IMG/VR virus record: IMGVR_UViG_3300012936_005865
Location: 1 to 61,562 of that record
Direction: 5' to 3' (one strand)
Source: a virus
DNA length: 61,562 nt
Below the pieces are notes generated by a model, which was not told the origin of the DNA, made no database searches, and saw only the letters and a program-made list of their open reading frames with translations. The stretch's first letter is position 1. Every line of letters starts with the position of its first letter. The translations under genes and the position numbers were made by a program. This document shows, piece after piece, positions 1 to 61,562 of the stretch.

Positions 1-75
1 CGGGTTGTTACAGAAGCGTATTCTGAAGTACATGAAAAAATCATAAATTATTATCAATCAAAAGGAGGAGAATAG
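1..75 (+). CDS. C-terminal end of an unidentified protein (partial)
   Basis: Frame 1 is open from the first base to a TAG at 73-75 and gives the last 24 residues of a protein whose start lies outside the window. The tail is charged and ends in Lys-Gly-Gly-Glu. The same bases (ggaggag) serve as the ribosome binding site for the next gene, whose ATG follows directly. Function cannot be judged. Confidence 0.6.
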   Translation, partial: RVVTEAYSEVHEKIINYYQSKGGE

Positions 76-76
76 G

Positions 77-463
77 ATGCAAGGCTTTGAGAGCGCTGTT
101 GATATATCGTACATTACACTTACCCAACAGAAGATGACTTTCTTGACTGCAAACTACGGTCTTTCGGCAGCGCAGGTAGAAGCCTTCGCAGATGGGCTTG
201 GCAAGGCCTATTGGTCCCATAGCGCAGAGATCGAACAGTCATGGGCGGAGTCTGGCTGGAAACCAGAGAACCCTGCTGGCGCTATGATAGAGTGTCTGGT
301 TGATGCAGATAGGCTTGAAGACTTTCTAGATGATTACGAGGCATTCTGGAAAGAATGGCTATTCAAACAGGAACTCGCATACGATCTCTATGACGTCGAT
401 ATGCCTCTTTTCCTTACGGAATATCTTCGTAAAAACAACATGACATGGTGGAACGCAGCATGA
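77..463 (+). CDS. hypothetical acidic protein, 128 aa
   Basis: A 128-residue protein with many Asp, Glu and Trp residues and no motif I recognise. The start is supported by a GGAGGAG ribosome binding site at 62-68. Its stop overlaps the next start in an ATGA (460-463), so it is translationally coupled to the following gene. It lies in the higher-GC first 1.7 kb, which differs in composition from the rest of the window. Function unknown. Confidence 0.75.
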   Translation: MQGFESAVDISYITLTQQKMTFLTANYGLSAAQVEAFADGLGKAYWSHSAEIEQSWAESGWKPENPAGAMIECLVDADRLEDFLDDYEAFWKEWLFKQELAYDLYDVDMPLFLTEYLRKNNMTWWNAA

Positions 464-951
464 GTTATACTCCTTTCAAACCGACAAGCCCACGAGCGAT
501 CGCAGGACTCGGGTTCCAGCAGCGCGCTTACGACGCTTTTGTTCAAAGCCACCCGGATATCAAGTTCGAGATGGTCTGGGACTACTTTGCAAAACAGCAG
601 CCGGAACTAGATTCAAAGGAACTCGCCATTCTGGAAAAGGAATGGGGCGATATAACGTATGAAGTAGATGGCGTACGACATTGGGTCGAATGTTGCTTTG
701 CAATGGGTACCCAGATTTCAAGACTCTGCGAGATGAAGCGTACTCGCTTTCTTGGAGAACGCAGGTGGTACTGTTATGGCTTCGCAGGTACCGACGACAT
801 GGTCTTTATACCGAGCATGACATGGCATAGCTACACGGCGCATATCAAGCAGGAGGATAAGTCCTGTCGTATAGTGCCACTGCGCAGTATTCGAAATCTT
901 AAAAAGGGCCGGTTAGGCATTGATAATTACTGGAAAGAGGTACACGGATGA
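460..951 (+). CDS. hypothetical protein, 163 aa
   Basis: Starts at the ATGA overlap with the gene before. An upstream GTG at 445 is in frame but would overlap more, so I prefer 460. It contains several Trp and Cys residues and no membrane segment. Its end overlaps the next small gene by 4 nt, so 77-1682 reads as one operon. No family recognised. Confidence 0.72.
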   Translation: MSYTPFKPTSPRAIAGLGFQQRAYDAFVQSHPDIKFEMVWDYFAKQQPELDSKELAILEKEWGDITYEVDGVRHWVECCFAMGTQISRLCEMKRTRFLGERRWYCYGFAGTDDMVFIPSMTWHSYTAHIKQEDKSCRIVPLRSIRNLKKGRLGIDNYWKEVHG

Positions 952-1049
952 GTCTAGGTGGAATCATATTTATTGTCCTGTTAGCGTGGGCTATCGGAGA
1001 CACCGTAAAGAACATCAAGAACAGAGGGGATAAGAATGACAATGATTGA
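948..1049 (+). CDS. mini membrane protein, 33 aa
   Basis: ATG at 948 overlaps the upstream stop (ATGA). The product has one hydrophobic stretch (about residues 4-17, GGIIFIVLLAWAIG) followed by a Lys/Asp/Asn-rich tail. That is a typical single-span phage micro-protein, with the N-terminus likely outside and the basic tail inside. The tight packing on both sides supports it as a real gene. Confidence 0.5.
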   Translation: MSLGGIIFIVLLAWAIGDTVKNIKNRGDKNDND

Positions 1050-1110
1050 GTGGGGAGCCATAATATTACTGGCTGCTGGATTGATTACCGTCGCGATGGG
1101 AGATGAATGA
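1036..1110 (+). CDS. mini membrane protein, 24 aa
   Basis: ATG at 1036 is preceded by agaggggataaga, a usable ribosome binding site, and the stop forms an ATGA with the next gene at 1107. Most of its 24 residues form one hydrophobic helix (GAIILLAAGLITVAMG). It overlaps the end of the 33-aa gene by 14 nt. The pair of nested single-span genes could be a membrane-lesion or anti-holin type pair, but nothing specific shows this. Confidence 0.42.
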   Translation: MTMIEWGAIILLAAGLITVAMGDE

Positions 1111-1682
1111 TCTGGTTTATGGGGTTGGCCATGGCTGAGGAAACTGTGCTGTTTGACGATCTTCGAACGGCCGAGGACATATCATATAGCGAGCAGACTA
1201 TCTATCGCCAGAGAGCGCAAAGCGCCATGATTAGGAGGCTTGCAAAGAAGTATCGTGTGGTCGGAGACCATAACTTTATACCCGAGATGGAAAAGTCCGA
1301 CAAGAGCATGAACTGTGTGAACGCGAACTGTGCACTGAACATGGCTCGGGATCTCGGGATGAATTGGCTTGTCACGTCTGATTGGACCGATGGATACTTG
1401 TCGGTAACTCTTCTGAACGTGAAAGCCAATAAACCCGTGTGTTCCGATATGCGGGGGCCGGAGGGGAGGAGTTTACTACTCACCTACGAGCCTGATCCTA
1501 TCATCGACTGCCTGAACAAGCGCGCCGCCTGGCTACCCCAGGTGCGCCTCCCGGGGCTCCCGGAGGTGTGGGTCGAGCCGCCTTCGGCGGAGAATGTGCG
1601 TGATGTCGCGATCGCCGCGGCGGTGATTGCGCCGATCCTATATATATTCGTCGACAACTTTTCAAACATCGCGGAGAAGTAA
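1107..1682 (+). CDS. exported or membrane protein with CsgG/TolB-like segment, 191 aa
   Basis: The first ten residues (MIWFMGLAMA) resemble a very short signal and are followed by AEE. Around residues 70-100 there is a Cys-x4-Cys-Ala segment, then a Gly-x-Asn-Trp-Leu-Val-Thr strand and a repeated hydrophobic strand. This pattern is common in periplasmic CsgG/FlgT/TolB-N-like lipoproteins that bind partner proteins. A C-terminal membrane helix is visible near residues 166-182. The 3' half is very GC-rich and contains a CCGCC-TTC-GGCGG hairpin at 1578-1590. The family assignment is tentative. Confidence 0.55.
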   Translation: MIWFMGLAMAEETVLFDDLRTAEDISYSEQTIYRQRAQSAMIRRLAKKYRVVGDHNFIPEMEKSDKSMNCVNANCALNMARDLGMNWLVTSDWTDGYLSVTLLNVKANKPVCSDMRGPEGRSLLLTYEPDPIIDCLNKRAAWLPQVRLPGLPEVWVEPPSAENVRDVAIAAAVIAPILYIFVDNFSNIAEK

Positions 1683-1955
1683 ATGTTGCTAACCATAAAA
1701 GAGTCAATTCTGGTGAAAGCCTTTCGAGCTGATAAAATAGGACAGATTGGAACAATCGTTGGAGTAAGCCTTGCACAGGATTTCGATGACGACGGGCTTT
1801 CACAAGTTGTTTATATATTCGACATCATGTGGCCGAACGGTGTCTTTGAAAAACACCGGCATAGTGAGTTCGTGGTTCTTGACGACGAGGAAAATCCCAA
1901 CGCGGTTTGGGACTGGCTGCAAAAAGAGATGAAAAATTCCCGGGGAAAAATTTGA
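1683..1955 (+). CDS. KOW/SH3-like small protein, 90 aa
   Basis: The start follows directly on the upstream TAA, with gcggagaagta as ribosome binding site. The centre has the pattern seen in the small proteins downstream: a Gly-Thr-Ile-Val-Gly turn, a strand, then Trp-Pro-Asn-Gly, as in small KOW or SH3-like barrels that bind RNA or proteins. GC content falls here to the AT-rich level of the rest of the window. Role unknown. Confidence 0.6.
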   Translation: MLLTIKESILVKAFRADKIGQIGTIVGVSLAQDFDDDGLSQVVYIFDIMWPNGVFEKHRHSEFVVLDDEENPNAVWDWLQKEMKNSRGKI

Positions 1956-1980
1956 ACATCAAAAGCTAAATTTGTATAAT
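1952..1980 (+). promoter_or_regulatory. promoter TTGAAC-17-TATAAT
   Basis: TTGAAC at 1952-1957 and a perfect TATAAT at 1975-1980 are exactly 17 bp apart. It sits at the end of the GC-rich block, 19 bp before a new run of small genes. Spacing matches the TTGTAA-17-TATAAT promoters elsewhere in the window. Confidence 0.6.
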
Positions 1981-1998
1981 GTTATCGTAGGAGGATTT

Positions 1999-2151
1999 AT
2001 GAAAGACAATGGAAGACCCAAACTGGGCTATTCAAATATTTACTGGACTATAATAGACCGTAAAGAAAGAAAAAAGCCGATTGTTGTTGAAGAAGAAGTG
2101 TTAGAGGATCCAATCGTTATTCCTCTAGAGGGTACACATGACCAGATATAA
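1999..2151 (+). CDS. hypothetical small charged protein, 50 aa
   Basis: ATG at 1999 follows a strong ribosome binding site (taggagga) and a promoter 19 bp upstream. The product has a basic centre (RKERKKP) and an acidic second half. Its stop overlaps the following gene by 14 nt, an overlap that recurs through this array. Function unknown. Confidence 0.6.
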   Translation: MKDNGRPKLGYSNIYWTIIDRKERKKPIVVEEEVLEDPIVIPLEGTHDQI

Positions 2152-2347
2152 GAAAGGCCAACAAATCGTTGCTAGAGAAGAACTGTGGAGTCGTACACAT
2201 AAAGTCCTTCGCGGAACGGAAGGTATTGTTATCAACATTTGTAAAAGATACAAAATCGGTCTTCATTCATATCAGCTATATGACGTCATATTCAATTGCG
2301 GAACAAGAGCAACAGTCAAATCGGAGAACATCAAGGAGAAGTTATGA
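2138..2347 (+). CDS. KOW/SH3-like small protein, 69 aa
   Basis: The N-terminus has Lys-Gly-Gln-Gln-Ile-Val, then a Gly-Thr-Glu-Gly-Ile-Val-Ile turn and a Tyr-Asp-Val-Ile-Phe strand. This is a small beta-barrel pattern close to the gene at 2344, which shares the YDVIF/YDIIF and RAT-hydrophobic endings. It overlaps both neighbours and is probably a tandem duplicate. No specific role can be given. Confidence 0.65.
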   Translation: MTRYKKGQQIVAREELWSRTHKVLRGTEGIVINICKRYKIGLHSYQLYDVIFNCGTRATVKSENIKEKL

Positions 2348-2571
2348 TACCAGACAATAAATGGAAACCCGGGGACAGGGTCAAAACCAACGCAACGATT
2401 AGAACCGTTAATTGTGTTATACCGTACTCTGTCGCAGGAACAATCATGCAAGTATCAGATAGAAAAAATCTAAATGGTCAATACTTGTACGATATTATAT
2501 TTGATGACGGCCAAAGAGCCACGATTCAGGCTTTTGATCTTACAGACGAAAAATATAAGTTGCCTTTTTAG
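2344..2571 (+). CDS. KOW/SH3-like small protein, 75 aa
   Basis: The start is the ATG in the ATGA overlap with the upstream stop, with aaggagaagtt as ribosome binding site. It has Pro-Gly-Asp-Arg-Val-Lys near the N-terminus, Gly-Thr-Ile-Met in the middle, then a Tyr-Asp-Ile-Ile-Phe-Asp-Asp-Gly strand and turn. It is paralogous in layout to the gene before it. KOW-like beta-barrels often contact RNA, but no target is visible. Confidence 0.65.
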   Translation: MIPDNKWKPGDRVKTNATIRTVNCVIPYSVAGTIMQVSDRKNLNGQYLYDIIFDDGQRATIQAFDLTDEKYKLPF

Positions 2572-2580
2572 GAGATTGAA

Positions 2581-2772
2581 ATGTTAGAATGGATAAAAAA
2601 AATATTCGGAATCAAGTCCGAACTTGAAAGGAAGCAAGAACAAATTAGAAAATTGCACAAAAAAGCTTTTGACGCGCAAAGGATAGGCGACTTGTCTCTG
2701 GCCGGCAAGTATCAGAAAGAAGCGAATGTTATTGCAGAGAGCATTCGAGAGGACGAACATGAAGAAGGGTGA
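2581..2772 (+). CDS. helical hypothetical protein, 63 aa
   Basis: An almost entirely helical, highly charged protein that starts MLEWIKKIFG, an amphipathic N-terminal helix. A Lys/Glu-rich coil follows. The ribosome binding site is aggagattga. Its last 14 nt contain the start of the next gene. It may be a small coiled-coil or membrane-associated factor, but no family is recognised. Confidence 0.55.
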   Translation: MLEWIKKIFGIKSELERKQEQIRKLHKKAFDAQRIGDLSLAGKYQKEANVIAESIREDEHEEG

Positions 2773-2968
2773 TTTGTGGGTTGAATGGAGACGCTCGGAT
2801 CAACTTGTATTATTAGAAATTACTTCTATTTTTTGGCTAGGAAAAACCCAACATGTTGAAGGGATATTTGTTTCTGGTCCGGTGATGGGAAAATCAAAGT
2901 CTTGGGACTGGAGAATGTTTGAAAGAAGATTCAAAAAACTCAATATGTTCAATGAGGAGAAAGTATGA
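2759..2968 (+). CDS. KOW/SH3-like small protein beginning MKKGDL, 69 aa
   Basis: I start this at ATG 2759, where ATGAAGAAGGGTGA both begins the gene (Met-Lys-Lys-Gly-Asp) and supplies the TGA stop of the upstream gene, giving a 14-nt overlap. The rest is a compact beta-rich protein with several Trp residues. It belongs with the MKxGDL family downstream. Function unknown. Confidence 0.62.
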   Translation: MKKGDLWVEWRRSDQLVLLEITSIFWLGKTQHVEGIFVSGPVMGKSKSWDWRMFERRFKKLNMFNEEKV

Positions 2969-3306
2969 AAACTTTTATTGCTGGCGCAATGTTCGCAGCT
3001 GCTCAAGTTTTGGCTTGGTTCCAGTCTAATTCTGGCATCATAGGTGGCTGGATGGCACAGAACTACATCTACGTAGCTATCGTATTTGGGCCTATAGTAT
3101 CGCTACTATTCGCTGTTGGTACTAAAATGATGTATAATGAAGGAATTACATTGTGGTCAATTAGGTTTCTTACCTTCGGTCTAGGCTACCTTGTTTTTAT
3201 TCCGTTGACTTGGTATTTCTTAGGGGAGGAAATTCTTACCGTCAAAAACGTTCTTTCCTTTCTCTTGTGTGTCGCTCTTATCTCTACACAATTCTTCATG
3301 AAGTAA
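2965..3306 (+). CDS. multi-span integral membrane protein, 113 aa
   Basis: Three to four hydrophobic helices are visible, at about residues 1-18, 31-53, 66-84 and 92-112. Helix ends carry Lys and Glu, and a GEE is followed by a last helix, a layout reminiscent of small DMT/SMR-type transporters. Homology is not established. It starts at an ATGA-type overlap after the KOW gene, with gaggagaaagt as ribosome binding site. It sits oddly in the middle of the small-protein array. Transport substrate unknown. Confidence 0.65.
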   Translation: MKTFIAGAMFAAAQVLAWFQSNSGIIGGWMAQNYIYVAIVFGPIVSLLFAVGTKMMYNEGITLWSIRFLTFGLGYLVFIPLTWYFLGEEILTVKNVLSFLLCVALISTQFFMK

Positions 3307-3309
3307 AAC

Positions 3310-3510
3310 ATGACCATTGGAAGCCTAGTAAGAAGAAAAGAAAACGAATGGGAAAAGCATAACCCGTGGATGAAAAAATGGCAGAACGCTGACGAAGTCG
3401 GAATTATTGTTCGGGTTGGAAAGTCAGGATACTGGGATTATGAAGTGTACTGGACCAATGGTGTCTGGACTCATGATGAATCGGAATTAGAGGAAGTAAA
3501 TGAAAATTGA
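3310..3510 (+). CDS. KOW/SH3-like small protein, 66 aa
   Basis: N-terminus Met-Thr-Ile-Gly-Ser-Leu-Val-Arg, then a variable basic loop, Val-Gly-Ile-Ile-Val, a Tyr-Glu-Val-Tyr-Trp strand, and an acidic tail ending EEVNEN. It shares these blocks with the genes at 3691, 4035 and 6331. It overlaps the next gene by 11 nt. Confidence 0.65.
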   Translation: MTIGSLVRRKENEWEKHNPWMKKWQNADEVGIIVRVGKSGYWDYEVYWTNGVWTHDESELEEVNEN

Positions 3511-3694
3511 ATGTGGCGATTTATACAGAGTAAAACTTACAGGAACACATAGCCCTTGTCAATTTGGGGCTTACGTCGTTCTAATAGAGAGATTACGCGA
3601 GAGCCAATATTGGTCTGCCACAAATCTAAATACTGGGAACTGGCATCATTACAGGATAACAGATTTGGAATTTATTGCAAAAGGAAAAAAATGA
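3500..3694 (+). CDS. small beta-rich protein, 64 aa
   Basis: Starts inside the 3' end of the previous gene (ATGAAAATTGA) and stops in an ATGA with the next. Cys-Gly-Asp-Leu-Tyr-Arg-Val-Lys replaces the usual MKxGDLV block. A tyrosine/tryptophan-rich middle follows. It is a divergent member of the array. Function unknown. Confidence 0.6.
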   Translation: MKIECGDLYRVKLTGTHSPCQFGAYVVLIERLRESQYWSATNLNTGNWHHYRITDLEFIAKGKK

Positions 3695-3900
3695 AAGTAG
3701 GTGACTTGGTAAAATACAAAGACCGATACAAAGAAACAATTGGAATTATTGTAAACCTGCAGGATGTTATGAAACATGACATAGGTCATATGCCACACTC
3801 TAGTCGAGAAGTAACTGTGTCATGGACCTCAGATGATGGAAGCATTTGGGTCTCTAATGAAGATGACAATGAACTAGAGGTCGTGAATGAAGGTCGGTGA
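3691..3900 (+). CDS. KOW/SH3-like small protein beginning MKVGDLV, 69 aa
   Basis: The start is the ATG at 3691 in an ATGA overlap. A longer frame opening at 3556 runs through the previous gene and is not needed. It has Met-Lys-Val-Gly-Asp-Leu-Val-Lys, then Thr-Ile-Gly-Ile-Ile-Val-Asn, a Val-Thr-Val-Ser-Trp strand, and a tail LEVVNEGR. The ending matches the gene at 4035 (KKVNEAR), pointing to tandem duplication. Confidence 0.68.
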   Translation: MKVGDLVKYKDRYKETIGIIVNLQDVMKHDIGHMPHSSREVTVSWTSDDGSIWVSNEDDNELEVVNEGR

Positions 3901-4048
3901 TTTGGTAAGATGTATATTTACAGGTGAACTACTTCTCATAACATCTCCGGAGGATCCTGGAGGATATCATGATGTTTGGTTTATCGTAAGAGAAAAGGAA
4001 TACCTTATGCCTAAAGAACACCTGGAGGTGATTAGTGAAAGTCGGTGA
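3887..4048 (+). CDS. KOW/SH3-like small protein beginning MKVGDLV, 53 aa
   Basis: A gene that fills an apparent gap. ATGAAGGTCGGTGA at 3887-3900 encodes MKVGD and also the stop of the upstream gene. It continues for 53 codons to a TGA at 4046-4048, which lies within the start region of the next gene. The product is beta-rich with an acidic-basic tail (HLEVISESR) like its neighbours. The identical 14-nt overlaps on both sides strongly support it. Confidence 0.68.
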   Translation: MKVGDLVRCIFTGELLLITSPEDPGGYHDVWFIVREKEYLMPKEHLEVISESR

Positions 4049-4232
4049 CCTTGTAGTAAGATGGTGGTGCAATAAACCACTATGGAGAATGATTGGAATT
4101 ATAACAGAAGTGCACTATCAAAACGACCAGCGTGAAAATAAATTCGTGGTATATTGGAGTAGCCAAACAATAAAAAAGCAGCGTGACCGGTGGAGTTGCA
4201 GAGAAATAAAAAAAGTTAATGAAGCCAGGTGA
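4035..4232 (+). CDS. KOW/SH3-like small protein beginning with GTG (MKVGDLV), 65 aa
   Basis: The GTG start lies 14 nt before the previous stop, with tggaggtgatta as ribosome binding site. Blocks: MKVGDLVVRW, Ile-Gly-Ile-Ile-Thr, Phe-Val-Val-Tyr-Trp-Ser-Ser, and a tail IKKVNEAR. The pattern matches the gene at 3691. Small KOW-like barrels may bind nucleic acid or ribosomes, but no direct evidence is visible. Confidence 0.66.
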   Translation: MKVGDLVVRWWCNKPLWRMIGIITEVHYQNDQRENKFVVYWSSQTIKKQRDRWSCREIKKVNEAR

Positions 4233-4431
4233 TTTGGTTTGGCGGAAAGAATTATATCTGAGCGGGAGGAAACATAAGCTTCCAGCTGGGCCAGTTCTTC
4301 TGTTGCAGCAAATTAATTCAAACGAATGTTGGTTGGCGAACATGGGTATCTATACATGGAAGGTTCTGGATACAAATGGCCAAATTATGCAGTATACAAC
4401 CATACAGTTGACTTGCGAGTGGCCTTGTTAA
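4219..4431 (+). CDS. KOW/SH3-like small protein beginning MKPGDLV, 70 aa
   Basis: Last gene of the array. It overlaps the upstream stop by 14 nt through ATGAAGCCAGGTGA. After the MKPGDLVWRK block it has a hydrophobic Pro-Val-Leu-Leu-Leu strand and a Trp-Leu-Ala-Asn turn. Its 3' end overlaps the convergent minus-strand gene by 4 bp, so there is no room for a terminator here. Confidence 0.65.
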   Translation: MKPGDLVWRKELYLSGRKHKLPAGPVLLLQQINSNECWLANMGIYTWKVLDTNGQIMQYTTIQLTCEWPC

Positions 4432-5375
4432 AATGGCATCCCTTCAGGAGGTTCTTGCTCCGGTGCGTATGGGTCAATTCCTTGTCGATATAATTCCACG
4501 TTTCTCATAAATATTTCTGGATCTAATGCTGGCGGAATCTTGGGAATTTCTGATATGGGGACCATCTTGTCTCCGTTTTCCATTACAACCCAAACCGGCA
4601 ACCCGGTCGACTCTGCGTCTTCTCTTATGAAATATCCCAGCGATTCATATCGATCGAATAGATCGCCTATGTTTATATAAATTCCAATCGGTTCCCAATT
4701 ATCCAACAATGTTTCTGCTGACCAAGTCCATTTTTTTGTACCATCGATCGCGCGATACTTGTATCCGGACTTTCCGGCACGTTTTGCAATCCCAGAAGAT
4801 CGTTGATGTTTTATTAGACCAGGAGGGAGCGAGCCTAAAGTTTGAGACATTACGTCTACCTTGGAGACAAGAACCGGATAGCCTTTCATAAAGAAGCCAC
4901 TTTCAAAAGCATAGGCTCGAGCATTATCTCCCTCTTTGCCTGGAGCGGTTCCAAGAGGTTTTGACCATGCAACGGTCGATATCACGTCATTGTTTTTCGA
5001 CCCATATTTTTTCAACCAATCAGTAAATATAGTTTTTGATAGTTTTCCAGGGTTTTTTTGGCCAACAAAGGCTGCAGTACCTGAATAAAGTATTGAATGC
5101 GCACAAGTCACATTTCCTTTTCCGGTCATAAAGTCTTGAATCAATTTTTGACCCTCTGGCGTTGATCTGAGCTTAGCTTGATAGTCTTGCAATCCTTTTC
5201 TTTCTTCTTCAATGTCTTTCTTGTCCTGAAGACCTAGGGCTCTCCAGGTTCTATTGTCCGGAACTCCATATCCCATCAGTTCCCACTCTTCTTCGAGCTC
5301 GGCTCTTTTTGCCAGGTCTTCTTTCGAAAGTTCATATACTTCTAACAATATCTGTCTTACTATTTCTCTGATCAT
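4428..5375 (-). CDS. tagged hypothetical protein, paralogue of the next gene, 315 aa
   Basis: I start at 5375 because that ATG has a gaggttgac ribosome binding site. A longer frame to 5429 overlaps the neighbour. The N-terminus MIREIVRQILLE is a basic amphipathic helix ending in Leu-Leu-Glu, the recurring tag of this phage. The body shares blocks with 5384-6244: AHSI-L/M-Y, KYGSK, VISTV, MKGYPV-x-VS, DVMSQTLG, SSGIAKR and ETLLDNW-x-PIG. The two are tandem duplicates. The ISTVxW and GIY blocks faintly recall phage ADP-ribosyltransferases, but I would not name it. Confidence 0.7.
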   Translation of the reverse strand: MIREIVRQILLEVYELSKEDLAKRAELEEEWELMGYGVPDNRTWRALGLQDKKDIEEERKGLQDYQAKLRSTPEGQKLIQDFMTGKGNVTCAHSILYSGTAAFVGQKNPGKLSKTIFTDWLKKYGSKNNDVISTVAWSKPLGTAPGKEGDNARAYAFESGFFMKGYPVLVSKVDVMSQTLGSLPPGLIKHQRSSGIAKRAGKSGYKYRAIDGTKKWTWSAETLLDNWEPIGIYINIGDLFDRYESLGYFIREDAESTGLPVWVVMENGDKMVPISEIPKIPPALDPEIFMRNVELYRQGIDPYAPEQEPPEGMPF

Positions 5376-5383
5376 GTCAACCT

Positions 5384-6244
5384 CTATGTAAAAAACTGTT
5401 CGTAAAGACCATCGCCATCGTCTTCCCATTCGTCATCACTGATCCATTCTGTCTCGAGATAGTTGCCGGTATCATCGATTATCCAACCTGGCAGCCCGGT
5501 GCTTTTGGCATCAAGAATTATATCCACGGCTGTCATTACTGGAAGATCCCACAGGTAGTTTAGACTCATGTAACATCCAATTGGCGTCCAATTATCTAGT
5601 AATGTTTCTCCAGACCATTGCCAGTTGTCTTGACCATAAAGTGCGCCACTCAAATCCCCTGTTCTTTTCGCTATCCCGGAAGATATTTGATGTGCTTCTA
5701 GGTCAACAGGTATTCCTCCTAGAGTTTGTGACATTACGTCATGACTAGAAACATAGACTGGGTATCCTTTCATCATGAATCCAAAACTACTTAGCGCTTG
5801 CCAATTATCTCCTCTTTCCTCAAGTGGTCCATTTCCTAAGGATTCTGTCCAAGAAACTGTCGATATCACGTTTCTGCTTTTTGAACCGTATTTACTGAGC
5901 CATTTTGTAAAAGGATTGGTTTGTTTTTTGTCATAATTTTCTTTTGAACCGACGTTAACAGCAAATCCTTCGTACATAATAGAATGAGCGACAGATATTT
6001 TGCCTTTTCCGGAAGTAAAATCCTTGATCATTTGAAGGCCTGCTGGATTTTTCTTAAGATTTCTTTGATACACTTGCAACAAGGCTCTTTCATGTGCGAT
6101 TTCATAAGGGTGTTGCAGTCCAAGAGCTCGAGCATAGTCTCCATCTTTTCCCCAGAATTCCTCAATCTCTCGCCTCTCTTCCTTTTCTTCTGTGGACATC
6201 TTGTAAACTTCACGAAGCGTACGTCTTATTAGTTGTCTGATCAT
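5384..6244 (-). CDS. tagged hypothetical protein, paralogue of the previous gene, 286 aa
   Basis: Begins MIRQLIRRTLREVY, the same type of basic N-terminal helix (ending Leu-Arg-Glu), after an aggagtaact ribosome binding site. The body aligns with the 315-aa neighbour over most of its length. The C-terminus is very acidic (SDDEWEDDGDG). On the minus strand a TATAAT at 6265-6270 lies 17 bp from a weak GTGAGC, a possible promoter for both genes. Nothing catalytic can be assigned. The pair are the first minus-strand genes in the window. Confidence 0.7.
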   Translation of the reverse strand: MIRQLIRRTLREVYKMSTEEKEERREIEEFWGKDGDYARALGLQHPYEIAHERALLQVYQRNLKKNPAGLQMIKDFTSGKGKISVAHSIMYEGFAVNVGSKENYDKKQTNPFTKWLSKYGSKSRNVISTVSWTESLGNGPLEERGDNWQALSSFGFMMKGYPVYVSSHDVMSQTLGGIPVDLEAHQISSGIAKRTGDLSGALYGQDNWQWSGETLLDNWTPIGCYMSLNYLWDLPVMTAVDIILDAKSTGLPGWIIDDTGNYLETEWISDDEWEDDGDGLYEQFFT

Positions 6245-6330
6245 AGTTACTCCTGTTGTGAATAATTATATACATAAAGAGGTATGTGCTCACATATTTT
6301 CACCGCGTGTATATCCTCCCGGGAGCTCAA

Positions 6331-6522
6331 ATGAAAATTGGTGATCTTGTTACTGTGTATGATAGAGGTGTATATACTGACAACGATATATACGGTATCG
6401 TGGTTGGTTTTGAGAATGACAACAAGTCTTATGTAAAAGTTTTTTCTTTAGGCAGAATTATAACAATAATGAACTTTGATTTAGACGTTATATCTCCTGC
6501 AAAAACAAAAATAAACATTTAG
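6331..6522 (+). CDS. KOW/SH3-like small protein beginning MKIGDLV, 63 aa
   Basis: The start at 6331 has a cgggagc ribosome binding site. An upstream in-frame start at 6286 would run through that site. MKIGDLVTVYDRG is followed by Tyr-Gly-Ile-Val-Val-Gly and a Lys-Val-Phe-Ser-Leu-Gly strand, the same layout as the array at 2-4.4 kb. It is an isolated copy. Confidence 0.63.
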   Translation: MKIGDLVTVYDRGVYTDNDIYGIVVGFENDNKSYVKVFSLGRIITIMNFDLDVISPAKTKINI

Positions 6523-6555
6523 TCTGTATATTTAGTGTTTTGAATGGAGAAAAAA

Positions 6556-6903
6556 ATGAAAATTACCAGAAGACAGCTCAGAAGAATCATCAAAGAATCT
6601 TTGCTGAAAGAATCTCTTTCAAGAAGAGTTAGTGATATGCTTAATCGTGAATATGAAATTGTGGATGATCAAACTAGTTATCCGTATGGTCGAAATCGGG
6701 GTGACGTTAGAAGCACAACAACTTATGTAAGAAAAGATGGTGGACTTGTTCCGGAACAGGATATGGAGTTGCTTAGAGCTCGAGATAAAGATATCAGGGA
6801 CAGCGGAGGTATTATGGCTGCATTAGGCGGCGTATATACGTCAATCCTATCTCCGGATGGATATTCAATAATAATCAAGTACTATAAACATACATCGGGA
6901 TAA
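6556..6903 (+). CDS. tagged hypothetical protein, 115 aa
   Basis: ATG at 6556 follows a tggagaaaa site. An in-frame ATG at 6544 overlaps that site and is less likely. The N-terminus MKITRRQLRRIIKESLLKES is the clearest form of the recurring terminal tag: a short strand, a basic amphipathic helix, then Ile-Lys-Glu. The remaining 95 residues are polar with no known domain. It is followed directly by the bL36 gene. Confidence 0.68.
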   Translation: MKITRRQLRRIIKESLLKESLSRRVSDMLNREYEIVDDQTSYPYGRNRGDVRSTTTYVRKDGGLVPEQDMELLRARDKDIRDSGGIMAALGGVYTSILSPDGYSIIIKYYKHTSG

Positions 6904-6906
6904 ACA

Positions 6907-7020
6907 ATGAAAAAAAGATCGTCGGTAAAAAAAATATGCGACAAATGCAAAATAATAAAAAGAAGAGGCACGGTCCGCGTTGTTTGTATAAACCCTAGAC
7001 ATAACCAAAGGCAGGGATAA
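6907..7020 (+). CDS. rpmJ: ribosomal protein bL36, 37 aa
   Basis: A 37-codon gene translating to [20 protein letters not shown], then [17 protein letters not shown]. This is the full length and pattern of bacterial bL36: Arg/Lys-rich, with zinc ligands Cys11, Cys14, Cys27 and His32 and the typical closing Gln-Arg-Gln-Gly. bL36 sits in the large subunit near the peptidyl-transferase region and 23S helices 89-91. It lies between two tagged genes with 3 nt or fewer of spacing, so it is part of the phage operon. A phage copy may replace or supplement the host protein on ribosomes. Confidence 0.9.
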
Positions 7021-7021
7021 A

Positions 7022-7411
7022 ATGAAAATAACAAAAAGACAATTAAAAAGAATTATCAAAGAAGAATATAGCGCGCTAAAAAGAAACGCAATGATTCGTG
7101 AGAGTATCGATCCAGTAACTGGGATCGGCTCCCAGGAAGCCGATGAAGCAATATATGATTACATGGAGTCGTATGCCGAAATATTTGCCAGCGAAGCTGT
7201 AGAACACTATATTTTGGGCCCTGCGGTTTTACAGGGAGACATATCTATGATAGCTCAATACATAGATAGACTCGAGTCTTTCAATGAAATGCTTCGCATG
7301 TTGAAATATGATGGAGTTATTGTAAGCGCTCGTTATCTCAAACAAACACTACAAGAATCCCCATTTTTTGATATGATGATTGAATCCGCTCAGGATATGA
7401 TGGAATATTAA
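7022..7411 (+). CDS. tagged hypothetical protein, 129 aa
   Basis: Starts MKITKRQLKRIIKEEYS, nearly identical to the tag of the genes at 6556 and 7413. The rest is an acidic helical protein (about residues 30-129) with many Met, Glu and Ile. It follows the bL36 stop by one base. No known fold. Confidence 0.7.
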   Translation: MKITKRQLKRIIKEEYSALKRNAMIRESIDPVTGIGSQEADEAIYDYMESYAEIFASEAVEHYILGPAVLQGDISMIAQYIDRLESFNEMLRMLKYDGVIVSARYLKQTLQESPFFDMMIESAQDMMEY

Positions 7412-7412
7412 A

Positions 7413-7811
7413 ATGAAAATAACAAGACGACAACTTAGAAGAATCATTAGAGAAGCTGTAGATATGCAACAGCAACCATACAAGGCAATAAGGGCCGCAA
7501 AGTCCCAGATTCAGCTTTTAGAAAATGATCTTGATGAACTCGCAAGATCTATGGCCGGCGAATCTGATATGGAAGAATTAGAAATAAAATGGCACATGTA
7601 TCAAACGGCTCTATCAGAACTACAAAAGCTTACTAACGATCTACACAAAATATACAAGAAAAAAATATTAAATCCAAGACTTAATAAAGCTGCTGAATAC
7701 GGGAAAGCAAAAAAGGCCGCAAGAAAAGCTAGGACCCAAAGTATTCGAGACGAAGAAATAAAAATGCCCGATAAAGAAGCATATAATATGGATGACCATT
7801 TCTGGGGATAA
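7413..7811 (+). CDS. tagged helical protein, 132 aa
   Basis: N-terminus MKITRRQLRRIIREAVDM; Ile-Arg-Glu-Ala matches the [IL]-x-E cleavage motif of T4-type prohead proteases. Residues 20-85 form a predicted coiled coil. A Lys/Arg/Ala-rich stretch follows (about residues 92-117), which could bind DNA. The C-terminus is acidic and ends in Trp-Gly. Packaged internal proteins of T4 look similar in size and charge. Confidence 0.7.
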   Translation: MKITRRQLRRIIREAVDMQQQPYKAIRAAKSQIQLLENDLDELARSMAGESDMEELEIKWHMYQTALSELQKLTNDLHKIYKKKILNPRLNKAAEYGKAKKAARKARTQSIRDEEIKMPDKEAYNMDDHFWG

Positions 7812-7814
7812 AAT

Positions 7815-8912
7815 ATGAATAATCTTAGACACATAATCAGAGATCTAATCTTAGAAATGGCTGTACGACAAGATATCCTGGATTCTGTAAGGGGCACAAG
7901 AAAGAAAACAATGTTGCTCGGCAAAAAACTTGATTTCAGTACTTGGTCGGATGGCAGAAGATATCAATCTAGTTACGGAAACCAGATAAAACCAAATGGC
8001 TTGTGGTATGGATATGGTTCTGAGTGGGTTGATTTTGCGATGGATCCTGCAAACAAAGGCTTGTCGGGAATGGTAACCGGTGCAGATTATTTTTATGAAT
8101 TAGATGTGCATTATACTACCTTAGAAAATCCCAATAAAGATAAGGTTTTATTGTTAAGAAATTACGAAGATGCCGGCAAACTTTCAGAACTAATCGACGG
8201 AGAACTTAACAGAGTCGGAGGAATGATGATGGCAAATTGGTACGCGATTTCAGCTCTCTTCGGCGGACTAGAGGTTGCTGATGGATTAGAATCTTATTTT
8301 GGTTGGGATATACCTTCCGGTTGTATCTGGTCAAAGAATGCAATTAAGAGCATAAATTTAATTCAGGATCCGGAAACCATGGAAGGTATTCCTCGAGGGG
8401 CTAAAGCCCTAGGTATTAATTTTACTTTTGACCCAGACGCAAAAACTTTTGCCGATATCGATAATGAAAAAATATTAGAACTTATCGAAGAATATGACGA
8501 TGATTTTCATTGGGAGGGCCATGCAGAATATGAATCCGAGGAAGCCTTGAAAGACGGAGCCGAGAATATATGGGATGCTTTGCAAGTCGCATATAACTTT
8601 GAGGAAGAAGACTGGTTCGAAGCCGCGGTAGATGGTCGACATAGAAACATATACCCCCGGCAAATGTTGTCTGCTGGAATCTGGTTAATTACACATTTTA
8701 GGGAGAGGGATGGGTCATATTGGGGAGTGTCTGGCATGCCCCCGCGGCTTCCCAGAGATGCTGATTACAGCGATGTTTTAGACAATATCAACGCATACTT
8801 GACCAGAGTGTCAAATGAACTTAATCTAGGGCTCGGTAACATAGATCTAGATGCCGACGGCACCTGGGATAATGCTGTTTCTGCAGAAATGGCAGCAGAA
8901 TATGGTTATTAA
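7815..8912 (+). CDS. tagged protein, possible ADP-ribosyltransferase-like fold, 365 aa
   Basis: The N-terminus MNNLRHIIRDLILEMAVR is the recurring tag ending Leu-Ile-Leu-Glu. Residues 55-80 contain Pro-Asn-Gly-Leu-Trp-Tyr-Gly-x-Gly-x-x-Trp. Near residues 155-175 there is a Gly-Trp-Asp-Ile-Pro-Ser-Gly-Cys-Ile-Trp segment. I associate this GLWY / WDxxSGCIW combination with phage proteins thought to share an ADP-ribosyltransferase-like fold. The C-terminal half is acidic. T4 packages the ADP-ribosyltransferase Alt, so a tagged ART would fit, but no R-S-E triad can be assigned with confidence. Confidence 0.6.
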   Translation: MNNLRHIIRDLILEMAVRQDILDSVRGTRKKTMLLGKKLDFSTWSDGRRYQSSYGNQIKPNGLWYGYGSEWVDFAMDPANKGLSGMVTGADYFYELDVHYTTLENPNKDKVLLLRNYEDAGKLSELIDGELNRVGGMMMANWYAISALFGGLEVADGLESYFGWDIPSGCIWSKNAIKSINLIQDPETMEGIPRGAKALGINFTFDPDAKTFADIDNEKILELIEEYDDDFHWEGHAEYESEEALKDGAENIWDALQVAYNFEEEDWFEAAVDGRHRNIYPRQMLSAGIWLITHFRERDGSYWGVSGMPPRLPRDADYSDVLDNINAYLTRVSNELNLGLGNIDLDADGTWDNAVSAEMAAEYGY

Positions 8913-8913
8913 T

Positions 8914-8942
8914 TTGTAAACCATGGTTTCTCTTATTATAAT
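8914..8942 (+). promoter_or_regulatory. promoter TTGTAA-17-TATAAT
   Basis: TTGTAA at 8914-8919 and TATAAT at 8937-8942, exactly 17 bp apart, directly after the stop of the previous gene. It drives the gene at 8959, whose ribosome binding site is taggaggaa. Confidence 0.75.
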
Positions 8943-8958
8943 AATCTAGGAGGAACCT

Positions 8959-9261
8959 ATGTCAAATCTTGAGTGGTTTTGCACATTTATATTTAATAAT
9001 CCAGGTGCAAGATATAGCCAGATTATGCATTCATTCTATGAATGGAGAGGCATTGATTTAGAAAAAAATAGAACAAAAGGATGGTGTAGTAATTATTTTA
9101 ACACTGGTACTTTTAGTCCAGGATACAATGGAAGTTTGTGGAAAAGAATAAGGGACAAAAAAAGAACCGGTTATATTATTTGCACACGAGGATTGCAATA
9201 CGTAAAGCCAGAAATAAGGCCGTATAAACGCATGGCAAAATACAGAACACTGATGGAATAA
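8959..9261 (+). CDS. hypothetical protein, 100 aa
   Basis: A basic protein with many Tyr, Trp and Arg residues that follows its own promoter and a strong ribosome binding site. The region around residues 15-30 (ARYSQIMHSFYEWRGI) resembles a winged-helix N-terminal helix, and Gly-Tyr-Ile-Ile-Cys-Thr-Arg-Gly-Leu could be the wing. A winged-helix DNA-binding role is possible but unproven. Confidence 0.6.
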   Translation: MSNLEWFCTFIFNNPGARYSQIMHSFYEWRGIDLEKNRTKGWCSNYFNTGTFSPGYNGSLWKRIRDKKRTGYIICTRGLQYVKPEIRPYKRMAKYRTLME

Positions 9262-9263
9262 TT

Positions 9264-9497
9264 ATGGCATTATCACACGAAGTAAGAGAGATTATCAGAG
9301 AAGCTGCACGACAAGCCGGCGACGAGTTAAAAGGAAGACTCCCGCCACATCATATGCATCCAAAAGGTCGTAATTCATACGCACACGTGTACGAAAGAAT
9401 CCGTTCTAAGTTTGGGAAAAGTTACAAGGATTGCGATGACTCGGAAGCTTATAAAATACTTAGCTACATTGAATGGCTAGTGAATAATCCATGTTAA
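9264..9497 (+). CDS. tagged small basic protein, 77 aa
   Basis: Begins MALSHEVREIIREAARQAG, a tag-like helix with Ile-Arg-Glu-Ala. The body has a His-rich patch (PPHHMHPKGRN) and a C-terminal helix. The start is 2 nt after the upstream stop. It may be a small DNA-associated protein; function unknown. Confidence 0.6.
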   Translation: MALSHEVREIIREAARQAGDELKGRLPPHHMHPKGRNSYAHVYERIRSKFGKSYKDCDDSEAYKILSYIEWLVNNPC

Positions 9498-9512
9498 TAA
9501 AATATTGAAAAT

Positions 9513-10295
9513 TTACATAACGAAACGTAATATATTCTTTCTGACTAATCTGCGAAGCTGGGATTCTGATAATTTCATTGTTCCTTTTCTTTTATGCGAA
9601 GCATGCAATTTTCTCGACTCGTACCAATCTAGATGTCCCGGGACATGCGGGGCAGGCTTCTTCTTTGGCTTATAATACTTTTTATATATCACAAGTCCCG
9701 CTGCGGCTAATATCTCAACAGTAGGAACGGCAGCCAAAATACCAAAAGCAGGATTGATTGTGGAAAGAAAAGCCGGCAACAAAGCGTGTTCAAATATTTC
9801 TATTGCGACAAAAGTCGCTCCGGCCTTCCATCCATATTTTTTCTGAGCCAATTTCATCAAGGCATGAATATCATCAAATTGTTCTTTTCCAAAATAAAAT
9901 ACCTTTTCAAGGGCATCAATAACAGCTTCTTCAGTAATTCTTTCTTCGAAGTTCTGGATTGCGGATTTAATTTGCTGAGTTCTTGTTTCAACATCTACTA
10001 TATCCTGCATTCCTCTAGATATTTTATTGAAATTTGCTTTCCCATATTCATAGCCGGCTCTGTATAGATCAGAATCAGTCGGAGCTTCTTCGTATTTTTC
10101 TTCGAACGGATGTCTATAATCCAGCATGGACTCCATGTCATCTACAGCATCAATAGCCCCTTCATAAAATTCATCAACATCTTCGTCAACTTCTCTTTCT
10201 TTTATCATTGCAACTAATTCAGGCGCCGCTTGCTTTATAATGTCGTCTACAGCGTCGTCTATTTCTCTTTCTATCTTTTCATTCAACAATTTCAT
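9513..10295 (-). CDS. membrane-associated protein with a C-terminal tag, 260 aa
   Basis: I choose the ATG at 10295 (MKLLNEKIE) because taggatgtta gives a site 9 nt upstream; ATGs at 10304 and 10331 are possible. The protein is acidic and helical for about 150 residues. A hydrophobic pair of segments follows (about residues 165-210, FVAIEIFEHALLPAFLS and VEILAAAGLVIY), then a Lys/Pro stretch. It ends in MKLSESQLRRLVRKNILRFV. That last stretch is the same tag found at the N-terminus of other proteins, here at the C-terminus. It is encoded against its neighbours. Confidence 0.68.
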   Translation of the reverse strand: MKLLNEKIEREIDDAVDDIIKQAAPELVAMIKEREVDEDVDEFYEGAIDAVDDMESMLDYRHPFEEKYEEAPTDSDLYRAGYEYGKANFNKISRGMQDIVDVETRTQQIKSAIQNFEERITEEAVIDALEKVFYFGKEQFDDIHALMKLAQKKYGWKAGATFVAIEIFEHALLPAFLSTINPAFGILAAVPTVEILAAAGLVIYKKYYKPKKKPAPHVPGHLDWYESRKLHASHKRKGTMKLSESQLRRLVRKNILRFVM

Positions 10296-10378
10296 TAATA
10301 ACATCCTAAAATCTGTGTAAATTACTTGCACATTGGTTAAATATATATATGAAGGTTAAAATACCACTTGGAGGTAAC

Positions 10379-10456
10379 GTGAGAAAAAAAATAGATTCAA
10401 TAGCTTTATTTATGTTGGCTGTCACAGCCATTGCCTTCGTTCTATCTTTCGGGTGA
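10379..10456 (+). CDS. single-span mini protein, 25 aa
   Basis: GTG at 10379 sits behind a ggaggtaac ribosome binding site. The product is MRKKIDSIA followed by a hydrophobic helix (LFMLAVTAIAFVLSFG) and a stop, a single-pass membrane peptide with a basic cytoplasmic start. The next gene starts 7 nt later, which supports translation of both from one message. Confidence 0.5.
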   Translation: MRKKIDSIALFMLAVTAIAFVLSFG

Positions 10457-10463
10457 ATAATCA

Positions 10464-11144
10464 ATGCAGTATATAAGAAATGTTGTCAGGCAAATAATTT
10501 GTGAAAACGTTATGAATATTAGAGGAGGTATACTTTTAGATGACCTCCCGGGTTACGGTGTAAAAAAACCTATAAATATTTCAAAAGCCTTGGTTGACCC
10601 CGCGAATATAGAACTGAGATTTCATGTTTGGAATATATTGGAGTTTTCGTATAATTCTTTGGGCGGAAATATATATGAACAACCAGAAGACCTAATTAAT
10701 CATGGGCTGAATGAATTTCTTGCTTTTGATGTCACTGGAGATGGATTACCAAATGTTATTTTTTCAGGCTGGAAATCAAAGAGAAGTTCTTACAATATGA
10801 TTAAGTCAACAATGTCAGGTACCGATGGGCTTGCTGAGTCTATCGCATTTTACAAAAAAGAACTAGTAAAACGTGTTGCTAATGGTGAAGCGTTTCATGA
10901 AGTTTCAGGGGGCCCAGCGGCAATATTAATGAGGGCCGGATTGCGCCCACTAGACCAAGATCAGATATTGAAATATTTTCCGAGACCGAAAAGAACGTGG
11001 TTTGGAAAACACCCAGACCCTAATTCTAGAGATGCAAAAAATGCAGCAAAATATGGGCCAAACGGTGAATATGATATGTGGGTAGGAAGAATGCTTTTTG
11101 GTAACAAACCGATAGTAAAATTATTTTTTGGAAAAATGCCATAA
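10464..11144 (+). CDS. tagged protein with GNAT-like pattern, 226 aa
   Basis: N-terminus MQYIRNVVRQIICENVMN, a tag ending Ile-Cys-Glu. The body has a Phe-Asp-Val-Thr-Gly-Asp-Gly-Leu strand, a Lys-rich helix, and the block FHEVSGGPAAILMRAGL. The Glu-Val-Ser-Gly-x-x-Ala motif recurs in a group of phage proteins that I associate with an acetyltransferase-like fold. No acetyl-CoA loop is evident, so the assignment is weak. The C-terminus is basic. Confidence 0.62.
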   Translation: MQYIRNVVRQIICENVMNIRGGILLDDLPGYGVKKPINISKALVDPANIELRFHVWNILEFSYNSLGGNIYEQPEDLINHGLNEFLAFDVTGDGLPNVIFSGWKSKRSSYNMIKSTMSGTDGLAESIAFYKKELVKRVANGEAFHEVSGGPAAILMRAGLRPLDQDQILKYFPRPKRTWFGKHPDPNSRDAKNAAKYGPNGEYDMWVGRMLFGNKPIVKLFFGKMP

Positions 11145-11148
11145 TTTT

Positions 11149-11177
11149 TTGTAAATCTAAAAGCAATTCAATATAAT
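11149..11177 (+). promoter_or_regulatory. promoter TTGTAA-17-TATAAT
   Basis: TTGTAA at 11149-11154 and TATAAT at 11172-11177 with 17 bp between. It starts 5 bp after the upstream stop and drives the gene at 11227. Confidence 0.75.
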
Positions 11178-11226
11178 ATAAATGTTCCAACGAGAACAAA
11201 CCAATAAAGCTTATCATGGAGAAAAA

Positions 11227-11526
11227 ATGGCTGTACAGGTATCAGAAAACGTCAATCAAGCAATCTACAATGGAAAACTACGAATGGATCAAATGCAACG
11301 TCTAAGCGAGGCTTACAAGATTGCAAACCGAAAATTTGGAAAGCGCAAGGCACAATACCGAATTCAATTTGACGGCGACAATCAATACACAGATCAAAAC
11401 GGCAAAATGATGCGTACTGCGCTTTTTATCAAGCGAGTAGACAACGAGAAAGTGTTCGAATCCTCTCAAGGAAATGACACATCGCAGGTTGGGCTTTTTC
11501 GATTTATTCGTGATTATCGAGAATAA
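11227..11526 (+). CDS. hypothetical basic protein with own promoter and terminator, 99 aa
   Basis: The start at 11227 (MAVQVSENVN) has a tggagaaaa site; an upstream in-frame start at 11182 lies at the promoter end and is unlikely. The product is basic in the first half (AYKIANRKFGKRKAQ) with beta-like strands after it. The gene is a single transcription unit between a TTGTAA promoter and a hairpin terminator, which suggests it is expressed strongly or at a distinct time. Confidence 0.65.
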   Translation: MAVQVSENVNQAIYNGKLRMDQMQRLSEAYKIANRKFGKRKAQYRIQFDGDNQYTDQNGKMMRTALFIKRVDNEKVFESSQGNDTSQVGLFRFIRDYRE

Positions 11527-11550
11527 GAAAATTACTTCTTGTTGAAAATT

Positions 11551-11582
11551 CGGGCAGCATAACGTTGCCCGTCTTTATATTT
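11551..11582 (+). terminator. rho-independent terminator
   Basis: CGGGCA at 11551-11556 pairs with TGCCCG at 11566-11571 across a 9-nt loop, followed by TCTTTATATTT. It closes the single-gene unit at 11227. Confidence 0.7.
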
Positions 11583-11598
11583 AAAATAGAGGTGATGT

Positions 11599-11925
11599 AT
11601 GAAAATAAAAGATTTGATAGTCGGGGAATTGTACGCAATTAAGGACGATACTATGCTTGATATGTGGATAAATGAGGCTAGAAGAAAAATAGGTCAATCG
11701 AATATACCAATTTTAAGAGGATGGAAAGCTTTTAAAGGATACCCAAACGAAAATAATCCGCCGGTTGTTTACCTCGGTTATCGATATGATGATTGGACTT
11801 ACTTTTATCGACATACAAAAAAGCATCATTACGTTTTTTGGAAAGGCCAGGAATATCTTATGGATAATTGGTTTGCAGATAGACTAGAGACCATCGATGA
11901 AAATCGGAAACGTAATCATAGTTAA
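11599..11925 (+). CDS. small aromatic-rich protein, 108 aa
   Basis: Starts MKIKDLIVGELYAIKDD after an agaggtgatgt site. This resembles the MKxGDLV opening of the small barrel proteins with an extra residue. The middle is rich in Tyr, Trp and His. Its 3' end overlaps the next MKIG gene by 29 nt. Likely another member of the barrel family; role unknown. Confidence 0.6.
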   Translation: MKIKDLIVGELYAIKDDTMLDMWINEARRKIGQSNIPILRGWKAFKGYPNENNPPVVYLGYRYDDWTYFYRHTKKHHYVFWKGQEYLMDNWFADRLETIDENRKRNHS

Positions 11926-12067
11926 TGGTATATGGAAATTTAGAAGTTACGATGGAAATTTTTCAAATATAGGGATAATTATATCCGTACAAGGTGACTG
12001 GGCCTTGATTGATTTTGGCGGAGAATCCGCAACGCTAGTAAAAGGGTCATTTTCTATATTGGAGTAA
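11897..12067 (+). CDS. KOW/SH3-like small protein beginning MKIGNVI, 56 aa
   Basis: ATG at 11897 lies within the end of the preceding gene. MKIGNVIIVNG is followed by Ile-Gly-Ile-Ile-Ile-Ser-Val, a Trp-Ala-Leu-Ile-Asp-Phe-Gly-Gly strand, and ends SFSILE. The pattern (MKxG, GII, strand, acidic end) matches the array at 2-4.4 kb. The next gene starts 2 nt after its stop. Confidence 0.6.
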   Translation: MKIGNVIIVNGIWKFRSYDGNFSNIGIIISVQGDWALIDFGGESATLVKGSFSILE

Positions 12068-12069
12068 TT

Positions 12070-13035
12070 ATGTCAGTGTTACGCAGTCATATAAGGAATA
12101 CAATATTATCATTACTAGAAGAAGAGTTTAGAAAACCTGGAGGCCTTCAAATCAATCCAAAGATTAAATCTTTTTGTGATACCCTTCCGGAAGGTTCTAA
12201 TATACTAGTAAAGACCATGGGTCAACAAATCACTATACAGGTGGTCCTAGGTGACGACGAAGAAGCTTCTCTCGGTGAAATAAATTTTAAGAAAATGCCG
12301 GCAAGAACAAATGGCCAGTGCCTAAATGCGATGCAGGTCAAGTGGTCAGACAGTTCGAAAACAGCACCAAGGGCTGCGTTGGTTTGTTACGAACTCGCGA
12401 TAGAGCTGTTGGGCAACGAAGCCTTTGGTTCTGGTCTAGTTGCCGATAGGGAAGAAGTTTCTCACCCTGTATGGAAATTATCTCCAGTAGTATTAAAACC
12501 ACAAGGAAATAAAGGAAAAGGATTTGCATACGGCATATGGAAAAAATATGCTGAACGAACTGATGTTACGAAAACCCTTTTAGATCCACTCGAGTTGCAT
12601 TTTACTCCACAGCCAGAAGATGACTGTAATGCCGGATCGGCACTTGCCTTATGGTCTTTGGACAACAATAAAGATTATCGAGATTTTATAGCAACAAATC
12701 CTACCAGGCGTGAGATAGCAGATTGGGCAATTGATTATCATGATTCAGAAAGTAGAGAAGCCAAAGGGTTAGAACTCCCAGATGATCCTTTTTTCAAAAT
12801 AGCTTATTCCGGAAAGAGAAAGAAAAGAAAATTAGGATTTAATCCTTTGATACAAGACGATTCGGAGTTACGAAAAAGAATAATGGACGATTGGAAAGAA
12901 CACAAAATTCCCCTGATGCTGATGTTGTCAAAAGAATCTATGCCGACCTGGGAATACCTTGTGTCAAATGGGTCAGCTGTAATCATTCAGACCACTAACC
13001 GCAAAATTAAAAAAGCACTAAAGAAATTTTTGTAA
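12070..13035 (+). CDS. tagged GNAT-like protein, 321 aa
   Basis: The N-terminus MSVLRSHIRNTILSLLEEEF is a tag-like helix ending Leu-Leu-Glu. Residues 95-150 contain APRAALVCYELAIELLG, Gly-Leu-Val-Ala-Asp-Arg-Glu-Glu-Val-Ser and a Trp. The same order occurs in the gene at 39100 (LAYEIALELCS, GLCSDRFEVS, VW). This layout resembles a GNAT-like fold in which a helix follows the acyl-CoA loop, though the loop itself is not typical. The C-terminus is basic. The stop codon region forms part of the next promoter. Confidence 0.62.
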   Translation: MSVLRSHIRNTILSLLEEEFRKPGGLQINPKIKSFCDTLPEGSNILVKTMGQQITIQVVLGDDEEASLGEINFKKMPARTNGQCLNAMQVKWSDSSKTAPRAALVCYELAIELLGNEAFGSGLVADREEVSHPVWKLSPVVLKPQGNKGKGFAYGIWKKYAERTDVTKTLLDPLELHFTPQPEDDCNAGSALALWSLDNNKDYRDFIATNPTRREIADWAIDYHDSESREAKGLELPDDPFFKIAYSGKRKKRKLGFNPLIQDDSELRKRIMDDWKEHKIPLMLMLSKESMPTWEYLVSNGSAVIIQTTNRKIKKALKKFL

Positions 13036-13058
13036 ATAAATAAATTCTATTTTATAAT
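13030..13058 (+). promoter_or_regulatory. promoter TTGTAA-17-TATAAT
   Basis: TTGTAA at 13030-13035 contains the TAA stop of the previous gene; TATAAT is at 13053-13058, 17 bp on. It precedes the gene at 13105. Confidence 0.75.
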
Positions 13059-13104
13059 ATTAGTGTCTAAAAAATTTTAGGAAAACTATGCGAGGTAATA
13101 GGTT

Positions 13105-13338
13105 ATGGCAATTAAATCAAAATCAGAGCGCACAGAACATCGAATAGAGGTAGATCTCTCCGGTCCAGCCGGGAACGCATTTGTTCTATTGAAATTAGCC
13201 GACGATCTTGGAAAGAGATTAGGCTATGATAGTGATCATAGAGAAAGAATACTGGATGATATGCGGTTGTCGACTTACGAAATGTTACTCCAAGTATTCG
13301 ATCGTGAATTTGGAGACTATGTTATTCTTTGGAGGTAA
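13105..13338 (+). CDS. small conserved phage protein, 77 aa
   Basis: Contains Glu-Val-Asp-Leu-Ser-Gly-Pro-Ala-Gly-Asn-Ala-Phe, a helix (ADDLGKRLG), and ends FDREFGDYVILWR. I recognise this order (DL-x-GPxGNAF, helix, FG-x-YV) from small uncharacterised proteins of marine T4-like phages. Start chosen at 13105, with gaggtaatagg upstream. Function unknown. Confidence 0.68.
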   Translation: MAIKSKSERTEHRIEVDLSGPAGNAFVLLKLADDLGKRLGYDSDHRERILDDMRLSTYEMLLQVFDREFGDYVILWR

Positions 13339-13340
13339 AA

Positions 13341-13532
13341 TTGTTTAATTACAAAATAGGAGACACTGTTCAGTTATTGCGCACTAGCATGAATGATCCT
13401 TCTTGCGGAATGGTTGGAATAATAATCGACATACTCCATCATGAACCTGCTCGTTCGTATGCAACTGTTCTTTGGAGTAATAATAAATTAGAACACTTAC
13501 ACCAGTGGGAATTATGCCTAATTACAGCGTGA
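13341..13532 (+). CDS. KOW/SH3-like small protein with TTG start, 63 aa
   Basis: I place the start at TTG 13341, 4 nt after a ggaggt site; an in-frame TTG at 13329 precedes that site. The protein reads MFNYKIGDTVQLL, then Val-Gly-Ile-Ile-Ile-Asp, a Val-Leu-Trp-Ser-Asn strand, and Trp-Glu-Leu-Cys. It is a clear relative of the MKxGDLV array. It overlaps the following gene by 19 nt. Confidence 0.6.
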   Translation: MFNYKIGDTVQLLRTSMNDPSCGMVGIIIDILHHEPARSYATVLWSNNKLEHLHQWELCLITA

Positions 13533-13771
13533 CGAGTCAAAAATTTAGACCCGTTCAAAGAAAAAACGATATAGACGTCGGAGATTTAGTTTGGCTTGAA
13601 GTTGCAGATGTTAGTGATCCTTTTGGGACACATGCGGAACTAGAAGGTCCTTATTTAGTTGTAAAAGTAAACAGAGGAGGTCTTTTGGAGGCAGACACTA
13701 TTGTTTATATTGGATCAAAAAATGGAGATAATAAATCTTGTTATTGTGATTGGGCATACAAGCTTGTATGA
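13514..13771 (+). CDS. KOW/SH3-like small protein, 85 aa
   Basis: ATG at 13514 lies inside the end of the preceding gene. Asp-Val-Gly-Asp-Leu-Val-Trp-Leu-Glu-Val is followed by Gly-Pro-Tyr-Leu-Val-Val-Lys-Val, a barrel-like pattern with an N-terminal extension of 20 residues. It stops in an ATGA with the next gene, which has a similar Gly-Pro-Phe-Leu-Val-Ile block, so the two are tandem relatives. Confidence 0.6.
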   Translation: MPNYSVTSQKFRPVQRKNDIDVGDLVWLEVADVSDPFGTHAELEGPYLVVKVNRGGLLEADTIVYIGSKNGDNKSCYCDWAYKLV

Positions 13772-14016
13772 TAAAAACATGGGAAGAACCTGAGATAGGT
13801 GCCCTCATATACGTAGCATATTCGTGTCGGCCGGAAGATGCCGTTGGTCCTTTCCTTGTAATCGGTATTATAAGAGGAAATGCGCAGATTCCGAAAGATG
13901 ATTATTTATATCAAATTTTGACTCAGGTTATATATTTATGTCATGACGGAAAAATCAATGTATGTAGTTTGTCAAAAGTTTTTATTGGAGACAAAAATAA
14001 TGAAAAACAAACTTAG
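13768..14016 (+). CDS. KOW/SH3-like small protein, 82 aa
   Basis: The start is the ATG in the ATGA at 13768-13771. It has Pro-Glu-Ile-Gly-Ala-Leu-Ile-Tyr-Val-Ala, then Val-Gly-Pro-Phe-Leu-Val-Ile-Gly-Ile-Ile-Arg-Gly, parallel to the preceding gene. It overlaps the next (tagged) gene by 17 nt. Confidence 0.6.
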   Translation: MIKTWEEPEIGALIYVAYSCRPEDAVGPFLVIGIIRGNAQIPKDDYLYQILTQVIYLCHDGKINVCSLSKVFIGDKNNEKQT

Positions 14017-15259
14017 AAAGATAATTAGAAGAATTCTAAATGAAGATTCGGATCTTGCGGTTGATAGAAGTTTAGACAGAGAAATAAAAATGGCGCCTGG
14101 AAGGCTCCGCGGGCCCGAAGGGGAGTTTGGGTGGGCTCAACCAGGAACAAAATTTGGCGGCTCAGACCCAGGAACATTTGGTGTTGTTCGACCTGGTGAC
14201 GAAATGCACGTCTTCGACTTCGATGATACCCTGGGAGAAGGCTTCGGTCCAACTTTGGTAGCTGCAAGTATGAAAATAAATGGCCAGATATTTCCGATAA
14301 CTAATTTCGCAGATGTACTCAAGTCTTTTGGAATACAAGCTCTTACACCCGAGGAGGCAGAAGACCTAGAAGGATTCCGAGATCCAAAACAATCTAATGC
14401 TGTTAAGGTAGTAAAAGGAGAGTATCTTGGTGGCAATGTTCCTGACGAAATAAGGGGTGCACAAGTTGTCACATTGGATACAGCTGCATTTGCCGATTTT
14501 CGATCAAAATTCTCAAAGATAAAATCAGATCAAAATTTAATTGTACCTGCAGAATTCGGTAGAAGAAATATAAAGGCGAACGTAGTAATCGGCGCAAAAG
14601 GGTTTGCCACATATGACATGCTGAAGGGCTCGATTGAGAAGATGAAAAATAAAGCAGATGGATCAATGTTAATAGCGTATGATTTTAGCCCTTCTTTGAC
14701 TCTCGGTGACAATATCGAGAGATATGCAGCAACAAACGACTTGGCTTTGGCTAGTCAAGCCGAAAATGAACCTATAGGTGTTATCACTGCGAGAAAAGGA
14801 GTGTCAGAATTTGATTCTTTTTCTGGTAACAGACCTGTAGCCTTAAATGCAAAAGACATGAGAGATTTTCTTACAAAGGGAGGACTAAAGTGGTCCCCCG
14901 AAAGCATGGATGGTGGTCTTAAGTTTGTTCATGGTGCTGCAGATTACTCAAATGATGGTGGCAAACAAAAAGCCAAATTAGCAAAAGGTGAATGGCTGCG
15001 CCGCGATCAAAAGCATCTTAGATTTTATGACGATGATAAAAGGAACGCTAAAGAAATGAGCGCGTTGTGTGATGATCCGGATATATTGAATCAAAAGAAA
15101 GGCGGAAGCATAAACATATACAGTCAACCTCATGGAGGATTCAAGACACAGATTGGAAATCCTATATTCTCATGCATGATTGAAGGAAAAAAAGAGTATC
15201 TCACCGAGGCGGAGTTCCGAAAAATGATCAGAGAAGTGCTCATAAAGGGGATTAGCTAA
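14000..15259 (+). CDS. HAD-like protein tagged at both ends, 419 aa
   Basis: ATG at 14000 with a ttggagac site. The N-terminus MKNKLRKIIRRILNEDSD and the C-terminus LTEAEFRKMIREVLIKGIS are both tag helices. Between them, HVFDFDDTLGEG (about residues 70-80) is HAD motif I (DxDxT), Gly-Val-Ile-Thr-Ala-Arg is a candidate motif II, and Arg-Phe-Tyr-Asp-Asp-Asp-x-x-Asn is motif IV. That supports a HAD phosphatase or phosphotransferase. The insert of about 200 residues between motifs is unusual. Substrate unknown; it could be packaged with the genome. Confidence 0.72.
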   Translation: MKNKLRKIIRRILNEDSDLAVDRSLDREIKMAPGRLRGPEGEFGWAQPGTKFGGSDPGTFGVVRPGDEMHVFDFDDTLGEGFGPTLVAASMKINGQIFPITNFADVLKSFGIQALTPEEAEDLEGFRDPKQSNAVKVVKGEYLGGNVPDEIRGAQVVTLDTAAFADFRSKFSKIKSDQNLIVPAEFGRRNIKANVVIGAKGFATYDMLKGSIEKMKNKADGSMLIAYDFSPSLTLGDNIERYAATNDLALASQAENEPIGVITARKGVSEFDSFSGNRPVALNAKDMRDFLTKGGLKWSPESMDGGLKFVHGAADYSNDGGKQKAKLAKGEWLRRDQKHLRFYDDDKRNAKEMSALCDDPDILNQKKGGSINIYSQPHGGFKTQIGNPIFSCMIEGKKEYLTEAEFRKMIREVLIKGIS

Positions 15260-16128
15260 TGATTTTTTCAATATATAAAGAAAAATTATCGCAGCTGTTA
15301 TTTGAAGAAATGGCTGGATTCCATGGTTTCAAGATGACCCCTAAGGCCATGAAAGGAATAGATTTATGTTCTGTGGATCCATTCGACCCGAATACGGCAC
15401 CAGATTCTAGAGGATGTCCTCAATTTACCGACGAAGCCGAAGTGTCTGATGGAGACATTGATGAAGCCGTGCGGTACTTGAATAAAGTAAAACCGACAGA
15501 GTTAATAGCTTATTCTCGTGGCACAAGCGTGTTAATTCACGCCCTAGGAAACCCGGAACTTAAACACGTTCCTGGAAGCCTTTTCTTCATAGCACCGGCT
15601 TGGAAACGTTGGGGAAGTAACTATGATTCTGGGCTGGCTGGGCAAAATATGAAAAAAGCAACGTGCCGAGTTGTTATAGGCTGTTGTGACCACAAAGTGC
15701 CTGTAAAACACGCAAAAGAATTAGCTGACTTTGCCGGTGTACAACTAGAAATACTGTTGGGATATGATCATGTTTTAGGAAAAGATTTATTCAAAGGAAA
15801 ATCAAAATATTTTAGTTCTTCAAATCCTACCGACGTCGATGATCAGGCAAAACAAAAATTACTAGATGTTATTAAATCTTACAATATCGGTTCGTCTAAG
15901 AAAAATTCCCCTGCACGAGTAAAATCAGGAGGTCTCGGATTTATATGGGACGGGCTGAAGGGAGAAACCGTTCCTTTTCCCGGTGGGGATCTTCCCGAAT
16001 GGGGAAATAAGTCTTTTGCTACACCGGAACAATTGATCCAACAAATAGAGACATGCCATGGCAAAAAAACACCACAAAAAGAATCAAGGCTATACAAAAG
16101 TCCTCTTGCTAGAGCAATCTTTTCTTGA
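15259..16128 (+). CDS. tagged alpha/beta hydrolase-like protein, 289 aa
   Basis: The N-terminus MIFSIYKEKLSQLLFEEMAG is a helix ending Leu-Phe-Glu. Leu-Ile-Ala-Tyr-Ser-Arg-Gly-Thr (about residue 95) is a nucleophile elbow. Asp in Gly-Cys-Cys-Asp-His-Lys-Val-Pro and His in Gly-Tyr-Asp-His-Val-Leu-Gly complete a plausible Ser-Asp-His triad in the correct order. A Pro/Gly-rich tail follows. It starts in a TAATG with the HAD gene, so the two enzymes are co-translated. Esterase or peptidase activity is inferred only from the triad. Confidence 0.68.
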   Translation: MIFSIYKEKLSQLLFEEMAGFHGFKMTPKAMKGIDLCSVDPFDPNTAPDSRGCPQFTDEAEVSDGDIDEAVRYLNKVKPTELIAYSRGTSVLIHALGNPELKHVPGSLFFIAPAWKRWGSNYDSGLAGQNMKKATCRVVIGCCDHKVPVKHAKELADFAGVQLEILLGYDHVLGKDLFKGKSKYFSSSNPTDVDDQAKQKLLDVIKSYNIGSSKKNSPARVKSGGLGFIWDGLKGETVPFPGGDLPEWGNKSFATPEQLIQQIETCHGKKTPQKESRLYKSPLARAIFS

Positions 16129-17344
16129 AAGTATATTTGGCGGATTTTTTGACTTTCTGAGGAATATTTCTACGAATTCAAAGAAATTTACCAATGATAA
16201 TTACAGAAGCTTTAGAAAAAATACAGCTTCTAAAGTTTCTAATGTCAAGCAATATTTTGAATGGCTAAATGAAAATCTTCCATTGGAAGAGGAAGAATTA
16301 TATTACATTCCCGATGATGGCATTGAGCCTTCTGATTTTTCAGATGAAGACTTTATATCGCCTTTTGTTTATGGAATTAGTTCAATCAAAAATTTTAGCA
16401 GCATACTTTCCGAAAGGGAAGGAAACTGGAATTCAGAATTTGTCGGCGATGACTCCGCTGTATTTGATGCTATTTTGTGTAGTTCAATAATGGATTCCAG
16501 AAATGAAAAACAGGTGTACAAAAGGCTAGCCGATAACAAAATAGATATAAATGATGTTTCCAATGTGATAATAAATAAAAAAGAATTGGAAAAAGGAATT
16601 AAGTCCGCGCAACAATTTCAGTCAATTTTAGCAGACTTCTTTGCGTGTGTGGCTTTATTTGCCAAAACTATAGAGTATATTGAAGAAGCAAAACAAACCG
16701 CTAGAAGCATCGATGAATTGTTTATGAAAGATGAAAATTTAAATTTTTTATCAAAAGATGGGTTCAGGCGCTTCAGAAAAAAAATGGATTCTTGTTTTAA
16801 ATTTGCAAGCGGTCTATCTGTTTCTTTTGGCGATATAACCAATAGAATTAGAGATAAAATGCCTCCAGAATATGGGGATTTTGAAATGTCCGAAGAGGAT
16901 TGGAAAAAGCAATCAGAGAATATTCCGGAAGAATTTTGGGAAATGGACATTCGTATAAAAGATAATCTAATCTCCATAGAGGATGACGTAGATAAAATAA
17001 GAACTAATTTATTAAAATATATTGATACATTTTCAGATTCTTTTATCTACAATGATGTGAATTATGAAATAGAAGATTATTGCAATTTGGAAGCCGATAT
17101 TTGCGATCTGTTTCTTCGGCAAAAAGAATACGAGGATGACCTAAGAGAAAAAAGAGCTGCTGGAGAAGAAGCGCAATATCTTATCGATATTGTCAACGAA
17201 ATTAGAAAAGATAAACTGCAAAAAGAAAAAGAGATAGAAACATTCAAAGGAAAATATTCATCGATGATAAAAGAAGCAAAGCTTATCAGAAATTGTATTA
17301 AAAATATTTTACAAGAAAATTTTACACTTAGAGGTATTTTTTGA
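16058..17344 (+). CDS. coiled-coil protein with C-terminal tag, 428 aa
   Basis: A long acidic, helical protein. The first ATG (16058) overlaps the upstream gene by 71 nt and lacks a clear ribosome binding site, so the true start may be further in. Residues 5-12 are basic (HHKKNQGY). Strong coiled coil is expected at about residues 180-235 and 350-410. The C-terminus EAKLIRNCIKNILQENF resembles the tag helix, with Ile-Leu-Gln-Glu. Its stop overlaps the next TTG start. Confidence 0.65.
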   Translation: MAKKHHKKNQGYTKVLLLEQSFLESIFGGFFDFLRNISTNSKKFTNDNYRSFRKNTASKVSNVKQYFEWLNENLPLEEEELYYIPDDGIEPSDFSDEDFISPFVYGISSIKNFSSILSEREGNWNSEFVGDDSAVFDAILCSSIMDSRNEKQVYKRLADNKIDINDVSNVIINKKELEKGIKSAQQFQSILADFFACVALFAKTIEYIEEAKQTARSIDELFMKDENLNFLSKDGFRRFRKKMDSCFKFASGLSVSFGDITNRIRDKMPPEYGDFEMSEEDWKKQSENIPEEFWEMDIRIKDNLISIEDDVDKIRTNLLKYIDTFSDSFIYNDVNYEIEDYCNLEADICDLFLRQKEYEDDLREKRAAGEEAQYLIDIVNEIRKDKLQKEKEIETFKGKYSSMIKEAKLIRNCIKNILQENFTLRGIF

Positions 17345-17538
17345 TTGGGTATTTATTATATAATAATCTGGACAGTAAGTCCAGCGGGATTATCACATCA
17401 GAAACTATAGAAAGCGGATACGTTTATTTGTCTGTTTTTTGTGTGCAAGATTATTCGTTAAGTTTTTTAGTTAGAAAAGACATAATTTTTAATTCTAATA
17501 TATGGAGCCTGATAAAGGTAAGGGATCGCAAAAAGTGA
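17341..17538 (+). CDS. small beta-rich protein with TTG start, 65 aa
   Basis: TTG at 17341 overlaps the upstream TGA. The product MIGYLLYNNLDS, Ser-Gly-Ile-Ile-Thr-Ser, then Val-Tyr-Leu-Ser-Val-Phe and Ser-Leu-Ile-Lys-Val-Arg is a small barrel-like pattern similar to the MKxGDLV family. The end overlaps the next gene by 4 nt (GTGA). Confidence 0.5.
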   Translation: MIGYLLYNNLDSKSSGIITSETIESGYVYLSVFCVQDYSLSFLVRKDIIFNSNIWSLIKVRDRKK

Positions 17539-17786
17539 AAAAATCCAACGTTATTAAATCTCTATCAATAATGAAGCAGACAGACACTGATCTTTTTTAT
17601 TCGGAGGCTTTATATATTTCAAAATGTATAAAAGAAAAAAAAGATTACTACGGAATGAATCCAGAAGATTTGATTTTGATACTCGAGGACATTTGTGGAT
17701 TACATCCTTCCAGAGTAAAAAGAGAAGACCTACCACAACATAGAAGCGTAAGAAAAATTATCAGAGAAATACTTCGTAATAATTAG
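17535..17786 (+). CDS. small protein with C-terminal tag, 83 aa
   Basis: I choose GTG 17535 because it forms a GTGA overlap with the upstream stop; an ATG at 17502 is in frame but has no ribosome binding site. The body is polar and helical, with Leu-Ile-Leu-Ile-Leu-Glu-Asp. The last 15 residues, HRSVRKIIREILRNN, are the recurring tag helix placed at the C-terminus. Function unknown. Confidence 0.6.
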   Translation: MKKSNVIKSLSIMKQTDTDLFYSEALYISKCIKEKKDYYGMNPEDLILILEDICGLHPSRVKREDLPQHRSVRKIIREILRNN

Positions 17787-17847
17787 GTAAAATATAATTC
17801 CTCCAATACTTAAATTTAGGGAACGTTAGTTGGGGGAGATATGATAT

Positions 17848-19425
17848 ATGTTATGGGCCGCAGTTTTATTTACTTTGTTTTTTGCTTGTAGTGACAACAC
17901 TCTGGTCAAGGTTATTGACTCAAAACCCGAGATCATGGTACATCCGAATGAGTTATTTTTTGGCCACATTAGATCTGGTGATGAGATAGGACAAGAGTTA
18001 TTCTCTATTATCAACGTTGGCAATGCTACCTTACATGCAGAACCAATACTGATGGATGGTAGTACAAGATATAGTATACCTGAATTTAATAATTCTGAGA
18101 TGACAATTGAACCTGGCGAAGTACTCGACGTTATTGTTGACTACAACCCAAAAACCTTTGAGCACAACGGAGCCGTAGTAAAGGTAATCTCAAACGACGA
18201 AGAAAACGAAGAATTATTCGTGTTAATGGAAGGCTATGGTGACGCACCAAAGATTAGTGTAGATCCAATATCTGTCGACTATGGTAACATATCTATTGGC
18301 TGCGATAACGAATACCGGGTTACAATAGAAAATATAGGCAATCTTGAATTACAGATTGATGATGTAGTACAGATGGCTACTCTTCCAAACGATATTGATA
18401 TTGAATACGGAAGTCTGCCAGAACCACCTTGGAATATGTTGCCAGAAGAACAGATTGATTTGTTGGTCAAGTATATACCATCAGATGTTGGCAACGATGA
18501 AAGCAACGTAAAAATCACTAGTAACGACCCACAAAAACCAGAAGTGGAACTGACTCAGGTTGGCAAGGGAGATATAGAACACTGGATAATTGAGGAGTGG
18601 ATTCAAGAAGAAGAAAAGTCGTACGACGTTTTGTGGATAATAGACAACAGCGGCTCCATGAGAGGATTTCAGACCAGATTGTCACAAAATATGTTGGACT
18701 TCGTTAATCAGTTTACCTATCCTGGAAACGTTGATTTTCGTATGGGGTTTATTACAACAGATAATGCATCCCTGGTAGCTCCGTATATAGACAATAGCAC
18801 AACAAATCCGGCGACAGTAGCTTCGACAGTGGTTGACAACATTGGGATCAGTGGCAGTGGAAATGAAAAAGGACTAGAAAAGGCTCTTGAAGCGGTTATT
18901 GGGTTCTACAACACTGGCAAATTTATGAGAGAGGATTCTGATCTGATCTTAATTTTTGTTTCTGATGAACGTGATAATTCTCCTCTTCCTCATACTCATT
19001 ACATTAATGAACTTCAAAATTATAAACCTCTCGAACAGATAAAAGCGTACGCAGTCATTGGAGATCCTCCGTCTGGATGTAACAGTTCTTGGGGTGGACA
19101 ATTTGGAGGCAACGCGCAATACGGCGGTGGATACTACGACATATCTTCGTATTATGGCGGAGATTGGTATTCCATTTGCGAATATGATTGGGCTGTCAGC
19201 ATGACATCCCTAGCAATGGATATTACTATTCAATCTGCCTTTTATTTCACTAAACCTGACCCAATTATTGAAACGATCGAAGTTTATGTTAATGGACAAA
19301 TAGTTACGAGTGGCTGGGAATATGATGAGATCGAGAATCGAGTTTTATTCGATAGCAACAGCGTGCCTAGCTCTGGCCAAACAATAAGGATAGAATACGC
19401 GACTTATGGCTGTGGCGATCAATAA
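17848..19425 (+). CDS. exported lipoprotein with ASH-like repeats and a VWA domain, 525 aa
   Basis: The N-terminus MLWAAVLFTLFFACSDN is a signal peptide with a lipobox-like Phe-Phe-Ala-Cys. Two or more ASH/choice-of-anchor-D-like repeats follow (about residues 30-130 and 130-230), recognisable by FGHIRSGDE, LFSIINVGNATLH and YGNISIGC. From about residue 255, Val-Leu-Trp-Ile-Ile-Asp-Asn-Ser-Gly-Ser-Met is a VWA MIDAS (DxSxS). A Gly/Tyr-rich loop and a final beta domain come after it. Such lipoproteins are common in myxobacteria-like hosts and rare in phages. It is probably surface-exposed, perhaps altering the cell surface or excluding other phages. Ribosome binding site gggggaga. Confidence 0.75.
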   Translation: MLWAAVLFTLFFACSDNTLVKVIDSKPEIMVHPNELFFGHIRSGDEIGQELFSIINVGNATLHAEPILMDGSTRYSIPEFNNSEMTIEPGEVLDVIVDYNPKTFEHNGAVVKVISNDEENEELFVLMEGYGDAPKISVDPISVDYGNISIGCDNEYRVTIENIGNLELQIDDVVQMATLPNDIDIEYGSLPEPPWNMLPEEQIDLLVKYIPSDVGNDESNVKITSNDPQKPEVELTQVGKGDIEHWIIEEWIQEEEKSYDVLWIIDNSGSMRGFQTRLSQNMLDFVNQFTYPGNVDFRMGFITTDNASLVAPYIDNSTTNPATVASTVVDNIGISGSGNEKGLEKALEAVIGFYNTGKFMREDSDLILIFVSDERDNSPLPHTHYINELQNYKPLEQIKAYAVIGDPPSGCNSSWGGQFGGNAQYGGGYYDISSYYGGDWYSICEYDWAVSMTSLAMDITIQSAFYFTKPDPIIETIEVYVNGQIVTSGWEYDEIENRVLFDSNSVPSSGQTIRIEYATYGCGDQ

Positions 19426-19919
19426 TGAAATTATTTTTTGCAATCTTAGCCGGGATTATTATCGGTGGTGGCGCCGGTCTAGGAATATTTTATCACCATG
19501 AATTAACAAATTTTCGAGCTGCGTCTTGGAAATACCCTCCTATAGTTGTTGATTGTACTTTTGGAACATTGAAAGAAGAAAGAATCAATGACGCAATAAA
19601 TTATTGGGATAACATAGATCATAAAATTGGATTTGTAGAAATGAACCCTTCTTCCGAAGTCTGTTCAAAGGACCAGATTCACGGATTTATTATTATTAAA
19701 AATGCTGAACTTGATTGGCCAACCTTGGGGAAAACTTTGCGTAAAGGAGCCAGGATAGGTACAGTCGATTCTGCGATAATCGAGCTTTCTATAGGTAATG
19801 CAAACATGCCAAAACTATTAGAACACGAGCTAGGACACGCATTTGGTTACAATCACTTAGATATTGATGGCCATATTATGAATTCAAGTTATGATTATTC
19901 CGGATACGATTTTTATTAA
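19425..19919 (+). CDS. membrane-anchored metzincin metalloprotease, 164 aa
   Basis: Begins in a TAATG with the lipoprotein gene. Residues 1-22 form a Gly-rich hydrophobic anchor or signal. The zinc motif His134-Glu135-x-x-His138-x-x-x-x-x-His144 (HELGHAFGYNH) and the Met-turn Ile-Met152-Asn are typical of metzincins. At 164 residues this is a minimal catalytic domain. It is likely outside the cytoplasm with the VWA lipoprotein, possibly processing it or host surface proteins. Unusual in a phage. Confidence 0.78.
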   Translation: MKLFFAILAGIIIGGGAGLGIFYHHELTNFRAASWKYPPIVVDCTFGTLKEERINDAINYWDNIDHKIGFVEMNPSSEVCSKDQIHGFIIIKNAELDWPTLGKTLRKGARIGTVDSAIIELSIGNANMPKLLEHELGHAFGYNHLDIDGHIMNSSYDYSGYDFY

Positions 19920-21731
19920 CTAGAAATTGTATATCGCGTCGTAGTGACTATAAAGATCAGATATTTCACTTGCAGTTAAAGCACGATTAAAAATAGCTAC
20001 AACTGCTATCTCTCCTTCATAATCTGCGCCGCTACCTCTAGATTTACCAATGTAGTTTTGAGATCGGTCACCGCTAGTTGGAAGATATGTGTAAGAATTA
20101 GTTGTAATTAAACTTCCGTTACGATAAAACTTTGCATAAGATCCATCGGTTGTAACCACATAATTTGCCAGTGTGTTGTTCAAAATTATGTTTGATGATG
20201 TTCCTCGTTTAGAGGGGTCGTAATATTCTAACGTCATGTTGGAAGTAGATTGATTGCGACCAACATTGAAATGGTTACCACCGACACTAAAATCTACAAG
20301 TCTTTCCCAATGTTGTCCGTTTCCTAAATCTGCGACAAAAAAGAACGTAGCTCCACTTGAAAAATCAGAGAAACCAGTAGGCAATGTTACATGTTGGCCA
20401 CTGGTACCATCAAACTCAAACCACTTGTCAGTTCCATTCCAAGTAGGTGAATTAACCAAGGTTCCATTCTTTGAGTTGGATGATATGTCTGTCCATGTTG
20501 TGCCAGAACCGTTGTAGCTATTTGTGTCAGACGCATCTAAGAAAACTAAGCAATTATTTGGAATAGAAACGCCAGCACCGCCGCCTCCGCTAGGAGCAGC
20601 AACGAAAATAGTATTTGAAAACCTTGCAAAAACATTATAAGTATCTGACCTTCTTGTTATTTTATAATCCACAGTATCAGTTTTATTAACAGAAGCTGTA
20701 GGGTGCGCTGTTCCTTCCCAATATATGTTTGATCCTGTGCTGTCAACTTTAAAAGCTTCCGGCAAATAACCAGTGCCACCTTGTGTAAGAATTAAACTAC
20801 CTTCAGTAATCTGATTGTTTTGCATGTTTAAGTTTGTAAAGTTGGGTGTAAAGTTTCCTGCTATACTTGTATGATAAAAGAAATTAGAATTAGTACAATC
20901 ATGTACAACTTCTCCGGACGCATTTGTTATATCATTTAACGTGTTCAGAACAGAGTTTCCGCTAGACGGATCAGTCCAGCTCAAAACTCCGGCGCCATCT
21001 GTTTTTAAGACTTGATTATTGTTTCCGTCATTATTAGGCAAAGTTAATGTGTAAGATGCAGCCGCACTGTGAGGTGGTCCCTTTATAATTACGCCATGCG
21101 AGTTAGTTTCGCAATTTAACTTAAATTGCCCTGCTCCTTTAGTTGCATTACCTTTGAATACAACAACACCTGATCCATTAGGATCTAGATTAATATTGCT
21201 GTTGTTAGTTGTGTCAATGTCGCCTACTTCTAAAGTGCCTGACACAACGATATCGCCGCCAAAGACAGAAATTCCTTCGGTGCCGCTTTTTGAACCGGAG
21301 ACAAAAAATACGACGTCTGCCGGTAGATCAGTAGCAGATTCATTACTGTTGCTCTGCCCAACTTCAAACTTAACTTTTCCATCGTCAAATACTCTTACGG
21401 GAAAAGTGTATGGATCACCTCCTTGATTTGTTCGTTGTTGTATATAAAAATCGGCGCCTCTGCCGGCCGATATGTAAAGATGTTCTGCTTGCTGATATGC
21501 AAAATATGCGTTATATGATGTTCCATCGTTAGCATTCTTGAATTGAATAAAACTAATTTCTGATTCGCCTTTTTGGAATATTAGATCTGACCCTCCCGTA
21601 ATTTCAACGTTTCCCGATACGATCAGGGCTTGACCGGTTGATGCGCCTCCTGGTGTTGATGCATCTCCTCCGATAATTGCACCTTCTCCAAATTTCATTG
21701 TTGCAGTGCCCATATTTTTTATTCTTGCCAT
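19920..21731 (-). CDS. fibre-like structural protein with LamG-type lectin domain, 603 aa
   Basis: On the minus strand, with a ctggagaaaat site. The N-terminal 200 residues are low-complexity Gly/Ser/Thr/Asn-rich beta repeats, with modules like VVFFVSGS and FGGDIVVSGTL that also occur in the 1706-residue fibre at 52.8 kb. A GGGGAGV linker (about residue 382) leads to a concanavalin/LamG-like domain (about 390-600: LVFLDASDTNSYN, WTDISSNSKNG, YIGKSRG). This is a receptor- or sugar-binding fibre tip. It lies in an inverted position away from the main fibre operon and ends immediately at the metzincin stop. Confidence 0.78.
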   Translation of the reverse strand: MARIKNMGTATMKFGEGAIIGGDASTPGGASTGQALIVSGNVEITGGSDLIFQKGESEISFIQFKNANDGTSYNAYFAYQQAEHLYISAGRGADFYIQQRTNQGGDPYTFPVRVFDDGKVKFEVGQSNSNESATDLPADVVFFVSGSKSGTEGISVFGGDIVVSGTLEVGDIDTTNNSNINLDPNGSGVVVFKGNATKGAGQFKLNCETNSHGVIIKGPPHSAAASYTLTLPNNDGNNNQVLKTDGAGVLSWTDPSSGNSVLNTLNDITNASGEVVHDCTNSNFFYHTSIAGNFTPNFTNLNMQNNQITEGSLILTQGGTGYLPEAFKVDSTGSNIYWEGTAHPTASVNKTDTVDYKITRRSDTYNVFARFSNTIFVAAPSGGGGAGVSIPNNCLVFLDASDTNSYNGSGTTWTDISSNSKNGTLVNSPTWNGTDKWFEFDGTSGQHVTLPTGFSDFSSGATFFFVADLGNGQHWERLVDFSVGGNHFNVGRNQSTSNMTLEYYDPSKRGTSSNIILNNTLANYVVTTDGSYAKFYRNGSLITTNSYTYLPTSGDRSQNYIGKSRGSGADYEGEIAVVAIFNRALTASEISDLYSHYDAIYNF

Positions 21732-21763
21732 TATTTTCTCCAGAAATCTTTACTAGTATAAAT

Positions 21764-21793
21764 ATTGTAAACAAGGTATTTTTTTGTTACTAT
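21764..21793. promoter_or_regulatory. superimposed divergent promoters
   Basis: Forward: TTGTAA at 21765-21770 and TACTAT at 21788-21793 (17 bp). Reverse: the same region read from the minus strand gives TAGTAA at 21787-21792 and TACAAT at 21764-21769 (17 bp). The -35 of each overlaps the -10 of the other, so the fibre gene and the membrane protein gene would compete for polymerase. Confidence 0.5.
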
Positions 21794-21808
21794 CTTGTTG
21801 GCGGTAAT

Positions 21809-22414
21809 ATGAAAAAATTATTAGGATACTGGGCGGACTTTGATGAGTTCTTAAAAGACCAGCTAATGATAGGGTTGTTTATACAATGCACATGGGCATT
21901 GATATCACCTATAATCCACAAGTTGCAAGGCACTATTTGGACTACAACATACATATCTATTTACCTTATAATGATGAGGTCTGCCGGGCTGGTTGTTCCT
22001 TATTTCAAAGGAACTCATATAAAAATAGCATACAGAATGATTGTTTTTCTTAATATTCTTTATGTTATTGCAACTCTACTTTATTTTTATGACCAGAATA
22101 TATTCTTAATTACTGAATCTTGCCTATCGATTGCTTTCTGCGTAAACTCTGTTCTATTAGGGATTGCATGGGATCTGTATGTGATAAATAACTATGACAA
22201 AACAATCTATGAAAATTTTAAGTACGTTGCAACGTTCAGAGACTCCCTTGGCGGAATCGGTGGTTATTCTACGGTTATAGTGATATATTACTTTTTAGAC
22301 CAAAGACAATCAATGATGTTGTTTATGTTTATGATGCTCTTTGTTCTCTTAATTCAGATAATAAATTACAAAAAACATTACTCAAAAATGGAGATAAAAA
22401 ATGTCGAACCTTAA
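21809..22414 (+). CDS. six-helix integral membrane protein, 201 aa
   Basis: ATG at 21809 after a ggcggta site. Hydrophobic segments are visible near residues 18-36, 47-64, 78-98, 106-124, 150-170 and 172-192, with aromatic residues at the membrane edges. It resembles no transporter I can name. It is the first gene of an operon with a 75-aa protein and thymidine kinase. It may support nucleoside uptake, but this is speculation from context. Confidence 0.68.
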   Translation: MKKLLGYWADFDEFLKDQLMIGLFIQCTWALISPIIHKLQGTIWTTTYISIYLIMMRSAGLVVPYFKGTHIKIAYRMIVFLNILYVIATLLYFYDQNIFLITESCLSIAFCVNSVLLGIAWDLYVINNYDKTIYENFKYVATFRDSLGGIGGYSTVIVIYYFLDQRQSMMLFMFMMLFVLLIQIINYKKHYSKMEIKNVEP

Positions 22415-22628
22415 TTGGTTTTACTCACAAAGGTGGGCTCAAAAAAAATGGGAAAAATTGTTAGAAACAAGAACTGTAAAAATCGTGTGGAAAACCGATG
22501 GAACTGACTTAGATCTTCCGGAAAAGGTTAAGTTGCCAGATGACCTAGATCTTACAGATGGAGCAATTTCTAATTACCTGTCAGACGAATATGGACGATT
22601 AGTCTTGAATTGGACGGTAACGGAGTAA
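22401..22628 (+). CDS. hypothetical protein, 75 aa
   Basis: Overlaps the membrane protein gene by 14 nt; the site is atggagataaaa. It is Trp-rich at the start (LNWFYSQRWAQKKW) and acidic in the middle (KLPDDLDLTDGAI). The pattern of Leu-Pro-Asp-Asp-Leu, helix, Leu-Ser-Asp-Glu-Tyr, strand is familiar from small uncharacterised phage proteins. No function. Confidence 0.62.
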   Translation: MSNLNWFYSQRWAQKKWEKLLETRTVKIVWKTDGTDLDLPEKVKLPDDLDLTDGAISNYLSDEYGRLVLNWTVTE

Positions 22629-22630
22629 AA

Positions 22631-23179
22631 ATGAAGCACGAATTTAGAATGTATGTAGGTCCAATGTTTGGCGGAAAAACTACAAGAATGTTGTCTCAAG
22701 TCGAAAGATATGGGTACATGAATTACAAAGCACATCTTTTCAAGCCGGCAGTCGACAAAAGATATGAGGCAGATTCAATAGTTTCTCACACGGGGATAAA
22801 GCACAAAGCCATACGCGTACGTTGCGGGATGGATATTGAAGAATGGGTGGAAAAACTCGGTGGTGGAATTGTTGCAGTAGATGAAGCTTTCATGATTCCG
22901 GGGTCTGGTCAAGCAATTATCAACCTATTCAAGAATGGCTATACAGTGCTCGTAAGCTCATTGCAACTATCATCGGATGGTTCTGCATATGAAGAAGTTC
23001 AGAAGATGTTTCCTTATGCAACATATGTGGCAGTATGTCCAGCAGTTGATCCGATAAGTAAACACGATGCTTTTTATACCGAAAAGTACGGAGGTAGAAA
23101 AGACCATGGTATCGAAGTAGGCGGAGCAGAAATGTATCGACCGAGAGATTGGAATGGATTTTTTGGTGACGAAGCATGA
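22631..23179 (+). CDS. tdk: thymidine kinase (TdK, type II), 182 aa
   Basis: Thymidine + ATP gives dTMP for DNA synthesis. I start at 22631 (MKHEFRMYVG), 2 nt after the upstream stop. Gly-Pro-Met-Phe-Gly-Gly-Lys-Thr-Thr (about residues 10-18) is the P-loop. Ile-Val-Ala-Val-Asp-Glu-Ala is Walker B, and the C-terminal block Ile-Glu-Val-Gly-Gly-Ala-Glu-Met-Tyr-x-Pro is the nucleoside-binding lasso. Several Cys of the usual zinc site are missing; one Cys and an AFYTEKYGG remain. Length fits the family (about 190). Confidence 0.9.
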   Translation: MKHEFRMYVGPMFGGKTTRMLSQVERYGYMNYKAHLFKPAVDKRYEADSIVSHTGIKHKAIRVRCGMDIEEWVEKLGGGIVAVDEAFMIPGSGQAIINLFKNGYTVLVSSLQLSSDGSAYEEVQKMFPYATYVAVCPAVDPISKHDAFYTEKYGGRKDHGIEVGGAEMYRPRDWNGFFGDEA

Positions 23180-23319
23180 CAGTTATAATAGTAAAAATAT
23201 TAAAAGAACTAGATATTCTTAGGAAGCATAACAAGTCTGGTGATCAGCACAGAGCTTCCAAATCGATAGATAAATTAGAAAAACTTTTTAAGTTACTGAG
23301 AGCCGAAATAAAAGATTAA
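23176..23319 (+). CDS. small helical protein, 47 aa
   Basis: ATG at 23176 overlaps the thymidine kinase stop (ATGA). The product is an amphipathic, Lys-rich helix pair (ILKELDILRKHNKSG, then KSIDKLEKLFKLLRAEIK). The tight overlap supports translation. Function unknown. Confidence 0.55.
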   Translation: MTVIIVKILKELDILRKHNKSGDQHRASKSIDKLEKLFKLLRAEIKD

Positions 23320-23370
23320 TTTTGCATGTCTTTACAATCTTCGTAGTAATTATGTCTATGGAGATAATTG

Positions 23371-24402
23371 ATGAAAGCAAAAAAAGGTGACTGGTTTTCT
23401 TTGACTTGGGATATACAGGATTTCTATGACCCTTTGTCCTTTGAGCATTATGCGCTTGCACCGCAGTTCATATATGCCGAAGAAGATAGTAATCAGATAG
23501 AATATGAATACATCGATCAGCTTTATAGACTTCGTCTTACTAGCATATTTTTAACTAATGTTTTTATCACTAGTGAAGATGGAGTAAAAGTTCCCACTCA
23601 CTATAAAGCTGGTTCTTTTATGCCTGGAGACGACCTATCATATGATAAATGGCTGGCACGTTATCATAAAATAAATTTCGAAATTACTCATTATGTAAAA
23701 GCAAAAGAAGCGTTGAATCAAAAAAATATATACTTAGAACACGCAGCAAAAATAATAAGGCACGATATGCATTCCGGGATAAATACTTATATTCCTCGGG
23801 GATATAAAAGCCTTATAAGACGACTGCCAGAAGATGTTATCAAGAAATACAAGTTGGAGTCTAGTGTCAAGTTGTTGTCAGAAGGAATAAATCATGCGCA
23901 AAGAGTCTATAAAGGAGTGTATGCTTTTACGAATCTAGTAAAAAAAGATTCTGTGTTGGAAAAGTCAGATTGTAACCTATCAGATATACTCAACGATTAC
24001 ATGAAAGGAACAGCATATTCTGACCAAGTAGGCATATCCGATCTGGGTATAGGCAACGTTAACGCGTCGTTGTTTTGCACGGCCATAGATAATCTGATTA
24101 GGAATGGATTAAAATACAACGATTCCCCTTCAAAATGTGTTAGAATATATCGGGAGTCAAACTATATATGTGTAAAAGATAATGGAAGAGGATTATCTAA
24201 AAAAGAATTTGATCGCTATCGGCGGCCATATATAAGAAAAGATGATCAATCTGAAAGTGGATCTGGCTTAGGCCTGAATATTGCAGCCGCTATTTTGGAA
24301 GAACATGGATTTTCGTTAGAACCAGAAAAGTTAGAAGTCGGAACCATCATGAGGATAGATTTAGATGCAGATGATAAAAAGTATATTATTAGTGGACGAT
24401 GA
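23371..24402 (+). CDS. soluble histidine kinase, 343 aa
   Basis: Start at ATG 23371 with ggag at 23360-23363. The first 115 residues have no known sensor fold and no membrane helix. An H-box follows, with His131 in Ile-Ile-Arg-His-Asp-Met-His-Ser-Gly. The GHKL ATPase region has an N-box (Asn-Leu-Ile-Arg-Asn-Gly-Leu-Lys-Tyr-Asn, about 241-250), G1 (Asp-Asn-Gly-Arg-Gly) and G2 (Gly-Ser-Gly-Leu-Gly-Leu). All catalytic boxes look intact. The next gene is a receiver domain overlapping by 38 nt, so this is a cognate pair encoded by the phage. Confidence 0.85.
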   Translation: MKAKKGDWFSLTWDIQDFYDPLSFEHYALAPQFIYAEEDSNQIEYEYIDQLYRLRLTSIFLTNVFITSEDGVKVPTHYKAGSFMPGDDLSYDKWLARYHKINFEITHYVKAKEALNQKNIYLEHAAKIIRHDMHSGINTYIPRGYKSLIRRLPEDVIKKYKLESSVKLLSEGINHAQRVYKGVYAFTNLVKKDSVLEKSDCNLSDILNDYMKGTAYSDQVGISDLGIGNVNASLFCTAIDNLIRNGLKYNDSPSKCVRIYRESNYICVKDNGRGLSKKEFDRYRRPYIRKDDQSESGSGLGLNIAAAILEEHGFSLEPEKLEVGTIMRIDLDADDKKYIISGR

Positions 24403-24802
24403 GTGTTTATTTCATTTGGTCTTTGAAGATGCGTGCAACATTTTAAACATATCTTTAAACCTAGAATCGGTTTCTTCTGCAGACAAAGCAGAAGAACTTT
24501 TTATAAAGTACTCAAAAAACCCGGTGAGCAAGCCGCAGTGTATATTTGTCGACTTGAACATTATTGGCTCGTCTTTCAACGGCATAGAACTAGTTAGAAG
24601 AATAAACTATAAACACGGCAATGGCGTTGTCATAGGCATAATTTCTTCGTCTAGTGATAAAATAGAAATAGAGAAAGCAAAGCAGGCCGGTGCCATGTTC
24701 TGGATTGTTAAGTCAGACGACATAGAACCAAGACTAGAAGAGTTTAGGAAAGATTATTCAGGGTATGAATCAGGAACATCTGTTTTCAAGGTATATAAAT
24801 GA
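24365..24802 (+). CDS. single-domain response regulator, 145 aa
   Basis: ATG at 24365 lies within the kinase gene; ATG 24371 is also possible. It is a REC domain: acidic pair Asp11-Asp12 (LLVDDE), phospho-acceptor Asp63 (Ile-Phe-Val-Asp), Ser/Thr switch at 94-97 (Ile-Ile-Ser-Ser-Ser), and Lys116 (Ile-Val-Lys). There is no DNA-binding output domain, so it probably acts by protein contacts, as CheY does. The short tail has EPRLEEF. The overlap with the kinase gene suggests balanced synthesis. Confidence 0.85.
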   Translation: MQMIKSILLVDDECLFHLVFEDACNILNISLNLESVSSADKAEELFIKYSKNPVSKPQCIFVDLNIIGSSFNGIELVRRINYKHGNGVVIGIISSSSDKIEIEKAKQAGAMFWIVKSDDIEPRLEEFRKDYSGYESGTSVFKVYK

Positions 24803-25365
24803 TAAAGCTTTGCGAAAAGGACAAGAAACAACTATTGCAGTTGGTGACTGATAACAATGTATACATTGAGGGTCCACTCTTGAAATTACTAAGTGCCGAT
24901 GGAGATGAAGAATTTCAGCAATACTTGGATGATGCTATCGAAGCCGACCAGGCTTCTCGCAGAAAAAGGCTTGAAATTGCAAAGAAGTTACAAGAGCAAA
25001 ATAGGCAATTAACTTCAAAAGCAGAAGAGAACGACAGACTTATGCTTGAATTAAAAGATTCGATAGATAAAGCAGAGTGCGCAAAAAAAGAAGCTATCGA
25101 TGATTTAGATTTGTTGCAGAGAAGAACTCAGACAGAATTAATTGGAAATATTGTCAATGTTGCGTTATACACTATCACCGGAGTTGGTTTAATAACTACA
25201 GCCCTTTATGCCGCGGCATTGTTCACAGAAAGTGCAGATACGACCCTGTTGGGAAATACTTGGTCTAATTTATTTGGTATTCTCTTGACTAATTCATTTT
25301 CAATCATAGGTACGATCATGGGGGTGAAATACGCAAGTAACGGAGAAAAAAGTGAAAAAAAATAA
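24799..25365 (+). CDS. coiled-coil protein with two membrane helices, 188 aa
   Basis: Starts in an ATGA with the response regulator. Residues 50-120 form a long Glu/Lys coiled coil (ASRRKRLEIAKKLQEQNRQL). Two hydrophobic helices follow, at about residues 125-145 and 158-178, and a polar tail. The order and overlap place it in the same operon as the kinase and receiver, so it could be their membrane-tethered target or scaffold. No homology recognised. Confidence 0.65.
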   Translation: MIKLCEKDKKQLLQLVTDNNVYIEGPLLKLLSADGDEEFQQYLDDAIEADQASRRKRLEIAKKLQEQNRQLTSKAEENDRLMLELKDSIDKAECAKKEAIDDLDLLQRRTQTELIGNIVNVALYTITGVGLITTALYAAALFTESADTTLLGNTWSNLFGILLTNSFSIIGTIMGVKYASNGEKSEKK

Positions 25366-25639
25366 AATCACGTGCATATTGAAAACAGAAGGAGTCCTTT
25401 CTGAACAGGGTGAAAAGGGCTGGTGGTATCCAAATCAAAAAAGGCCAGTTTTTATTAAAGAAGGTTCTCAAATAGAACACTTGCAACTTTGGAGACACCA
25501 GGGAGACTATCTGGCTTTTCGAGTTCGAGCAGAAGATCTTGACAGGACCTTTGAAGAATCAGATAGACATATTTGTGTCTGGATAAAGAAAGAAACGTGT
25601 GGTTGGTTGTTCCGAAATCAGGAAGAGCTTAGTTTGTAA
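25352..25639 (+). CDS. hypothetical protein, 95 aa
   Basis: GTG start with a cggagaaaaa site, overlapping the membrane protein by 14 nt. It is a Trp-rich beta-like protein (GWWYPNQKRPVFIKEG, LRDIWIKKETCGWLF in outline). It is the last gene of the kinase operon; its stop lies within the -35 of the tmRNA promoter. Function unknown. Confidence 0.6.
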   Translation: MKKNKITCILKTEGVLSEQGEKGWWYPNQKRPVFIKEGSQIEHLQLWRHQGDYLAFRVRAEDLDRTFEESDRHICVWIKKETCGWLFRNQEELSL

Positions 25640-25662
25640 ATTTCAGATGTACTAATTATAAT
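25634..25662 (+). promoter_or_regulatory. tmRNA promoter TTGTAA-17-TATAAT
   Basis: TTGTAA at 25634-25639 and TATAAT at 25657-25662, 17 bp apart. The mature 5' end of the tmRNA (25674) lies 12 bp beyond the -10, so transcription may begin at or just before the mature end. Confidence 0.8.
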
Positions 25663-25673
25663 TATAGTGATAA

Positions 25674-26044
25674 GGGGGCGCAAAGGTTTCGACAGGGTAG
25701 ATTGATTGCTGTGGTGCATGTCGGTTGAGAACGACCGTAAAAGTTCAAAAATATATAATTGCCAATAATAATGAGCATTTTGCTCTTGCAGCTTAACAGC
25801 CAAGAGTGAACGTCCGGTGATCCGATTCTTGGGTCCTTCACTGGGCGTGTAAAGACCAAGATAGTCCTGACCGATTTCTACGGAAGTATATTGCAGGGGA
25901 CGATAAAGGAACCAGGTTTAAATCTTCTGTCTATTATAGGTAGGTTTCCATCACCGTCTATATTTAGTAATAAGCATGGATAAGCATGTAGGACCACTAG
26001 TTATTTTGCTGTGGACGGGGGTTCGACTCCCCCCGCCTCCACCA
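25674..26044 (+). ncRNA. ssrA: transfer-messenger RNA (tmRNA), about 371 nt
   Basis: Rescues stalled ribosomes by trans-translation. The 5' GGGGGCG (25674-25680) pairs with CGCCTCC (26034-26040) as an acceptor stem, followed by ACCA, so the CCA end is encoded. A T-arm with GTTCGACTC is at about 26015-26035. The 5' end GGGGGCGCAAAGGTTTCGAC is the tmRNA signature. The reading frame begins at GCC 25761. One-piece form; pseudoknots are expected between the frame and the T-arm. It has its own promoter and lies between the kinase operon and tagged genes. Phage tmRNAs are uncommon. Confidence 0.93.
25761..25796 (+). other. tmRNA proteolysis-tag reading frame
   Basis: Resume codon GCC, then AAT AAT AAT GAG CAT TTT GCT CTT GCA GCT and TAA: tag ANNNEHFALAA. 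The Ala-Leu-Ala-Ala end is the usual ClpXP-type degron, so tagged proteins should be degraded by host proteases. The resume position is inferred from the family pattern of GCN followed by Asn codons. Confidence 0.88.
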
Positions 26045-26062
26045 CTTACATAAGGAAATACT

Positions 26063-26365
26063 ATGAAGCTATCAAAAAGGCAATTACGCAAAATTATAAA
26101 AGAAAGAGTATATACCTCCAAGAATATGCAGAGACTATCGTATAGTCATGAAAAGTTCTTAGATAGGCAGCGAGAAAAAAAATACTTACAATCTCCAGAA
26201 TACTATAATAAAAAAATGATCGAGTATTCTGTTGGCCTCTTAGAAGCTTTTACTGAGAACGATGAAGAAGAAATAGAAGAATACCGGGATGAACTAGGCA
26301 CTGACGATATCGATGCAATCATTGAGATATATGAAGGAATTATTCGCAAACTAAGAGAATCATAG
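26063..26365 (+). CDS. tagged acidic protein, 100 aa
   Basis: Starts MKLSKRQLRKIIKERVYTS, the tag form closest to the genes at 6-7.8 kb. The remaining part is helical and acidic (NDEEEIEEYRDELG). It follows the tmRNA 3' end by 18 nt and has an aaggaaat site. Packaging or scaffolding role possible only by analogy with the tag. Confidence 0.68.
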   Translation: MKLSKRQLRKIIKERVYTSKNMQRLSYSHEKFLDRQREKKYLQSPEYYNKKMIEYSVGLLEAFTENDEEEIEEYRDELGTDDIDAIIEIYEGIIRKLRES

Positions 26366-26676
26366 TGAAAATGACAGAATCAAAATTAAGAAAAGTAATT
26401 CGTAGAACCATTAGAGAATCGCAAAGATATGGTTTTCCTCTCTGGCTTTATTATGATGGGACTCATTATTCTCTGAGTAAGAACCACAGTAGAAAGTATT
26501 ACGAAACCGATTATGATCGAATTGCGTATGCATTAAGAGCCGCCAAAGAGGAAGGGTACGACGAGGTTATAAGGGTAGTTGGTAATCAAGAACCAAAGGC
26601 TCCAGAGCCTATCGATAAAGTAATAAATTCGTTTGATGGTAAATCAATTGAGGCTTTTGCATATAGAGACTACTAG
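26365..26676 (+). CDS. tagged protein, 103 aa
   Basis: GTG at 26365 overlaps the upstream TAG by one base (ATG 26371 is an alternative). MKMTESKLRKVIRRTIRESQ is the tag, ending Ile-Arg-Glu-Ser. The middle has a Tyr/His-rich strand pattern and a helix (AYALRAAKEEGYDEVI), a small alpha-beta unit. Unknown function. Confidence 0.66.
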   Translation: MKMTESKLRKVIRRTIRESQRYGFPLWLYYDGTHYSLSKNHSRKYYETDYDRIAYALRAAKEEGYDEVIRVVGNQEPKAPEPIDKVINSFDGKSIEAFAYRDY

Positions 26677-26691
26677 ACCTAGGAGAAAGTT

Positions 26692-27903
26692 GTGTTAATA
26701 ACAGAAAAAAAGCTTCGGAGGTTTATTAGTGAAATATTCATGAATTTTCGGAATGACCCCAAGGAAAGAATTAAGCGACGACATCCTGCATTGACTGATA
26801 TAGTTAATGCTGTTAACGCAGCAGCAGAAGTTGTCGGATACACAACACTCAAAGATTTTTTGTGGTCAATAAATCATAAATTTGCAAATAACAAGGTAAT
26901 AGAATCAAGAAAATATATTTCAGAAAATATTAAATCTCAAGAAGGCTGGCGGGCCGGTCCGGATATGGATTGGCCAAATTATTACAGAAGGTCCGAACGT
27001 CAAAAACCTGCAATGGTACCGGTGCTAGATTCAAGTGACTCTTATGAAATAGAATCAGTTGGAACTCATGGTGGTTTATCACATATGATAAAGCATCTAC
27101 ACGAGTGGGACGAGTCGATAGTTGATAATCTCGCAGAACAAATAAGGGAATTATTTGCAGCCTTATTGACCCCGGAAGGAAAGACTTTAACGTTACGAAC
27201 AAAATCTGGCGAGACTCACACGGTGGAATCGGTTGATGACTTAAAGAAAGGGGTTTTTATAACCTATCTGGACTATATAAACGACAAATTAATTTCAGAT
27301 GGCTACTCCGAACTTTCCGTCTTTGAAAAAGAAGTTTTAGAAGTTGCTTCTTCTGAATATTACATTTACAATGCATTGGGCGAGGAACTCGAAAACAAAG
27401 CTGTAGATGTAAGTGATAAAGCTTTTCCTGATATAGAAGTGCTAGCTGAATTCTTAGAAACAGGACCCACTATTGAATATGAAGAACACAGGAAAATTAG
27501 TGACAAAATGACCATAAAAAGAAAATGTGTTATGGACCTGAGTACTGGTTGGTTTGTTGGATATGATTCAGTTGATGGATCGGCAAACTTGCTTACAATA
27601 TTTCAGATGCAAAAACAAGCGAAAAAAGGAATTTATAAAACACTTCTGTTGTTATCTCCTACAAAACGTTCAGCAAATCGGAAAAAACAAAAATACACAC
27701 ACACAAAAAATAAATCCCAGTTGACAAAGGATTATACAAATTTAAGAATTCTTTCCATGATCGCAAATGACAAAAGAGGGTTTATTAGTGCTGCTCAAGC
27801 GGCGAAGGATAAAAAGAATTCAAAAATGAAAAAACCTATCCCTGTAACCAAAGGAACAGAGGACTTAAAGAATATCAAATTAAAAAGAAAAAAAAGAAAA
27901 TAA
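26692..27903 (+). CDS. tagged basic protein, 403 aa
   Basis: GTG start with an aggagaaagtt site. N-terminus MLITEKKLRRFISEIFMNF is a tag variant (Phe-Ile-Ser-Glu). Residues 40-300 are mixed alpha-beta with no known domain; an Asp-Leu-Ser-Thr-Gly-Trp strand lies near 280. The last 100 residues are extremely Lys/Arg-rich (SANRKKQKYTHTKNK, KRKKRK), a likely DNA-binding tail. A tagged, strongly basic protein is a good candidate for packaging with the genome. Confidence 0.68.
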   Translation: MLITEKKLRRFISEIFMNFRNDPKERIKRRHPALTDIVNAVNAAAEVVGYTTLKDFLWSINHKFANNKVIESRKYISENIKSQEGWRAGPDMDWPNYYRRSERQKPAMVPVLDSSDSYEIESVGTHGGLSHMIKHLHEWDESIVDNLAEQIRELFAALLTPEGKTLTLRTKSGETHTVESVDDLKKGVFITYLDYINDKLISDGYSELSVFEKEVLEVASSEYYIYNALGEELENKAVDVSDKAFPDIEVLAEFLETGPTIEYEEHRKISDKMTIKRKCVMDLSTGWFVGYDSVDGSANLLTIFQMQKQAKKGIYKTLLLLSPTKRSANRKKQKYTHTKNKSQLTKDYTNLRILSMIANDKRGFISAAQAAKDKKNSKMKKPIPVTKGTEDLKNIKLKRKKRK

Positions 27904-27905
27904 AT

Positions 27906-27934
27906 TTGTAAAAATAATCGTTAGTCTCTATAAT
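27906..27934 (+). promoter_or_regulatory. promoter TTGTAA-17-TATAAT
   Basis: TTGTAA at 27906-27911 and TATAAT at 27929-27934, 17 bp apart. Drives hsp20, which forms its own unit with a terminator at its end. Confidence 0.78.
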
Positions 27935-27978
27935 GTAATTGTTCGAATACGAACATAACCCACAAACGGAGACAATAA

Positions 27979-28419
27979 ATGAACAAACTTATACGATACA
28001 ATAACCCTTTTTCTACATTTTCTACTTTTTTCAATGATTTTGATTCTATGTTTATGCCTTTATCCTACCGCAAAGATATGACAAAAAATGTCATGAACGA
28101 TACTCCACGTGCCAACATTTATAAAAAAGATCACGGCTACACTATCGAGCTCGCAGCTCCGGGCCTTTCTCGTGATGACTTCGAAATGTCTGTTGAAAAT
28201 GGTGTACTCAGCATCAAGGTAGAAACAGAAAACGGAGCGAACGAAAGCCAAGAGATTCGTCGACGCGAATGGAATTACATGTCATTCACACGATCCTTTA
28301 CACTTCCTGAAACAACAAGCGTTGATAACATCAATGCTCGTTATGAGGCTGGAATCCTCCATATCGATGTCCCTGTTGAAAAAGAACGAAATGATCGTCG
28401 TACTATTACAATCGAATAG
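27979..28419 (+). CDS. hsp20: small heat-shock protein Hsp20, 146 aa
   Basis: An ATP-independent holdase. The alpha-crystallin domain runs from about residue 45 to 138: Pro-Arg-Ala-Asn-Ile-Tyr, Tyr-Thr-Ile-Glu-Leu-Ala-Ala-Pro-Gly-Leu, Asp-Phe-Glu-Met-Ser-Val, the Phe-Thr-Arg-Ser-Phe-Thr-Leu-Pro strand, and Tyr-Glu-Ala-Gly-Ile-Leu, the family AxxxxGvL motif. The N-terminus is Phe-rich (FSTFSTFFNDF), as usual. Many T4-like marine phages carry hsp20. The gene has a ggagaca site, its own TTGTAA promoter and a tandem hairpin terminator. Confidence 0.92.
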   Translation: MNKLIRYNNPFSTFSTFFNDFDSMFMPLSYRKDMTKNVMNDTPRANIYKKDHGYTIELAAPGLSRDDFEMSVENGVLSIKVETENGANESQEIRRREWNYMSFTRSFTLPETTSVDNINARYEAGILHIDVPVEKERNDRRTITIE

Positions 28420-28426
28420 TACACAA

Positions 28427-28490
28427 ACGAGATAGGTTGTTGGTTACTATCTCGTGAGAGGGCAGAAATGCCCTCTCTTTTATTATTTAG
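28427..28490 (+). terminator. tandem hairpins with terminator
   Basis: ACGAGATAG (28427-28435) pairs with CTATCTCGT (28447-28455), then immediately GAGAGGGC (28456-28463) pairs with GCCCTCTC (28470-28477) and is followed by TTTTATTATTT. The second hairpin is a standard rho-independent terminator for hsp20; the first is an extra perfect stem of 9 bp. Confidence 0.8.
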
Positions 28491-28506
28491 AGAGATACTT
28501 ATCTAC

Positions 28507-28809
28507 ATGAAAAAGATAAAAGAAGAAATAGGCAGAAATTATCATACGTTAGATACCGATCCATACACGTGGAAAGATTATTCAGATGTTGCAGTTGAGA
28601 CATATGCGAATGCAGAAGATTCAACTTGGTCAGCAAAAGTGAACTGTATATCTAATCCAAAATTGTCATCTCCAGAAAGAAGGTTTTCGGATGAGCAATC
28701 TGCAAATCATTGGGCTAGAATGCAAGCAGAAAGAATAATGAGAAAAACACTAAATGAATTTAGGAATATCATCAAAGAAATTATAATAAAAGAATTTGTA
28801 AATAAGTGA
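28507..28809 (+). CDS. small protein with C-terminal tag, 100 aa
   Basis: I choose ATG 28507 (MKKIKEEIGRNY), which has agagata upstream; a frame from 28468 runs through the terminator stem. Middle: a Trp-Ser-Ala-Lys-Val strand and Phe-Ser-Asp-Glu-Gln-Ser-Ala-Asn-His-Trp-Ala helix. The last 20 residues end NIIKEIIIKEFVNK, a tag-like helix at the C-terminus. Function unknown. Confidence 0.62.
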   Translation: MKKIKEEIGRNYHTLDTDPYTWKDYSDVAVETYANAEDSTWSAKVNCISNPKLSSPERRFSDEQSANHWARMQAERIMRKTLNEFRNIIKEIIIKEFVNK

Positions 28810-28824
28810 TTTTATGGTTATAAT
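28796..28824 (+). promoter_or_regulatory. promoter TTGTAA-17-TATAAT
   Basis: TTGTAA at 28796-28801, inside the last codons of the upstream gene, and TATAAT at 28819-28824, 17 bp apart. Drives the gene at 28846. Confidence 0.76.
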
Positions 28825-28845
28825 GCCAATGCATAGGAGGCAACG

Positions 28846-29343
28846 ATGGCAACTTATAATCATAAAAGACTTTTTTCTCAGGTGACTAGGTCACCGGTTG
28901 ATGAATCGGAATCGTACGAATCTATATGGGCTTACTACTTAAAGTTTGATGGATCTGATAATTCTGTTCCGGGAAGATTCAGAATTAGAGTAAACAGAGT
29001 GTCGAATAGGGATATGGTACAGATTCTTAATCCTAACGTTGATACTGACGATGTTCCTGAGGGCTCTATGTTATCCGGACAACTGGATAAATGGTCAGAA
29101 AAAGGATGGATACCGTGTTTGGATTGGATTGGAGACCCTGATACTGCTACGATTAATTCAATAGAAAAAGACCTAGTTTCGCATTTCGAAATGTTTACAT
29201 TAGGCAGTTCAGAAAATTCTTCAGAATGGATCGCCCCACCTGATGAGCCTACTACACCACCGAGAAAGAAGACAGAGAAAGACAAGGACTCCAATCCTGT
29301 AAAAGACGAAGTAGATGGACCTGATGATTTAGAGTGGATTTAA
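28846..29343 (+). CDS. hypothetical protein, 165 aa
   Basis: Follows a TTGTAA promoter and a taggaggcaacg site. Residues 20-110 are mixed strand/helix (WAYYLKFDGSD, RFRIRVNRVS, Gly-Trp-Ile-Pro-Cys-Leu-Asp-Trp). The C-terminal 40 residues are a Pro/Thr/Lys/Asp linker ending Glu-Trp-Ile. No known family. The acidic end could dock with a partner, perhaps from the AAA+/VWA genes just downstream. Confidence 0.65.
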   Translation: MATYNHKRLFSQVTRSPVDESESYESIWAYYLKFDGSDNSVPGRFRIRVNRVSNRDMVQILNPNVDTDDVPEGSMLSGQLDKWSEKGWIPCLDWIGDPDTATINSIEKDLVSHFEMFTLGSSENSSEWIAPPDEPTTPPRKKTEKDKDSNPVKDEVDGPDDLEWI

Positions 29344-29355
29344 TTTGTAATTCTG

Positions 29356-29395
29356 GTGTAACGAGTATCGAAACTAGTTAAATTATAATTGTAAC
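29356..29395 (+). promoter_or_regulatory. class-2 promoter, copy A (GTGTAA-17-TAAATT with TGTAAC direct repeat)
   Basis: GTGTAA at 29356-29361 and TAAATT at 29379-29384 (17 bp). TGTAAC occurs at 29357 and again at 29390, 33 bp apart. The same layout precedes 29838 and 31166. A TTGTAA at 29345 has no -10 at the right distance. Confidence 0.65.
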
Positions 29396-29414
29396 TAACA
29401 ACCATGGAGGCACC

Positions 29415-29768
29415 ATGCGCAGGAAACTTTCGCGCGACATTGCAAAAGCTTTTGCCGCGAAAAAACAGGAATTGGCTTCTTCTAGTTCTCCGGAGCAAGA
29501 AAAACCAAAGTCACTAAAGCAGCAAAAAAGAGAAATCGGGCGTAACATTCGATACTCGGAAGAATTTTCCGACATGCAAGAAAAAAAGACTACCAGATGG
29601 TCTTACAAACCAAACATGTTGGTGCGATCAAAGAAGATTCGTGGCCATGCTCCACTTGGAGAAGACAGGGTCTTCTTAGTCGTCGACGTCCGCGGAGATT
29701 ACCTAGATGTTCTTGTTGAGCAATCCATTCAGAATTATCACAGCAAATATTTTTTTCCAATAAACTAA
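29415..29768 (+). CDS. hypothetical basic protein, 117 aa
   Basis: The start has a catggaggcacc site. The N-terminal half is basic and helical (RRKLSRDIAKAFAAKKQ, then a Ser/Pro/Lys linker). The C-terminal half (from about residue 65) is a small strand-rich unit: Asn-Met-Leu-Val-Arg-Ser, Phe-Leu-Val-Val-Asp-Val-Arg-Gly-Asp-Tyr, like the MKxGDLV barrels. It carries the same class-2 promoter as the MoxR and VWA genes, so it is likely co-regulated with them and may be an accessory factor. Confidence 0.65.
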   Translation: MRRKLSRDIAKAFAAKKQELASSSSPEQEKPKSLKQQKREIGRNIRYSEEFSDMQEKKTTRWSYKPNMLVRSKKIRGHAPLGEDRVFLVVDVRGDYLDVLVEQSIQNYHSKYFFPIN

Positions 29769-29777
29769 CAAAAATCA

Positions 29778-29817
29778 GTGTAGCCAACCTAGCCATAAGC
29801 TAAATTATATATGTAAC
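29778..29817 (+). promoter_or_regulatory. class-2 promoter, copy B
   Basis: GTGTAG at 29778-29783, TAAATT at 29801-29806 (17 bp), and TGTAGC at 29779 / TGTAAC at 29812, 33 bp apart. Drives the MoxR-type gene. Confidence 0.65.
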
Positions 29818-29837
29818 CAAAAAACAACGGAGTCCAC

Positions 29838-30932
29838 ATGGCGAAAACAACCATCTCAATTTCATCCTTCAAATCCGTCGCACCGCTGCTTCCGCCTTCA
29901 AAAGCTATTCTTATGCGGGGCCCTACTGGTATCGGTAAGTCTCATCTTGCCAAGCAGATTGCCGAACATCACGGTTTGCCTTTTATCGATGTCCGCGGGT
30001 CTACAATGTCCGAAGGTGATGTTGGCGGCTATCCAGACATCGAAGGAATGAAAGAATCCGGAGTCATGACTTTCTGTATGCCATCATGGTTTGTGCGCGC
30101 ATGCAACGAACCTGTGGTTCTTATGCTTGACGAGCTGAATCGTTCTCTTCCAGGCGTGCAACAATCTTTCTTTCAGCTTGTTCTAGATCGAGAGCTCGGG
30201 AATGACAAGAACGGTATGCCTTATAAGCTTCATCCACAGACTCGCGTAATTGCCGCTGTGAACGATGGTTCTGAGTACGATGTAAATGACATGGACCCTG
30301 CGCTTCTGCGTAGATTCTGGGTGTGTGACCTGCTTCCAACGGTTCAAGACTGGACCGTATGGGCAAAACAGAATAATATCAGTTCAATCATGATTGATTT
30401 TATCAATCAAAATCAACCTCACTTTCGTATCGATCCATCTCAAGTCGAGCCTGGAACTGTTGTGCCTTGTCCTGCTACTTGGGCTGACTTAGACCAATGT
30501 CTCAAGCATGCCGGGATAGACCTTCGCAAGTGTGCTGGTAAAGAATCTCCCGAAGGACTATACATTATGGCTCTAGGTCTTGTTGGTACTTCTGCTGCTG
30601 TGGCATTCTCTGCTTTTGTCAAAGAGTACGATATACAAATCTCTGCAGAGGACATACTCGACGGTATAGTTACAGAGTTCGAGGAGTATGATATATCTAT
30701 GCTTAACTCTGTTATCGAAAAGCTTGGAGACCATTCTCGTGAGAATAAGTGGACCAAAAAACAAGCCGAATATGTTGCGAATTTTGCAAAAGCTATATCT
30801 GGTGAGATGATGGTATCTACATGGAACAAGATTACTTCCTCACAAAATCTAGACAACATCCAAAAAATTCACAAGCTAATGGGCCAAGACGTCGTCGCAG
30901 CTGTGCAGGCATCTAGAAATCTAGGAAAATAG
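29838..30932 (+). CDS. MoxR-type AAA+ ATPase, 364 aa
   Basis: Walker A Gly-Pro-Thr-Gly-Ile-Gly-Lys-Ser at residues 28-35, then Pro-Phe-Ile-Asp-Val-Arg-Gly. Walker B Val-Val-Leu-Met-Leu-Asp-Glu-Leu-Asn (about 93-100) and a sensor/Arg-finger region with Asp-Pro-Ala-Leu-Leu-Arg-Arg-Phe. This is the MoxR/CobS-like subfamily, which works with VWA proteins to remodel or activate target complexes. Its partner is the VWA-metallopeptidase-like gene at 31166, which uses the same class-2 promoter. Phage versions in marine T4-like phages are often labelled CobS. The last 120 residues are helical and lineage-specific. Confidence 0.83.
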   Translation: MAKTTISISSFKSVAPLLPPSKAILMRGPTGIGKSHLAKQIAEHHGLPFIDVRGSTMSEGDVGGYPDIEGMKESGVMTFCMPSWFVRACNEPVVLMLDELNRSLPGVQQSFFQLVLDRELGNDKNGMPYKLHPQTRVIAAVNDGSEYDVNDMDPALLRRFWVCDLLPTVQDWTVWAKQNNISSIMIDFINQNQPHFRIDPSQVEPGTVVPCPATWADLDQCLKHAGIDLRKCAGKESPEGLYIMALGLVGTSAAVAFSAFVKEYDIQISAEDILDGIVTEFEEYDISMLNSVIEKLGDHSRENKWTKKQAEYVANFAKAISGEMMVSTWNKITSSQNLDNIQKIHKLMGQDVVAAVQASRNLGK

Positions 30933-30933
30933 A

Positions 30934-31125
30934 TTGAATTATAAGGTTGGAGATCTTCTATACAAAGAGGACGGGAGTGCATGCGCTCTCGTCCTTGGTA
31001 TAATTGAAAACAAACAAGAACCCGATTGGTCAAAAATTATGCTTTTCCATGATGGAATGCTTTATTCTCTTTTTGGCAGGTCAATAAGAAATAAATTTAT
31101 TAAAATCAGTGTAACCAATCGATAG
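30934..31125 (+). CDS. KOW/SH3-like small protein with TTG start, 63 aa
   Basis: TTG at 30934 is preceded by a weak ctaggaaaa site and follows the MoxR stop by one base. The product reads MNYKVGDLLYKED, Ala-Leu-Val-Leu-Gly-Ile-Ile-Glu-Asn, then a Met-Leu-Phe-His-Asp-Gly strand. It is a lone copy of the small barrel family placed between the MoxR and VWA genes. Confidence 0.55.
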   Translation: MNYKVGDLLYKEDGSACALVLGIIENKQEPDWSKIMLFHDGMLYSLFGRSIRNKFIKISVTNR

Positions 31126-31148
31126 ACTAGTTAAATTAACTATGTAAC
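31109..31148 (+). promoter_or_regulatory. class-2 promoter, copy C
   Basis: GTGTAA at 31109-31114, TAAATT at 31132-31137 (17 bp). The direct repeat TGTAACCAA is at 31110 and 31143, 33 bp apart. Drives the VWA gene. Confidence 0.67.
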
Positions 31149-31165
31149 CAAAAAACGGAGGAGCT

Positions 31166-32572
31166 ATGTCTGATAATCTAAATGACGCAATCGAGACCAC
31201 CGAGGTCTCGGACGAGCAAGCCGCGGCCTTTGACCTCTCCCCACACCTTATTAGGCTTATGTGGGAAGAACCATTTTTCGCGCGAATATTTCAGACTATT
31301 GAAAAAACAAAGACTGAATCTATTCCAACCGCCGGTGTGATTGCAAAGAATTCTAGATTTCATCTTTATTGGAACCCTAAATTCCTGGCCGGTCTCAAAG
31401 CAAACGAAATAAAAGGTTTGCTAAAACACGAATGTTATCACTTGGTCTTTGAGCACACAACAACCCGAAAGAATGATCCACATATTATCTGGAACTATGC
31501 GACTGATCTTGCTATTAATTCTCTTATTGCAGAAGAAGAATTGCCAGAAGGCGGCCTCATTCCAGGTAAAAAATTCAAAAAGCTTTCTTCAGCCCAAATT
31601 AAAAGAATGGGAAAAGAGGCAGCTGATCGATACGATAAGGTCAGCTCAAAGATCGCTTCTTTTCCAAAAATGAAGTCTAGCGAATGGTATTTTGCAGAAC
31701 TAATGAACGATAAAGAAGTACAGGAAGCGATCAAGTCCTCTGAGGCGATGGCTGGAAAGTCTTTAGAACAAGCGATAGCAGATGGAGATGTAAAGCTTGA
31801 CGAGAACGGTAATCTTGTTGACAGAGACGGTAATCCGGTAACTGTAGTTCCTGGAAATGGCGATGGAACACCTATGGACTCTCACGAAGGTTGGGGTGAA
31901 CTATCCGATGAGCAGCGCGAGATGATGAAAGGCAAAATGAAAAAGGCCATAGCCGACGCGATCAATCGATGTGACGGCTCAAACCAATGGGGTTCCGTTC
32001 CGGCGGAGATGCAGCAAACATTAAGAAAGATGTTAGCGAACGAAATACCATGGCAGTCTGTCCTGAAACAGTTTGTGGGCATGTCAAAGCGTTCTTCTCG
32101 ACTGTCTTCCGTGCGCCGACTCAATCGTAAATATCCAGGAGTTCATCCGGGAACTTACAAAAATTATACAGCTTCTATAGCAGTATACGTTGATCAGTCT
32201 GGTTCTGTCTCAGACTCAGATTTAGAACTACTCGGTGGCGAGCTTGATGCACTGGCGGATAGGGTTGAATTCACATTGTACAACTTTGATACTAGCGTCG
32301 ATGAGGACTCTGAGCGCACTATCAAGAAAGGTAGCCGACTTACACTAGAAAGAACAAGATGCGGTGGGACAGACTTTCGATGTGTTCAGGACCACGCGAA
32401 TAAGAATAAGTCTAGATTTGATGGTTATCTAGTCCTCACAGACGGTTACGCCTCAGACCCAAAAGGGCACAACAAACTAAAAAGAGGATGGGTTATCGTT
32501 CCATACGGCCAGCTGCAGTTCCAAAATTCTAGCAGAGACTTTGTTATCTCTATGAAAAACAAGGCAAAGTAA
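31166..32572 (+). CDS. VWA-like protein with metallopeptidase-like N-terminus (DUF2201 type), 468 aa
   Basis: N-terminal part (about residues 1-200) has His88-Glu89-x-x-His92 in HECYHLVFEH, the metallopeptidase-like module of DUF2201 proteins. An acidic linker follows (about 195-250). The C-terminal VWA-like domain has Asp-Gln-Ser-Gly-Ser (MIDAS) near residue 343 and a Thr-Asp-Gly-Tyr strand. Such proteins pair with MoxR ATPases. With the gene at 29838 this makes a complete two-part module with shared class-2 regulation. The module may reshape host or virion complexes; the target is unknown. Confidence 0.82.
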   Translation: MSDNLNDAIETTEVSDEQAAAFDLSPHLIRLMWEEPFFARIFQTIEKTKTESIPTAGVIAKNSRFHLYWNPKFLAGLKANEIKGLLKHECYHLVFEHTTTRKNDPHIIWNYATDLAINSLIAEEELPEGGLIPGKKFKKLSSAQIKRMGKEAADRYDKVSSKIASFPKMKSSEWYFAELMNDKEVQEAIKSSEAMAGKSLEQAIADGDVKLDENGNLVDRDGNPVTVVPGNGDGTPMDSHEGWGELSDEQREMMKGKMKKAIADAINRCDGSNQWGSVPAEMQQTLRKMLANEIPWQSVLKQFVGMSKRSSRLSSVRRLNRKYPGVHPGTYKNYTASIAVYVDQSGSVSDSDLELLGGELDALADRVEFTLYNFDTSVDEDSERTIKKGSRLTLERTRCGGTDFRCVQDHANKNKSRFDGYLVLTDGYASDPKGHNKLKRGWVIVPYGQLQFQNSSRDFVISMKNKAK

Positions 32573-32736
32573 TGTGGATCATTTGGGCAAAAGAGTCCGG
32601 ACAATGGAATAAGATTATGGAAACTCAATCTATTTCAGAGGCCTGTAAATATGCAGACTGGTTTATAGAAGAAAAATTATATAAAGGAAAAAATATTTCT
32701 ATAATGGCGAAAGGACACTTTCCAAAATCTGATTAA
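32572..32736 (+). CDS. hypothetical small protein, 54 aa
   Basis: Starts in a TAATG with the VWA gene. Trp-rich (MWIIWAKESGQW), with one helix (ISEACKYADWFIEEKL). Its 3' end overlaps the convergent minus-strand protease gene by 38 bp, which is unusual. Function unknown. Confidence 0.55.
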   Translation: MWIIWAKESGQWNKIMETQSISEACKYADWFIEEKLYKGKNISIMAKGHFPKSD

Positions 32737-33391
32737 TCGAAGAAAGGTTTGCTCCCATTACACAATGCGGAAATTCCATATGTACCGAACTTATTATCCC
32801 GATAAGTTCGGATTTTTCGTTATATACAGGTGATCCGCTAGCGCCGCCAGTTGCTGGAAAAGACCATATATCATTTCCAAAAGGTTCTATTCCAGAATAA
32901 TTTCCCTCGTACTTATGTAGTACACCTTCTGCATATAACCCTGCAGGGTATCCTACGTAGTAAACTTTTTCAAGTAACTCAGGCCTTTTTTCTGATATTG
33001 TTACGACTGATACGTTTTTATCTATTCTAAGAATACACAGGTCTGATTTTAAGTCGAGTGCTTGAATATGTGCTTTTGTTTCGTTGCCATAAATATCGTT
33101 AACGGATATGTTCGGCGTGGCAAAAAACAACCCGGGATCCCCCATACAAACGTGGGCAGCCGACATAATAAGAGAAACTCCGTCATAAGGATTAGAGACC
33201 GCCACTCCGGATCCTGTAATCACTGCAAATGGTTCTTCGTCCGTATCGTTGAATTTATATTCTAGAGCTATGAAATAAGAAGTATTTGGTATAGAACCTA
33301 TTGATTGTTTATGAATCTTATTTATTTTTCCACAACAACCAATCCAAAAAGTAAAAAAAAGAAGGCACATGACGACTCTAATTAATTTCAT
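32699..33391 (-). CDS. exported trypsin-like serine protease, 230 aa
   Basis: Signal sequence at residues 1-20 (MKLIRVVMCLLFFTFWIGCC); Cys19/Cys20 suggest a lipoprotein, though the lipobox is not standard (Trp-Ile-Gly-Cys). The catalytic triad is visible: His80 in Met-Ser-Ala-Ala-His, Asp117 in Asp-Leu-Lys-Ser-Asp-Leu-Cys, and Ser185 in Gly-Ala-Ser-Gly-Ser-Pro. The layout follows S1-family proteases of the DegP/V8 type, with no PDZ. The cggggg ribosome binding site on the minus strand supports the start. It points away from the neighbouring genes. It would act outside the cytoplasm. Confidence 0.83.
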   Translation of the reverse strand: MKLIRVVMCLLFFTFWIGCCGKINKIHKQSIGSIPNTSYFIALEYKFNDTDEEPFAVITGSGVAVSNPYDGVSLIMSAAHVCMGDPGLFFATPNISVNDIYGNETKAHIQALDLKSDLCILRIDKNVSVVTISEKRPELLEKVYYVGYPAGLYAEGVLHKYEGNYSGIEPFGNDIWSFPATGGASGSPVYNEKSELIGIISSVHMEFPHCVMGANLSSINQILESVLSPL

Positions 33392-33458
33392 TTATTTTTC
33401 CCCCGAATAAACAACTCCACAATTTTAAGTATGATTTTTATTAGTAGAAGGAGAAAAT

Positions 33459-34247
33459 ATGAAAAAAATAATTTTATTTGATATGGACGGAACACTAACT
33501 CCAGCAAGAGGAAGTATGGGAGTTAGAATGTCATATTATCTAGGAAAATTACAGGACAGTGGCTATGATGTTGGTATAGTTTCTGGATCGGACATGGAAT
33601 ATATTGAGCAGCAATGTCAGGTTTTGTTTGATATATCTAGCGCAGATTGGACAAAAATAAAATATTTTCCTTGCAATGGCACAAAATATTACACGGTGTC
33701 TAATAATAAATTTCAGCTTCATTATGCTAACGACATGAAAAAAACCATCGGAAAAAAGCTTTATATGAAAATTATAAGAGATATTGTTGACAAACATTCA
33801 AATTTAATTTGGCTAGAAGATGGCGATAAAATCCCAATGTCCGGTACGTTTATAAAATACAGAGGTTCAATGATTAATTGGTGTCCAATAGGAAGAGATT
33901 CATCGGCTAAGGACCGGGAGACATGGGTTGTCTTAGATAAAAAAAATAACTGGAGAAACCAGATACTGAATGTTTTTAACAGTACTCAGGATTATAAAGA
34001 CATTACATTTAAATTAGGTGGAGAAACTAGTTTTGACATATACCCAAGCGGATGGGATAAAACGTTGGCTCTTCAGCAAGTAAAAAAAGAGGGATACGAA
34101 GATATATATTTTATCGGGGACCGTTGTGGCGACAACGGAAACGATTATGAAATATATAAAGCCGTTGGAGACAAAGGTTACGAAACAGAATCACCTGATA
34201 ATACTGTTGACATAATCAAAAATATTCTTGGGTATGACGATGAATAA
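33459..34247 (+). CDS. phosphomannomutase, eukaryotic (HAD) type, 262 aa
   Basis: Mannose-6-P to mannose-1-P for GDP-mannose. Blocks match the PMM2/SEC53 family in order: Phe-Asp-Met-Asp-Gly-Thr-Leu-Thr-Pro-Ala-Arg (HAD nucleophile), Gly-Ile-Val-Ser-Gly-Ser-Asp, Phe-Pro-Cys-Asn-Gly, Met-Ile-Asn-Trp-Cys-Pro-Ile-Gly-Arg, Phe-Lys-Leu-Gly-Gly-Glu-Thr-Ser-Phe-Asp-Ile-Tyr-Pro, and Gly-Asp-Arg-Cys-Gly-Asp-Asn-Gly. The PMM2-type enzyme is rare in bacteria and phages. It pairs with the mannose-6-phosphate isomerase-like cupin at 42424 and the glycosyltransferases at the end. Site: gaaggagaaa. Confidence 0.85.
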   Translation: MKKIILFDMDGTLTPARGSMGVRMSYYLGKLQDSGYDVGIVSGSDMEYIEQQCQVLFDISSADWTKIKYFPCNGTKYYTVSNNKFQLHYANDMKKTIGKKLYMKIIRDIVDKHSNLIWLEDGDKIPMSGTFIKYRGSMINWCPIGRDSSAKDRETWVVLDKKNNWRNQILNVFNSTQDYKDITFKLGGETSFDIYPSGWDKTLALQQVKKEGYEDIYFIGDRCGDNGNDYEIYKAVGDKGYETESPDNTVDIIKNILGYDDE

Positions 34248-34470
34248 AGAAGAATTAGAAGATTACATTCACGAGATCTGCATAACAGAGAACGATCAGG
34301 ATTATTTTGTTGACTGGCAATCAGACGATCAAGGTCTGCATCTGTGCATTTACTTCGAAGATAAAATAGGCGAACAGCTTCTGCGTAAAATACAATCGAT
34401 CAAAACCAAATACAGAATAGTTACTATGACAACACCAATTGGTTATATTGGTATGAAATTTCAAAATTAA
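34240..34470 (+). CDS. hypothetical small protein, 76 aa
   Basis: I choose ATG 34240 (MNKEELEDYIHEI), overlapping the phosphomannomutase stop by 8 nt. It has alternating helix and strand (YFVDWQSDDQGLHLCIYFED, KYRIVTMTTPIGYIGMKF). It could be a small alpha-beta protein. No family recognised. Confidence 0.58.
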   Translation: MNKEELEDYIHEICITENDQDYFVDWQSDDQGLHLCIYFEDKIGEQLLRKIQSIKTKYRIVTMTTPIGYIGMKFQN

Positions 34471-34471
34471 T

Positions 34472-34500
34472 TTATACACGAAAGCTTTATGCAATATATT
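34472..34500 (+). promoter_or_regulatory. promoter TTATAC-17-TATATT
   Basis: TTATAC at 34472-34477 and TATATT at 34495-34500 with 17 bp between, a variant of the TTGTAA class. Precedes the gene at 34548. Confidence 0.5.
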
Positions 34501-34547
34501 TACACAGAGACAATAAGTCTCTACACACAACACACACGGAGAAAATC

Positions 34548-34736
34548 ATGGCCTTAAATCCATACGAACTAAGACAACATTTGTTACAACAAGCGCAAAG
34601 AATATTGACTGATGCGTATCACGTTGAAAGAGACAACTGTAGAGACGCAGGAAAACAATGCACAGCAACTTTTCCAACAACGGAAGACATTATCAAAGAG
34701 GCAGAAAAACTCTATCAATTTGTTCAAAAAAAATAA
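34548..34736 (+). CDS. small conserved phage protein, 62 aa
   Basis: MALNPYELRQHLLQQAQ, a Cys-containing middle, then Phe-Pro-Thr-Thr-Glu-Asp-Ile-Ile-Lys-Glu-Ala-Glu-Lys-Leu. I recognise this order from small uncharacterised proteins of marine T4-like phages (NPxELR, PTxEDIIxxAExLYxFV). Site: acggagaaaat. Function unknown. Confidence 0.68.
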   Translation: MALNPYELRQHLLQQAQRILTDAYHVERDNCRDAGKQCTATFPTTEDIIKEAEKLYQFVQKK

Positions 34737-34838
34737 CCCGGAAATACAAAAACCGGTGAAACCCTGTTAATACCGAGACAGGTGGCGCCTTATTCTCTGT
34801 TCCCCCACTTCCCCCATAAGAGAATGAGGCGCTTTTTA
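34737..34838 (+). ncRNA. structured RNA leader or terminator
   Basis: A 115-nt gap between genes. A strong stem pairs GCGCCTTATTCTCT (34785-34798) with AGAGAATGAGGCGC (34819-34832), one G-T mismatch, followed by TTTTTATTT: a rho-independent terminator with a 20-nt loop containing CCCCC runs. Upstream, CCGG/CCGG (around 34739 and 34753) and CCTGT/ACAGG (around 34762 and 34777) add small stems. A terminator plus upstream folds would fit a regulatory leader, but no known riboswitch is recognised. Confidence 0.6.
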
Positions 34839-34850
34839 TTTGGAGTCCTG

Positions 34851-35138
34851 ATGAAAAATAGAATACTATTGTTAAATAAGTATACTTCCAATTACAAAAT
34901 TGGCGACTTATTTATTTTAGATGGGACAGAAAATGTGCTAGAAGTTGATATCCGCGGAGGTCTTGTTGATTGCCATTTTGGGCCCGTGCTAGAGAGGGGT
35001 ATGATAGCAATGCTTATAGAAAAAGAAGATTGGGAAGATGCTGGAGGAGAATTGATTTTTTGTGTTAATGGAAAAATTATGAGCATGCCATATAAGGATG
35101 CAAGACCAAAACTGGCCTTATTGGCAGACAACAGTTAA
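34851..35138 (+). CDS. small barrel-like protein, 95 aa
   Basis: ATG 34851 has a tggagtcctg site just after the terminator stem; the longer frame from 34782 runs through the hairpin and is rejected. MKNRILLLNKYTSNYKIGDLFIL, then Val-Leu-Glu-Val-Asp-Ile-Arg-Gly-Gly, is the small KOW-like pattern with an N-terminal extension. Expression may depend on read-through of the upstream terminator. Confidence 0.6.
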   Translation: MKNRILLLNKYTSNYKIGDLFILDGTENVLEVDIRGGLVDCHFGPVLERGMIAMLIEKEDWEDAGGELIFCVNGKIMSMPYKDARPKLALLADNS

Positions 35139-35144
35139 AAGCTT

Positions 35145-35579
35145 ATGACGACTTATATTCAAGATAATTTTCAGAAAATCAAGGATCGTATGATCCAAAA
35201 ATATCTAGTAGAAAAAAGACATCTTTTTAGTTATCCACCTTGTATTGTTCCGGCTTGGGAAAATTTAATAGACGATATGATACATATCGTCGAGCATTGG
35301 AATAAAAACAATCCAGAAAAAAGAGTAAAATTTTTTCAAGTAAAAGAAAAATTTGGATGCCTTGTTGCGTATCTTGAAATTGATAATTTAAATGCAACGG
35401 GAAATAATATCGATGCAAATTTAAAAGGCAAGATATCCATGATAGCTGATAAAGGTATAACTATTTGTAGAATATGTGGAAAAGAGAAAATAGAAACTGT
35501 CGCAGATTCTCGGATTGTCTTAAAGTGTTTGGATCATTGGGATGAAAAAAATTTTTTCACCAGAAGGATAATTAAGTGA
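35145..35579 (+). CDS. hypothetical protein with Cys pairs, 144 aa
   Basis: About residues 1-100 form a helical and strand unit (KFFQVKEKFGCLVAYLEI). A Cys-Arg-Ile-Cys-Gly-Lys turn, then Cys at the C-terminal side with Asp-His-Trp, looks like a partial zinc site. The tail is basic (FFTRRIIK). The start ATG has only a weak site. Its end overlaps the next gene by 4 nt (GTGA). Role unknown. Confidence 0.62.
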   Translation: MTTYIQDNFQKIKDRMIQKYLVEKRHLFSYPPCIVPAWENLIDDMIHIVEHWNKNNPEKRVKFFQVKEKFGCLVAYLEIDNLNATGNNIDANLKGKISMIADKGITICRICGKEKIETVADSRIVLKCLDHWDEKNFFTRRIIK

Positions 35580-36142
35580 AAATATTATCAATTGATATCG
35601 ATTATATGTACAGCCCTTTGATTTCTGAATATGATGATCTTGTTAAAGGTAAATCAATCAGTGTTGAAGAACAAAAGAAAATACTTTCGGCCGCTGGGTT
35701 TACACCTATGGTAAATGTCGAAAAAAAGAAAAGTGTAATAAAGTATTTGAGTCGACTGAACTGTGTGGCGATACCGAAGGTTATTTGTCAAAATCATGAC
35801 GAAATATTAGCGTTTATAGGGAATTTGCCGGCAGTTACAATTGTTAATATTGATCATCATCACGATGTATTTTATCCTGGTTGGCATGACATAAATGTAG
35901 TTGACGAGGGCAACTGGGTTCATCATCTTTCAAGAAGAACAAATCTGAATTATACCTGGGTAAGAAATAAAGATTCAGAAAATATTTCAGACAATGTAAA
36001 AATAGATTTTTTGTACAAAGAACTATATTTAGAAAAGTTAGATGAAAAAGAATTTGACTTAATTTTTATCTGTATTTCACCACACTGGACAGGCAAAGAT
36101 AGATTTGGTGTCGTACAAGAATTACTATGCGAGATGATATAA
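35576..36142 (+). CDS. UPF0489 / arginase-like protein, 188 aa
   Basis: Starts at GTG 35576 in a GTGA overlap. It begins Ile-Leu-Ser-Ile-Asp-Ile-Asp-Tyr and has Val-Asn-Ile-Asp-His-His-His-Asp (about residues 90-97), the metal-binding type of motif seen in UPF0489 and related to arginase DxHxD. Ile-Ser-Pro-His-Trp-Thr lies near the end. Two upstream Asp could also bind metal. It is directly upstream of speD and speE, so a ureohydrolase or related role in polyamine supply is possible. The activity is not shown by sequence alone. Confidence 0.68.
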   Translation: MKILSIDIDYMYSPLISEYDDLVKGKSISVEEQKKILSAAGFTPMVNVEKKKSVIKYLSRLNCVAIPKVICQNHDEILAFIGNLPAVTIVNIDHHHDVFYPGWHDINVVDEGNWVHHLSRRTNLNYTWVRNKDSENISDNVKIDFLYKELYLEKLDEKEFDLIFICISPHWTGKDRFGVVQELLCEMI

Positions 36143-36621
36143 TGACATTTGAATATAACGGTCTGCACATGATGGCGGACATTATTGTCCAAGATAAAAA
36201 AAAATTAACTAATCCTGTCTTAGGCGAAAAACTTCTCGAAAAAATTGTTGAATCCATTGACATGACGATGATCTTACCGCCTTTAACCGTTAAATTTCCT
36301 CATGCCACATGCGAATTATCACGAGTGGTAAAGGAGCTCGAAGCGGAGGGGCTCTCTTCTTCAAACACTGCTATTTCTTTACGTAAGGCACTAAAAGAGA
36401 GAAAAGAAGAAGCTTACGGATACTCAACATTTGTTATGATTGCAGAGAGCCACATAAGCATGCACACGTTTCCAGAATTTGGTTATTTTTCTTTTGATTG
36501 TTACTCCTGCAAATGGTTTGATGAAAAAAAGGTTTTGGCCACAATAAAAGAAATATATGATGTAAAAAAAATTATTATACAGTCGGTAGAACGAAGGATT
36601 CCAGATGTTGATAAAGTATGA
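36142..36621 (+). CDS. speD: S-adenosylmethionine decarboxylase (SpeD), 159 aa
   Basis: Makes decarboxylated AdoMet, the aminopropyl donor. I prefer ATG 36142 (MTFEYNGLHMMADI), in a TAATG overlap; ATG 36127 is in frame. The key block is Ala-Glu-Ser-His-Ile-Ser-Met-His-Thr-Phe-Pro-Glu (about residues 95-106), where Glu-Ser is the self-cleavage site that makes the pyruvoyl group. Asp-Cys-Tyr-Ser-Cys supplies the catalytic Cys. Length is that of the short class-1 enzyme with an internal insert. Overlaps speE by 17 nt, so the two are co-translated. Confidence 0.88.
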   Translation: MTFEYNGLHMMADIIVQDKKKLTNPVLGEKLLEKIVESIDMTMILPPLTVKFPHATCELSRVVKELEAEGLSSSNTAISLRKALKERKEEAYGYSTFVMIAESHISMHTFPEFGYFSFDCYSCKWFDEKKVLATIKEIYDVKKIIIQSVERRIPDVDKV

Positions 36622-37411
36622 TTTAGATGATAAAGGTACTGGTCATGTCTTCGACAGAAAAAAATTGATATGTAGCGAAACAACTCAGTTTCAAAAAATA
36701 GAAATTTCGGACCTAGATATTTTAGGAAGAGTCTTAGTTTTAGACAACATAATACAACTTTCAGAGCTTGACTGTGATCGCTATCACGAAGTCTTTGCAC
36801 ACATTCCCATGAGTAATGTTTCGAACCCTAAGAAAGTATTGATACTCGGTGGAGGCGATGGAATACTAGCAAAAGAACTGTTGAAATATAATGAGTGTAC
36901 TGTTGATATGGTTGATATTGACCAGCGCGTTTGTGAATTATCTAAAAAGCATCTGTATTCTATGCATGAATCTTCCTTTGATAGTCCTCTTCTTAATGTT
37001 GTATTTGAAGATGCAATTAATTTTTGTAAAAGAAGTACGTCGAAATACGATGTAATCTTCGGTGATATTACGGACCCGCACCCGGATTCTCCATCTAGCT
37101 CCCTTATGTCGGAAGAAGCTATAGCTATATACAAAAATCTACTGACTCCTAACGGAATTTTTGTTGTACAAACCGATAACGTGCAGATAGCAAACGATTA
37201 TTACAAACGTATTAGAAATAAATTACAGAAGAGTTATAAAAACACTGGCTGCTTTGGTACTATTGCCCTGACTCTTTCGTCTGTTTTTTCATTTGTTTGG
37301 GCAACAGATGGAGAACCAATAATGCCAAAGACTGTAAAAGTCAAAACTAATTGGCTAAACGATGAACGTGTCAGATTATGCCATGATATTATCAGATTAG
37401 CAACGGAGTAA
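36605..37411 (+). CDS. speE: spermidine synthase (SpeE), 268 aa
   Basis: Transfers aminopropyl from decarboxylated AdoMet to putrescine, releasing methylthioadenosine. Motifs: Tyr-His-Glu (residues about 60-62), Gly-Gly-Gly-Asp-Gly (about 80-84, AdoMet site), Val-Asp-Ile-Asp, and Asp-Ile-Thr-Asp-Pro (catalytic Asp). Length fits the family (about 280). It sits between speD and an aldolase, with speD overlapping by 17 nt. Phage spermidine synthase is uncommon. Confidence 0.88.
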   Translation: MLIKYDLDDKGTGHVFDRKKLICSETTQFQKIEISDLDILGRVLVLDNIIQLSELDCDRYHEVFAHIPMSNVSNPKKVLILGGGDGILAKELLKYNECTVDMVDIDQRVCELSKKHLYSMHESSFDSPLLNVVFEDAINFCKRSTSKYDVIFGDITDPHPDSPSSSLMSEEAIAIYKNLLTPNGIFVVQTDNVQIANDYYKRIRNKLQKSYKNTGCFGTIALTLSSVFSFVWATDGEPIMPKTVKVKTNWLNDERVRLCHDIIRLATE

Positions 37412-37413
37412 AT

Positions 37414-38019
37414 ATGTTAACTGCAATGGGCGATGTAATGCGTCGAGCATATGAGAAAGGCTGGATTACCACAAGAGACGGAAATGTTTCAGTCAAAATG
37501 ACCGGTAAGAATATATTGTATATTACTCCGTCAGGATGGCGAAAAACAATTATACACCCAGAACACATCATTAAAGTGAAGTTTGTTCCGGCAGGACTTG
37601 AGATACCGGAAGGAACTAATCCATCTGGTGAATTACACATGCATTCAAAACTTCAAAGATTTGCAAAATATACACGATCTGTCGTACATCTTCACCCTAC
37701 AAATATCATCGCAGCCATGTATGCGGGGTGGAATTTACAAAAGCTCGCAGCAGAGTTTCCGGAAGTTTCTAGATACACTCGTGTAGGTCCAACTGTCCCT
37801 GTGCTTCCTGTTACTTCTCATATACTTGCCGAAGAGACATTTGAGGCTTTTACTAATTTTAAAGACACAGGAAAAAATTTAATCAAATTTGACATAGTCG
37901 GACAAAAGAATCACGGTGTATGCGCTGTTGGACCGAACCCTTGGGACGCATACGAACATATAGAGAGGCTCGAGCATATATGCGAGATTGTGCTCAAATC
38001 TGGTAAAAGACCTGAATAG
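37414..38019 (+). CDS. class II aldolase-like protein (possible MtnB type), 201 aa
   Basis: Has Asp-Gly-Asn-Val-Ser-Val, Tyr-Ile-Thr-Pro-Ser-Gly, Pro-Ser-Gly-Glu-Leu-His-Met-His (catalytic Glu), Val-His-Leu-His-Pro (zinc His pair) and Lys-Asn-His-Gly (third zinc His). These are the class II aldolase/adducin signatures, intact. Its place just after speE, which releases methylthioadenosine, fits methylthioribulose-1-phosphate dehydratase (MtnB), but fuculose- or rhamnulose-phosphate aldolase are equally possible. Site: acggagtaaat. Confidence 0.72.
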   Translation: MLTAMGDVMRRAYEKGWITTRDGNVSVKMTGKNILYITPSGWRKTIIHPEHIIKVKFVPAGLEIPEGTNPSGELHMHSKLQRFAKYTRSVVHLHPTNIIAAMYAGWNLQKLAAEFPEVSRYTRVGPTVPVLPVTSHILAEETFEAFTNFKDTGKNLIKFDIVGQKNHGVCAVGPNPWDAYEHIERLEHICEIVLKSGKRPE

Positions 38020-38054
38020 TCTTATATTTATGTGTACAAAGCTTGGAGAAATTT

Positions 38055-38726
38055 GTGAAACATAATTTATTGAGACGAAACATCCGAAGGATTTTACTAG
38101 AATCAGCAATGTTGGATGAAGAGATACTAGACAAAATATCAGCACTTTTACAGGCAGACAATAAAAATGCAAAAATAAGTAGCTACGTAAACCCGCAGTC
38201 TTTTGAGTTAATTCGAGCCTTTGGAATGGAGCCAGAAAGTTTTGATAGACACATTGATGATATTGAAACTTTTCAAGCTTTGCTTAGACTATGCATTATT
38301 CCAATTTTTCCAAATGCAGGACGCGTTAATATTATCGGGGATGCCATGGCTAAGTTTCGGGGAACTGCGGCAAAAGACGGTAAAATAGCAGTAGATTTTC
38401 CAAAAACAAATGATAAAAGACATCATTATTTTTATGTAAAATTTGATTACAAAAACAAAACTATGAAAATAATTTGCGGTATTCATGTATACAAGAGCCA
38501 TTGGCTAGCAAAAAGAGATAGTCGCGGAAAACTATTAAAAAGCAGTTCAAAAGAACTTTGGCCAGTACTCGATGATACACATAGTTTATACCCTGCGCCG
38601 TTGGGAGAAGTGCCGTTAGATCTTAAAAAAATAATAAATTGCGCAAATGATTTTAAGGAACTCATAGACCAGAATCTTCCACTGGCCGATGACCCAAATC
38701 GAACAATAGATATGCCTCGTTTCTAG
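38055..38726 (+). CDS. tagged hypothetical protein, 223 aa
   Basis: GTG 38055 has a ttggagaaattt site. MKHNLLRRNIRRILLESAML is a tag ending Leu-Leu-Glu-Ser. The body is mixed alpha-beta with a His-rich strand (KRHHYFYVKFDYKNKT) and Trp residues. The C-terminus is acidic then basic. No family recognised. It opens a run of three related-looking phage genes. Confidence 0.64.
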   Translation: MKHNLLRRNIRRILLESAMLDEEILDKISALLQADNKNAKISSYVNPQSFELIRAFGMEPESFDRHIDDIETFQALLRLCIIPIFPNAGRVNIIGDAMAKFRGTAAKDGKIAVDFPKTNDKRHHYFYVKFDYKNKTMKIICGIHVYKSHWLAKRDSRGKLLKSSSKELWPVLDDTHSLYPAPLGEVPLDLKKIINCANDFKELIDQNLPLADDPNRTIDMPRF

Positions 38727-38735
38727 GTGAATGTA

Positions 38736-39110
38736 ATGCAAGGTGACTGTTACGAAGTACATGGTAGATTTATGCTGAATAATTTTCAAGAAGCAGATGA
38801 ATATATTCTGGTACATGCCGAGGTAATGGGGCAGGGTCGATTGAATGGTGTTCCCTACGGACATTGTTTCCTTGTTCACAAAGCAACAGATACTGTGCAC
38901 GATAGATCTAATGGCCGTGATATAAAGATGCCACGTGCAATCTATTATATGTTAGGTAAGATAGATCAGAGTAGATACTGGGATGACAATCTAGGGCTCG
39001 TTGAGCGGACCCCTAAGATGTATGAATACACCAGAGAAGAAGCGGTGTCGTGGATGAGTGAGACAGGTACGTTTGGACCGTGGGAACTGGAGACAGAAAG
39101 TGGATACTAG
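38736..39110 (+). CDS. small conserved phage protein, 124 aa
   Basis: I choose ATG 38736 (MQGDCYEVHGRFM) with a ctaggtgaatgt site; GTG 38727 is in frame. Gln-Gly-Asp-Cys-Tyr-Glu-x-x-Gly-Arg, Val-x-Gly-Gln-Gly, Gly-His-Cys-Phe-Leu-Val-His, Asp-Arg-Ser-Asn-Gly-Arg and Gly-Pro-Trp match an uncharacterised protein family in large aquatic phages. The Asp-Cys start and His near the middle could form a thiol-protease-like site (Cys...His...Asp/Asn). Function unproven. Confidence 0.66.
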   Translation: MQGDCYEVHGRFMLNNFQEADEYILVHAEVMGQGRLNGVPYGHCFLVHKATDTVHDRSNGRDIKMPRAIYYMLGKIDQSRYWDDNLGLVERTPKMYEYTREEAVSWMSETGTFGPWELETESGY

Positions 39111-40248
39111 AGAAAGAAATAAACTAGCAAGACGCCGCCTGCGATATGGACAAGATTCATATGAACTTGAACAGATGCGACAGAAATATACTAAAAATGA
39201 AGTCATTGACCAGTGGGATCTGTTCTGGAATGAGGAAACTAAATCTTGGTTTCATTCATTTTATGACAGAAACGGAAAGAGAGACGCATATGACACTCGA
39301 GTTGCCGACCCTTTGGATCCATGGAGAGCAGCGCTAGTAGCAGATCCTGTATCTTCAGAAGCAGATTTTTTTAGGGCTAGTGGTCAAGTTGGTGCAATGT
39401 TAGAAAATATAAAAATAGATAATTACGAAAATCCTTTTGCTTCTCGAGAAGAAGAGATAGGTGAAAAAGACGTTAGGGTAGATTCTAAAAATATGATAAG
39501 AGAATCTATACGTCGGCTAATATTAGAAGAAATAACTGTTGAGAAACCTTTATCATATGTTGATAAATTGGTTGATATGGACGGAGTGGTGCAGGTCAAA
39601 GGTTACTCGGATAATTTTGTCATTCTTATAAATGATGCAAATGGAAAGCGATTGGCTGAAATAGAGACAATTTTAGCAGATGATAAAGAACCTTTTGTTT
39701 TGAATTATCAACACAGCGTACACGAGGCAGGATATGCGTATGGAGGCCACGTGGTTGTATACGCAAAAAATTATTCAGACGACGGCTTTGGTATTCTTGC
39801 CTACGAGATTGCTCTAGAATTATGTTCGTTATATTCAGAAGGGCTTTGTTCTGATAGGTTTGAAGTTAGTCCTGATGCATTCGAAGTATGGAAAAATTAT
39901 AACTACAGGAATGATGTACTCAAAAAACAGCTTGATATGTTAGAATATCCGATGACTAGTGACACCACGGACGATGCATCCATTGTTTCGTCTGTGAGAG
40001 CATATTATGATTGGGATGACTACTTTGGGTCCAATATAACCGCTGGGCTCATAGGACCTAAAGATTACGTTAAAAATATAGGATATGTTCAGAATTGGTT
40101 TGGCAGTCTAGACCCACTTTCAAAGTTATATTATAAAAATACTTTTCCAATTCTCGATGAATTATTGGCGAACAGTATGGATGGTGCTGAACTGATACAG
40201 TGCAACGAACAAATGATGAAAGATCTACGAAAAAAATTAAGTTATTAA
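39100..40248 (+). CDS. GNAT-like protein with an internal tag helix, 382 aa
   Basis: GTG 39100 has a ctggagacagaaa site; the longer frame from 39058 overlaps the previous gene. Residues 1-125 are basic and polar. At about residues 128-146, Asn-Met-Ile-Arg-Glu-Ser-Ile-Arg-Arg-Leu-Ile-Leu-Glu-Glu is a tag helix in the interior. A GNAT-like block follows (LAYEIALELCS, GLCSDRFEVSPDAF, VW), similar to the gene at 12070. If the tag marks a cleavage site, this protein would be split into an N-terminal piece and a GNAT-like piece. Confidence 0.64.
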   Translation: MDTRERNKLARRRLRYGQDSYELEQMRQKYTKNEVIDQWDLFWNEETKSWFHSFYDRNGKRDAYDTRVADPLDPWRAALVADPVSSEADFFRASGQVGAMLENIKIDNYENPFASREEEIGEKDVRVDSKNMIRESIRRLILEEITVEKPLSYVDKLVDMDGVVQVKGYSDNFVILINDANGKRLAEIETILADDKEPFVLNYQHSVHEAGYAYGGHVVVYAKNYSDDGFGILAYEIALELCSLYSEGLCSDRFEVSPDAFEVWKNYNYRNDVLKKQLDMLEYPMTSDTTDDASIVSSVRAYYDWDDYFGSNITAGLIGPKDYVKNIGYVQNWFGSLDPLSKLYYKNTFPILDELLANSMDGAELIQCNEQMMKDLRKKLSY

Positions 40249-40255
40249 TATTAAT

Positions 40256-40284
40256 TTATAAAATTATATGTTTTCTGTTACAAT
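40256..40284 (+). promoter_or_regulatory. promoter TTATAA-17-TACAAT
   Basis: TTATAA at 40256-40261 and TACAAT at 40279-40284, 17 bp apart. Precedes the helicase gene at 40303. Confidence 0.55.
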
Positions 40285-40302
40285 CCAGTTGCAGGGGGCA
40301 AT

Positions 40303-41883
40303 ATGAATTTTGAATATAAGAAACATTTTCCGTACGATCAAGTTAGACCGGCACAAGATAAAGCCATAAAATTTGCGCTGGATTCTTTTATCAACAAAGA
40401 TAAAAGATTTGTGATAATTGAAGCCGGCACAGGTGTCGGGAAAAGCGCGATTGGTCTGACGATAGCGAACTATCTGGGTGGTGGAGCTTACTTTCTGACA
40501 ACACAAAAGGTTTTGCAAGCACAATACATGCGAGACTTCAAAAACGAAGGACTTAAGTCACTTACTTCTTCTACTAATTTTCGGTGTCAGTATTACAAAA
40601 CAAAAGACTGCTCATCAGCATTGAGAGAAATGAAGGTTTCGAAAGACCAACGATTTAAGGCTAGTTGTGGAGGTGGCTGTGTATATAAAAAAGCAAAGGG
40701 TGAGTTTATAAATGCAGAACTAGGAACAACAAACTTTCCATATTTTATGGCAGAAACAAATTATTCTGCGCAGCTAACGCCTCGTAAGCTTCTTGTTATC
40801 GATGAATGTCATAATGTAGAGATTCAACTTGGCAATTTTGTTTCGATAGAAATATCAGAGCATTTTGCAGAGTCAATATTAAGACTTAAAGTGCCAGAAT
40901 TAAAAACAATGTATCAAGTTGTAACCTGGGTAAAAAGTGATTATCTTCCTCGACTAGCTAGAATGAAGTCACACATGGAAAATCAAATTGAAAAATTCTC
41001 GCTTGGATCAAAATTAAAAGAATTTGTTGCTATCTCAAAAAAATATGAATTAATTGACAAACACCTGTGTAAATTAAATCGATTTATATCTGTGTACAAT
41101 AAAGATAACTGGGTCATGAATGAAATAATCACAGAAGGCCGAGCAAAAAGAAAGTGGGAATTTAAACCAATCGATATCGCGCCGTTTTCAGAAGATAATT
41201 TATTCAAATCTGGAGAGAAGGTACTTCTTATGTCTGCAACCATAATGGATAAGAATGCATTTTGCCAGATCCTAGGTATCAATCCACAGGAAGCTGCTTT
41301 TGTGTCTATACCATCTCCATTCAAGAAAGAAAATAGACCAATCATATACGCGCCTGTGGCAAAGATGGGAATGAGAGATATCGATGCTTCTCTTCCGAAG
41401 ATTGCAGAAGCGGTAAAAGCAATCTTGGAACAACATAAAAATGAAAAAGGAATCATTCATTGTCATTCATATAAGGTAACAAAATTCCTGAAGGAAAATA
41501 TAAGAAGCAAAAGATTGCTTTCTCATGATTCCGAAAATAGAGACAAGATCTTGGCAAAGCACCAAGCCGATCCGAGGCCAACGGTTTTGCTATCGCCGTC
41601 AATGACTGAGGGTGTTGATCTAAAAGGAGATGCCAGTAGATTTCAGATCATTTGTAAGATTCCATATCCTTACTTAGGCGACAAATTAGTCAAAAAGCGC
41701 ATGAATAAATGGCACTGGTGGTATCCTTTACAGACCGCAAAAGTTGTTGTACAATCTGTTGGTAGATCTATCCGAAACGAAGAAGATCATGCGGTGACTT
41801 ATATTCTAGATGCAGGATGGAATTATTTTCTTAATAAAAATAAATCGATATTTCCAAAAGAATTTTTAGAATCACTAACATGA
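40303..41883 (+). CDS. DinG/XPD-like superfamily 2 DNA helicase, 526 aa
   Basis: Walker A Glu-Ala-Gly-Thr-Gly-Val-Gly-Lys-Ser near residue 45 and DEAH-type Leu-Val-Ile-Asp-Glu-Cys-His-Asn (about 165). Cysteines between them (Cys-Gln-Tyr-Tyr, Lys-Asp-Cys, Cys-Gly-Gly-Gly-Cys, about residues 92-128) fit an Fe-S cluster like XPD and DinG. Later motifs: Leu-Met-Ser-Ala-Thr-Ile, Ile-Ile-His-Cys-His-Ser, and Ser-Val-Gly-Arg-Ser-Ile-Arg (VI). At 526 residues it is shorter than E. coli DinG. It likely unwinds DNA 5' to 3'. It heads an operon of sugar-nucleotide genes. Confidence 0.82.
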   Translation: MNFEYKKHFPYDQVRPAQDKAIKFALDSFINKDKRFVIIEAGTGVGKSAIGLTIANYLGGGAYFLTTQKVLQAQYMRDFKNEGLKSLTSSTNFRCQYYKTKDCSSALREMKVSKDQRFKASCGGGCVYKKAKGEFINAELGTTNFPYFMAETNYSAQLTPRKLLVIDECHNVEIQLGNFVSIEISEHFAESILRLKVPELKTMYQVVTWVKSDYLPRLARMKSHMENQIEKFSLGSKLKEFVAISKKYELIDKHLCKLNRFISVYNKDNWVMNEIITEGRAKRKWEFKPIDIAPFSEDNLFKSGEKVLLMSATIMDKNAFCQILGINPQEAAFVSIPSPFKKENRPIIYAPVAKMGMRDIDASLPKIAEAVKAILEQHKNEKGIIHCHSYKVTKFLKENIRSKRLLSHDSENRDKILAKHQADPRPTVLLSPSMTEGVDLKGDASRFQIICKIPYPYLGDKLVKKRMNKWHWWYPLQTAKVVVQSVGRSIRNEEDHAVTYILDAGWNYFLNKNKSIFPKEFLESLT

Positions 41884-41890
41884 GGGTTGT

Positions 41891-42424
41891 ATGATCGTAA
41901 AAGACATAAAAGCAATGAGAGAATTAATTGTAAAATCTGGTATTTCTCACAGGCCAATATACATGACATCTGGAGGATTTGATCCTTTGCACATTGGGCA
42001 TCTAAGGTGTATTCAGCAGACTTCTAGCATGGCAAGCAATGCAGATATTCATCCGTATAACATGACTGGCTTGGTGGTTGTCGTGGTAAATGGAGATCAG
42101 TTCCTAAATAGAAAAAAAGGTTATTCTTTTATGCCCTTGGCAGAAAGAATGGAAATTATCGATGGCCTAAAAGGAGTTGATTACGTTGTTCCATATGATG
42201 CGCCGTTTCCAGATCAAACAGTTATTGGTGCTATTCGAATCTTAAGGCCTACCTATTTTACAAAGGGAGGCGATAGGTTTGACGCGTCTACTATACCAGA
42301 ATGGAATATATGTCAAGAAATTGGATGTAAAATAATTACAGGAGTTGGTGGTGGCAAGATTCAATCGTCCAGTGACTTAGTAAGAAATTCAAAGGAAAAC
42401 GTGGGAACTAATACTAGGAGATAA
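41891..42424 (+). CDS. nucleotidyltransferase (RfaE/HldE C-terminal or CTP-transferase-like), 177 aa
   Basis: Gly-Gly-Phe-Asp-Pro-Leu-His-Ile-Gly-His (about residues 27-36) is the HxGH of the cytidylyltransferase-like superfamily. Lys-Gly-Gly-Asp-Arg and Ser-Ser-Ser-Asp-Leu-Val near the C-terminus fit the nucleotide-binding end. Closest in layout to the HldE adenylyltransferase for heptose-phosphate and to sugar cytidylyltransferases. Next to the cupin and Nudix genes and near the glycosyltransferases, so it probably activates a sugar or alditol phosphate. Confidence 0.73.
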   Translation: MIVKDIKAMRELIVKSGISHRPIYMTSGGFDPLHIGHLRCIQQTSSMASNADIHPYNMTGLVVVVVNGDQFLNRKKGYSFMPLAERMEIIDGLKGVDYVVPYDAPFPDQTVIGAIRILRPTYFTKGGDRFDASTIPEWNICQEIGCKIITGVGGGKIQSSSDLVRNSKENVGTNTRR

Positions 42425-42774
42425 TGATGAGAAGAGTCGACAAGCCATGGGGATATGAAGTAATTTGGGCAGAAACAGATGACTACGTAGGTAAAATTAT
42501 GGAAATAAATCCTGGCCACAGAATGTCGTTACAATATCACGAGAAAAAAGAAGAAACAGTATATGTCGTAAAAGGCAAACTTTTGGTTTGGCACTCTGAT
42601 GATGACGAGGATTGCACTGTGTTTGGTCCAAACGAGGTTTATCACGTAGCCCCTAAAGTAATTCATAGATTTGGATGTCCAGAACGGGAAGACGAACCTA
42701 CTAGAATCATAGAAGTATCGACAAACTACTTGTCGGATGTTGTTAGAATAAAGGATGATTATTCAAGGAGTTAG
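42424..42774 (+). CDS. mannose-6-phosphate isomerase-like cupin, 116 aa
   Basis: Lys-Pro-Trp-Gly-Tyr-Glu-Val, then Gly-His-Arg-Met-Ser-Leu-Gln-Tyr-His-x-x-Lys-x-Glu (metal ligands His, His, Glu), Gly-Lys-Leu, and a second His in Ile-His-Arg-Phe. This is the type II PMI cupin of the ManC C-terminus, here as a stand-alone protein. It would make mannose-6-P from fructose-6-P, feeding the phosphomannomutase at 33459. Start at 42424 or 42427, overlapping the upstream stop. Confidence 0.82.
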   Translation: MMRRVDKPWGYEVIWAETDDYVGKIMEINPGHRMSLQYHEKKEETVYVVKGKLLVWHSDDDEDCTVFGPNEVYHVAPKVIHRFGCPEREDEPTRIIEVSTNYLSDVVRIKDDYSRS

Positions 42775-42813
42775 TTATACTTAAATATCGTGTCTAAAAA
42801 ACGGAGAATTAAG

Positions 42814-43218
42814 ATGGGTGCCGGAATCATGATCATTAAGTACAATAACCAAATACCTTTATTTCTGGGCCTTCTAGCAAAATATAAACAGATACAAAAA
42901 CACGGCGGTCAATACGACTTGCCAAAGGGCACACCTGAAAGAGGTGAATCTGCATGGCAAACAGCGCAAAGGGAATGTTACGAAGAAACAGGGTATGTCG
43001 TTAATAAAAACGAACTAATTGCTGGTCCTTACACAGAAAACGGCCTTACCATGTGGGCATGTGTGGTTCCTCGCGACACTCAGATTGTGTTGCCTATAAA
43101 TCCTGAGTCTGGCAAATACGAACATGAAGGTTATGATTGGCTAGAATTTAATGAATTATGTAATAACTGCTTTGGTTATCTAAAGCCTTTCGTCGAATGG
43201 GCACATAAAAATTTATAG
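42814..43218 (+). CDS. Nudix hydrolase, 134 aa
   Basis: ATG 42814 has an acggagaatt site; the upstream GTG 42790 lies before it. The Nudix box GTPERGESAWQTAQRECYEE continues Thr-Gly-Tyr and fits Gx5Ex7REUxEExGU. The protein keeps only the core fold. It may clear 8-oxo-dNTP, dinucleotide polyphosphates or sugar nucleotides; context with sugar genes favours none clearly. Confidence 0.84.
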   Translation: MGAGIMIIKYNNQIPLFLGLLAKYKQIQKHGGQYDLPKGTPERGESAWQTAQRECYEETGYVVNKNELIAGPYTENGLTMWACVVPRDTQIVLPINPESGKYEHEGYDWLEFNELCNNCFGYLKPFVEWAHKNL

Positions 43219-43243
43219 TCTATAGAACCCACAGATTAAAAAT

Positions 43244-43272
43244 GTTTATGGTTTGCAATACTTAGATATAAT
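43244..43272 (+). promoter_or_regulatory. promoter GTTTAT-17-TATAAT
   Basis: TATAAT at 43267-43272 is perfect; GTTTAT at 43244-43249 is 17 bp upstream and weak. It starts the yeaH-spoVR-prkA operon. Confidence 0.52.
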
Positions 43273-43296
43273 TAATCATATATATCGAGGTATAAC

Positions 43297-44454
43297 ATGG
43301 GATCAGTATTCTCTCACCATAAAACAGTAGCGGACCGGTCCGCCGGGGATAGAAGAAGACATAAGCAAAAAATAGATAAGGCGATTAAAGACGGAATACA
43401 CTCTATTGTTGCTGAAGAGTCTATAATTGGAAAGGACGGAAAGAAAAAGATTAGAATACCGGTGAAGGGAATAAAAGAATACAAATTTGTATATGGATCC
43501 AATTCATCAGGTGCTGGTTCTGGTGGAGAACACGATCTTAAGAAAGGACAAAAAATAGGCCAGAAAAAGAAACAAGGCCAAAAAGGAGATGAAAAAGCAG
43601 GAAATAAGCCAGGTGAAGAATACTACGACGTAGAAGTAACACTTGAAGAATTGGCAGATTATCTATTTGCTGATCTAGAACTTCCAGATCTTGAAAGAAA
43701 AGCAATGAAAAAAATCATCTCCGAAAAATGGAAAAGAAAAGGTTATCGAACACAAGGAATTAGGCCTAGACTATCCAAGAAAGAAACTGCAAAACAAAGA
43801 ATACGAAGAAAGATGGCAGCAAAAAGATCTGGAAACCTAGACGAAGAGGAAAGCTTTTCTTATATAGAGTCGGATCTGCGATACAAACATATTAAAAAAG
43901 CCAACAAAGAGACATCTTCGGCTGCCATTGTATTTATAATGGATGTATCTGGCTCGATGTCAAAACAAAAAAAATATTTAGCACGATCATTCTTTTTTCT
44001 GTTGTATCATTTTATCAGAAGTCGATATGAAAATACCGAAATTGTTTTTATTGCTCATGATACTAGACCTTATGAAGTCGACGAAGATAAATTCTTTAAC
44101 AGAGGCACAGGTGGAGGAACTATGGTATCCCCTACGATGGAATACGTTTATGATGTTATAACAAAACGATATAACCCGAACAATTGGAACGTCTATGCTT
44201 TTCATTGTTCCGATGGTGATAATTGGCCTACCGATAATGATCTTGCGCTAGATTTAACCTCAAAAGTATCAGATTTGTGTCAGCTTTATGGCTATTGCGA
44301 GATTGATCCTACGTCAGAATCTACAAAATGGTTGAATAATTTTAGTCTTCTTGAACTTTACGGCAAATGTAGTAAGATAAAATGCGTAGAAATAAATAAA
44401 AAAGAAGACGTCTGGCCGGCATTTAAGAAATTTTTTGGCGCTGTAAACAAATAG
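43297..44454 (+). CDS. yeaH: YeaH-like VWA protein (UPF0229/DUF444), 385 aa
   Basis: The N-terminus has the charged Asp-Arg-Ser-Ala-Gly-Asp-Arg-Arg-Arg-His block of YeaH. A Gly/Lys-rich linker follows (GQKIGQKKKQGQK). A helix is at about residues 105-155 and the VWA domain from about residue 205, with Phe-Ile-Met-Asp-Val-Ser-Gly-Ser-Met (MIDAS) and a Gly-Gly-Gly-Thr-Met turn. Slightly shorter than E. coli YeaH (about 427). In bacteria it works with the kinase/ATPase PrkA. It is first in an operon with SpoVR and PrkA, in the usual gene set. Confidence 0.87.
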   Translation: MGSVFSHHKTVADRSAGDRRRHKQKIDKAIKDGIHSIVAEESIIGKDGKKKIRIPVKGIKEYKFVYGSNSSGAGSGGEHDLKKGQKIGQKKKQGQKGDEKAGNKPGEEYYDVEVTLEELADYLFADLELPDLERKAMKKIISEKWKRKGYRTQGIRPRLSKKETAKQRIRRKMAAKRSGNLDEEESFSYIESDLRYKHIKKANKETSSAAIVFIMDVSGSMSKQKKYLARSFFFLLYHFIRSRYENTEIVFIAHDTRPYEVDEDKFFNRGTGGGTMVSPTMEYVYDVITKRYNPNNWNVYAFHCSDGDNWPTDNDLALDLTSKVSDLCQLYGYCEIDPTSESTKWLNNFSLLELYGKCSKIKCVEINKKEDVWPAFKKFFGAVNK

Positions 44455-44461
44455 GAAGATT

Positions 44462-45730
44462 ATGTCTAATTGGAATTTAAGTGATTTGGAAGAATGGGAC
44501 GACAAGATATGCGAAATAGCAAAAAGTCACGGCCTAGATTGGTATCCTATAACGTACGAGACTTGTGATTATTACGAAATGATTGGCAACATGTCTTATC
44601 ATGGGATGCCAACACATTATGGCCACTGGTCATACGGTAAATCTTTTGAAGTACAACATGCGCAGTATCAACAAGGCATGACAGGATTGCCATATGAGCT
44701 AATAATCAACTCCGACCCATGTATTTCATATCTAATGCTAGAAAATCCGTTATATTTACAGATTCTTATTATGGCACATTGCGTAGGGCATAGTGACTTT
44801 TTTAAGATGAATAGAAATTTTATGCACACAAGAGCAGAGACTGTGGTGCCTAGAATGAGAAACGCAAAAAAACGAATACAAAAGTATGTAGAAGACCCGG
44901 GAATAGGTATCGAACAAGTCGAAGAAATAATTACTGCTTGTCATTCAATATCATATCAAGTCCCAAAAATGCCTGTGAATCTTCGGTTACTGAAAGAAGA
45001 ATACGATGAATTTGAACCGGATAGAAAAGGTAACCCACCTTATCAAGAGTATGATATTTTGGGATTTATTGAGTCATTTGGGACAAACAAAGAAACCTGG
45101 ATCAATGATATTGTTTCTATAATAAGAGATGAAGCACATTATTTTATGCCACAAATTAGATCAAAAGTAATGAACGAAGGATGGGCTTGTTTTTGGCACT
45201 ACAAGATACTTCATGAATTGAATTTACCTCAAAAGCTTCACCTTCCGTTCCTGAAGTCTCACAACCAAGTGGTTAGACCACACATCGGAAGAATCAATCC
45301 GTATCATCTAGGATTTTATCTTTTTAACAAAATAGAAGAAAGGCACGGAATACAAGAATGTTTTGTTGCAAGAGAAGTCCATAATGATGAATCTTTTATC
45401 AGACACTATCTTACGCACGAAGATTGCGAAGAATTAAACCTATTTTCTTTTACCAGCAACAAAGAAGAGTATATAGTTGAAAATGTATCTGATGATGAGG
45501 GGTGGAAGGAAGTGAAAAAGACTCTGATAAATCAAGTTGCCGGGAATTCTATTCCGGTGATCTATGTTGATGGGATTGGACCTTCTGATACATTGATTTT
45601 GCATCATGAACACGAAGGCAGAGATTTAAAAATAGATCATGCAAACCAGGTCGTAGAACATTGCAAATTGTTGTGGGGAAGCGACGTTAAATTAATTACA
45701 ATGGTAGATGACGCGCCATACGAAATCTAG
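44462..45730 (+). CDS. SpoVR/YcgB-like protein, 422 aa
   Basis: Opens Leu-Glu-Glu-Trp-Asp-Asp-Lys-Ile-Cys-Glu-Ile-Ala, then His-Trp-Ser-Tyr-Gly-Lys (about residue 60) and Glu-Leu-Ile-Ile-Asn-Ser-Asp-Pro-Cys-Ile-Ser-Tyr-Leu-Met. All match SpoVR/YcgB. A His/Trp-rich middle follows (GWACFWHYKI). At 422 residues it is shorter than YcgB (about 510) at the C-terminus. SpoVR proteins co-occur with PrkA and YeaH; the function is related to stress or sporulation and remains poorly defined. 7 nt after yeaH. Confidence 0.87.
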   Translation: MSNWNLSDLEEWDDKICEIAKSHGLDWYPITYETCDYYEMIGNMSYHGMPTHYGHWSYGKSFEVQHAQYQQGMTGLPYELIINSDPCISYLMLENPLYLQILIMAHCVGHSDFFKMNRNFMHTRAETVVPRMRNAKKRIQKYVEDPGIGIEQVEEIITACHSISYQVPKMPVNLRLLKEEYDEFEPDRKGNPPYQEYDILGFIESFGTNKETWINDIVSIIRDEAHYFMPQIRSKVMNEGWACFWHYKILHELNLPQKLHLPFLKSHNQVVRPHIGRINPYHLGFYLFNKIEERHGIQECFVAREVHNDESFIRHYLTHEDCEELNLFSFTSNKEEYIVENVSDDEGWKEVKKTLINQVAGNSIPVIYVDGIGPSDTLILHHEHEGRDLKIDHANQVVEHCKLLWGSDVKLITMVDDAPYEI

Positions 45731-45743
45731 GAGCAAATTAAAG

Positions 45744-47666
45744 ATGTCGAAATTTCTAAAAATTATTAAAAAACAGCGAGATCAGAAAAAAGATAAAAAA
45801 TTCAAAGGGACTTTTCTAGAATATCTAGAACTATTAGAAAAAGATCCTAGTATTGCCAAAACAGCTCACAAAAGACTTTATGATGCAATTTCTAGCAAAG
45901 GCTCAAGAACTTTGCCGGATGAAGACCCTAGAAAAAGAAGCATTTTTGGAAATGAAAATGTTCAAGTATATGAATATTTTGACAAAGAATTTTTTGGCAT
46001 GGAAAACGTTATCGAAAAATTAATGAGATTTCTTCGCGGTGCTGCAATGAGAGGAGAGGAATCTAGACAGGTTCTTTTGCTCATGGGCCCTGTCGGTGCC
46101 GGAAAATCAGCATTAACAGAGCATATCAAGGCTGCGGTCGATGGACTTAAGTATTATCATCTGGAAGACGACCCACAGAAAGGAGAGCCGCTTCAACTAG
46201 TTCCAAGAGGATTAAGAAAAGAATTTGAGTCTATGCTAGGTGTCAAAATAGAAGGTGATCTTTCTCCTGTGGCAAGGTGGAAACTTCTGAACGAATACGA
46301 AGGCAAATACGAGAAGTTCAAAGTAATAGAGTCCACTATTTCTCAAAGAGGTCGCAGAGGCATTGCTTCTGTACCTCCAATGGATGCAAATTCGCAAGAT
46401 GTCAGTGTGCTCATCGGGTCAGAAGACATTTCTAAGCTTGACAAATTTTCCGAAGATGATCCTCGAGTTCTTAATTTGACCGGTGCATTTAACATTGGCA
46501 ACCGAGGCATAGTTGAACTTATTGAAGTGTTCAAAAACGAAATAGAATTCTTGCATACGATTATTACAGCAACGCAGGAAAAAAGAGTTCCGTCACCTGG
46601 AAAACACGACATGGTATTTTTTGATGGCGTTATCCTTGCGCATTGCAATGAATCTGAATGGAATCGCTTTAAATCAGAACATACCAATGAAGCGATACTT
46701 GATCGTGTCGTCAAGATCAATGTACCCTACATATTAGAACTAGATCAGGAATGCAAGATCTACAAAAAAATTCTATCTCGTTCCGATTTTGACGCTCACA
46801 TTGCTCCTCATACCATTAAGGTTGCATCAATGTTTTCTGTAATGTCTAGACTAAAGCAATCTAATAAGTGTGATCTCTTGACAAAAATGAAAATTTATAA
46901 CGGCGAAGAAGTGATTGAAAAAGGCCGTGTTAAGAAAATTGACATCAAAGACCTTCGGGAAGAAGCTCGTGATGAAGGCATGAAAGGAATATCGACTAGG
47001 TTCATCTCAAAGGCGATTGATCATGCTCTTACTGATACATCAAAAAAATGCGTTACTCCGATTGGTGTTATGAAGTCTCTTACAAAAATGGTAAAAGAAC
47101 AAATTGTTGATAATGATTTCAGAGAACGATGTTTGGAAATTATTCAGCATTCTGTCCGAGAAGAATATCTCAAGATCCTAGAAACAGAAATTGCTAAGGC
47201 TTTTATTACAGCCTACGAAGAACAAGCCCAGAGTCTGTTCGACACATATCTTGATAACGCAGAGGCGTACACTACAAAACAAAAGATTCGAGATCAAATC
47301 ACTGGAGAAGAAAGATCTGCAGATGAAAAATTCATGAAATCTATCGAGGAAGTCATTGGAATCACAGGTTCGTCTAGGCAAGGATTTCGTTCAGATGTGA
47401 CAGCCTATATGTTTGCCAAGCTGCGACATGGAGAAAAAGTAGATTATACGTCTTACGAACCTCTGAAAGAAGCTATCGAGGCATATCTGATTAATTCAGT
47501 CAAAGATATGGCTCGAATCGTTACTAAATCTAAGTCCAGGGACGACGATCAGAAAAAGAAACATAACGACATGGTACAGACTTTGATAGAAGAGTATGGA
47601 TACAATGAAGACTCTGCAGAAGAAATCCTGACTTATGCATCAAACAATCTGTGGAGAGATAGTTAG
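45744..47666 (+). CDS. PrkA/YeaG-like AAA+ kinase or protease, 640 aa
   Basis: ATG 45744 has an aggagcaaatt site; the longer frame from 45708 overlaps spoVR. Walker A Gly-Pro-Val-Gly-Ala-Gly-Lys-Ser at about residues 115-122 and a PrkA-type middle (SSISQRGRRG-like, Asn-Ile-Gly-Asn-Arg-Gly, Phe-Phe-Asp-Gly-Val-Ile, Asn-Glu-Ser-Glu-Trp) follow. Length equals E. coli YeaG (about 644), so it is complete. PrkA has been described as a Ser/Thr kinase and more recently as an AAA+ protease-like enzyme. Its partners YeaH and SpoVR lie directly upstream. Confidence 0.88.
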   Translation: MSKFLKIIKKQRDQKKDKKFKGTFLEYLELLEKDPSIAKTAHKRLYDAISSKGSRTLPDEDPRKRSIFGNENVQVYEYFDKEFFGMENVIEKLMRFLRGAAMRGEESRQVLLLMGPVGAGKSALTEHIKAAVDGLKYYHLEDDPQKGEPLQLVPRGLRKEFESMLGVKIEGDLSPVARWKLLNEYEGKYEKFKVIESTISQRGRRGIASVPPMDANSQDVSVLIGSEDISKLDKFSEDDPRVLNLTGAFNIGNRGIVELIEVFKNEIEFLHTIITATQEKRVPSPGKHDMVFFDGVILAHCNESEWNRFKSEHTNEAILDRVVKINVPYILELDQECKIYKKILSRSDFDAHIAPHTIKVASMFSVMSRLKQSNKCDLLTKMKIYNGEEVIEKGRVKKIDIKDLREEARDEGMKGISTRFISKAIDHALTDTSKKCVTPIGVMKSLTKMVKEQIVDNDFRERCLEIIQHSVREEYLKILETEIAKAFITAYEEQAQSLFDTYLDNAEAYTTKQKIRDQITGEERSADEKFMKSIEEVIGITGSSRQGFRSDVTAYMFAKLRHGEKVDYTSYEPLKEAIEAYLINSVKDMARIVTKSKSRDDDQKKKHNDMVQTLIEEYGYNEDSAEEILTYASNNLWRDS

Positions 47667-47917
47667 CCTAATTTTTTGATCATATCTAATTTTTTAGCTC
47701 GAGTCATTTTTTTGATTCGGGCTTCTTTTTTACCTGCCTGTGATCTATTTTCGACTTCTATATTCCATACCATTTTTACAGGCCGACGTGATCTAGTATA
47801 TTTTGCCGATCGTGAACCATAGTTGTGTTCCAGTAATCTTCTGTCTAGATCGGTAGTGATTCCAGTATAAAGAGTTCCATCGGCGCACTCAACTATGTAT
47901 ACAAACCATTTATTCAT
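47663..47917 (-). CDS. GIY-YIG endonuclease-like protein (UPF0213), 84 aa
   Basis: Phe-Val-Tyr-Ile-Val-Glu-Cys-Ala-Asp-Gly-Thr-Leu-Tyr-Thr-Gly-Ile contains the GIY-YIG start, with Arg in Leu-Asp-Arg-Arg and His in Leu-Glu-His-Asn. The single-domain size is that of the YhbQ family. It may cut nucleic acid, as a homing-type or repair nuclease. It is inverted and overlaps the prkA stop by 4 bp, so it looks like a small independent insertion between operons. Confidence 0.83.
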   Translation of the reverse strand: MNKWFVYIVECADGTLYTGITTDLDRRLLEHNYGSRSAKYTRSRRPVKMVWNIEVENRSQAGKKEARIKKMTRAKKLDMIKKLG

Positions 47918-47948
47918 GTAATAATTTATCCATTCAATGGAGGTTATA

Positions 47949-48110
47949 GTGATTAATATTAATATAGGAATGCCAGAATTTTTGTTAATTTTTTCTTTGG
48001 GAATGTATCAAAATTCCCAAACTATAGCAATTACCGCTTTTTGTCTTGCGGTTTTTGCCTCGGTCTGCAAATTTGCAATGACTCAAAAAGATTCTATAGA
48101 TGAGCAATGA
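47949..48110 (+). CDS. small membrane protein, 53 aa
   Basis: GTG 47949 behind a tggaggttat site. A hydrophobic segment covers about residues 26-42 (AITAFCLAVFASVCKF), with a second short one near 11-20. It stops in an ATGA with the GroEL-like gene, so the two are coupled. The link could be functional, but no family is known. Confidence 0.58.
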   Translation: MININIGMPEFLLIFSLGMYQNSQTIAITAFCLAVFASVCKFAMTQKDSIDEQ

Positions 48111-49297
48111 AATATATATTTTCAAAAGATGTTGACAAAAATTATGTAACAAAAATTCTTTCCAGAGCAAGATTACTCTGGAAAAAAGATACTCTATTAA
48201 AAAATAAAATAATAGGTCCGGCATCTGTATACAGAATGATTTTCGAAGATAACCCAAGAGGAAAAGATAAATTAATTAAGGACATATTATTAGACGCTCT
48301 TGTTTCTTGTGAAAGCCAGGTACCAGGTTCTATTACATATTTTGCAGATGATTTGCCAAATATGAACGAAGTAAAAACTCACGGCCGGATGGGAACTAGT
48401 CAGATAAGAAAAGAAATTTTATCTATTCCTGTTGGCGATTTGTCTAAGGAAATATACAAAAACGTTTGTAATTTAATGGGTCCGGAAACTAAGATAGTAG
48501 TAAAGAAAAATCCAAGACCAAAAACAATAATAGAATTATCGTCTGGATTCAAAATACCGATCGGTATAGAACCGCTATTTTTCAAAAATATACCCGAAGA
48601 ATCTATAGATATATCAGACGTTGAAATTATATTAATAGAAGGTTCACCTGATAGTATAGGTGAGATTAACTATATACTAGAAAGATCGCATAATGATAAT
48701 GTCAACATCCTGTTGATTTGTAGGTCCTTTTCGGAAGAAATAATTGCCACACTTTCCACGAACTGGATGAGAAATTCTCTACGAATTATTCCTGCAGTTT
48801 ATGGGAATAACATCGATAGTGTTAATTTACCTCCAGACATCTGTGAGATTACCGGAGTGTTTCCTATTACGCCAAAATTTGGTGATTCTATTTCTGTTGC
48901 AATATGTAAAAAAGAAAAATATGGATATGCAAAAAGTATCAACATAAATGATTTTACATGCACAATTCAATCTAATAAAAACGTTGATGCGTACCGGGCT
49001 GATCTTTCTCAGAGAATGGAAAAAGAATTAGATAAAGAAAAGCAAAAAATACTTTCTGATAGAATATCGTCTCTTTCTTCTGAATTAATTACTGTTCTGG
49101 TTCCTGAAAAAGAAATCGTAGTGTTTGAGGAAATTGATGCGATGTTTAAAATTCATACTCAGTTTTCCAAATCTGGTTTTATAGAATTCAATAACAAAAA
49201 AATACCTATGTCGATATGGAAATGTGCAGCAGAGCATAAGATGCTCTATTACAACTTAATAGATTCTATAGGGGGAGTTCTTTTGATTGATGATTAA
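48107..49297 (+). CDS. truncated, divergent GroEL-like protein, 396 aa
   Basis: Residues 110-345 follow GroEL intermediate and apical domains in order: Asp-Leu-Ser-Lys-Glu-Ile-Tyr; Gly-Ile-Glu-Pro-Leu-Phe-Phe (GroEL YLSPYF); Val-Glu-Ile-Ile-Leu-Ile-Glu-Gly (FILLADKK); Asn-Ile-Leu-Leu-Ile (PLLIIAED); Glu-Ile-Ile-Ala-Thr-Leu-Ser-Thr-Asn-Trp-Met-Arg (EALATLVVNTMR); Tyr-Gly-Tyr-Ala-Lys-Ser-Ile-Asn-Ile-Asn (LGQAKRVVINKD); and Lys-Glu-Lys-Gln-Lys-Ile-Leu (DREKLQERVAKL). The equatorial ATP site (DGTTT, GGG) is missing. It may be a substrate-binding scaffold without ATPase activity, or pair with host GroEL. Homology is by pattern, not a search. Confidence 0.7.
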   Translation: MKYIFSKDVDKNYVTKILSRARLLWKKDTLLKNKIIGPASVYRMIFEDNPRGKDKLIKDILLDALVSCESQVPGSITYFADDLPNMNEVKTHGRMGTSQIRKEILSIPVGDLSKEIYKNVCNLMGPETKIVVKKNPRPKTIIELSSGFKIPIGIEPLFFKNIPEESIDISDVEIILIEGSPDSIGEINYILERSHNDNVNILLICRSFSEEIIATLSTNWMRNSLRIIPAVYGNNIDSVNLPPDICEITGVFPITPKFGDSISVAICKKEKYGYAKSININDFTCTIQSNKNVDAYRADLSQRMEKELDKEKQKILSDRISSLSSELITVLVPEKEIVVFEEIDAMFKIHTQFSKSGFIEFNNKKIPMSIWKCAAEHKMLYYNLIDSIGGVLLIDD

Positions 49298-49619
49298 AAA
49301 ATTATATGACTATATACAAACTAAAATTTTATCATTATTATGGCCAAAGAGATACTTAATAACTACAGGAGATCATAACGTGCAAAATTTATTGACTACA
49401 TATCTGGACATTACAAATTTAATGAAAGAAAAAGTAATATCCGAAATTGTTCAGGCGGTTTCGTCCGGAGATTTAGATATTACGATCGATCAGAGAAATA
49501 AATTAATGGCTGTAATTTCTGCCATTTTAACAGACACTGCAGCTACAGGATATGAAACTTTACAAATTGTTGCAAAAGAAGAATTAAAGACTGTGACTAC
49601 GAAAAAGAAAAAGAAATAA
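49290..49619 (+). CDS. hypothetical helical protein, 109 aa
   Basis: ATG 49290 overlaps the GroEL-like stop; a gggggag site is about 12 nt upstream. The product is helical with a basic C-terminus ending Lys-Lys-Lys-Lys-Lys. Asp-Leu-Asp-Ile-Thr-Ile-Asp-Gln-Arg appears mid-protein. It shows no GroES fold, so it is not an obvious co-chaperonin. It starts a run of coupled small genes to 50504. Confidence 0.6.
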   Translation: MIKKLYDYIQTKILSLLWPKRYLITTGDHNVQNLLTTYLDITNLMKEKVISEIVQAVSSGDLDITIDQRNKLMAVISAILTDTAATGYETLQIVAKEELKTVTTKKKKK

Positions 49620-50077
49620 TGGAAGGAATCAAACACATAATTGAATGCCATTGTGTTTTGCCGCAATATAAAAATGTAACAAAGCCTGTTTATCATAAAT
49701 TTATTGTTTTTTCCATAATAGACGATTCAAAAACAATAATTCCAAAACATGCAAGTTGTAACAATTGCGGTGTTATACATAACGTTTATGATGTTTGTAA
49801 ATCAGAAATTTTGCCTGGGAAAGAACTTGGTGCCGTTATGCAGATTGACGACTGCAAACTCATGCTTCCAAATACCGTTGTTAACGTTCTAGAAAACTAC
49901 AATAGGTCTATAGAAGATTACGAACATGTATTGTTTATTTTACAGAACAAAAAATGGGGAAGTCATGTTGTAGTAAACAGAGAAGAAGAAGACGGCGTCG
50001 TATCCGGAAAAATATTAAAAATATCAGGGCCTGGACAATATAGAATAGAGCCATTTTCTCTATCGAGGACAATATGA
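49619..50077 (+). CDS. hypothetical zinc-ribbon-like protein, 152 aa
   Basis: Overlaps the preceding stop by one base (TAATG). Cys-His-Cys near residue 9, then Ala-Ser-Cys-Asn-Asn-Cys-Gly-Val-Ile-His and Asp-Val-Cys, look like zinc-ribbon ligands. Similar small CxxCG-containing proteins occur in marine T4-like phages. Possibly a structural or nucleic-acid-contact protein. Confidence 0.62.
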   Translation: MEGIKHIIECHCVLPQYKNVTKPVYHKFIVFSIIDDSKTIIPKHASCNNCGVIHNVYDVCKSEILPGKELGAVMQIDDCKLMLPNTVVNVLENYNRSIEDYEHVLFILQNKKWGSHVVVNREEEDGVVSGKILKISGPGQYRIEPFSLSRTI

Positions 50078-50307
50078 AAGTTTTTGGAAAATCAAGTGAA
50101 GAACAAACAATAGAAGAGAGAGCAAAAGCAAGAGAAATATGCCAGGTCATATTAGATTATGGCGTAAATCAAAATCAAATAAACCACATAATATATCTTT
50201 TGGCGTTAGAACTAGAAGATAACAAATTAATGCAAGAAATAACACAGATAATAAAAAACAACAAAGAGGACGAAAGTTCAAAAATACTAACAGGAGAAAC
50301 AAAATGA
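50074..50307 (+). CDS. small charged protein, 77 aa
   Basis: Starts in an ATGA overlap. Helical, Glu/Lys-rich (SEEQTIEERAKAREICQVILDYG, then QINHIIYLLALELE), likely a dimerising helix. It ends with an ATGA overlap to the next gene. Function unknown. Confidence 0.58.
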   Translation: MKVFGKSSEEQTIEERAKAREICQVILDYGVNQNQINHIIYLLALELEDNKLMQEITQIIKNNKEDESSKILTGETK

Positions 50308-50504
50308 GCAATCAAGTTCAAGATAAATGGTCCGAAATTAAAACTCTTATCGAGTCAATTGAGTTGGATGTCCACAAAAATGCTGGAGGAAATGCTTCTG
50401 CGGGTGTTCGAGCTCGAAAGGGTTTGCGTCTGTTGAAAAATTACGCTTCGGATTTAGTAAAAATGACCATTGACCTAGATAAAGAAAGAAAAAACACAAA
50501 ATAG
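50304..50504 (+). CDS. small helical protein, 66 aa
   Basis: Last gene of the coupled group from 48107. Contains an Asn-Ala-Gly-Gly-Asn-Ala-Ser-Ala-Gly-Val-Arg-Ala-Arg-Lys-Gly-Leu-Arg motif, a basic loop that resembles a histone H1-like or DNA-binding turn, and a Lys-rich end. Closed by a bidirectional terminator. Role unproven. Confidence 0.6.
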   Translation: MSNQVQDKWSEIKTLIESIELDVHKNAGGNASAGVRARKGLRLLKNYASDLVKMTIDLDKERKNTK

Positions 50505-50524
50505 TTTTTAATAATCTAGCATTT

Positions 50525-50557
50525 AAAAGGGAGATTATTATCTCCCTTTTGTTTTTA
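50525..50557. terminator. bidirectional terminator
   Basis: AAAAGGGAGAT (50525-50535) pairs with ATCTCCCTTTT (50540-50550) across a TATT loop, followed by GTTTTT on the plus strand and preceded by AAAT on the minus side. Located between convergent genes ending at 50504 and 50567, it can stop both. Confidence 0.82.
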
Positions 50558-50566
50558 GAATGATAT

Positions 50567-50803
50567 TTATAGATGACCGTACAATTGCTTTAATTTGCTC
50601 AAGGCAGACTTTTCTATTTGACATATGCGCATTCTAGTTAATCCGAATAAATCACCTATCTCCTGCAGAGTTCTGCTTCCTTCTTTGGCAGCTATTAGCA
50701 CACAATTATTTTTGCTCTTGCAATTTATCCAATATTTACAGGATGATTTTTTACAAGAAGATTTGAATTCCAGATGGGCATTATAACATGTTTTGTTTTT
50801 CAC
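50567..50803 (-). CDS. sigma region-4-like regulator with Cys-rich N-terminus, 78 aa
   Basis: I start at GTG 50803, 5 nt after a GGAGGTGA site; ATGs further up at 50815-50842 would contain that site. N-terminal Cys/His pattern (Cys-Tyr-Asn-Ala-His, Cys-Lys-Lys-Ser-Ser-Cys-Lys-Tyr-Trp, Asn-Cys-Val) is like a small zinc module. The C-terminus, Thr-Leu-Gln-Glu-Ile-Gly-Asp-Leu-Phe-Gly-Leu-Thr-Arg-Met-Arg-Ile-Cys-Gln-Ile-Glu, is a sigma-70 region-4 helix-turn-helix. Lacking region 2, it cannot be a full sigma factor. It may redirect host RNA polymerase to the phage promoters or act as an anti-sigma-like adaptor. Confidence 0.8.
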   Translation of the reverse strand: MKNKTCYNAHLEFKSSCKKSSCKYWINCKSKNNCVLIAAKEGSRTLQEIGDLFGLTRMRICQIEKSALSKLKQLYGHL

Positions 50804-50851
50804 AATCACCTCCATACTTGATATCATAATACATGAAATCAATTTTTACAA
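50799..50851. promoter_or_regulatory. divergent promoters of the sigma-4-like gene and phoH
   Basis: Minus strand: TTGTAA at 50851-50846 and TATGAT at 50828-50823, 17 bp apart, drives the sigma-4-like gene. Plus strand: TTCACA at 50799-50804 and TATCAT at 50822-50827, also 17 bp, could drive phoH. The two -10 elements overlap almost completely. Confidence 0.55.
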
Positions 50852-50860
50852 GGAAATAAA

Positions 50861-52186
50861 ATGAGTAGAAAAATTTTCGTCGTTGACACCAGCGTCATGC
50901 TCTATGATAAAAAAGCCATTAAAAACTTTTCTGGTAATGACATTGCATTACCGTTGTGTATCCTAGAAGAACTAGATAAGTTTAAAGATAGACCAGGATT
51001 ACTAGGAGATTCCGCTAGATATGTAAATAGGTTTCTTGATCAAATGAGAGACGCGGAAAAGGATCCTGGCGGATGGAGATTATATAGCGAAAAAGACATG
51101 CGTTATCGATTTGTTACAAAAAAACTAGAAGCATGGATACCAGATGGGCTAGATTCTACTTACAACGACAACCAGATTATTGCTTGCGCAAAATATCTTC
51201 AGGAAATTCATAAAGATGTATGCGTAATAGTGATTACAAAAGATATCAACCTTAGGGTCAAGTGTGATGCTTGTGGTGTTGTTGCAGAAGACTATTTTGC
51301 TGATCATATTGAAGAAGAGGCTACGAACCTTTCTGGATATGTCAAGGTCGATTTAGAATCAGAAGAAATAGATAAATTTTTTGAAGACGGATCCATAGAA
51401 TACAAAGATCCCTTGCCGGAAAACACTTTTGTGATTGGAAAATGCGATTCAAAATCTTTGCTAGGAAAAAATATAGGAGGAAGAATAACCACATTAAATT
51501 ACAAACTCGATGGTAAGGTTTCTGTCACTCCTAGAAATTCAGAACAAAAATTTGCAATTGAAGCTTTATTAGATCCGCACATTCCTTTGGTTACTCTTAC
51601 TGGATTGGCTGGATCCGGAAAGACTTTTTTGGCCCTTATGGCAGGCTTATCCGGATTGCAATCACAGTTTCCTTTCAGTCAAGATTCTCTTACTGAAGAA
51701 TTAAAAATTGGATATGACAGGCTTGTTATAACCAGGACTCTTCAGCCTGTAGGCAGAGACTTAGGGTATCTGCCTGGATCGATGGAGGATAAGATGCAGC
51801 CATGGCTAATGCCTATCTTAGATAACGTCAGACACGCTTTTAAGGACGTTTCAAGATTCAAAGACATGATCACTCAAGGCGAGATCGAAGTCGCGCCTAT
51901 ACCATATATACGAGGCCGTACGTTCAATAATTGTTTTGTCATTGTGGATGAAGCGCAAAACGCAACTATCCATGAGTTAAAAACAATTATTACTAGAATG
52001 GGGACTGGCTCAAAAATAGTTCTTCTCGGTGACATAGACCAGATTGATACACCGTATATAGACCGACAATCAAGTGGTTTGAGTATAGTTATAGATAAGT
52101 TTCAAAAATCATCATTGGCAGCTCACGTAAACTTATCTAAAGGTCAAAGATCTGGATTGGCTACTGAGGCTGGCCTTATTCTATAA
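50861..52186 (+). CDS. phoH: PIN-PhoH (YlaK-like) ATPase, 441 aa
   Basis: N-terminal PIN-like nuclease domain (about residues 1-150) with Asp9 (Phe-Val-Val-Asp-Thr-Ser), Glu and Asp positions. The C-terminal PhoH ATPase has Gly-Leu-Ala-Gly-Ser-Gly-Lys-Thr (Walker A, about residue 250), Asp-Glu-Ala-Gln-Asn (Walker B), and Gly-Asp-Ile-Asp-Gln-Ile-Asp. This two-domain form (YlaK/PhoH2) is common in bacteria; marine phages usually have the short form. RNA helicase/nuclease activity is known for PhoH2. Site: aaggaaata. Confidence 0.88.
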   Translation: MSRKIFVVDTSVMLYDKKAIKNFSGNDIALPLCILEELDKFKDRPGLLGDSARYVNRFLDQMRDAEKDPGGWRLYSEKDMRYRFVTKKLEAWIPDGLDSTYNDNQIIACAKYLQEIHKDVCVIVITKDINLRVKCDACGVVAEDYFADHIEEEATNLSGYVKVDLESEEIDKFFEDGSIEYKDPLPENTFVIGKCDSKSLLGKNIGGRITTLNYKLDGKVSVTPRNSEQKFAIEALLDPHIPLVTLTGLAGSGKTFLALMAGLSGLQSQFPFSQDSLTEELKIGYDRLVITRTLQPVGRDLGYLPGSMEDKMQPWLMPILDNVRHAFKDVSRFKDMITQGEIEVAPIPYIRGRTFNNCFVIVDEAQNATIHELKTIITRMGTGSKIVLLGDIDQIDTPYIDRQSSGLSIVIDKFQKSSLAAHVNLSKGQRSGLATEAGLIL

Positions 52187-52196
52187 CGGAGGCACC

Positions 52197-52532
52197 ATGT
52201 CGAGCACTACATTTAAGAATTTTGATAAGCAAAGATTTAGAAAAACATACCCCACTAGAAGACGAAGACCGGTAACAGCCCTGATATCTGATTCCAATTT
52301 TACTTTGGAATCCACTAGCTTAGGTTTTACAGAATCTTCCGGGGTGACTTCCGCCACCTATAATTTTACAAAGTCGTACGTTAATTCGCCTACTGTAACC
52401 TATGGTGTGCACTCAACAAACGGTGATATGGTCGTTGTTAGAATATCAAGTATCAGCACAACTTCTGTAACGATAGAAGTTTCGGCTCCATTTGATGGGA
52501 CAGTTGATCTACAAATCCTGGAGGTTCAGTAA
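52197..52532 (+). CDS. virion-structure-like protein, 111 aa
   Basis: Site cggaggcacc. The first 25 residues are basic (KNFDKQRFRKTYPTRRRR); the rest is Ser/Thr-rich and beta-like (FTLESTSLGF, TSVTIEVSAPFDG). It looks like a small beta-sandwich tail or fibre accessory protein, and the gene overlaps the next by one base (TAATG). Leads the fibre operon. Confidence 0.6.
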   Translation: MSSTTFKNFDKQRFRKTYPTRRRRPVTALISDSNFTLESTSLGFTESSGVTSATYNFTKSYVNSPTVTYGVHSTNGDMVVVRISSISTTSVTIEVSAPFDGTVDLQILEVQ

Positions 52533-52783
52533 TGCCTAGCAACATCATAGAAGAGGGAGTTGTTGCTTTTACTTTAGAGTCTCAAAAGACTGTAACACTA
52601 CAACAGTTTCCATTACCTACCGGGTACAAAATAACCTTTATTGCGCAATCCTCTGGTGAATCATCTGTTGTTGGTCTTGCAAACCTTCAGGTTTCCGGAA
52701 AAGTAACTGGAGCTACCCTTGTTATTAATACATCATCTCCATTCACGGGCAATATATATTACTATGTAAGTTCCATTAGTTAG
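52532..52783 (+). CDS. small beta-rich structural protein, 83 aa
   Basis: Starts in a TAATG with the gene before. Ser/Thr/Val-rich beta pattern (TLVINTSSPFTGNIYYYVSS) shared in style with the 111-aa neighbour, whose end SVTIEVSAPFDG is similar. Probably a fibre- or tail-associated protein. Confidence 0.58.
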   Translation: MPSNIIEEGVVAFTLESQKTVTLQQFPLPTGYKITFIAQSSGESSVVGLANLQVSGKVTGATLVINTSSPFTGNIYYYVSSIS

Positions 52784-52792
52784 GAGTTAAAA

Positions 52793-55700
52793 GTGGCAAA
52801 AGATTTTAAAGCAAAACAATTACGAACAACTCAGGTTATAGCATCAGGGTCAGCAGTAGGCACTACACCATCTCTATTAATATATTCGGCATCACGAGCA
52901 ACCAATGTCGATGGTGGTTACGCAGCATCTATGACTTCTACTGCAGGAAGTGATGTATGGATGTTCGTTGACGGTACAAAAAATGATACCGGTCTCGCGA
53001 ATGAAAGTCATTCCGGCAAAGTGCTTTTTGCCGGTGACGTCGTAGTATCTGGTACCCTATATGCAGAAAAACAAATCTTAGAGGTGGATCTTTCTCAAAA
53101 TTCAGACTTATTTTTGTCTGGAGCCTTGGTTCTAGGAGATCAAGGCGTGGCTCCAAATGGAGATGGCCAAACAAGGCTTTTTCAAACTATCGGAAACAAC
53201 TCTGGATCTCTTTTCGTATCAACGGGATCGGTGTATCTTGGTGCAAAATCAGGAGGTGTATACCGGGAGACAGAAATCACTCCAAAAGTTATTCAGGCAG
53301 ATAACGGAATTGGATCGCAAATTATTTCTGCTACGAATACTTCTTTGCATTTGGATATTAATAGTCTTACAGGCTCTTTAACAAATTCTAATATTGCAGA
53401 CACTGATCTTTTTGCAGTTGCAGATGTAGGTGGAACCAACGAAGTAAAAAAAATTACACTAGGCAATGTTGCTACAAAACTAGCTGGAGACGGAATTTCT
53501 GCTGGTTCTGGTATTTTAGCCGCACAAGCAAGAAACGGAATTGCCGTCACGTCAAACGGAATAGAAGTATCCCTAACTGACATATCTGGTTCTTCTTCTA
53601 TCGCTACTGGAGATAGTATTCCTTTCCTAGATACAGATGGATCAACGCAGATAAGCACTGTTGCACAATTAGTAACTGCCTTGGCTGGGGATGGTATATC
53701 TAACCTAGGCAATCAATTTCAAGCCAGTGTCGACGGATCGACAGTGGGCATATCTGGCGGCAACATTACAGTGAGAGCATCCGGGATTACAGGTACACAA
53801 TTGAACACTTCCGTGGCAGGCAATGGACTTACAGGTGGCGCAGGCTCAGCACTGTCTCTTGATCTCAACGAATTATCAGCGGCAGATGTGGCTGTATCTG
53901 CTGATTCAATCGCGATCATTGATGCTGATGATAACTCGTCGAAGAAAGAGTCGATAGCTGATTTGGTTACTGGAATTGCAGGAACAGCATCTGCAACTGG
54001 GATTTCGGCAGCTTCAGGAGTTCTATCAGTTGATATCAACGCTCTTGCTGCAGATTCTAATGCTGGTAATCTTGCCGATTCGATTGCAATATCAGATAAT
54101 AGTGATTCGAACAGCAATAAAAAGATTACACTGACTCAATTAAAAGCGTTGGTTGATACGGATACGACATATACGGCTGGTGATGGACTGAATCTCGGCG
54201 GTACAGAATTTTCCCTAGATCTCAAGTCTTCAGGAGGACTTAAAATAACTTCTGCAGAACTAGAAGTCGAACCAAGTGATTTTGCAGGAACCGGTCTAGA
54301 AGATGACGGTTCTGATAATCTTAGAATTGCTGCGTCTGCCGCTGGTTCCGGACTCACAGGAGGCGGTGGATCTCCTCTTGCATTAGACAATGCTGTTGTT
54401 CAAAAAACTATATATGCCGTTACAGGATCTGGTACTCATGGGTTTGGTACAGCAAACGCGCCTTCTGCATCAAATACTGATTCATTTGCCATCGGCAGAA
54501 GGTCTGTGGCTTCGGGCAATTACTCTGTAGCTATCGGTGCATCACAAAGCACAAACAACAATACTGCGTCCGGACTGTCTGCTGCAGCACTTGGAGGTGA
54601 CAACGCGACTGCGTCTGGAGATTACTCTGCTGTTCTTGGTGGTTCTGGTAACACAGCTTCCGGAAATTATGCCGCGGTGATTGGGCGTTCATCAACAGCT
54701 GCGGGCGAAAACTCTATAGCAATAGGAAAGTCATTGACCGCAACTGAAGCTGATTCTGTAGCTATCGGAAACTCTACCAATAACGCGAAGATTGCACTGA
54801 GTGGATCTGTTGAGGTGTTTTCTACGTCTGTATTCAATGATGATGTATCAATACTTGGAGGTGGAGATCTTTTCGTCAACACTTTCATAAAACATTATGG
54901 GGATAACCATACAAGATTTGAGTTTCTTGGCGACGAAATAAGAACAACGGTCGGGGGTTTGAACAACGTAATCGTTAAAACCGATCAGATTCTTATACTA
55001 TCTGGAGGAAGCGCAAATTCTAGTAACAATGCTGCCGCAGCGGATGTAGCATTTTATGTTTCCGGTTCTACTTCTTCACAGGGCACAACGACAAAAGGCA
55101 CAACCTTACTCGATGGAGACGTATTTGTTTCGGGCAGTTTACGAGGGCCAACAGAACTTCAATTTGGTGATAATTCAAGCGCCAGAATATTCCGAGACGG
55201 TTCAGTCCTGAAATTTGATGATGCTTCAAACGACGTAAAAACTTTGTCACAATTAGCTTCGACTGGGGTTAGTGCGGAACATTTTGTCGGTGTCCATGGT
55301 GGGTCTCCAGCTACTAGTAAATTAAAAACAACAGCATCTGTTGCATTTGCTGGTGCATCGGACAATTTTGTTGACGGGCTTGCGGGAGAAGGTGTCGGTG
55401 CTGACACTTTTGTATTCTTCTCTGGGTCTATCGGTTCTCGTGGAACCACTACTCGAGGAGTAACGCTTTTTGGTGGTGACTCTGTATTCTCAGGCTCTGC
55501 TACATATCTAGGAACTACTGCTTTTACTGATTTGACTGCGACTGGAGATATAACGGCCGGTGCTTCTTTTGTTGCAAATGGTAATACAGTAAAAAATTCC
55601 AACGGCGATAAAGTATTCAAATTTAGCTCTGGTACAGGTGCGGCACTTATGGGTGACGGATCTATAATTGATAGTACAACACCATCTGCGTTTTTGCATA

Positions 55701-57913
55701 TTGAAAACGCAGAAAACGTTCAAGCTGCTGCAACGAACGAAACAGCAAACTTTAATATCTTATTAAGAAATAGCACCGTTCAAACTAATGCGTTTGCAGG
55801 TATTGCTTTCGATGTATCGACAGAGCTTGACGCTGATTCTATCGGTGCGGCCATTAGAGCAGAACGAGATACATCCGCAGGAACAACAGTAGGAAACCAT
55901 GCAACTAATTTGACATTTGCAACGAACAACACCGGGGATGATGCCCTTACTGAAAGAATGAGAATAACTCATGATGGAAAAGTTGGTATAGGTGTAGAAC
56001 CTGGTTACGCTCTAGATGTGAGCGGCGACGTCCGAATCCGCGGAAATGATATCAGAGATAACAGTGGAAATGTTTTTATTAGTGGTGACGGTTCTGCAAA
56101 CACAGTCGTAGCAAACGATCTTACCGTTAGTGGCGGAGATATTTTTGGTCCAACGGACGGCGACTTAAATATCAAATCAGATGGAAATATCACCTTTATT
56201 ATCGACAATGATAACGACGAATCCTCGCAAGGGTTTTTGTTTAAAAATAATACATCCTCAGACGTTTTTGAAATTACAGAGTCAGGCGATATTCAAGCCG
56301 CGGGTGATTTAACCGTCGGAGGCAACGATATTAAGGACTCTGGTGGTAACACAGTAATTTCTTTTGATGGTTCTGGTAACATAGACAACAATGTTGATTT
56401 CACGGGCACTGTTGACTTCGAAGGTATAGTTCATGTTTCTCAGTATATTCAACACCTTAGTGATACTAATACTCGACTTGTTTTTAACGACGATCAAATA
56501 AATATTGAAGTAGGCGGCGTTGGTTTTATGTCATTGACCGAAAATGATTCTCAGGATACGATTGTTTTTAACGAAGGCTCAAATGATATAGATTTTCGCG
56601 TTGAATCGAATAATGAAGATTATATGTTTTTTGTCGATGCAGGAACAAACAGAATCGGAATGGGGATTAGCGGTCCTGCGGCAACTCTAGAGGTAAAAGG
56701 TGCAACAGCTGATGAAACTACAATTCTTTTGCGGGATTCTAATTCATCGGACATCATTGCAAAATTGTATCATGAAAACGGCGAGGACGATGGAGTCCTA
56801 GATCTATATGCCAATGGTGCTGTAACAGCACGTATCCACGGTAATGGAGATTCATTTATAAACGGCGGTGACCTGTCGATAGGCGAACAGCTGTCTGTAG
56901 TCAAAGGTATACCTAAGTCGGCTTCTGTTCTTTGTAACAGCAGCATTGACACCAATGAAGATAGATTTTTTAAGATTGCTACCATTGATACTACTATAAC
57001 GAATCAAAAACAGGCAAAAACAACAATATTAGTGACTATGGCTGGTCCAGAGGTTGCCGATATATATGGCGCCGATGATACTTTTTTGCTGCACGTAGAA
57101 TACGCTGCATCTAATGCAAGCCCATATTATCAGGAACAAGGTACTTTCATAAGAGTCGACACTGTGTCGGGCGCAACGGACCTAGAAGACTTTGATCCTG
57201 CAACAGATGTGGTCATGACTTTTAGTAACACCGGATTACCTACGCAAATAGACCTTTATATCAAGTCAAGGGAATCACACAGAACGGTCTATACGTCAAT
57301 TCTAGGCGGTACTACATCTCAAGTACCTGGAGGTACTCAGTATGCAATAGAAGGATTTAGGCTTTTATCTGGACAGACTCCGGCTGCAGCAATTACTAGC
57401 CTTGGTACAGATGTATTTGGTACATGGGTGTCAAAATACTATTCAGCGGTTAGTATAAATGGTGGACAGCTTTTTAAGCCGGCTTATGCATCTGTAAAAC
57501 TTACCTCAGACACTGATAATAATGCAAATGAATTTAATCCGTTTGATTCAGACGTTAACGGATCTCCAACAGAAATGTGTACAGCCGCGGGGATTACGTT
57601 TACTGCTAGCACTGGAAGATTTACGATTACCGAAGCTGGTGCATACGAAATATCAGCGAACATATTTATTAACGGATCACAACATTCAGGTAACCTAGGC
57701 GCCTTTAAACTAGAAAAAAATGGTAGTACAGATTTGTTAGCTGCTAACCCAGATGTATCTGTAGGCGCTGATACTGTTGAACTTAATTTAAACGGCATAT
57801 TTGATTTTGCAGCATCCGATTATGTAGAATTTAAAATAGATAGTTTCAATGGTCTTACTAGTCAGCTAAATGTTGATCAAGGCTCAACACTTACAATAAA
57901 GCGTGTCGGATAA
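52793..57913 (+). CDS. long tail fibre with YadA-like and C1q-like parts, 1706 aa
   Basis: GTG with a taggagttaaaa site. The N-terminal 550 residues are Gly/Ser/Asp-rich beta repeats. Residues about 560-665 carry repeated Ser-x-Ala-Ile-Gly and Ala-Thr-Ala-Ser-Gly-Asp-Tyr-Ser units typical of YadA-like head repeats. Modules like VAFYVSGS ... GDVFVSGSL recur around residues 755-785 and 865-905. The C-terminal 130 residues (from about 1574) resemble a C1q/TNF-type jelly-roll. This is a modular trimeric fibre with a globular tip for receptor binding. It shares modules with the 603-aa fibre at 19.9 kb. Confidence 0.85.
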   Translation: MAKDFKAKQLRTTQVIASGSAVGTTPSLLIYSASRATNVDGGYAASMTSTAGSDVWMFVDGTKNDTGLANESHSGKVLFAGDVVVSGTLYAEKQILEVDLSQNSDLFLSGALVLGDQGVAPNGDGQTRLFQTIGNNSGSLFVSTGSVYLGAKSGGVYRETEITPKVIQADNGIGSQIISATNTSLHLDINSLTGSLTNSNIADTDLFAVADVGGTNEVKKITLGNVATKLAGDGISAGSGILAAQARNGIAVTSNGIEVSLTDISGSSSIATGDSIPFLDTDGSTQISTVAQLVTALAGDGISNLGNQFQASVDGSTVGISGGNITVRASGITGTQLNTSVAGNGLTGGAGSALSLDLNELSAADVAVSADSIAIIDADDNSSKKESIADLVTGIAGTASATGISAASGVLSVDINALAADSNAGNLADSIAISDNSDSNSNKKITLTQLKALVDTDTTYTAGDGLNLGGTEFSLDLKSSGGLKITSAELEVEPSDFAGTGLEDDGSDNLRIAASAAGSGLTGGGGSPLALDNAVVQKTIYAVTGSGTHGFGTANAPSASNTDSFAIGRRSVASGNYSVAIGASQSTNNNTASGLSAAALGGDNATASGDYSAVLGGSGNTASGNYAAVIGRSSTAAGENSIAIGKSLTATEADSVAIGNSTNNAKIALSGSVEVFSTSVFNDDVSILGGGDLFVNTFIKHYGDNHTRFEFLGDEIRTTVGGLNNVIVKTDQILILSGGSANSSNNAAAADVAFYVSGSTSSQGTTTKGTTLLDGDVFVSGSLRGPTELQFGDNSSARIFRDGSVLKFDDASNDVKTLSQLASTGVSAEHFVGVHGGSPATSKLKTTASVAFAGASDNFVDGLAGEGVGADTFVFFSGSIGSRGTTTRGVTLFGGDSVFSGSATYLGTTAFTDLTATGDITAGASFVANGNTVKNSNGDKVFKFSSGTGAALMGDGSIIDSTTPSAFLHIENAENVQAAATNETANFNILLRNSTVQTNAFAGIAFDVSTELDADSIGAAIRAERDTSAGTTVGNHATNLTFATNNTGDDALTERMRITHDGKVGIGVEPGYALDVSGDVRIRGNDIRDNSGNVFISGDGSANTVVANDLTVSGGDIFGPTDGDLNIKSDGNITFIIDNDNDESSQGFLFKNNTSSDVFEITESGDIQAAGDLTVGGNDIKDSGGNTVISFDGSGNIDNNVDFTGTVDFEGIVHVSQYIQHLSDTNTRLVFNDDQINIEVGGVGFMSLTENDSQDTIVFNEGSNDIDFRVESNNEDYMFFVDAGTNRIGMGISGPAATLEVKGATADETTILLRDSNSSDIIAKLYHENGEDDGVLDLYANGAVTARIHGNGDSFINGGDLSIGEQLSVVKGIPKSASVLCNSSIDTNEDRFFKIATIDTTITNQKQAKTTILVTMAGPEVADIYGADDTFLLHVEYAASNASPYYQEQGTFIRVDTVSGATDLEDFDPATDVVMTFSNTGLPTQIDLYIKSRESHRTVYTSILGGTTSQVPGGTQYAIEGFRLLSGQTPAAAITSLGTDVFGTWVSKYYSAVSINGGQLFKPAYASVKLTSDTDNNANEFNPFDSDVNGSPTEMCTAAGITFTASTGRFTITEAGAYEISANIFINGSQHSGNLGAFKLEKNGSTDLLAANPDVSVGADTVELNLNGIFDFAASDYVEFKIDSFNGLTSQLNVDQGSTLTIKRVG

Positions 57914-58120
57914 TTAAGATATTAGTTTAATGAAATACTGATGTCATGTACTTATCGCTATAGCTAATTGGTAATTGATATTAGAATTATTAATTGGTTT
58001 AATTTAAAGATATAAAATAATTTAAGATGTATAAATTTAAATTACTTAAATTATTATAATTGTACATTTGTCCATTCTCAGGTACTATAGGAACAGTATT
58101 TTTTAATTGGAGAATGATAT
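57914..58120. other. AT-rich intergenic region (207 nt) with promoter
   Basis: No open reading frame of use. It is very AT-rich with repeated taattt/aaatta runs. No terminator hairpin with a GC stem is visible after the fibre gene. The 3' end holds the promoter at 58060-58088. Confidence 0.7.
58060..58088 (+). promoter_or_regulatory. promoter TTGTAC-17-TACTAT
   Basis: TTGTAC at 58060-58065 and TACTAT at 58083-58088, 17 bp apart, 33 bp before the ATG of the glycosyltransferase operon. Confidence 0.62.
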
Positions 58121-60037
58121 ATGTTCGAAAGTCCATTTGGAACAAAAGAAGAATTACTAATTCCTTCAGAATGTGATGTAGTATTTGTCAGCGATCTGTT
58201 TGCTTCCCAGTATCTAGGAGGAGCAGAATTGACCACTCAAGCTCTAATAGATTCAGCGTCTGAAGGGATACGTACTTTTTGTATTAATGCAAAAGACATT
58301 ACTATGAAGACTCTAGAATCTGGAATGAATAAATTCTGGATCTTTGGAAATGCAACACAGATGAATCTTCAGCTTGTGCCATCAATAGTTGCCAACCTGA
58401 ATTATTCTGTACTAGAATATGACTATAAATTTTGTCGATACAGATCCATGGAAAAACATTTTGAGGCAGAACAGCAAGAATGTGACTGTGAACATGGAAT
58501 GACAGGAAAATTATATTCTGCTTTCTTTCACGCCGCAAAGACAGTATTTTATATGTCTCAGGAACAAATGGGAATATATCATAAAACGTTTCCATTCCTA
58601 GCGGAAAAAGAAGGAAGTAACCAAGTAGTACTTTCTTCAGTCTTTGACGATAAGTTTTTTGCAGAAGTAAAACTTTTGAAAGACACTCCTAAAAACAGTA
58701 AATGGTTAGTCGTTGGTGGAAGTTGGATCAAAGGTACAGAAGATGGAGTAAAGTGGTGCGAAGACAACGGAAAAGAATACGAAATTATTCAAGGGCTTAC
58801 TCATGAACAAGTACTTCAAAAAATGGCCGAATCAGAAGGTCTTGTTTTTCTACCAAAGGGAAAAGACACTTGTCCACGAGTTGTTCTAGAAGCACAAATG
58901 CTTGGTTGCAAACTTCACCTAAATGATAATGTACAACATAAAGATGAATTTCCTTTTACCGATGGAACAGAAGAAGATATAGAAATATACCTTTATGGAC
59001 GAAGAGAATCTTTTTGGGAACAGACTAAGTCTGACATGAATTGGAATCCGAGAATCTCCGGATATACAACGACTTACAATTGCATATCTCAAAAATATCC
59101 ATTCAAACAATCCATTAAGTCTCTTCTTGGATTCTGTGATGAAGTAGTTGTGATGGACGGTGGTTCAAACGATGGCACCTATGAAGAACTCGTAGCATGG
59201 TCTAAGAGTGAGCCAAAATTAAAAGTATATATCAATCCGGTTGATTGGAATGCAAAAGGTTCTGCCGTTGAAGACGGCAAACAGAAAGCTCGTGCGCGAG
59301 AAAAGTGCACTATGGACTTTTGTTGGCAACAAGATGTTGACGAAATTGTACACGAGACTCACTATGAAAAAATTACCAAGCTCTGTCGACAGTTTCCTAA
59401 GTTTATTGATCTTATAGCGTTGCCAGTTGTAGAATATTGGGGAGGATACGAAAAGGTTCGTCTAGACATTAATCCATGGAAATGGCGACTGAGTAGAAAT
59501 AAGGAAGAGATCACTCATGGAATACCCAAACAACTGCAAATGTTTCATGAAGACGGAACGCCGTATGCCAAAATGGGTACTGATGGCTGCGACTATGTAA
59601 ATAAAGAAACTTCTGAGCTTATTGCTCACGCTTCATTTTACACGCAAGAGGTACACAATGTTAGACTTGCGGCTTTACAAGGTATACCAAACGCACACGA
59701 ATCATATCAACAATGGTTCAATACTCTAGTAAAAAATATGCCAGGAGTCTTTCATTATTCTTGGTTTGACATAGAAAGAAAAATAAAGACCTATAGTAAA
59801 TTTTGGCAAAAACACTGGGAAAGTCTTTTTAATATAAAACAAGAAGACACAGCTGAAAACAACATGTTTTTTGACAAGCCATGGACCGAGGTCACCGAAA
59901 AAGAAATAACTGAATTGGCAAAAAAGTTATCCTCTGAGATGGGTGGATGGATATTTCATTCAAAAGTAGACTTTACAAAGCCGACACCACATCTTACATT
60001 AGATATAAATCCACCAGAGGTAATGAATGAACAGTGA
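58121..60037 (+). CDS. two-domain glycosyltransferase (GT4-like + GT2-like), 638 aa
   Basis: The N-terminal half (about residues 1-310) ends with Gly-Lys-Asp-Thr-Cys-Pro-Arg-Val-Val-Leu-Glu-Ala, the GT4 donor-binding helix. The C-terminal half has Val-Val-Val-Met-Asp-Gly-Gly-Ser-Asn-Asp-Gly-Thr (about 345) and Gln-Gln-Asp-Val-Asp-Glu-Ile (DxD-like) of a GT2 fold. Two joined transferases could build a disaccharide step. The gene starts the last operon and overlaps the next by 11 nt. Likely modifies host surface sugars, a phage glycan or the fibre. Confidence 0.74.
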   Translation: MFESPFGTKEELLIPSECDVVFVSDLFASQYLGGAELTTQALIDSASEGIRTFCINAKDITMKTLESGMNKFWIFGNATQMNLQLVPSIVANLNYSVLEYDYKFCRYRSMEKHFEAEQQECDCEHGMTGKLYSAFFHAAKTVFYMSQEQMGIYHKTFPFLAEKEGSNQVVLSSVFDDKFFAEVKLLKDTPKNSKWLVVGGSWIKGTEDGVKWCEDNGKEYEIIQGLTHEQVLQKMAESEGLVFLPKGKDTCPRVVLEAQMLGCKLHLNDNVQHKDEFPFTDGTEEDIEIYLYGRRESFWEQTKSDMNWNPRISGYTTTYNCISQKYPFKQSIKSLLGFCDEVVVMDGGSNDGTYEELVAWSKSEPKLKVYINPVDWNAKGSAVEDGKQKARAREKCTMDFCWQQDVDEIVHETHYEKITKLCRQFPKFIDLIALPVVEYWGGYEKVRLDINPWKWRLSRNKEEITHGIPKQLQMFHEDGTPYAKMGTDGCDYVNKETSELIAHASFYTQEVHNVRLAALQGIPNAHESYQQWFNTLVKNMPGVFHYSWFDIERKIKTYSKFWQKHWESLFNIKQEDTAENNMFFDKPWTEVTEKEITELAKKLSSEMGGWIFHSKVDFTKPTPHLTLDINPPEVMNEQ

Positions 60038-60758
60038 AAAAATCCTAGTAACAATATGCAACTACAACCACTCTCAGTATCTTGAAGAATCTATTAAGTC
60101 AATTCAAGATCAAACATATCAGAATCTAGATATTTGTGTAGTTGATGATGGATCTGATAACCAAGAAGAAGTTATGGATCTAATGCAACAATTTCGCGAA
60201 GACGAAAGAGTAAGATTTTTCGTGAATGAACAAAACAAAGGAAAATGGTACTGTTTGAACGAAGCTATCAGAACTACAGACGCTACTATTTGTACTGCTC
60301 ACGATGCAGATGATGTCTCGCTTAAACAAAGAATTCAAGCTCAACTTATGACCATGAAAGAAACAGACACTATTCATAATCTTTGTGGATTTTATCATTG
60401 TTGGAATGAAGATCACGTAAAAAAATATAAAATGATGAATTTAGCGGTTGATGCTCCTCTTTCTATTATTGGGCCAGCTGACATATCAAAGATTGTTTTG
60501 CAAGGCTATCAAATGCCGCATATCAATCATTATTACACTGGTAATTTTGAAACAGCAGGGGTGTCTGCAATGTTTTATAAAGCGTTATGGGACTATGGCA
60601 CTAGATTTTTGCCACCAGATGTTGGTGTAAGAGTTTTACTTTCTGAGGATTCTGATTTTAATTATCGTGCAACAGCAACATACGGAAAAACTTCTATTGT
60701 TGCTGAAAAGCTTTATTGTTACCGAAGGAATACTTCAACAAACAAGGAGCAAATGTGA
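60027..60758 (+). CDS. GT2 family glycosyltransferase, 243 aa
   Basis: Ile-Cys-Asn-Tyr-Asn-His at the start, Cys-Val-Val-Asp-Asp-Gly-Ser-Asp (about residues 35-42), and Ala-His-Asp-Ala-Asp-Asp (DxD at about 90-95) define a GT2. The C-terminus lacks a membrane anchor. Starts at ATG 60027 within the previous gene end. Sugar donor unknown, with GDP-mannose plausible from the mannose genes in this window. Confidence 0.8.
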   Translation: MNSEKILVTICNYNHSQYLEESIKSIQDQTYQNLDICVVDDGSDNQEEVMDLMQQFREDERVRFFVNEQNKGKWYCLNEAIRTTDATICTAHDADDVSLKQRIQAQLMTMKETDTIHNLCGFYHCWNEDHVKKYKMMNLAVDAPLSIIGPADISKIVLQGYQMPHINHYYTGNFETAGVSAMFYKALWDYGTRFLPPDVGVRVLLSEDSDFNYRATATYGKTSIVAEKLYCYRRNTSTNKEQM

Positions 60759-61507
60759 GGCCTAAATTAAAGATAGTCGTGCCAACTTATAATACAGAAC
60801 AGTGGATTGTTAGGTGTCTAGACTCTATATACAATCAATCTTACAAAAATTACGAATGCATTGTTATAAACGACGCGTCGACTGATAATACCAGAAAAAA
60901 AATTGACACATACCTAGAATCTATTCAAGATGATCGTTTTACTGTCATTCATAATACGGTAAATAAAAAAGCATTGCAAAATATTGTAGATGGTTTTGAT
61001 TGGTTGAAATCAAAGCACAGCCCAGAGTGCGTTTTGATGGCAATCGACGGCGACGACTTTCTATATTCTGCGATGTCACTTGAGATCATAGCACAAGTGT
61101 ATGATAGACATAATCCTTTATTGACTTACGGTAATTGGATAGGTTGGCCTTTTGGAGGTCCTTCCAATAACCGTGCTATACCAGACCTAGTTCACAAAAT
61201 GAAAAATTATAGAGAGTTACCGTTTGCTTTTTCGCATCTTCGGACATTCAAATCAAAATTATGGTACAACATAGACCAAGAAGATCTAAAGGATGCAAAC
61301 GGTAATTTTTATGGAGTAGGATGGGATGTATCTTTTATGTTGCCTATGATAGAAATGGCGCAAGAAAGAGCAGTAATGATTCCTAACGTGCTATATTGTT
61401 ACAACAGAATAAATCCTATAAGTGACGATAAAATAAGACAACAGGAACAGATTGCAGTTGATAACGAAATCAGAAATAAAAAACCTTATAAGAGATACAC
61501 AGAATGA
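60755..61507 (+). CDS. GT2 family glycosyltransferase, 250 aa
   Basis: I start at GTG 60755, which overlaps the previous stop, with an aaggagca site. The longer frame from 60716 lies inside the previous gene. Val-Val-Pro-Thr-Tyr-Asn-Thr at the start, Val-Ile-Asn-Asp-Ala-Ser-Thr-Asp (about 35-42) and Ala-Ile-Asp-Gly-Asp-Asp (DxD) are standard GT2 motifs. It ends in an ATGA with the partial gene after it. Confidence 0.8.
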   Translation: MRPKLKIVVPTYNTEQWIVRCLDSIYNQSYKNYECIVINDASTDNTRKKIDTYLESIQDDRFTVIHNTVNKKALQNIVDGFDWLKSKHSPECVLMAIDGDDFLYSAMSLEIIAQVYDRHNPLLTYGNWIGWPFGGPSNNRAIPDLVHKMKNYRELPFAFSHLRTFKSKLWYNIDQEDLKDANGNFYGVGWDVSFMLPMIEMAQERAVMIPNVLYCYNRINPISDDKIRQQEQIAVDNEIRNKKPYKRYTE

Positions 61508-61562
61508 TTACTTTTTCTCAATTAGGAAAGTACGGCCGCTTAGGAAATCAAATGTTTCAATA
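61504..61562 (+). CDS. partial GT11 alpha-1,2-fucosyltransferase-like protein (N-terminus)
   Basis: The window ends after 19 codons: Met-Ile-Thr-Phe-Ser-Gln-Leu-Gly-Lys-Tyr-Gly-Arg-Leu-Gly-Asn-Gln-Met-Phe-Gln. Gly-Arg-Leu-Gly-Asn-Gln-Met-Phe-Gln at the N-terminus is the GT11 signature, which transfers fucose from GDP-fucose. GDP-fucose derives from GDP-mannose, so this fits the phosphomannomutase and cupin here. The rest lies outside the window. Confidence 0.68.
   Translation, partial: MITFSQLGKYGRLGNQMFQ

Follow-up and report, generated by a model that had tools for sequence, protein, structure and literature searches.

A second promoter class, probably pre-late, in marine jumbo phages and its possible reading by a split sigma factor

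Three linked genes in the window (i.e., the whole stretch of viral DNA analyzed here; 61,562 bases) are each preceded by one copy of the same element, which represents a second promoter class that is real and conserved; a group of related phages has this type and no fewer than one other. Taken as a whole, the explanation in which we have good confidence is that the element is a phage-wide core promoter, probably in pre-late use and most likely read by an RNA polymerase holoenzyme with a phage-encoded two-piece sigma factor; in this explanation, we infer where transcription starts, when the class is used, and what reads it.

The three genes and their phages

The trio consists of an ORF of unassigned function, a gene for a MoxR-type AAA+ ATPase, and a gene for a metallopeptidase-VWA protein. 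The genes and the parts of the three element copies (A to C) are listed below; unless a line says otherwise, the parts of the element were assigned by pattern match and column conservation.

29415 to 29768, plus strand: 117-aa ORF, function unassigned, first of the trio; no match in Pfam or PHROG
29838 to 30932, plus strand: MoxR-type AAA+ ATPase gene (PF07728, 8e-16; phrog_1297, 6e-56)
31166 to 32572, plus strand: metallopeptidase-VWA protein gene, DUF2201_N plus DUF2201 (PF13203, 8e-18; PF09967, 4e-7)
29356 to 29361, plus strand: copy A, -35 box GTGTAA (the first half, TGTAAC, is at 29357 to 29362)
29379 to 29384, plus strand: copy A, -10 box TAAATT, 17 bp past the -35 box
29390 to 29395, plus strand: copy A, second half TGTAAC, expected start site, placed from the -10 position
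29771 to 29777, plus strand: copy B, UP-like A-rich tract AAAATCA 5' of the -35 box, from column conservation
29778 to 29783, plus strand: copy B, -35 box GTGTAG
29801 to 29806, plus strand: copy B, -10 box TAAATT
29812 to 29817, plus strand: copy B, TGTAAC, expected start site
31102 to 31108, plus strand: copy C, A-rich tract AAAATCA 5' of the -35 box, from column conservation
31109 to 31114, plus strand: copy C, -35 box GTGTAA
31132 to 31137, plus strand: copy C, -10 box TAAATT
31143 to 31148, plus strand: copy C, TGTAAC, expected start site

A search of isolate phages at the DNA level gave no close relative of the window region, and at the protein level the best 30 places among the matches listed were all below 32% identity. 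The MoxR protein has 66 relatives among viral contigs; searches seeded with the 117-aa ORF or with the VWA protein added none, because single-sequence patterns are too specific. The larger relatives (211 to 293 kb) carry an RpoD-like sigma gene that is absent from the window record, which is probably a fragment, and a gp23-type capsid gene was found in all six larger relatives tested. Four relatives are named below, i.e., G001 (288,697 bp; locus L005), G002 (273,025 bp; locus L006), G003 (the record of locus L007), and G004 (the record of locus L057). The nearest described group is that of the group 2.2 jumbo phages, with which our phages share MoxR-vWA(metallopeptidase) pairs, SprT-like proteases, sigma factors of their own, and a gp23-type capsid (PMC7824862).

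Elsewhere in the window, otherwise unrelated ORFs at 7022-8912, 13943, 26063-26692, and 38043 share a similar basic N-terminal peptide (e.g., MKITRRQLRRIIREA), which could be a targeting or processing tag.

Three exact copies in the window

The pattern TGTARC-N27-TGTAAC has three exact matches in the 61,562-base record and no others, all on the plus strand (29357, 29779, and 31110) and each 5' of a gene. Its half-sites lie at 29357/29390, 29779/29812, and 31110/31143 (i.e., exactly 33 bp apart in every copy), and the pattern occurred in 0 of 100 dinucleotide-preserving shuffles. The initial annotation, which had described the same 33-bp-spaced element before three genes and held such spacings to be beyond chance, was right on both points, and also in extending the repeat to TGTARCCAA in copies B and C (in both halves; copy A lacks the extension). 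The 17-bp spacer that it gave is real, with the small correction that it runs from the hexamer GTGTAA or GTGTAG to TAAATT, which is a normal -35/-10 distance in all three copies. When up to two mismatches were permitted in the window, the extra matches stayed at chance level (11 seen versus 7.2 expected).

The ORF starts at 29415, 29838, and 31166 lie 34 to 37 nt from the first base of TAAATT, and the gap from the end of each copy to the start codon is 17 to 20 bases. TAAATT agrees with TATAAT at only 4 of 6 positions. It is preceded by TAGT, AAGC, and TAGT, so that the extended -10 TGn of T4-type early promoters is absent from the window copies; that feature is present in the distant relatives G008 and G010.

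A second promoter class across related phages

Motif discovery by EM, run without these seeds on 339 upstream regions of the window, G001, and G002 (289 and 273 kb), gave a single top motif, tTGTAaa...TA.atTat..atg, which occurs in 19% of the regions. Its members split into two groups. Class 1 (36 sites) combines TTGTAAA with TATAAT and serves genes that include those for RecA, a gp32-like protein, a helicase, and Hsp20; class 2 (28 sites) combines (c/t)GTGTA(G/A) with TAAATT or TACATT and ATATATGTAA, and has the consensus AAAAccT-GTGTAR-N17-TAMATT-ATATA-TGTAA. A class 1 site of the window is given for comparison.

27906 to 27934, plus strand: class 1 promoter TTGTAA-17-TATAAT before the Hsp20 gene

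A position weight matrix built from 18 sites picked up 3 sites in the window; G001 and G002 gave 22 and 12, respectively, and the reversed sequences gave none. The moxR promoter of G001 and G002 (GTGTAG/GTGTAA-N17-TAAATT-N5-TGTAAG) has the same form as in the window. We also compiled a set chosen by the -35 box (GTG[TC][AG]) and the -10 box (TA[ACT]ATT) alone with the downstream region left free. Far from lying at random genomic positions, 36 of its 41 sites precede an ORF with a ribosome-binding site. Among these 36, column conservation is seen in the A tract and in both the -35 and -10 boxes but not in the spacer; A occupies -42 to -39 in 29 to 33 sites, and the G at -35 is part of the selection. 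The exact element was also scanned for in viral contigs, where its one match (L004) lies at a gene end with no obvious gene after it and was taken as chance.

Each of the three linked genes has its own class 2 copy in five phages (the window and G001 to G004), which bears out the proposal of a second promoter class apart from the TTGTAA promoters. Orthologues that keep class 2 between phages are the 117-aa-type ORF, moxR, the VWA gene, a RadA/KaiC-like ATPase gene, and a family of about 270 aa. The further suggestion that the element governs the MoxR-VWA module separately was rejected, since many other genes carry class 2: it precedes about 21 genes in G001 and about 12 in G002, among them those for the RadA/KaiC-like ATPase, an SprT-like protease, and the phage sigma factor.

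Two other loci with such sites were noted. In the window, a tmRNA gene (25674-26044, plus strand; tag ANNNEHFALAA) stands behind a class 1 promoter at 25634. In G001, a promoter-like site (123201-123405; L083) lies 5' of an 821-aa protein that, judged by eye, resembles a polymerase of the PHP/Pol III alpha type, and a class 2 promoter and a 55-aa ORF are found just upstream.

The repeat as probable parts of a single promoter

Computation directly shows the motif and its conservation, that it lies before genes, and that its halves are independent; the 33-bp repeat is the -35 box plus the start region, each at a fixed distance from the -10 box. The upstream TGTAAC would be the -35 box, and the downstream TGTAAC would be the transcription start with the first leader bases. 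Each copy would then be a core promoter of the phage-wide class, composed of an A-rich tract around -42 to -39, GTGTAR, 17 bp, TAMATT, and an ATATA-TG start region, and the exact 33-bp distance would reflect ordinary promoter geometry (6 + 16 + 6 + 5) rather than the span of a dimeric regulator.

In the 36 class 2 sites, which were chosen without regard to the second half, TGTA is found at the +33 place in only 18; the other 18 have TATAA, CATAA, AAGAA, and others there, with the -35 and -10 boxes intact. Conversely, sites chosen by the -10 box and start region alone have GTG at -35 in 18 of 21 cases. All three copies of G003 and of G004 retain TGTAA, although G004 has lost the -35 half and only GTG, followed by variable bases, is left of the -35 box in G003. 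Covariation of the halves within a genome is not significant (P = 0.32 for G001 and 0.11 for G002), and the pooled values (P = 0.02 and 0.002) reflect differences between genomes. The halves are 8/9 identical in the window (n = 3 sites) versus about 4/9 in the relatives, and a sample of three sites leaves room for a special role of the repeat in the window alone.

If TAAATT occupies -12 to -7, the TG of the downstream half comes to lie at -1/+1, which is also where most class 1 promoters of the window have a TG. Leaders of G002 that begin at TGTAA fold into hairpins (UGUAAGAAGAAAUCUUACA and UGUAAGGAGAAACCUUGCA) whose 5' arm begins at TGTAA, with one paired change and with U-G/U-A alternation. 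A stem starting at -1 to +2 was found at 10 of the 36 class 2 sites versus 2.2 in shuffles (0 of 500 shuffles), these sites not being independent because four G002 leaders are near-identical. The folded leaders are consistent with TGTAA as the putative RNA 5' end. For the window, whose class 2 leaders are unstructured, unlike those of G002, we rejected a hairpin as the explanation of the second TGTAAC.

5'-terminal hairpins from the presumed start base occur in G002 class 2 leaders (L093, L101, L102, L104, and L105) and at 11149, 13030, and 27906 of the window; they are reminiscent of mRNA-stabilizing 5' stems. Upstream of moxR in L008, L009, L010, and L025, the spacer is complementary to the leader (in L009, around the -10 box: TCCCCTCCCCA ... 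TTGGGGAGGGGA).

Two operator readings of the same letters were weighed against this core promoter. According to the initial annotation, the direct repeat may bind a dimeric regulator (activator or repressor) that controls the MoxR-VWA module, as the three exact spacings and the nearly identical 9-mers of the window would suggest. It is hard to reconcile with half of the class lacking the second half, G004 lacking the first, halves that do not covary inside a genome, the presence of the element at other genes, and the coincidence of both halves with standard promoter positions. We rejected it as a general explanation because the halves decouple across sites and in G003 and G004; it is largely refuted for the class, and we regard it as very unlikely for the module. 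The other reading takes the -10/start region as an inverted-repeat operator (GTTACAT-N-ATGTAAC) at which a repressor closes the promoter later in infection. Several G001 sites are indeed near-perfect palindromes (GTTACATTACTAATGTAAC at 107144 and TTACATTATATATGTAA at 30430), and complementary changes are slightly more frequent than in permutations (11 versus 7.5), but this excess is not significant (P = 0.053), the window copies are imperfect, and the TAAATT of most class 2 sites pairs incompletely with TGTAA, which leaves such an operator improbable.

Avoidance of the capsid-gene block

None of 21 class 2 sites in G001 and none of 12 in G002 fall in the capsid-gene blocks (123 and 155 kb, respectively). 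The P values for this avoidance (9e-6 and 4e-5) are indicative only, the block limits having been drawn post hoc after the sites were seen. The avoidance suggests pre-late genes, and we favor the view that class 2 serves genes outside the structural block before late expression, probably early. Inside the capsid blocks, gCATA(A/C)TTA recurs before genes without a -35 box and is a candidate late promoter; the T4 late box TATAAATA showed no enrichment before genes in either G001 or G002. The regions with gCATA(A/C)TTA extend over 157-280 kb in G001 and 25-180 kb in G002 (L084-L090 and L093-L100). Two distant relatives have promoter arrays with the look of early gene arrays: G013 has G-type promoters (GTGTA-N17-TATAAT), one per short ORF, at 208-226 kb, and G008 has about 15 near-identical promoters at 7-45 and 245-281 kb.

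A candidate split sigma factor

At the -35 place of -10 boxes upstream of genes, TGTA prevails over the TGAC of TTGACA (8 versus 0 in the window, 22 versus 2 in G001, 17 versus 0 in G002, and 34 versus 1 in G013). The RpoD-like protein of the larger phages (L116 and L118 in G001 and G002, and others) contains Pfam regions 1.2, 2, and 3 and aligns to Escherichia coli RpoD 353-570; it stops soon after the RLRFGI of region 4.1, before region 4.2. A region 4 search of eight large records found family positions 1-18, weakly, at the sigma gene in six, and, in all eight, a separate small ORF with most of the remainder (typically positions 18-50). Every one of the eight large records that were examined for the two pieces had both. 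One alignment used the E. coli RpoD region 4 letters as a yardstick; the split was judged on database matches instead. The window has the small piece.

50567 to 50803, minus strand: 78-aa protein with four invariant Cys and a sigma region 4.2 helix-turn-helix, candidate -35 reader (PF04545 positions 12-50, E = 3e-12)
50823 to 50851, minus strand: class 1 promoter TTGTAA-17-TATGAT of the 78-aa protein gene

In the window, this gene and phoH (50861) are divergently oriented. Forty-eight aligned members of the small-protein family share the four invariant cysteines (C6, C17, C22, and C34) and TRMR.CQIEK, and their profile aligns to RpoD 568-599; PHROG 351 is covered at 482-692 by the large piece and at 691-726 by the small one. 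The predicted fold of the small protein has terminal helices of the helix-turn-helix type, and a fold search with it gave weak matches only (best E = 0.28), of which most were to sigma region 4. A search of isolate phages for the small Cys4 protein gave only short matches to ordinary region 4. The small-piece gene has class 1 promoters in the window and G001 and a less clear one in G002.

With complementary sigma regions in two co-occurring genes, the RpoD-like protein and the separate Cys4/region 4.2 protein look like a split sigma factor. In Bacillus subtilis SigO-RsoA, sigma regions are likewise split over a larger and a smaller protein (PMC10141391), whereas the phage cut lies inside region 4 (4.1/4.2) and four invariant Cys mark the small piece. 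The portions of the group 2.2 jumbo phage description at hand describe no promoters, and note a "minimal" HTH-only sigma, although not as the missing half of an RpoD-like sigma (PMC7824862).

Early promoters, promoter classes, and the reader

T4 early promoters have UP, -35, and -10 elements plus further consensus (PMC2988021), with a -35 box that starts with G and A-rich sequence at -40 to -44 (PMC1524935). Class 2 likewise has an A-rich UP tract, a G-led -35 box (its G having been preselected), a -10 box, and extra conserved start bases, and it too is a genome-wide class, probably for pre-late genes, that varies between related phages. It differs from T4 early promoters in its -35 box (GTGTAR, not GTTTAC), its -10 box (TAMATT), and its conserved TGTAA start region. 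The T4 middle promoters (a MotA box plus a -10 box) are similar in forming a second pre-late class beside another, but class 2 has no MotA box GCTT at -30 and has a box at the -35 position. Sigma-70-type promoters have two boxes 16 to 18 bp apart before a same-strand gene, and the three window copies, with 17 bp, are of this form; the class 2 sites do not match TTGACA/TATAAT.

Two further rivals concern the number of classes and the reader. It could be that there is one class only, with class 2 being class 1 promoters whose boxes have drifted, since one EM motif spans both, the distance from TGTA to the -10 box is the same in both, and UvdE, which has a class 1 promoter in G001, has one of intermediate form in G002. 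However, TAMATT and ATATATGTAA co-occur with G at -35, apart from T at -35 and TATAAT, and orthologues (moxR, VWA, and RadA-like) hold their class between phages, so we consider a single class unlikely. A stronger competitor shares the anatomy of the core promoter (UP tract, -35, -10, and extra start bases) and differs in the reader: these would be T4-type early promoters that the unmodified host holoenzyme reads at once after entry. The A-rich tract, the T4 parallels, and the arrays of G-type promoters, one per small ORF, in the distant relatives G013 and G008 speak for it, as does the G-type promoter that precedes the large sigma gene in each of G001, G002, G010, G011, and G013, by which the sigma factor may need to be made first. 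Against it, the class 2 sites of the window fall below 9/12 to TTGACA/TATAAT, compared with 10/12 for nearby class 1 sites, and the TG(T/C)A -35 box recurs in phages of 29 to 40% G+C, where TTGACA is nearly absent. We judge it a serious possibility that falls somewhat short of an even chance.

For the preferred core promoter class, the likeliest reader would be a holoenzyme with the phage two-piece sigma factor (RpoD-like to region 4.1 plus the Cys4/region 4.2 protein), to which we would give close to even chances, and the unaided host holoenzyme is nearly as likely for class 2. A two-piece sigma that reads TG(T/C)A boxes would be the most economical link among these facts; it could also read class 1 or the late-type motif in place of class 2. 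Only tentatively do we propose the full scheme, in which these uncultured marine jumbo phages cut sigma inside region 4, a Cys4 (metal/Fe-S) protein supplies the helix-turn-helix, and the pair reads the phage-specific TG(T/C)A -35 boxes of class 1 and/or class 2.

Implications

For a group of marine jumbo phages without a close isolate in the collection searched, these results map the promoters at the sequence level: two or more pre-late classes and, probably, a late-type motif. They also link the map with a two-piece sigma factor as a candidate. Should the small Cys4 protein prove to be the -35 reader, the group would offer a directly testable case of sigma specificity on a separate protein. 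If the split sigma factor is real, the polymerase would have its -35 specificity on a detachable part, which might be sensitive to redox state or metal.
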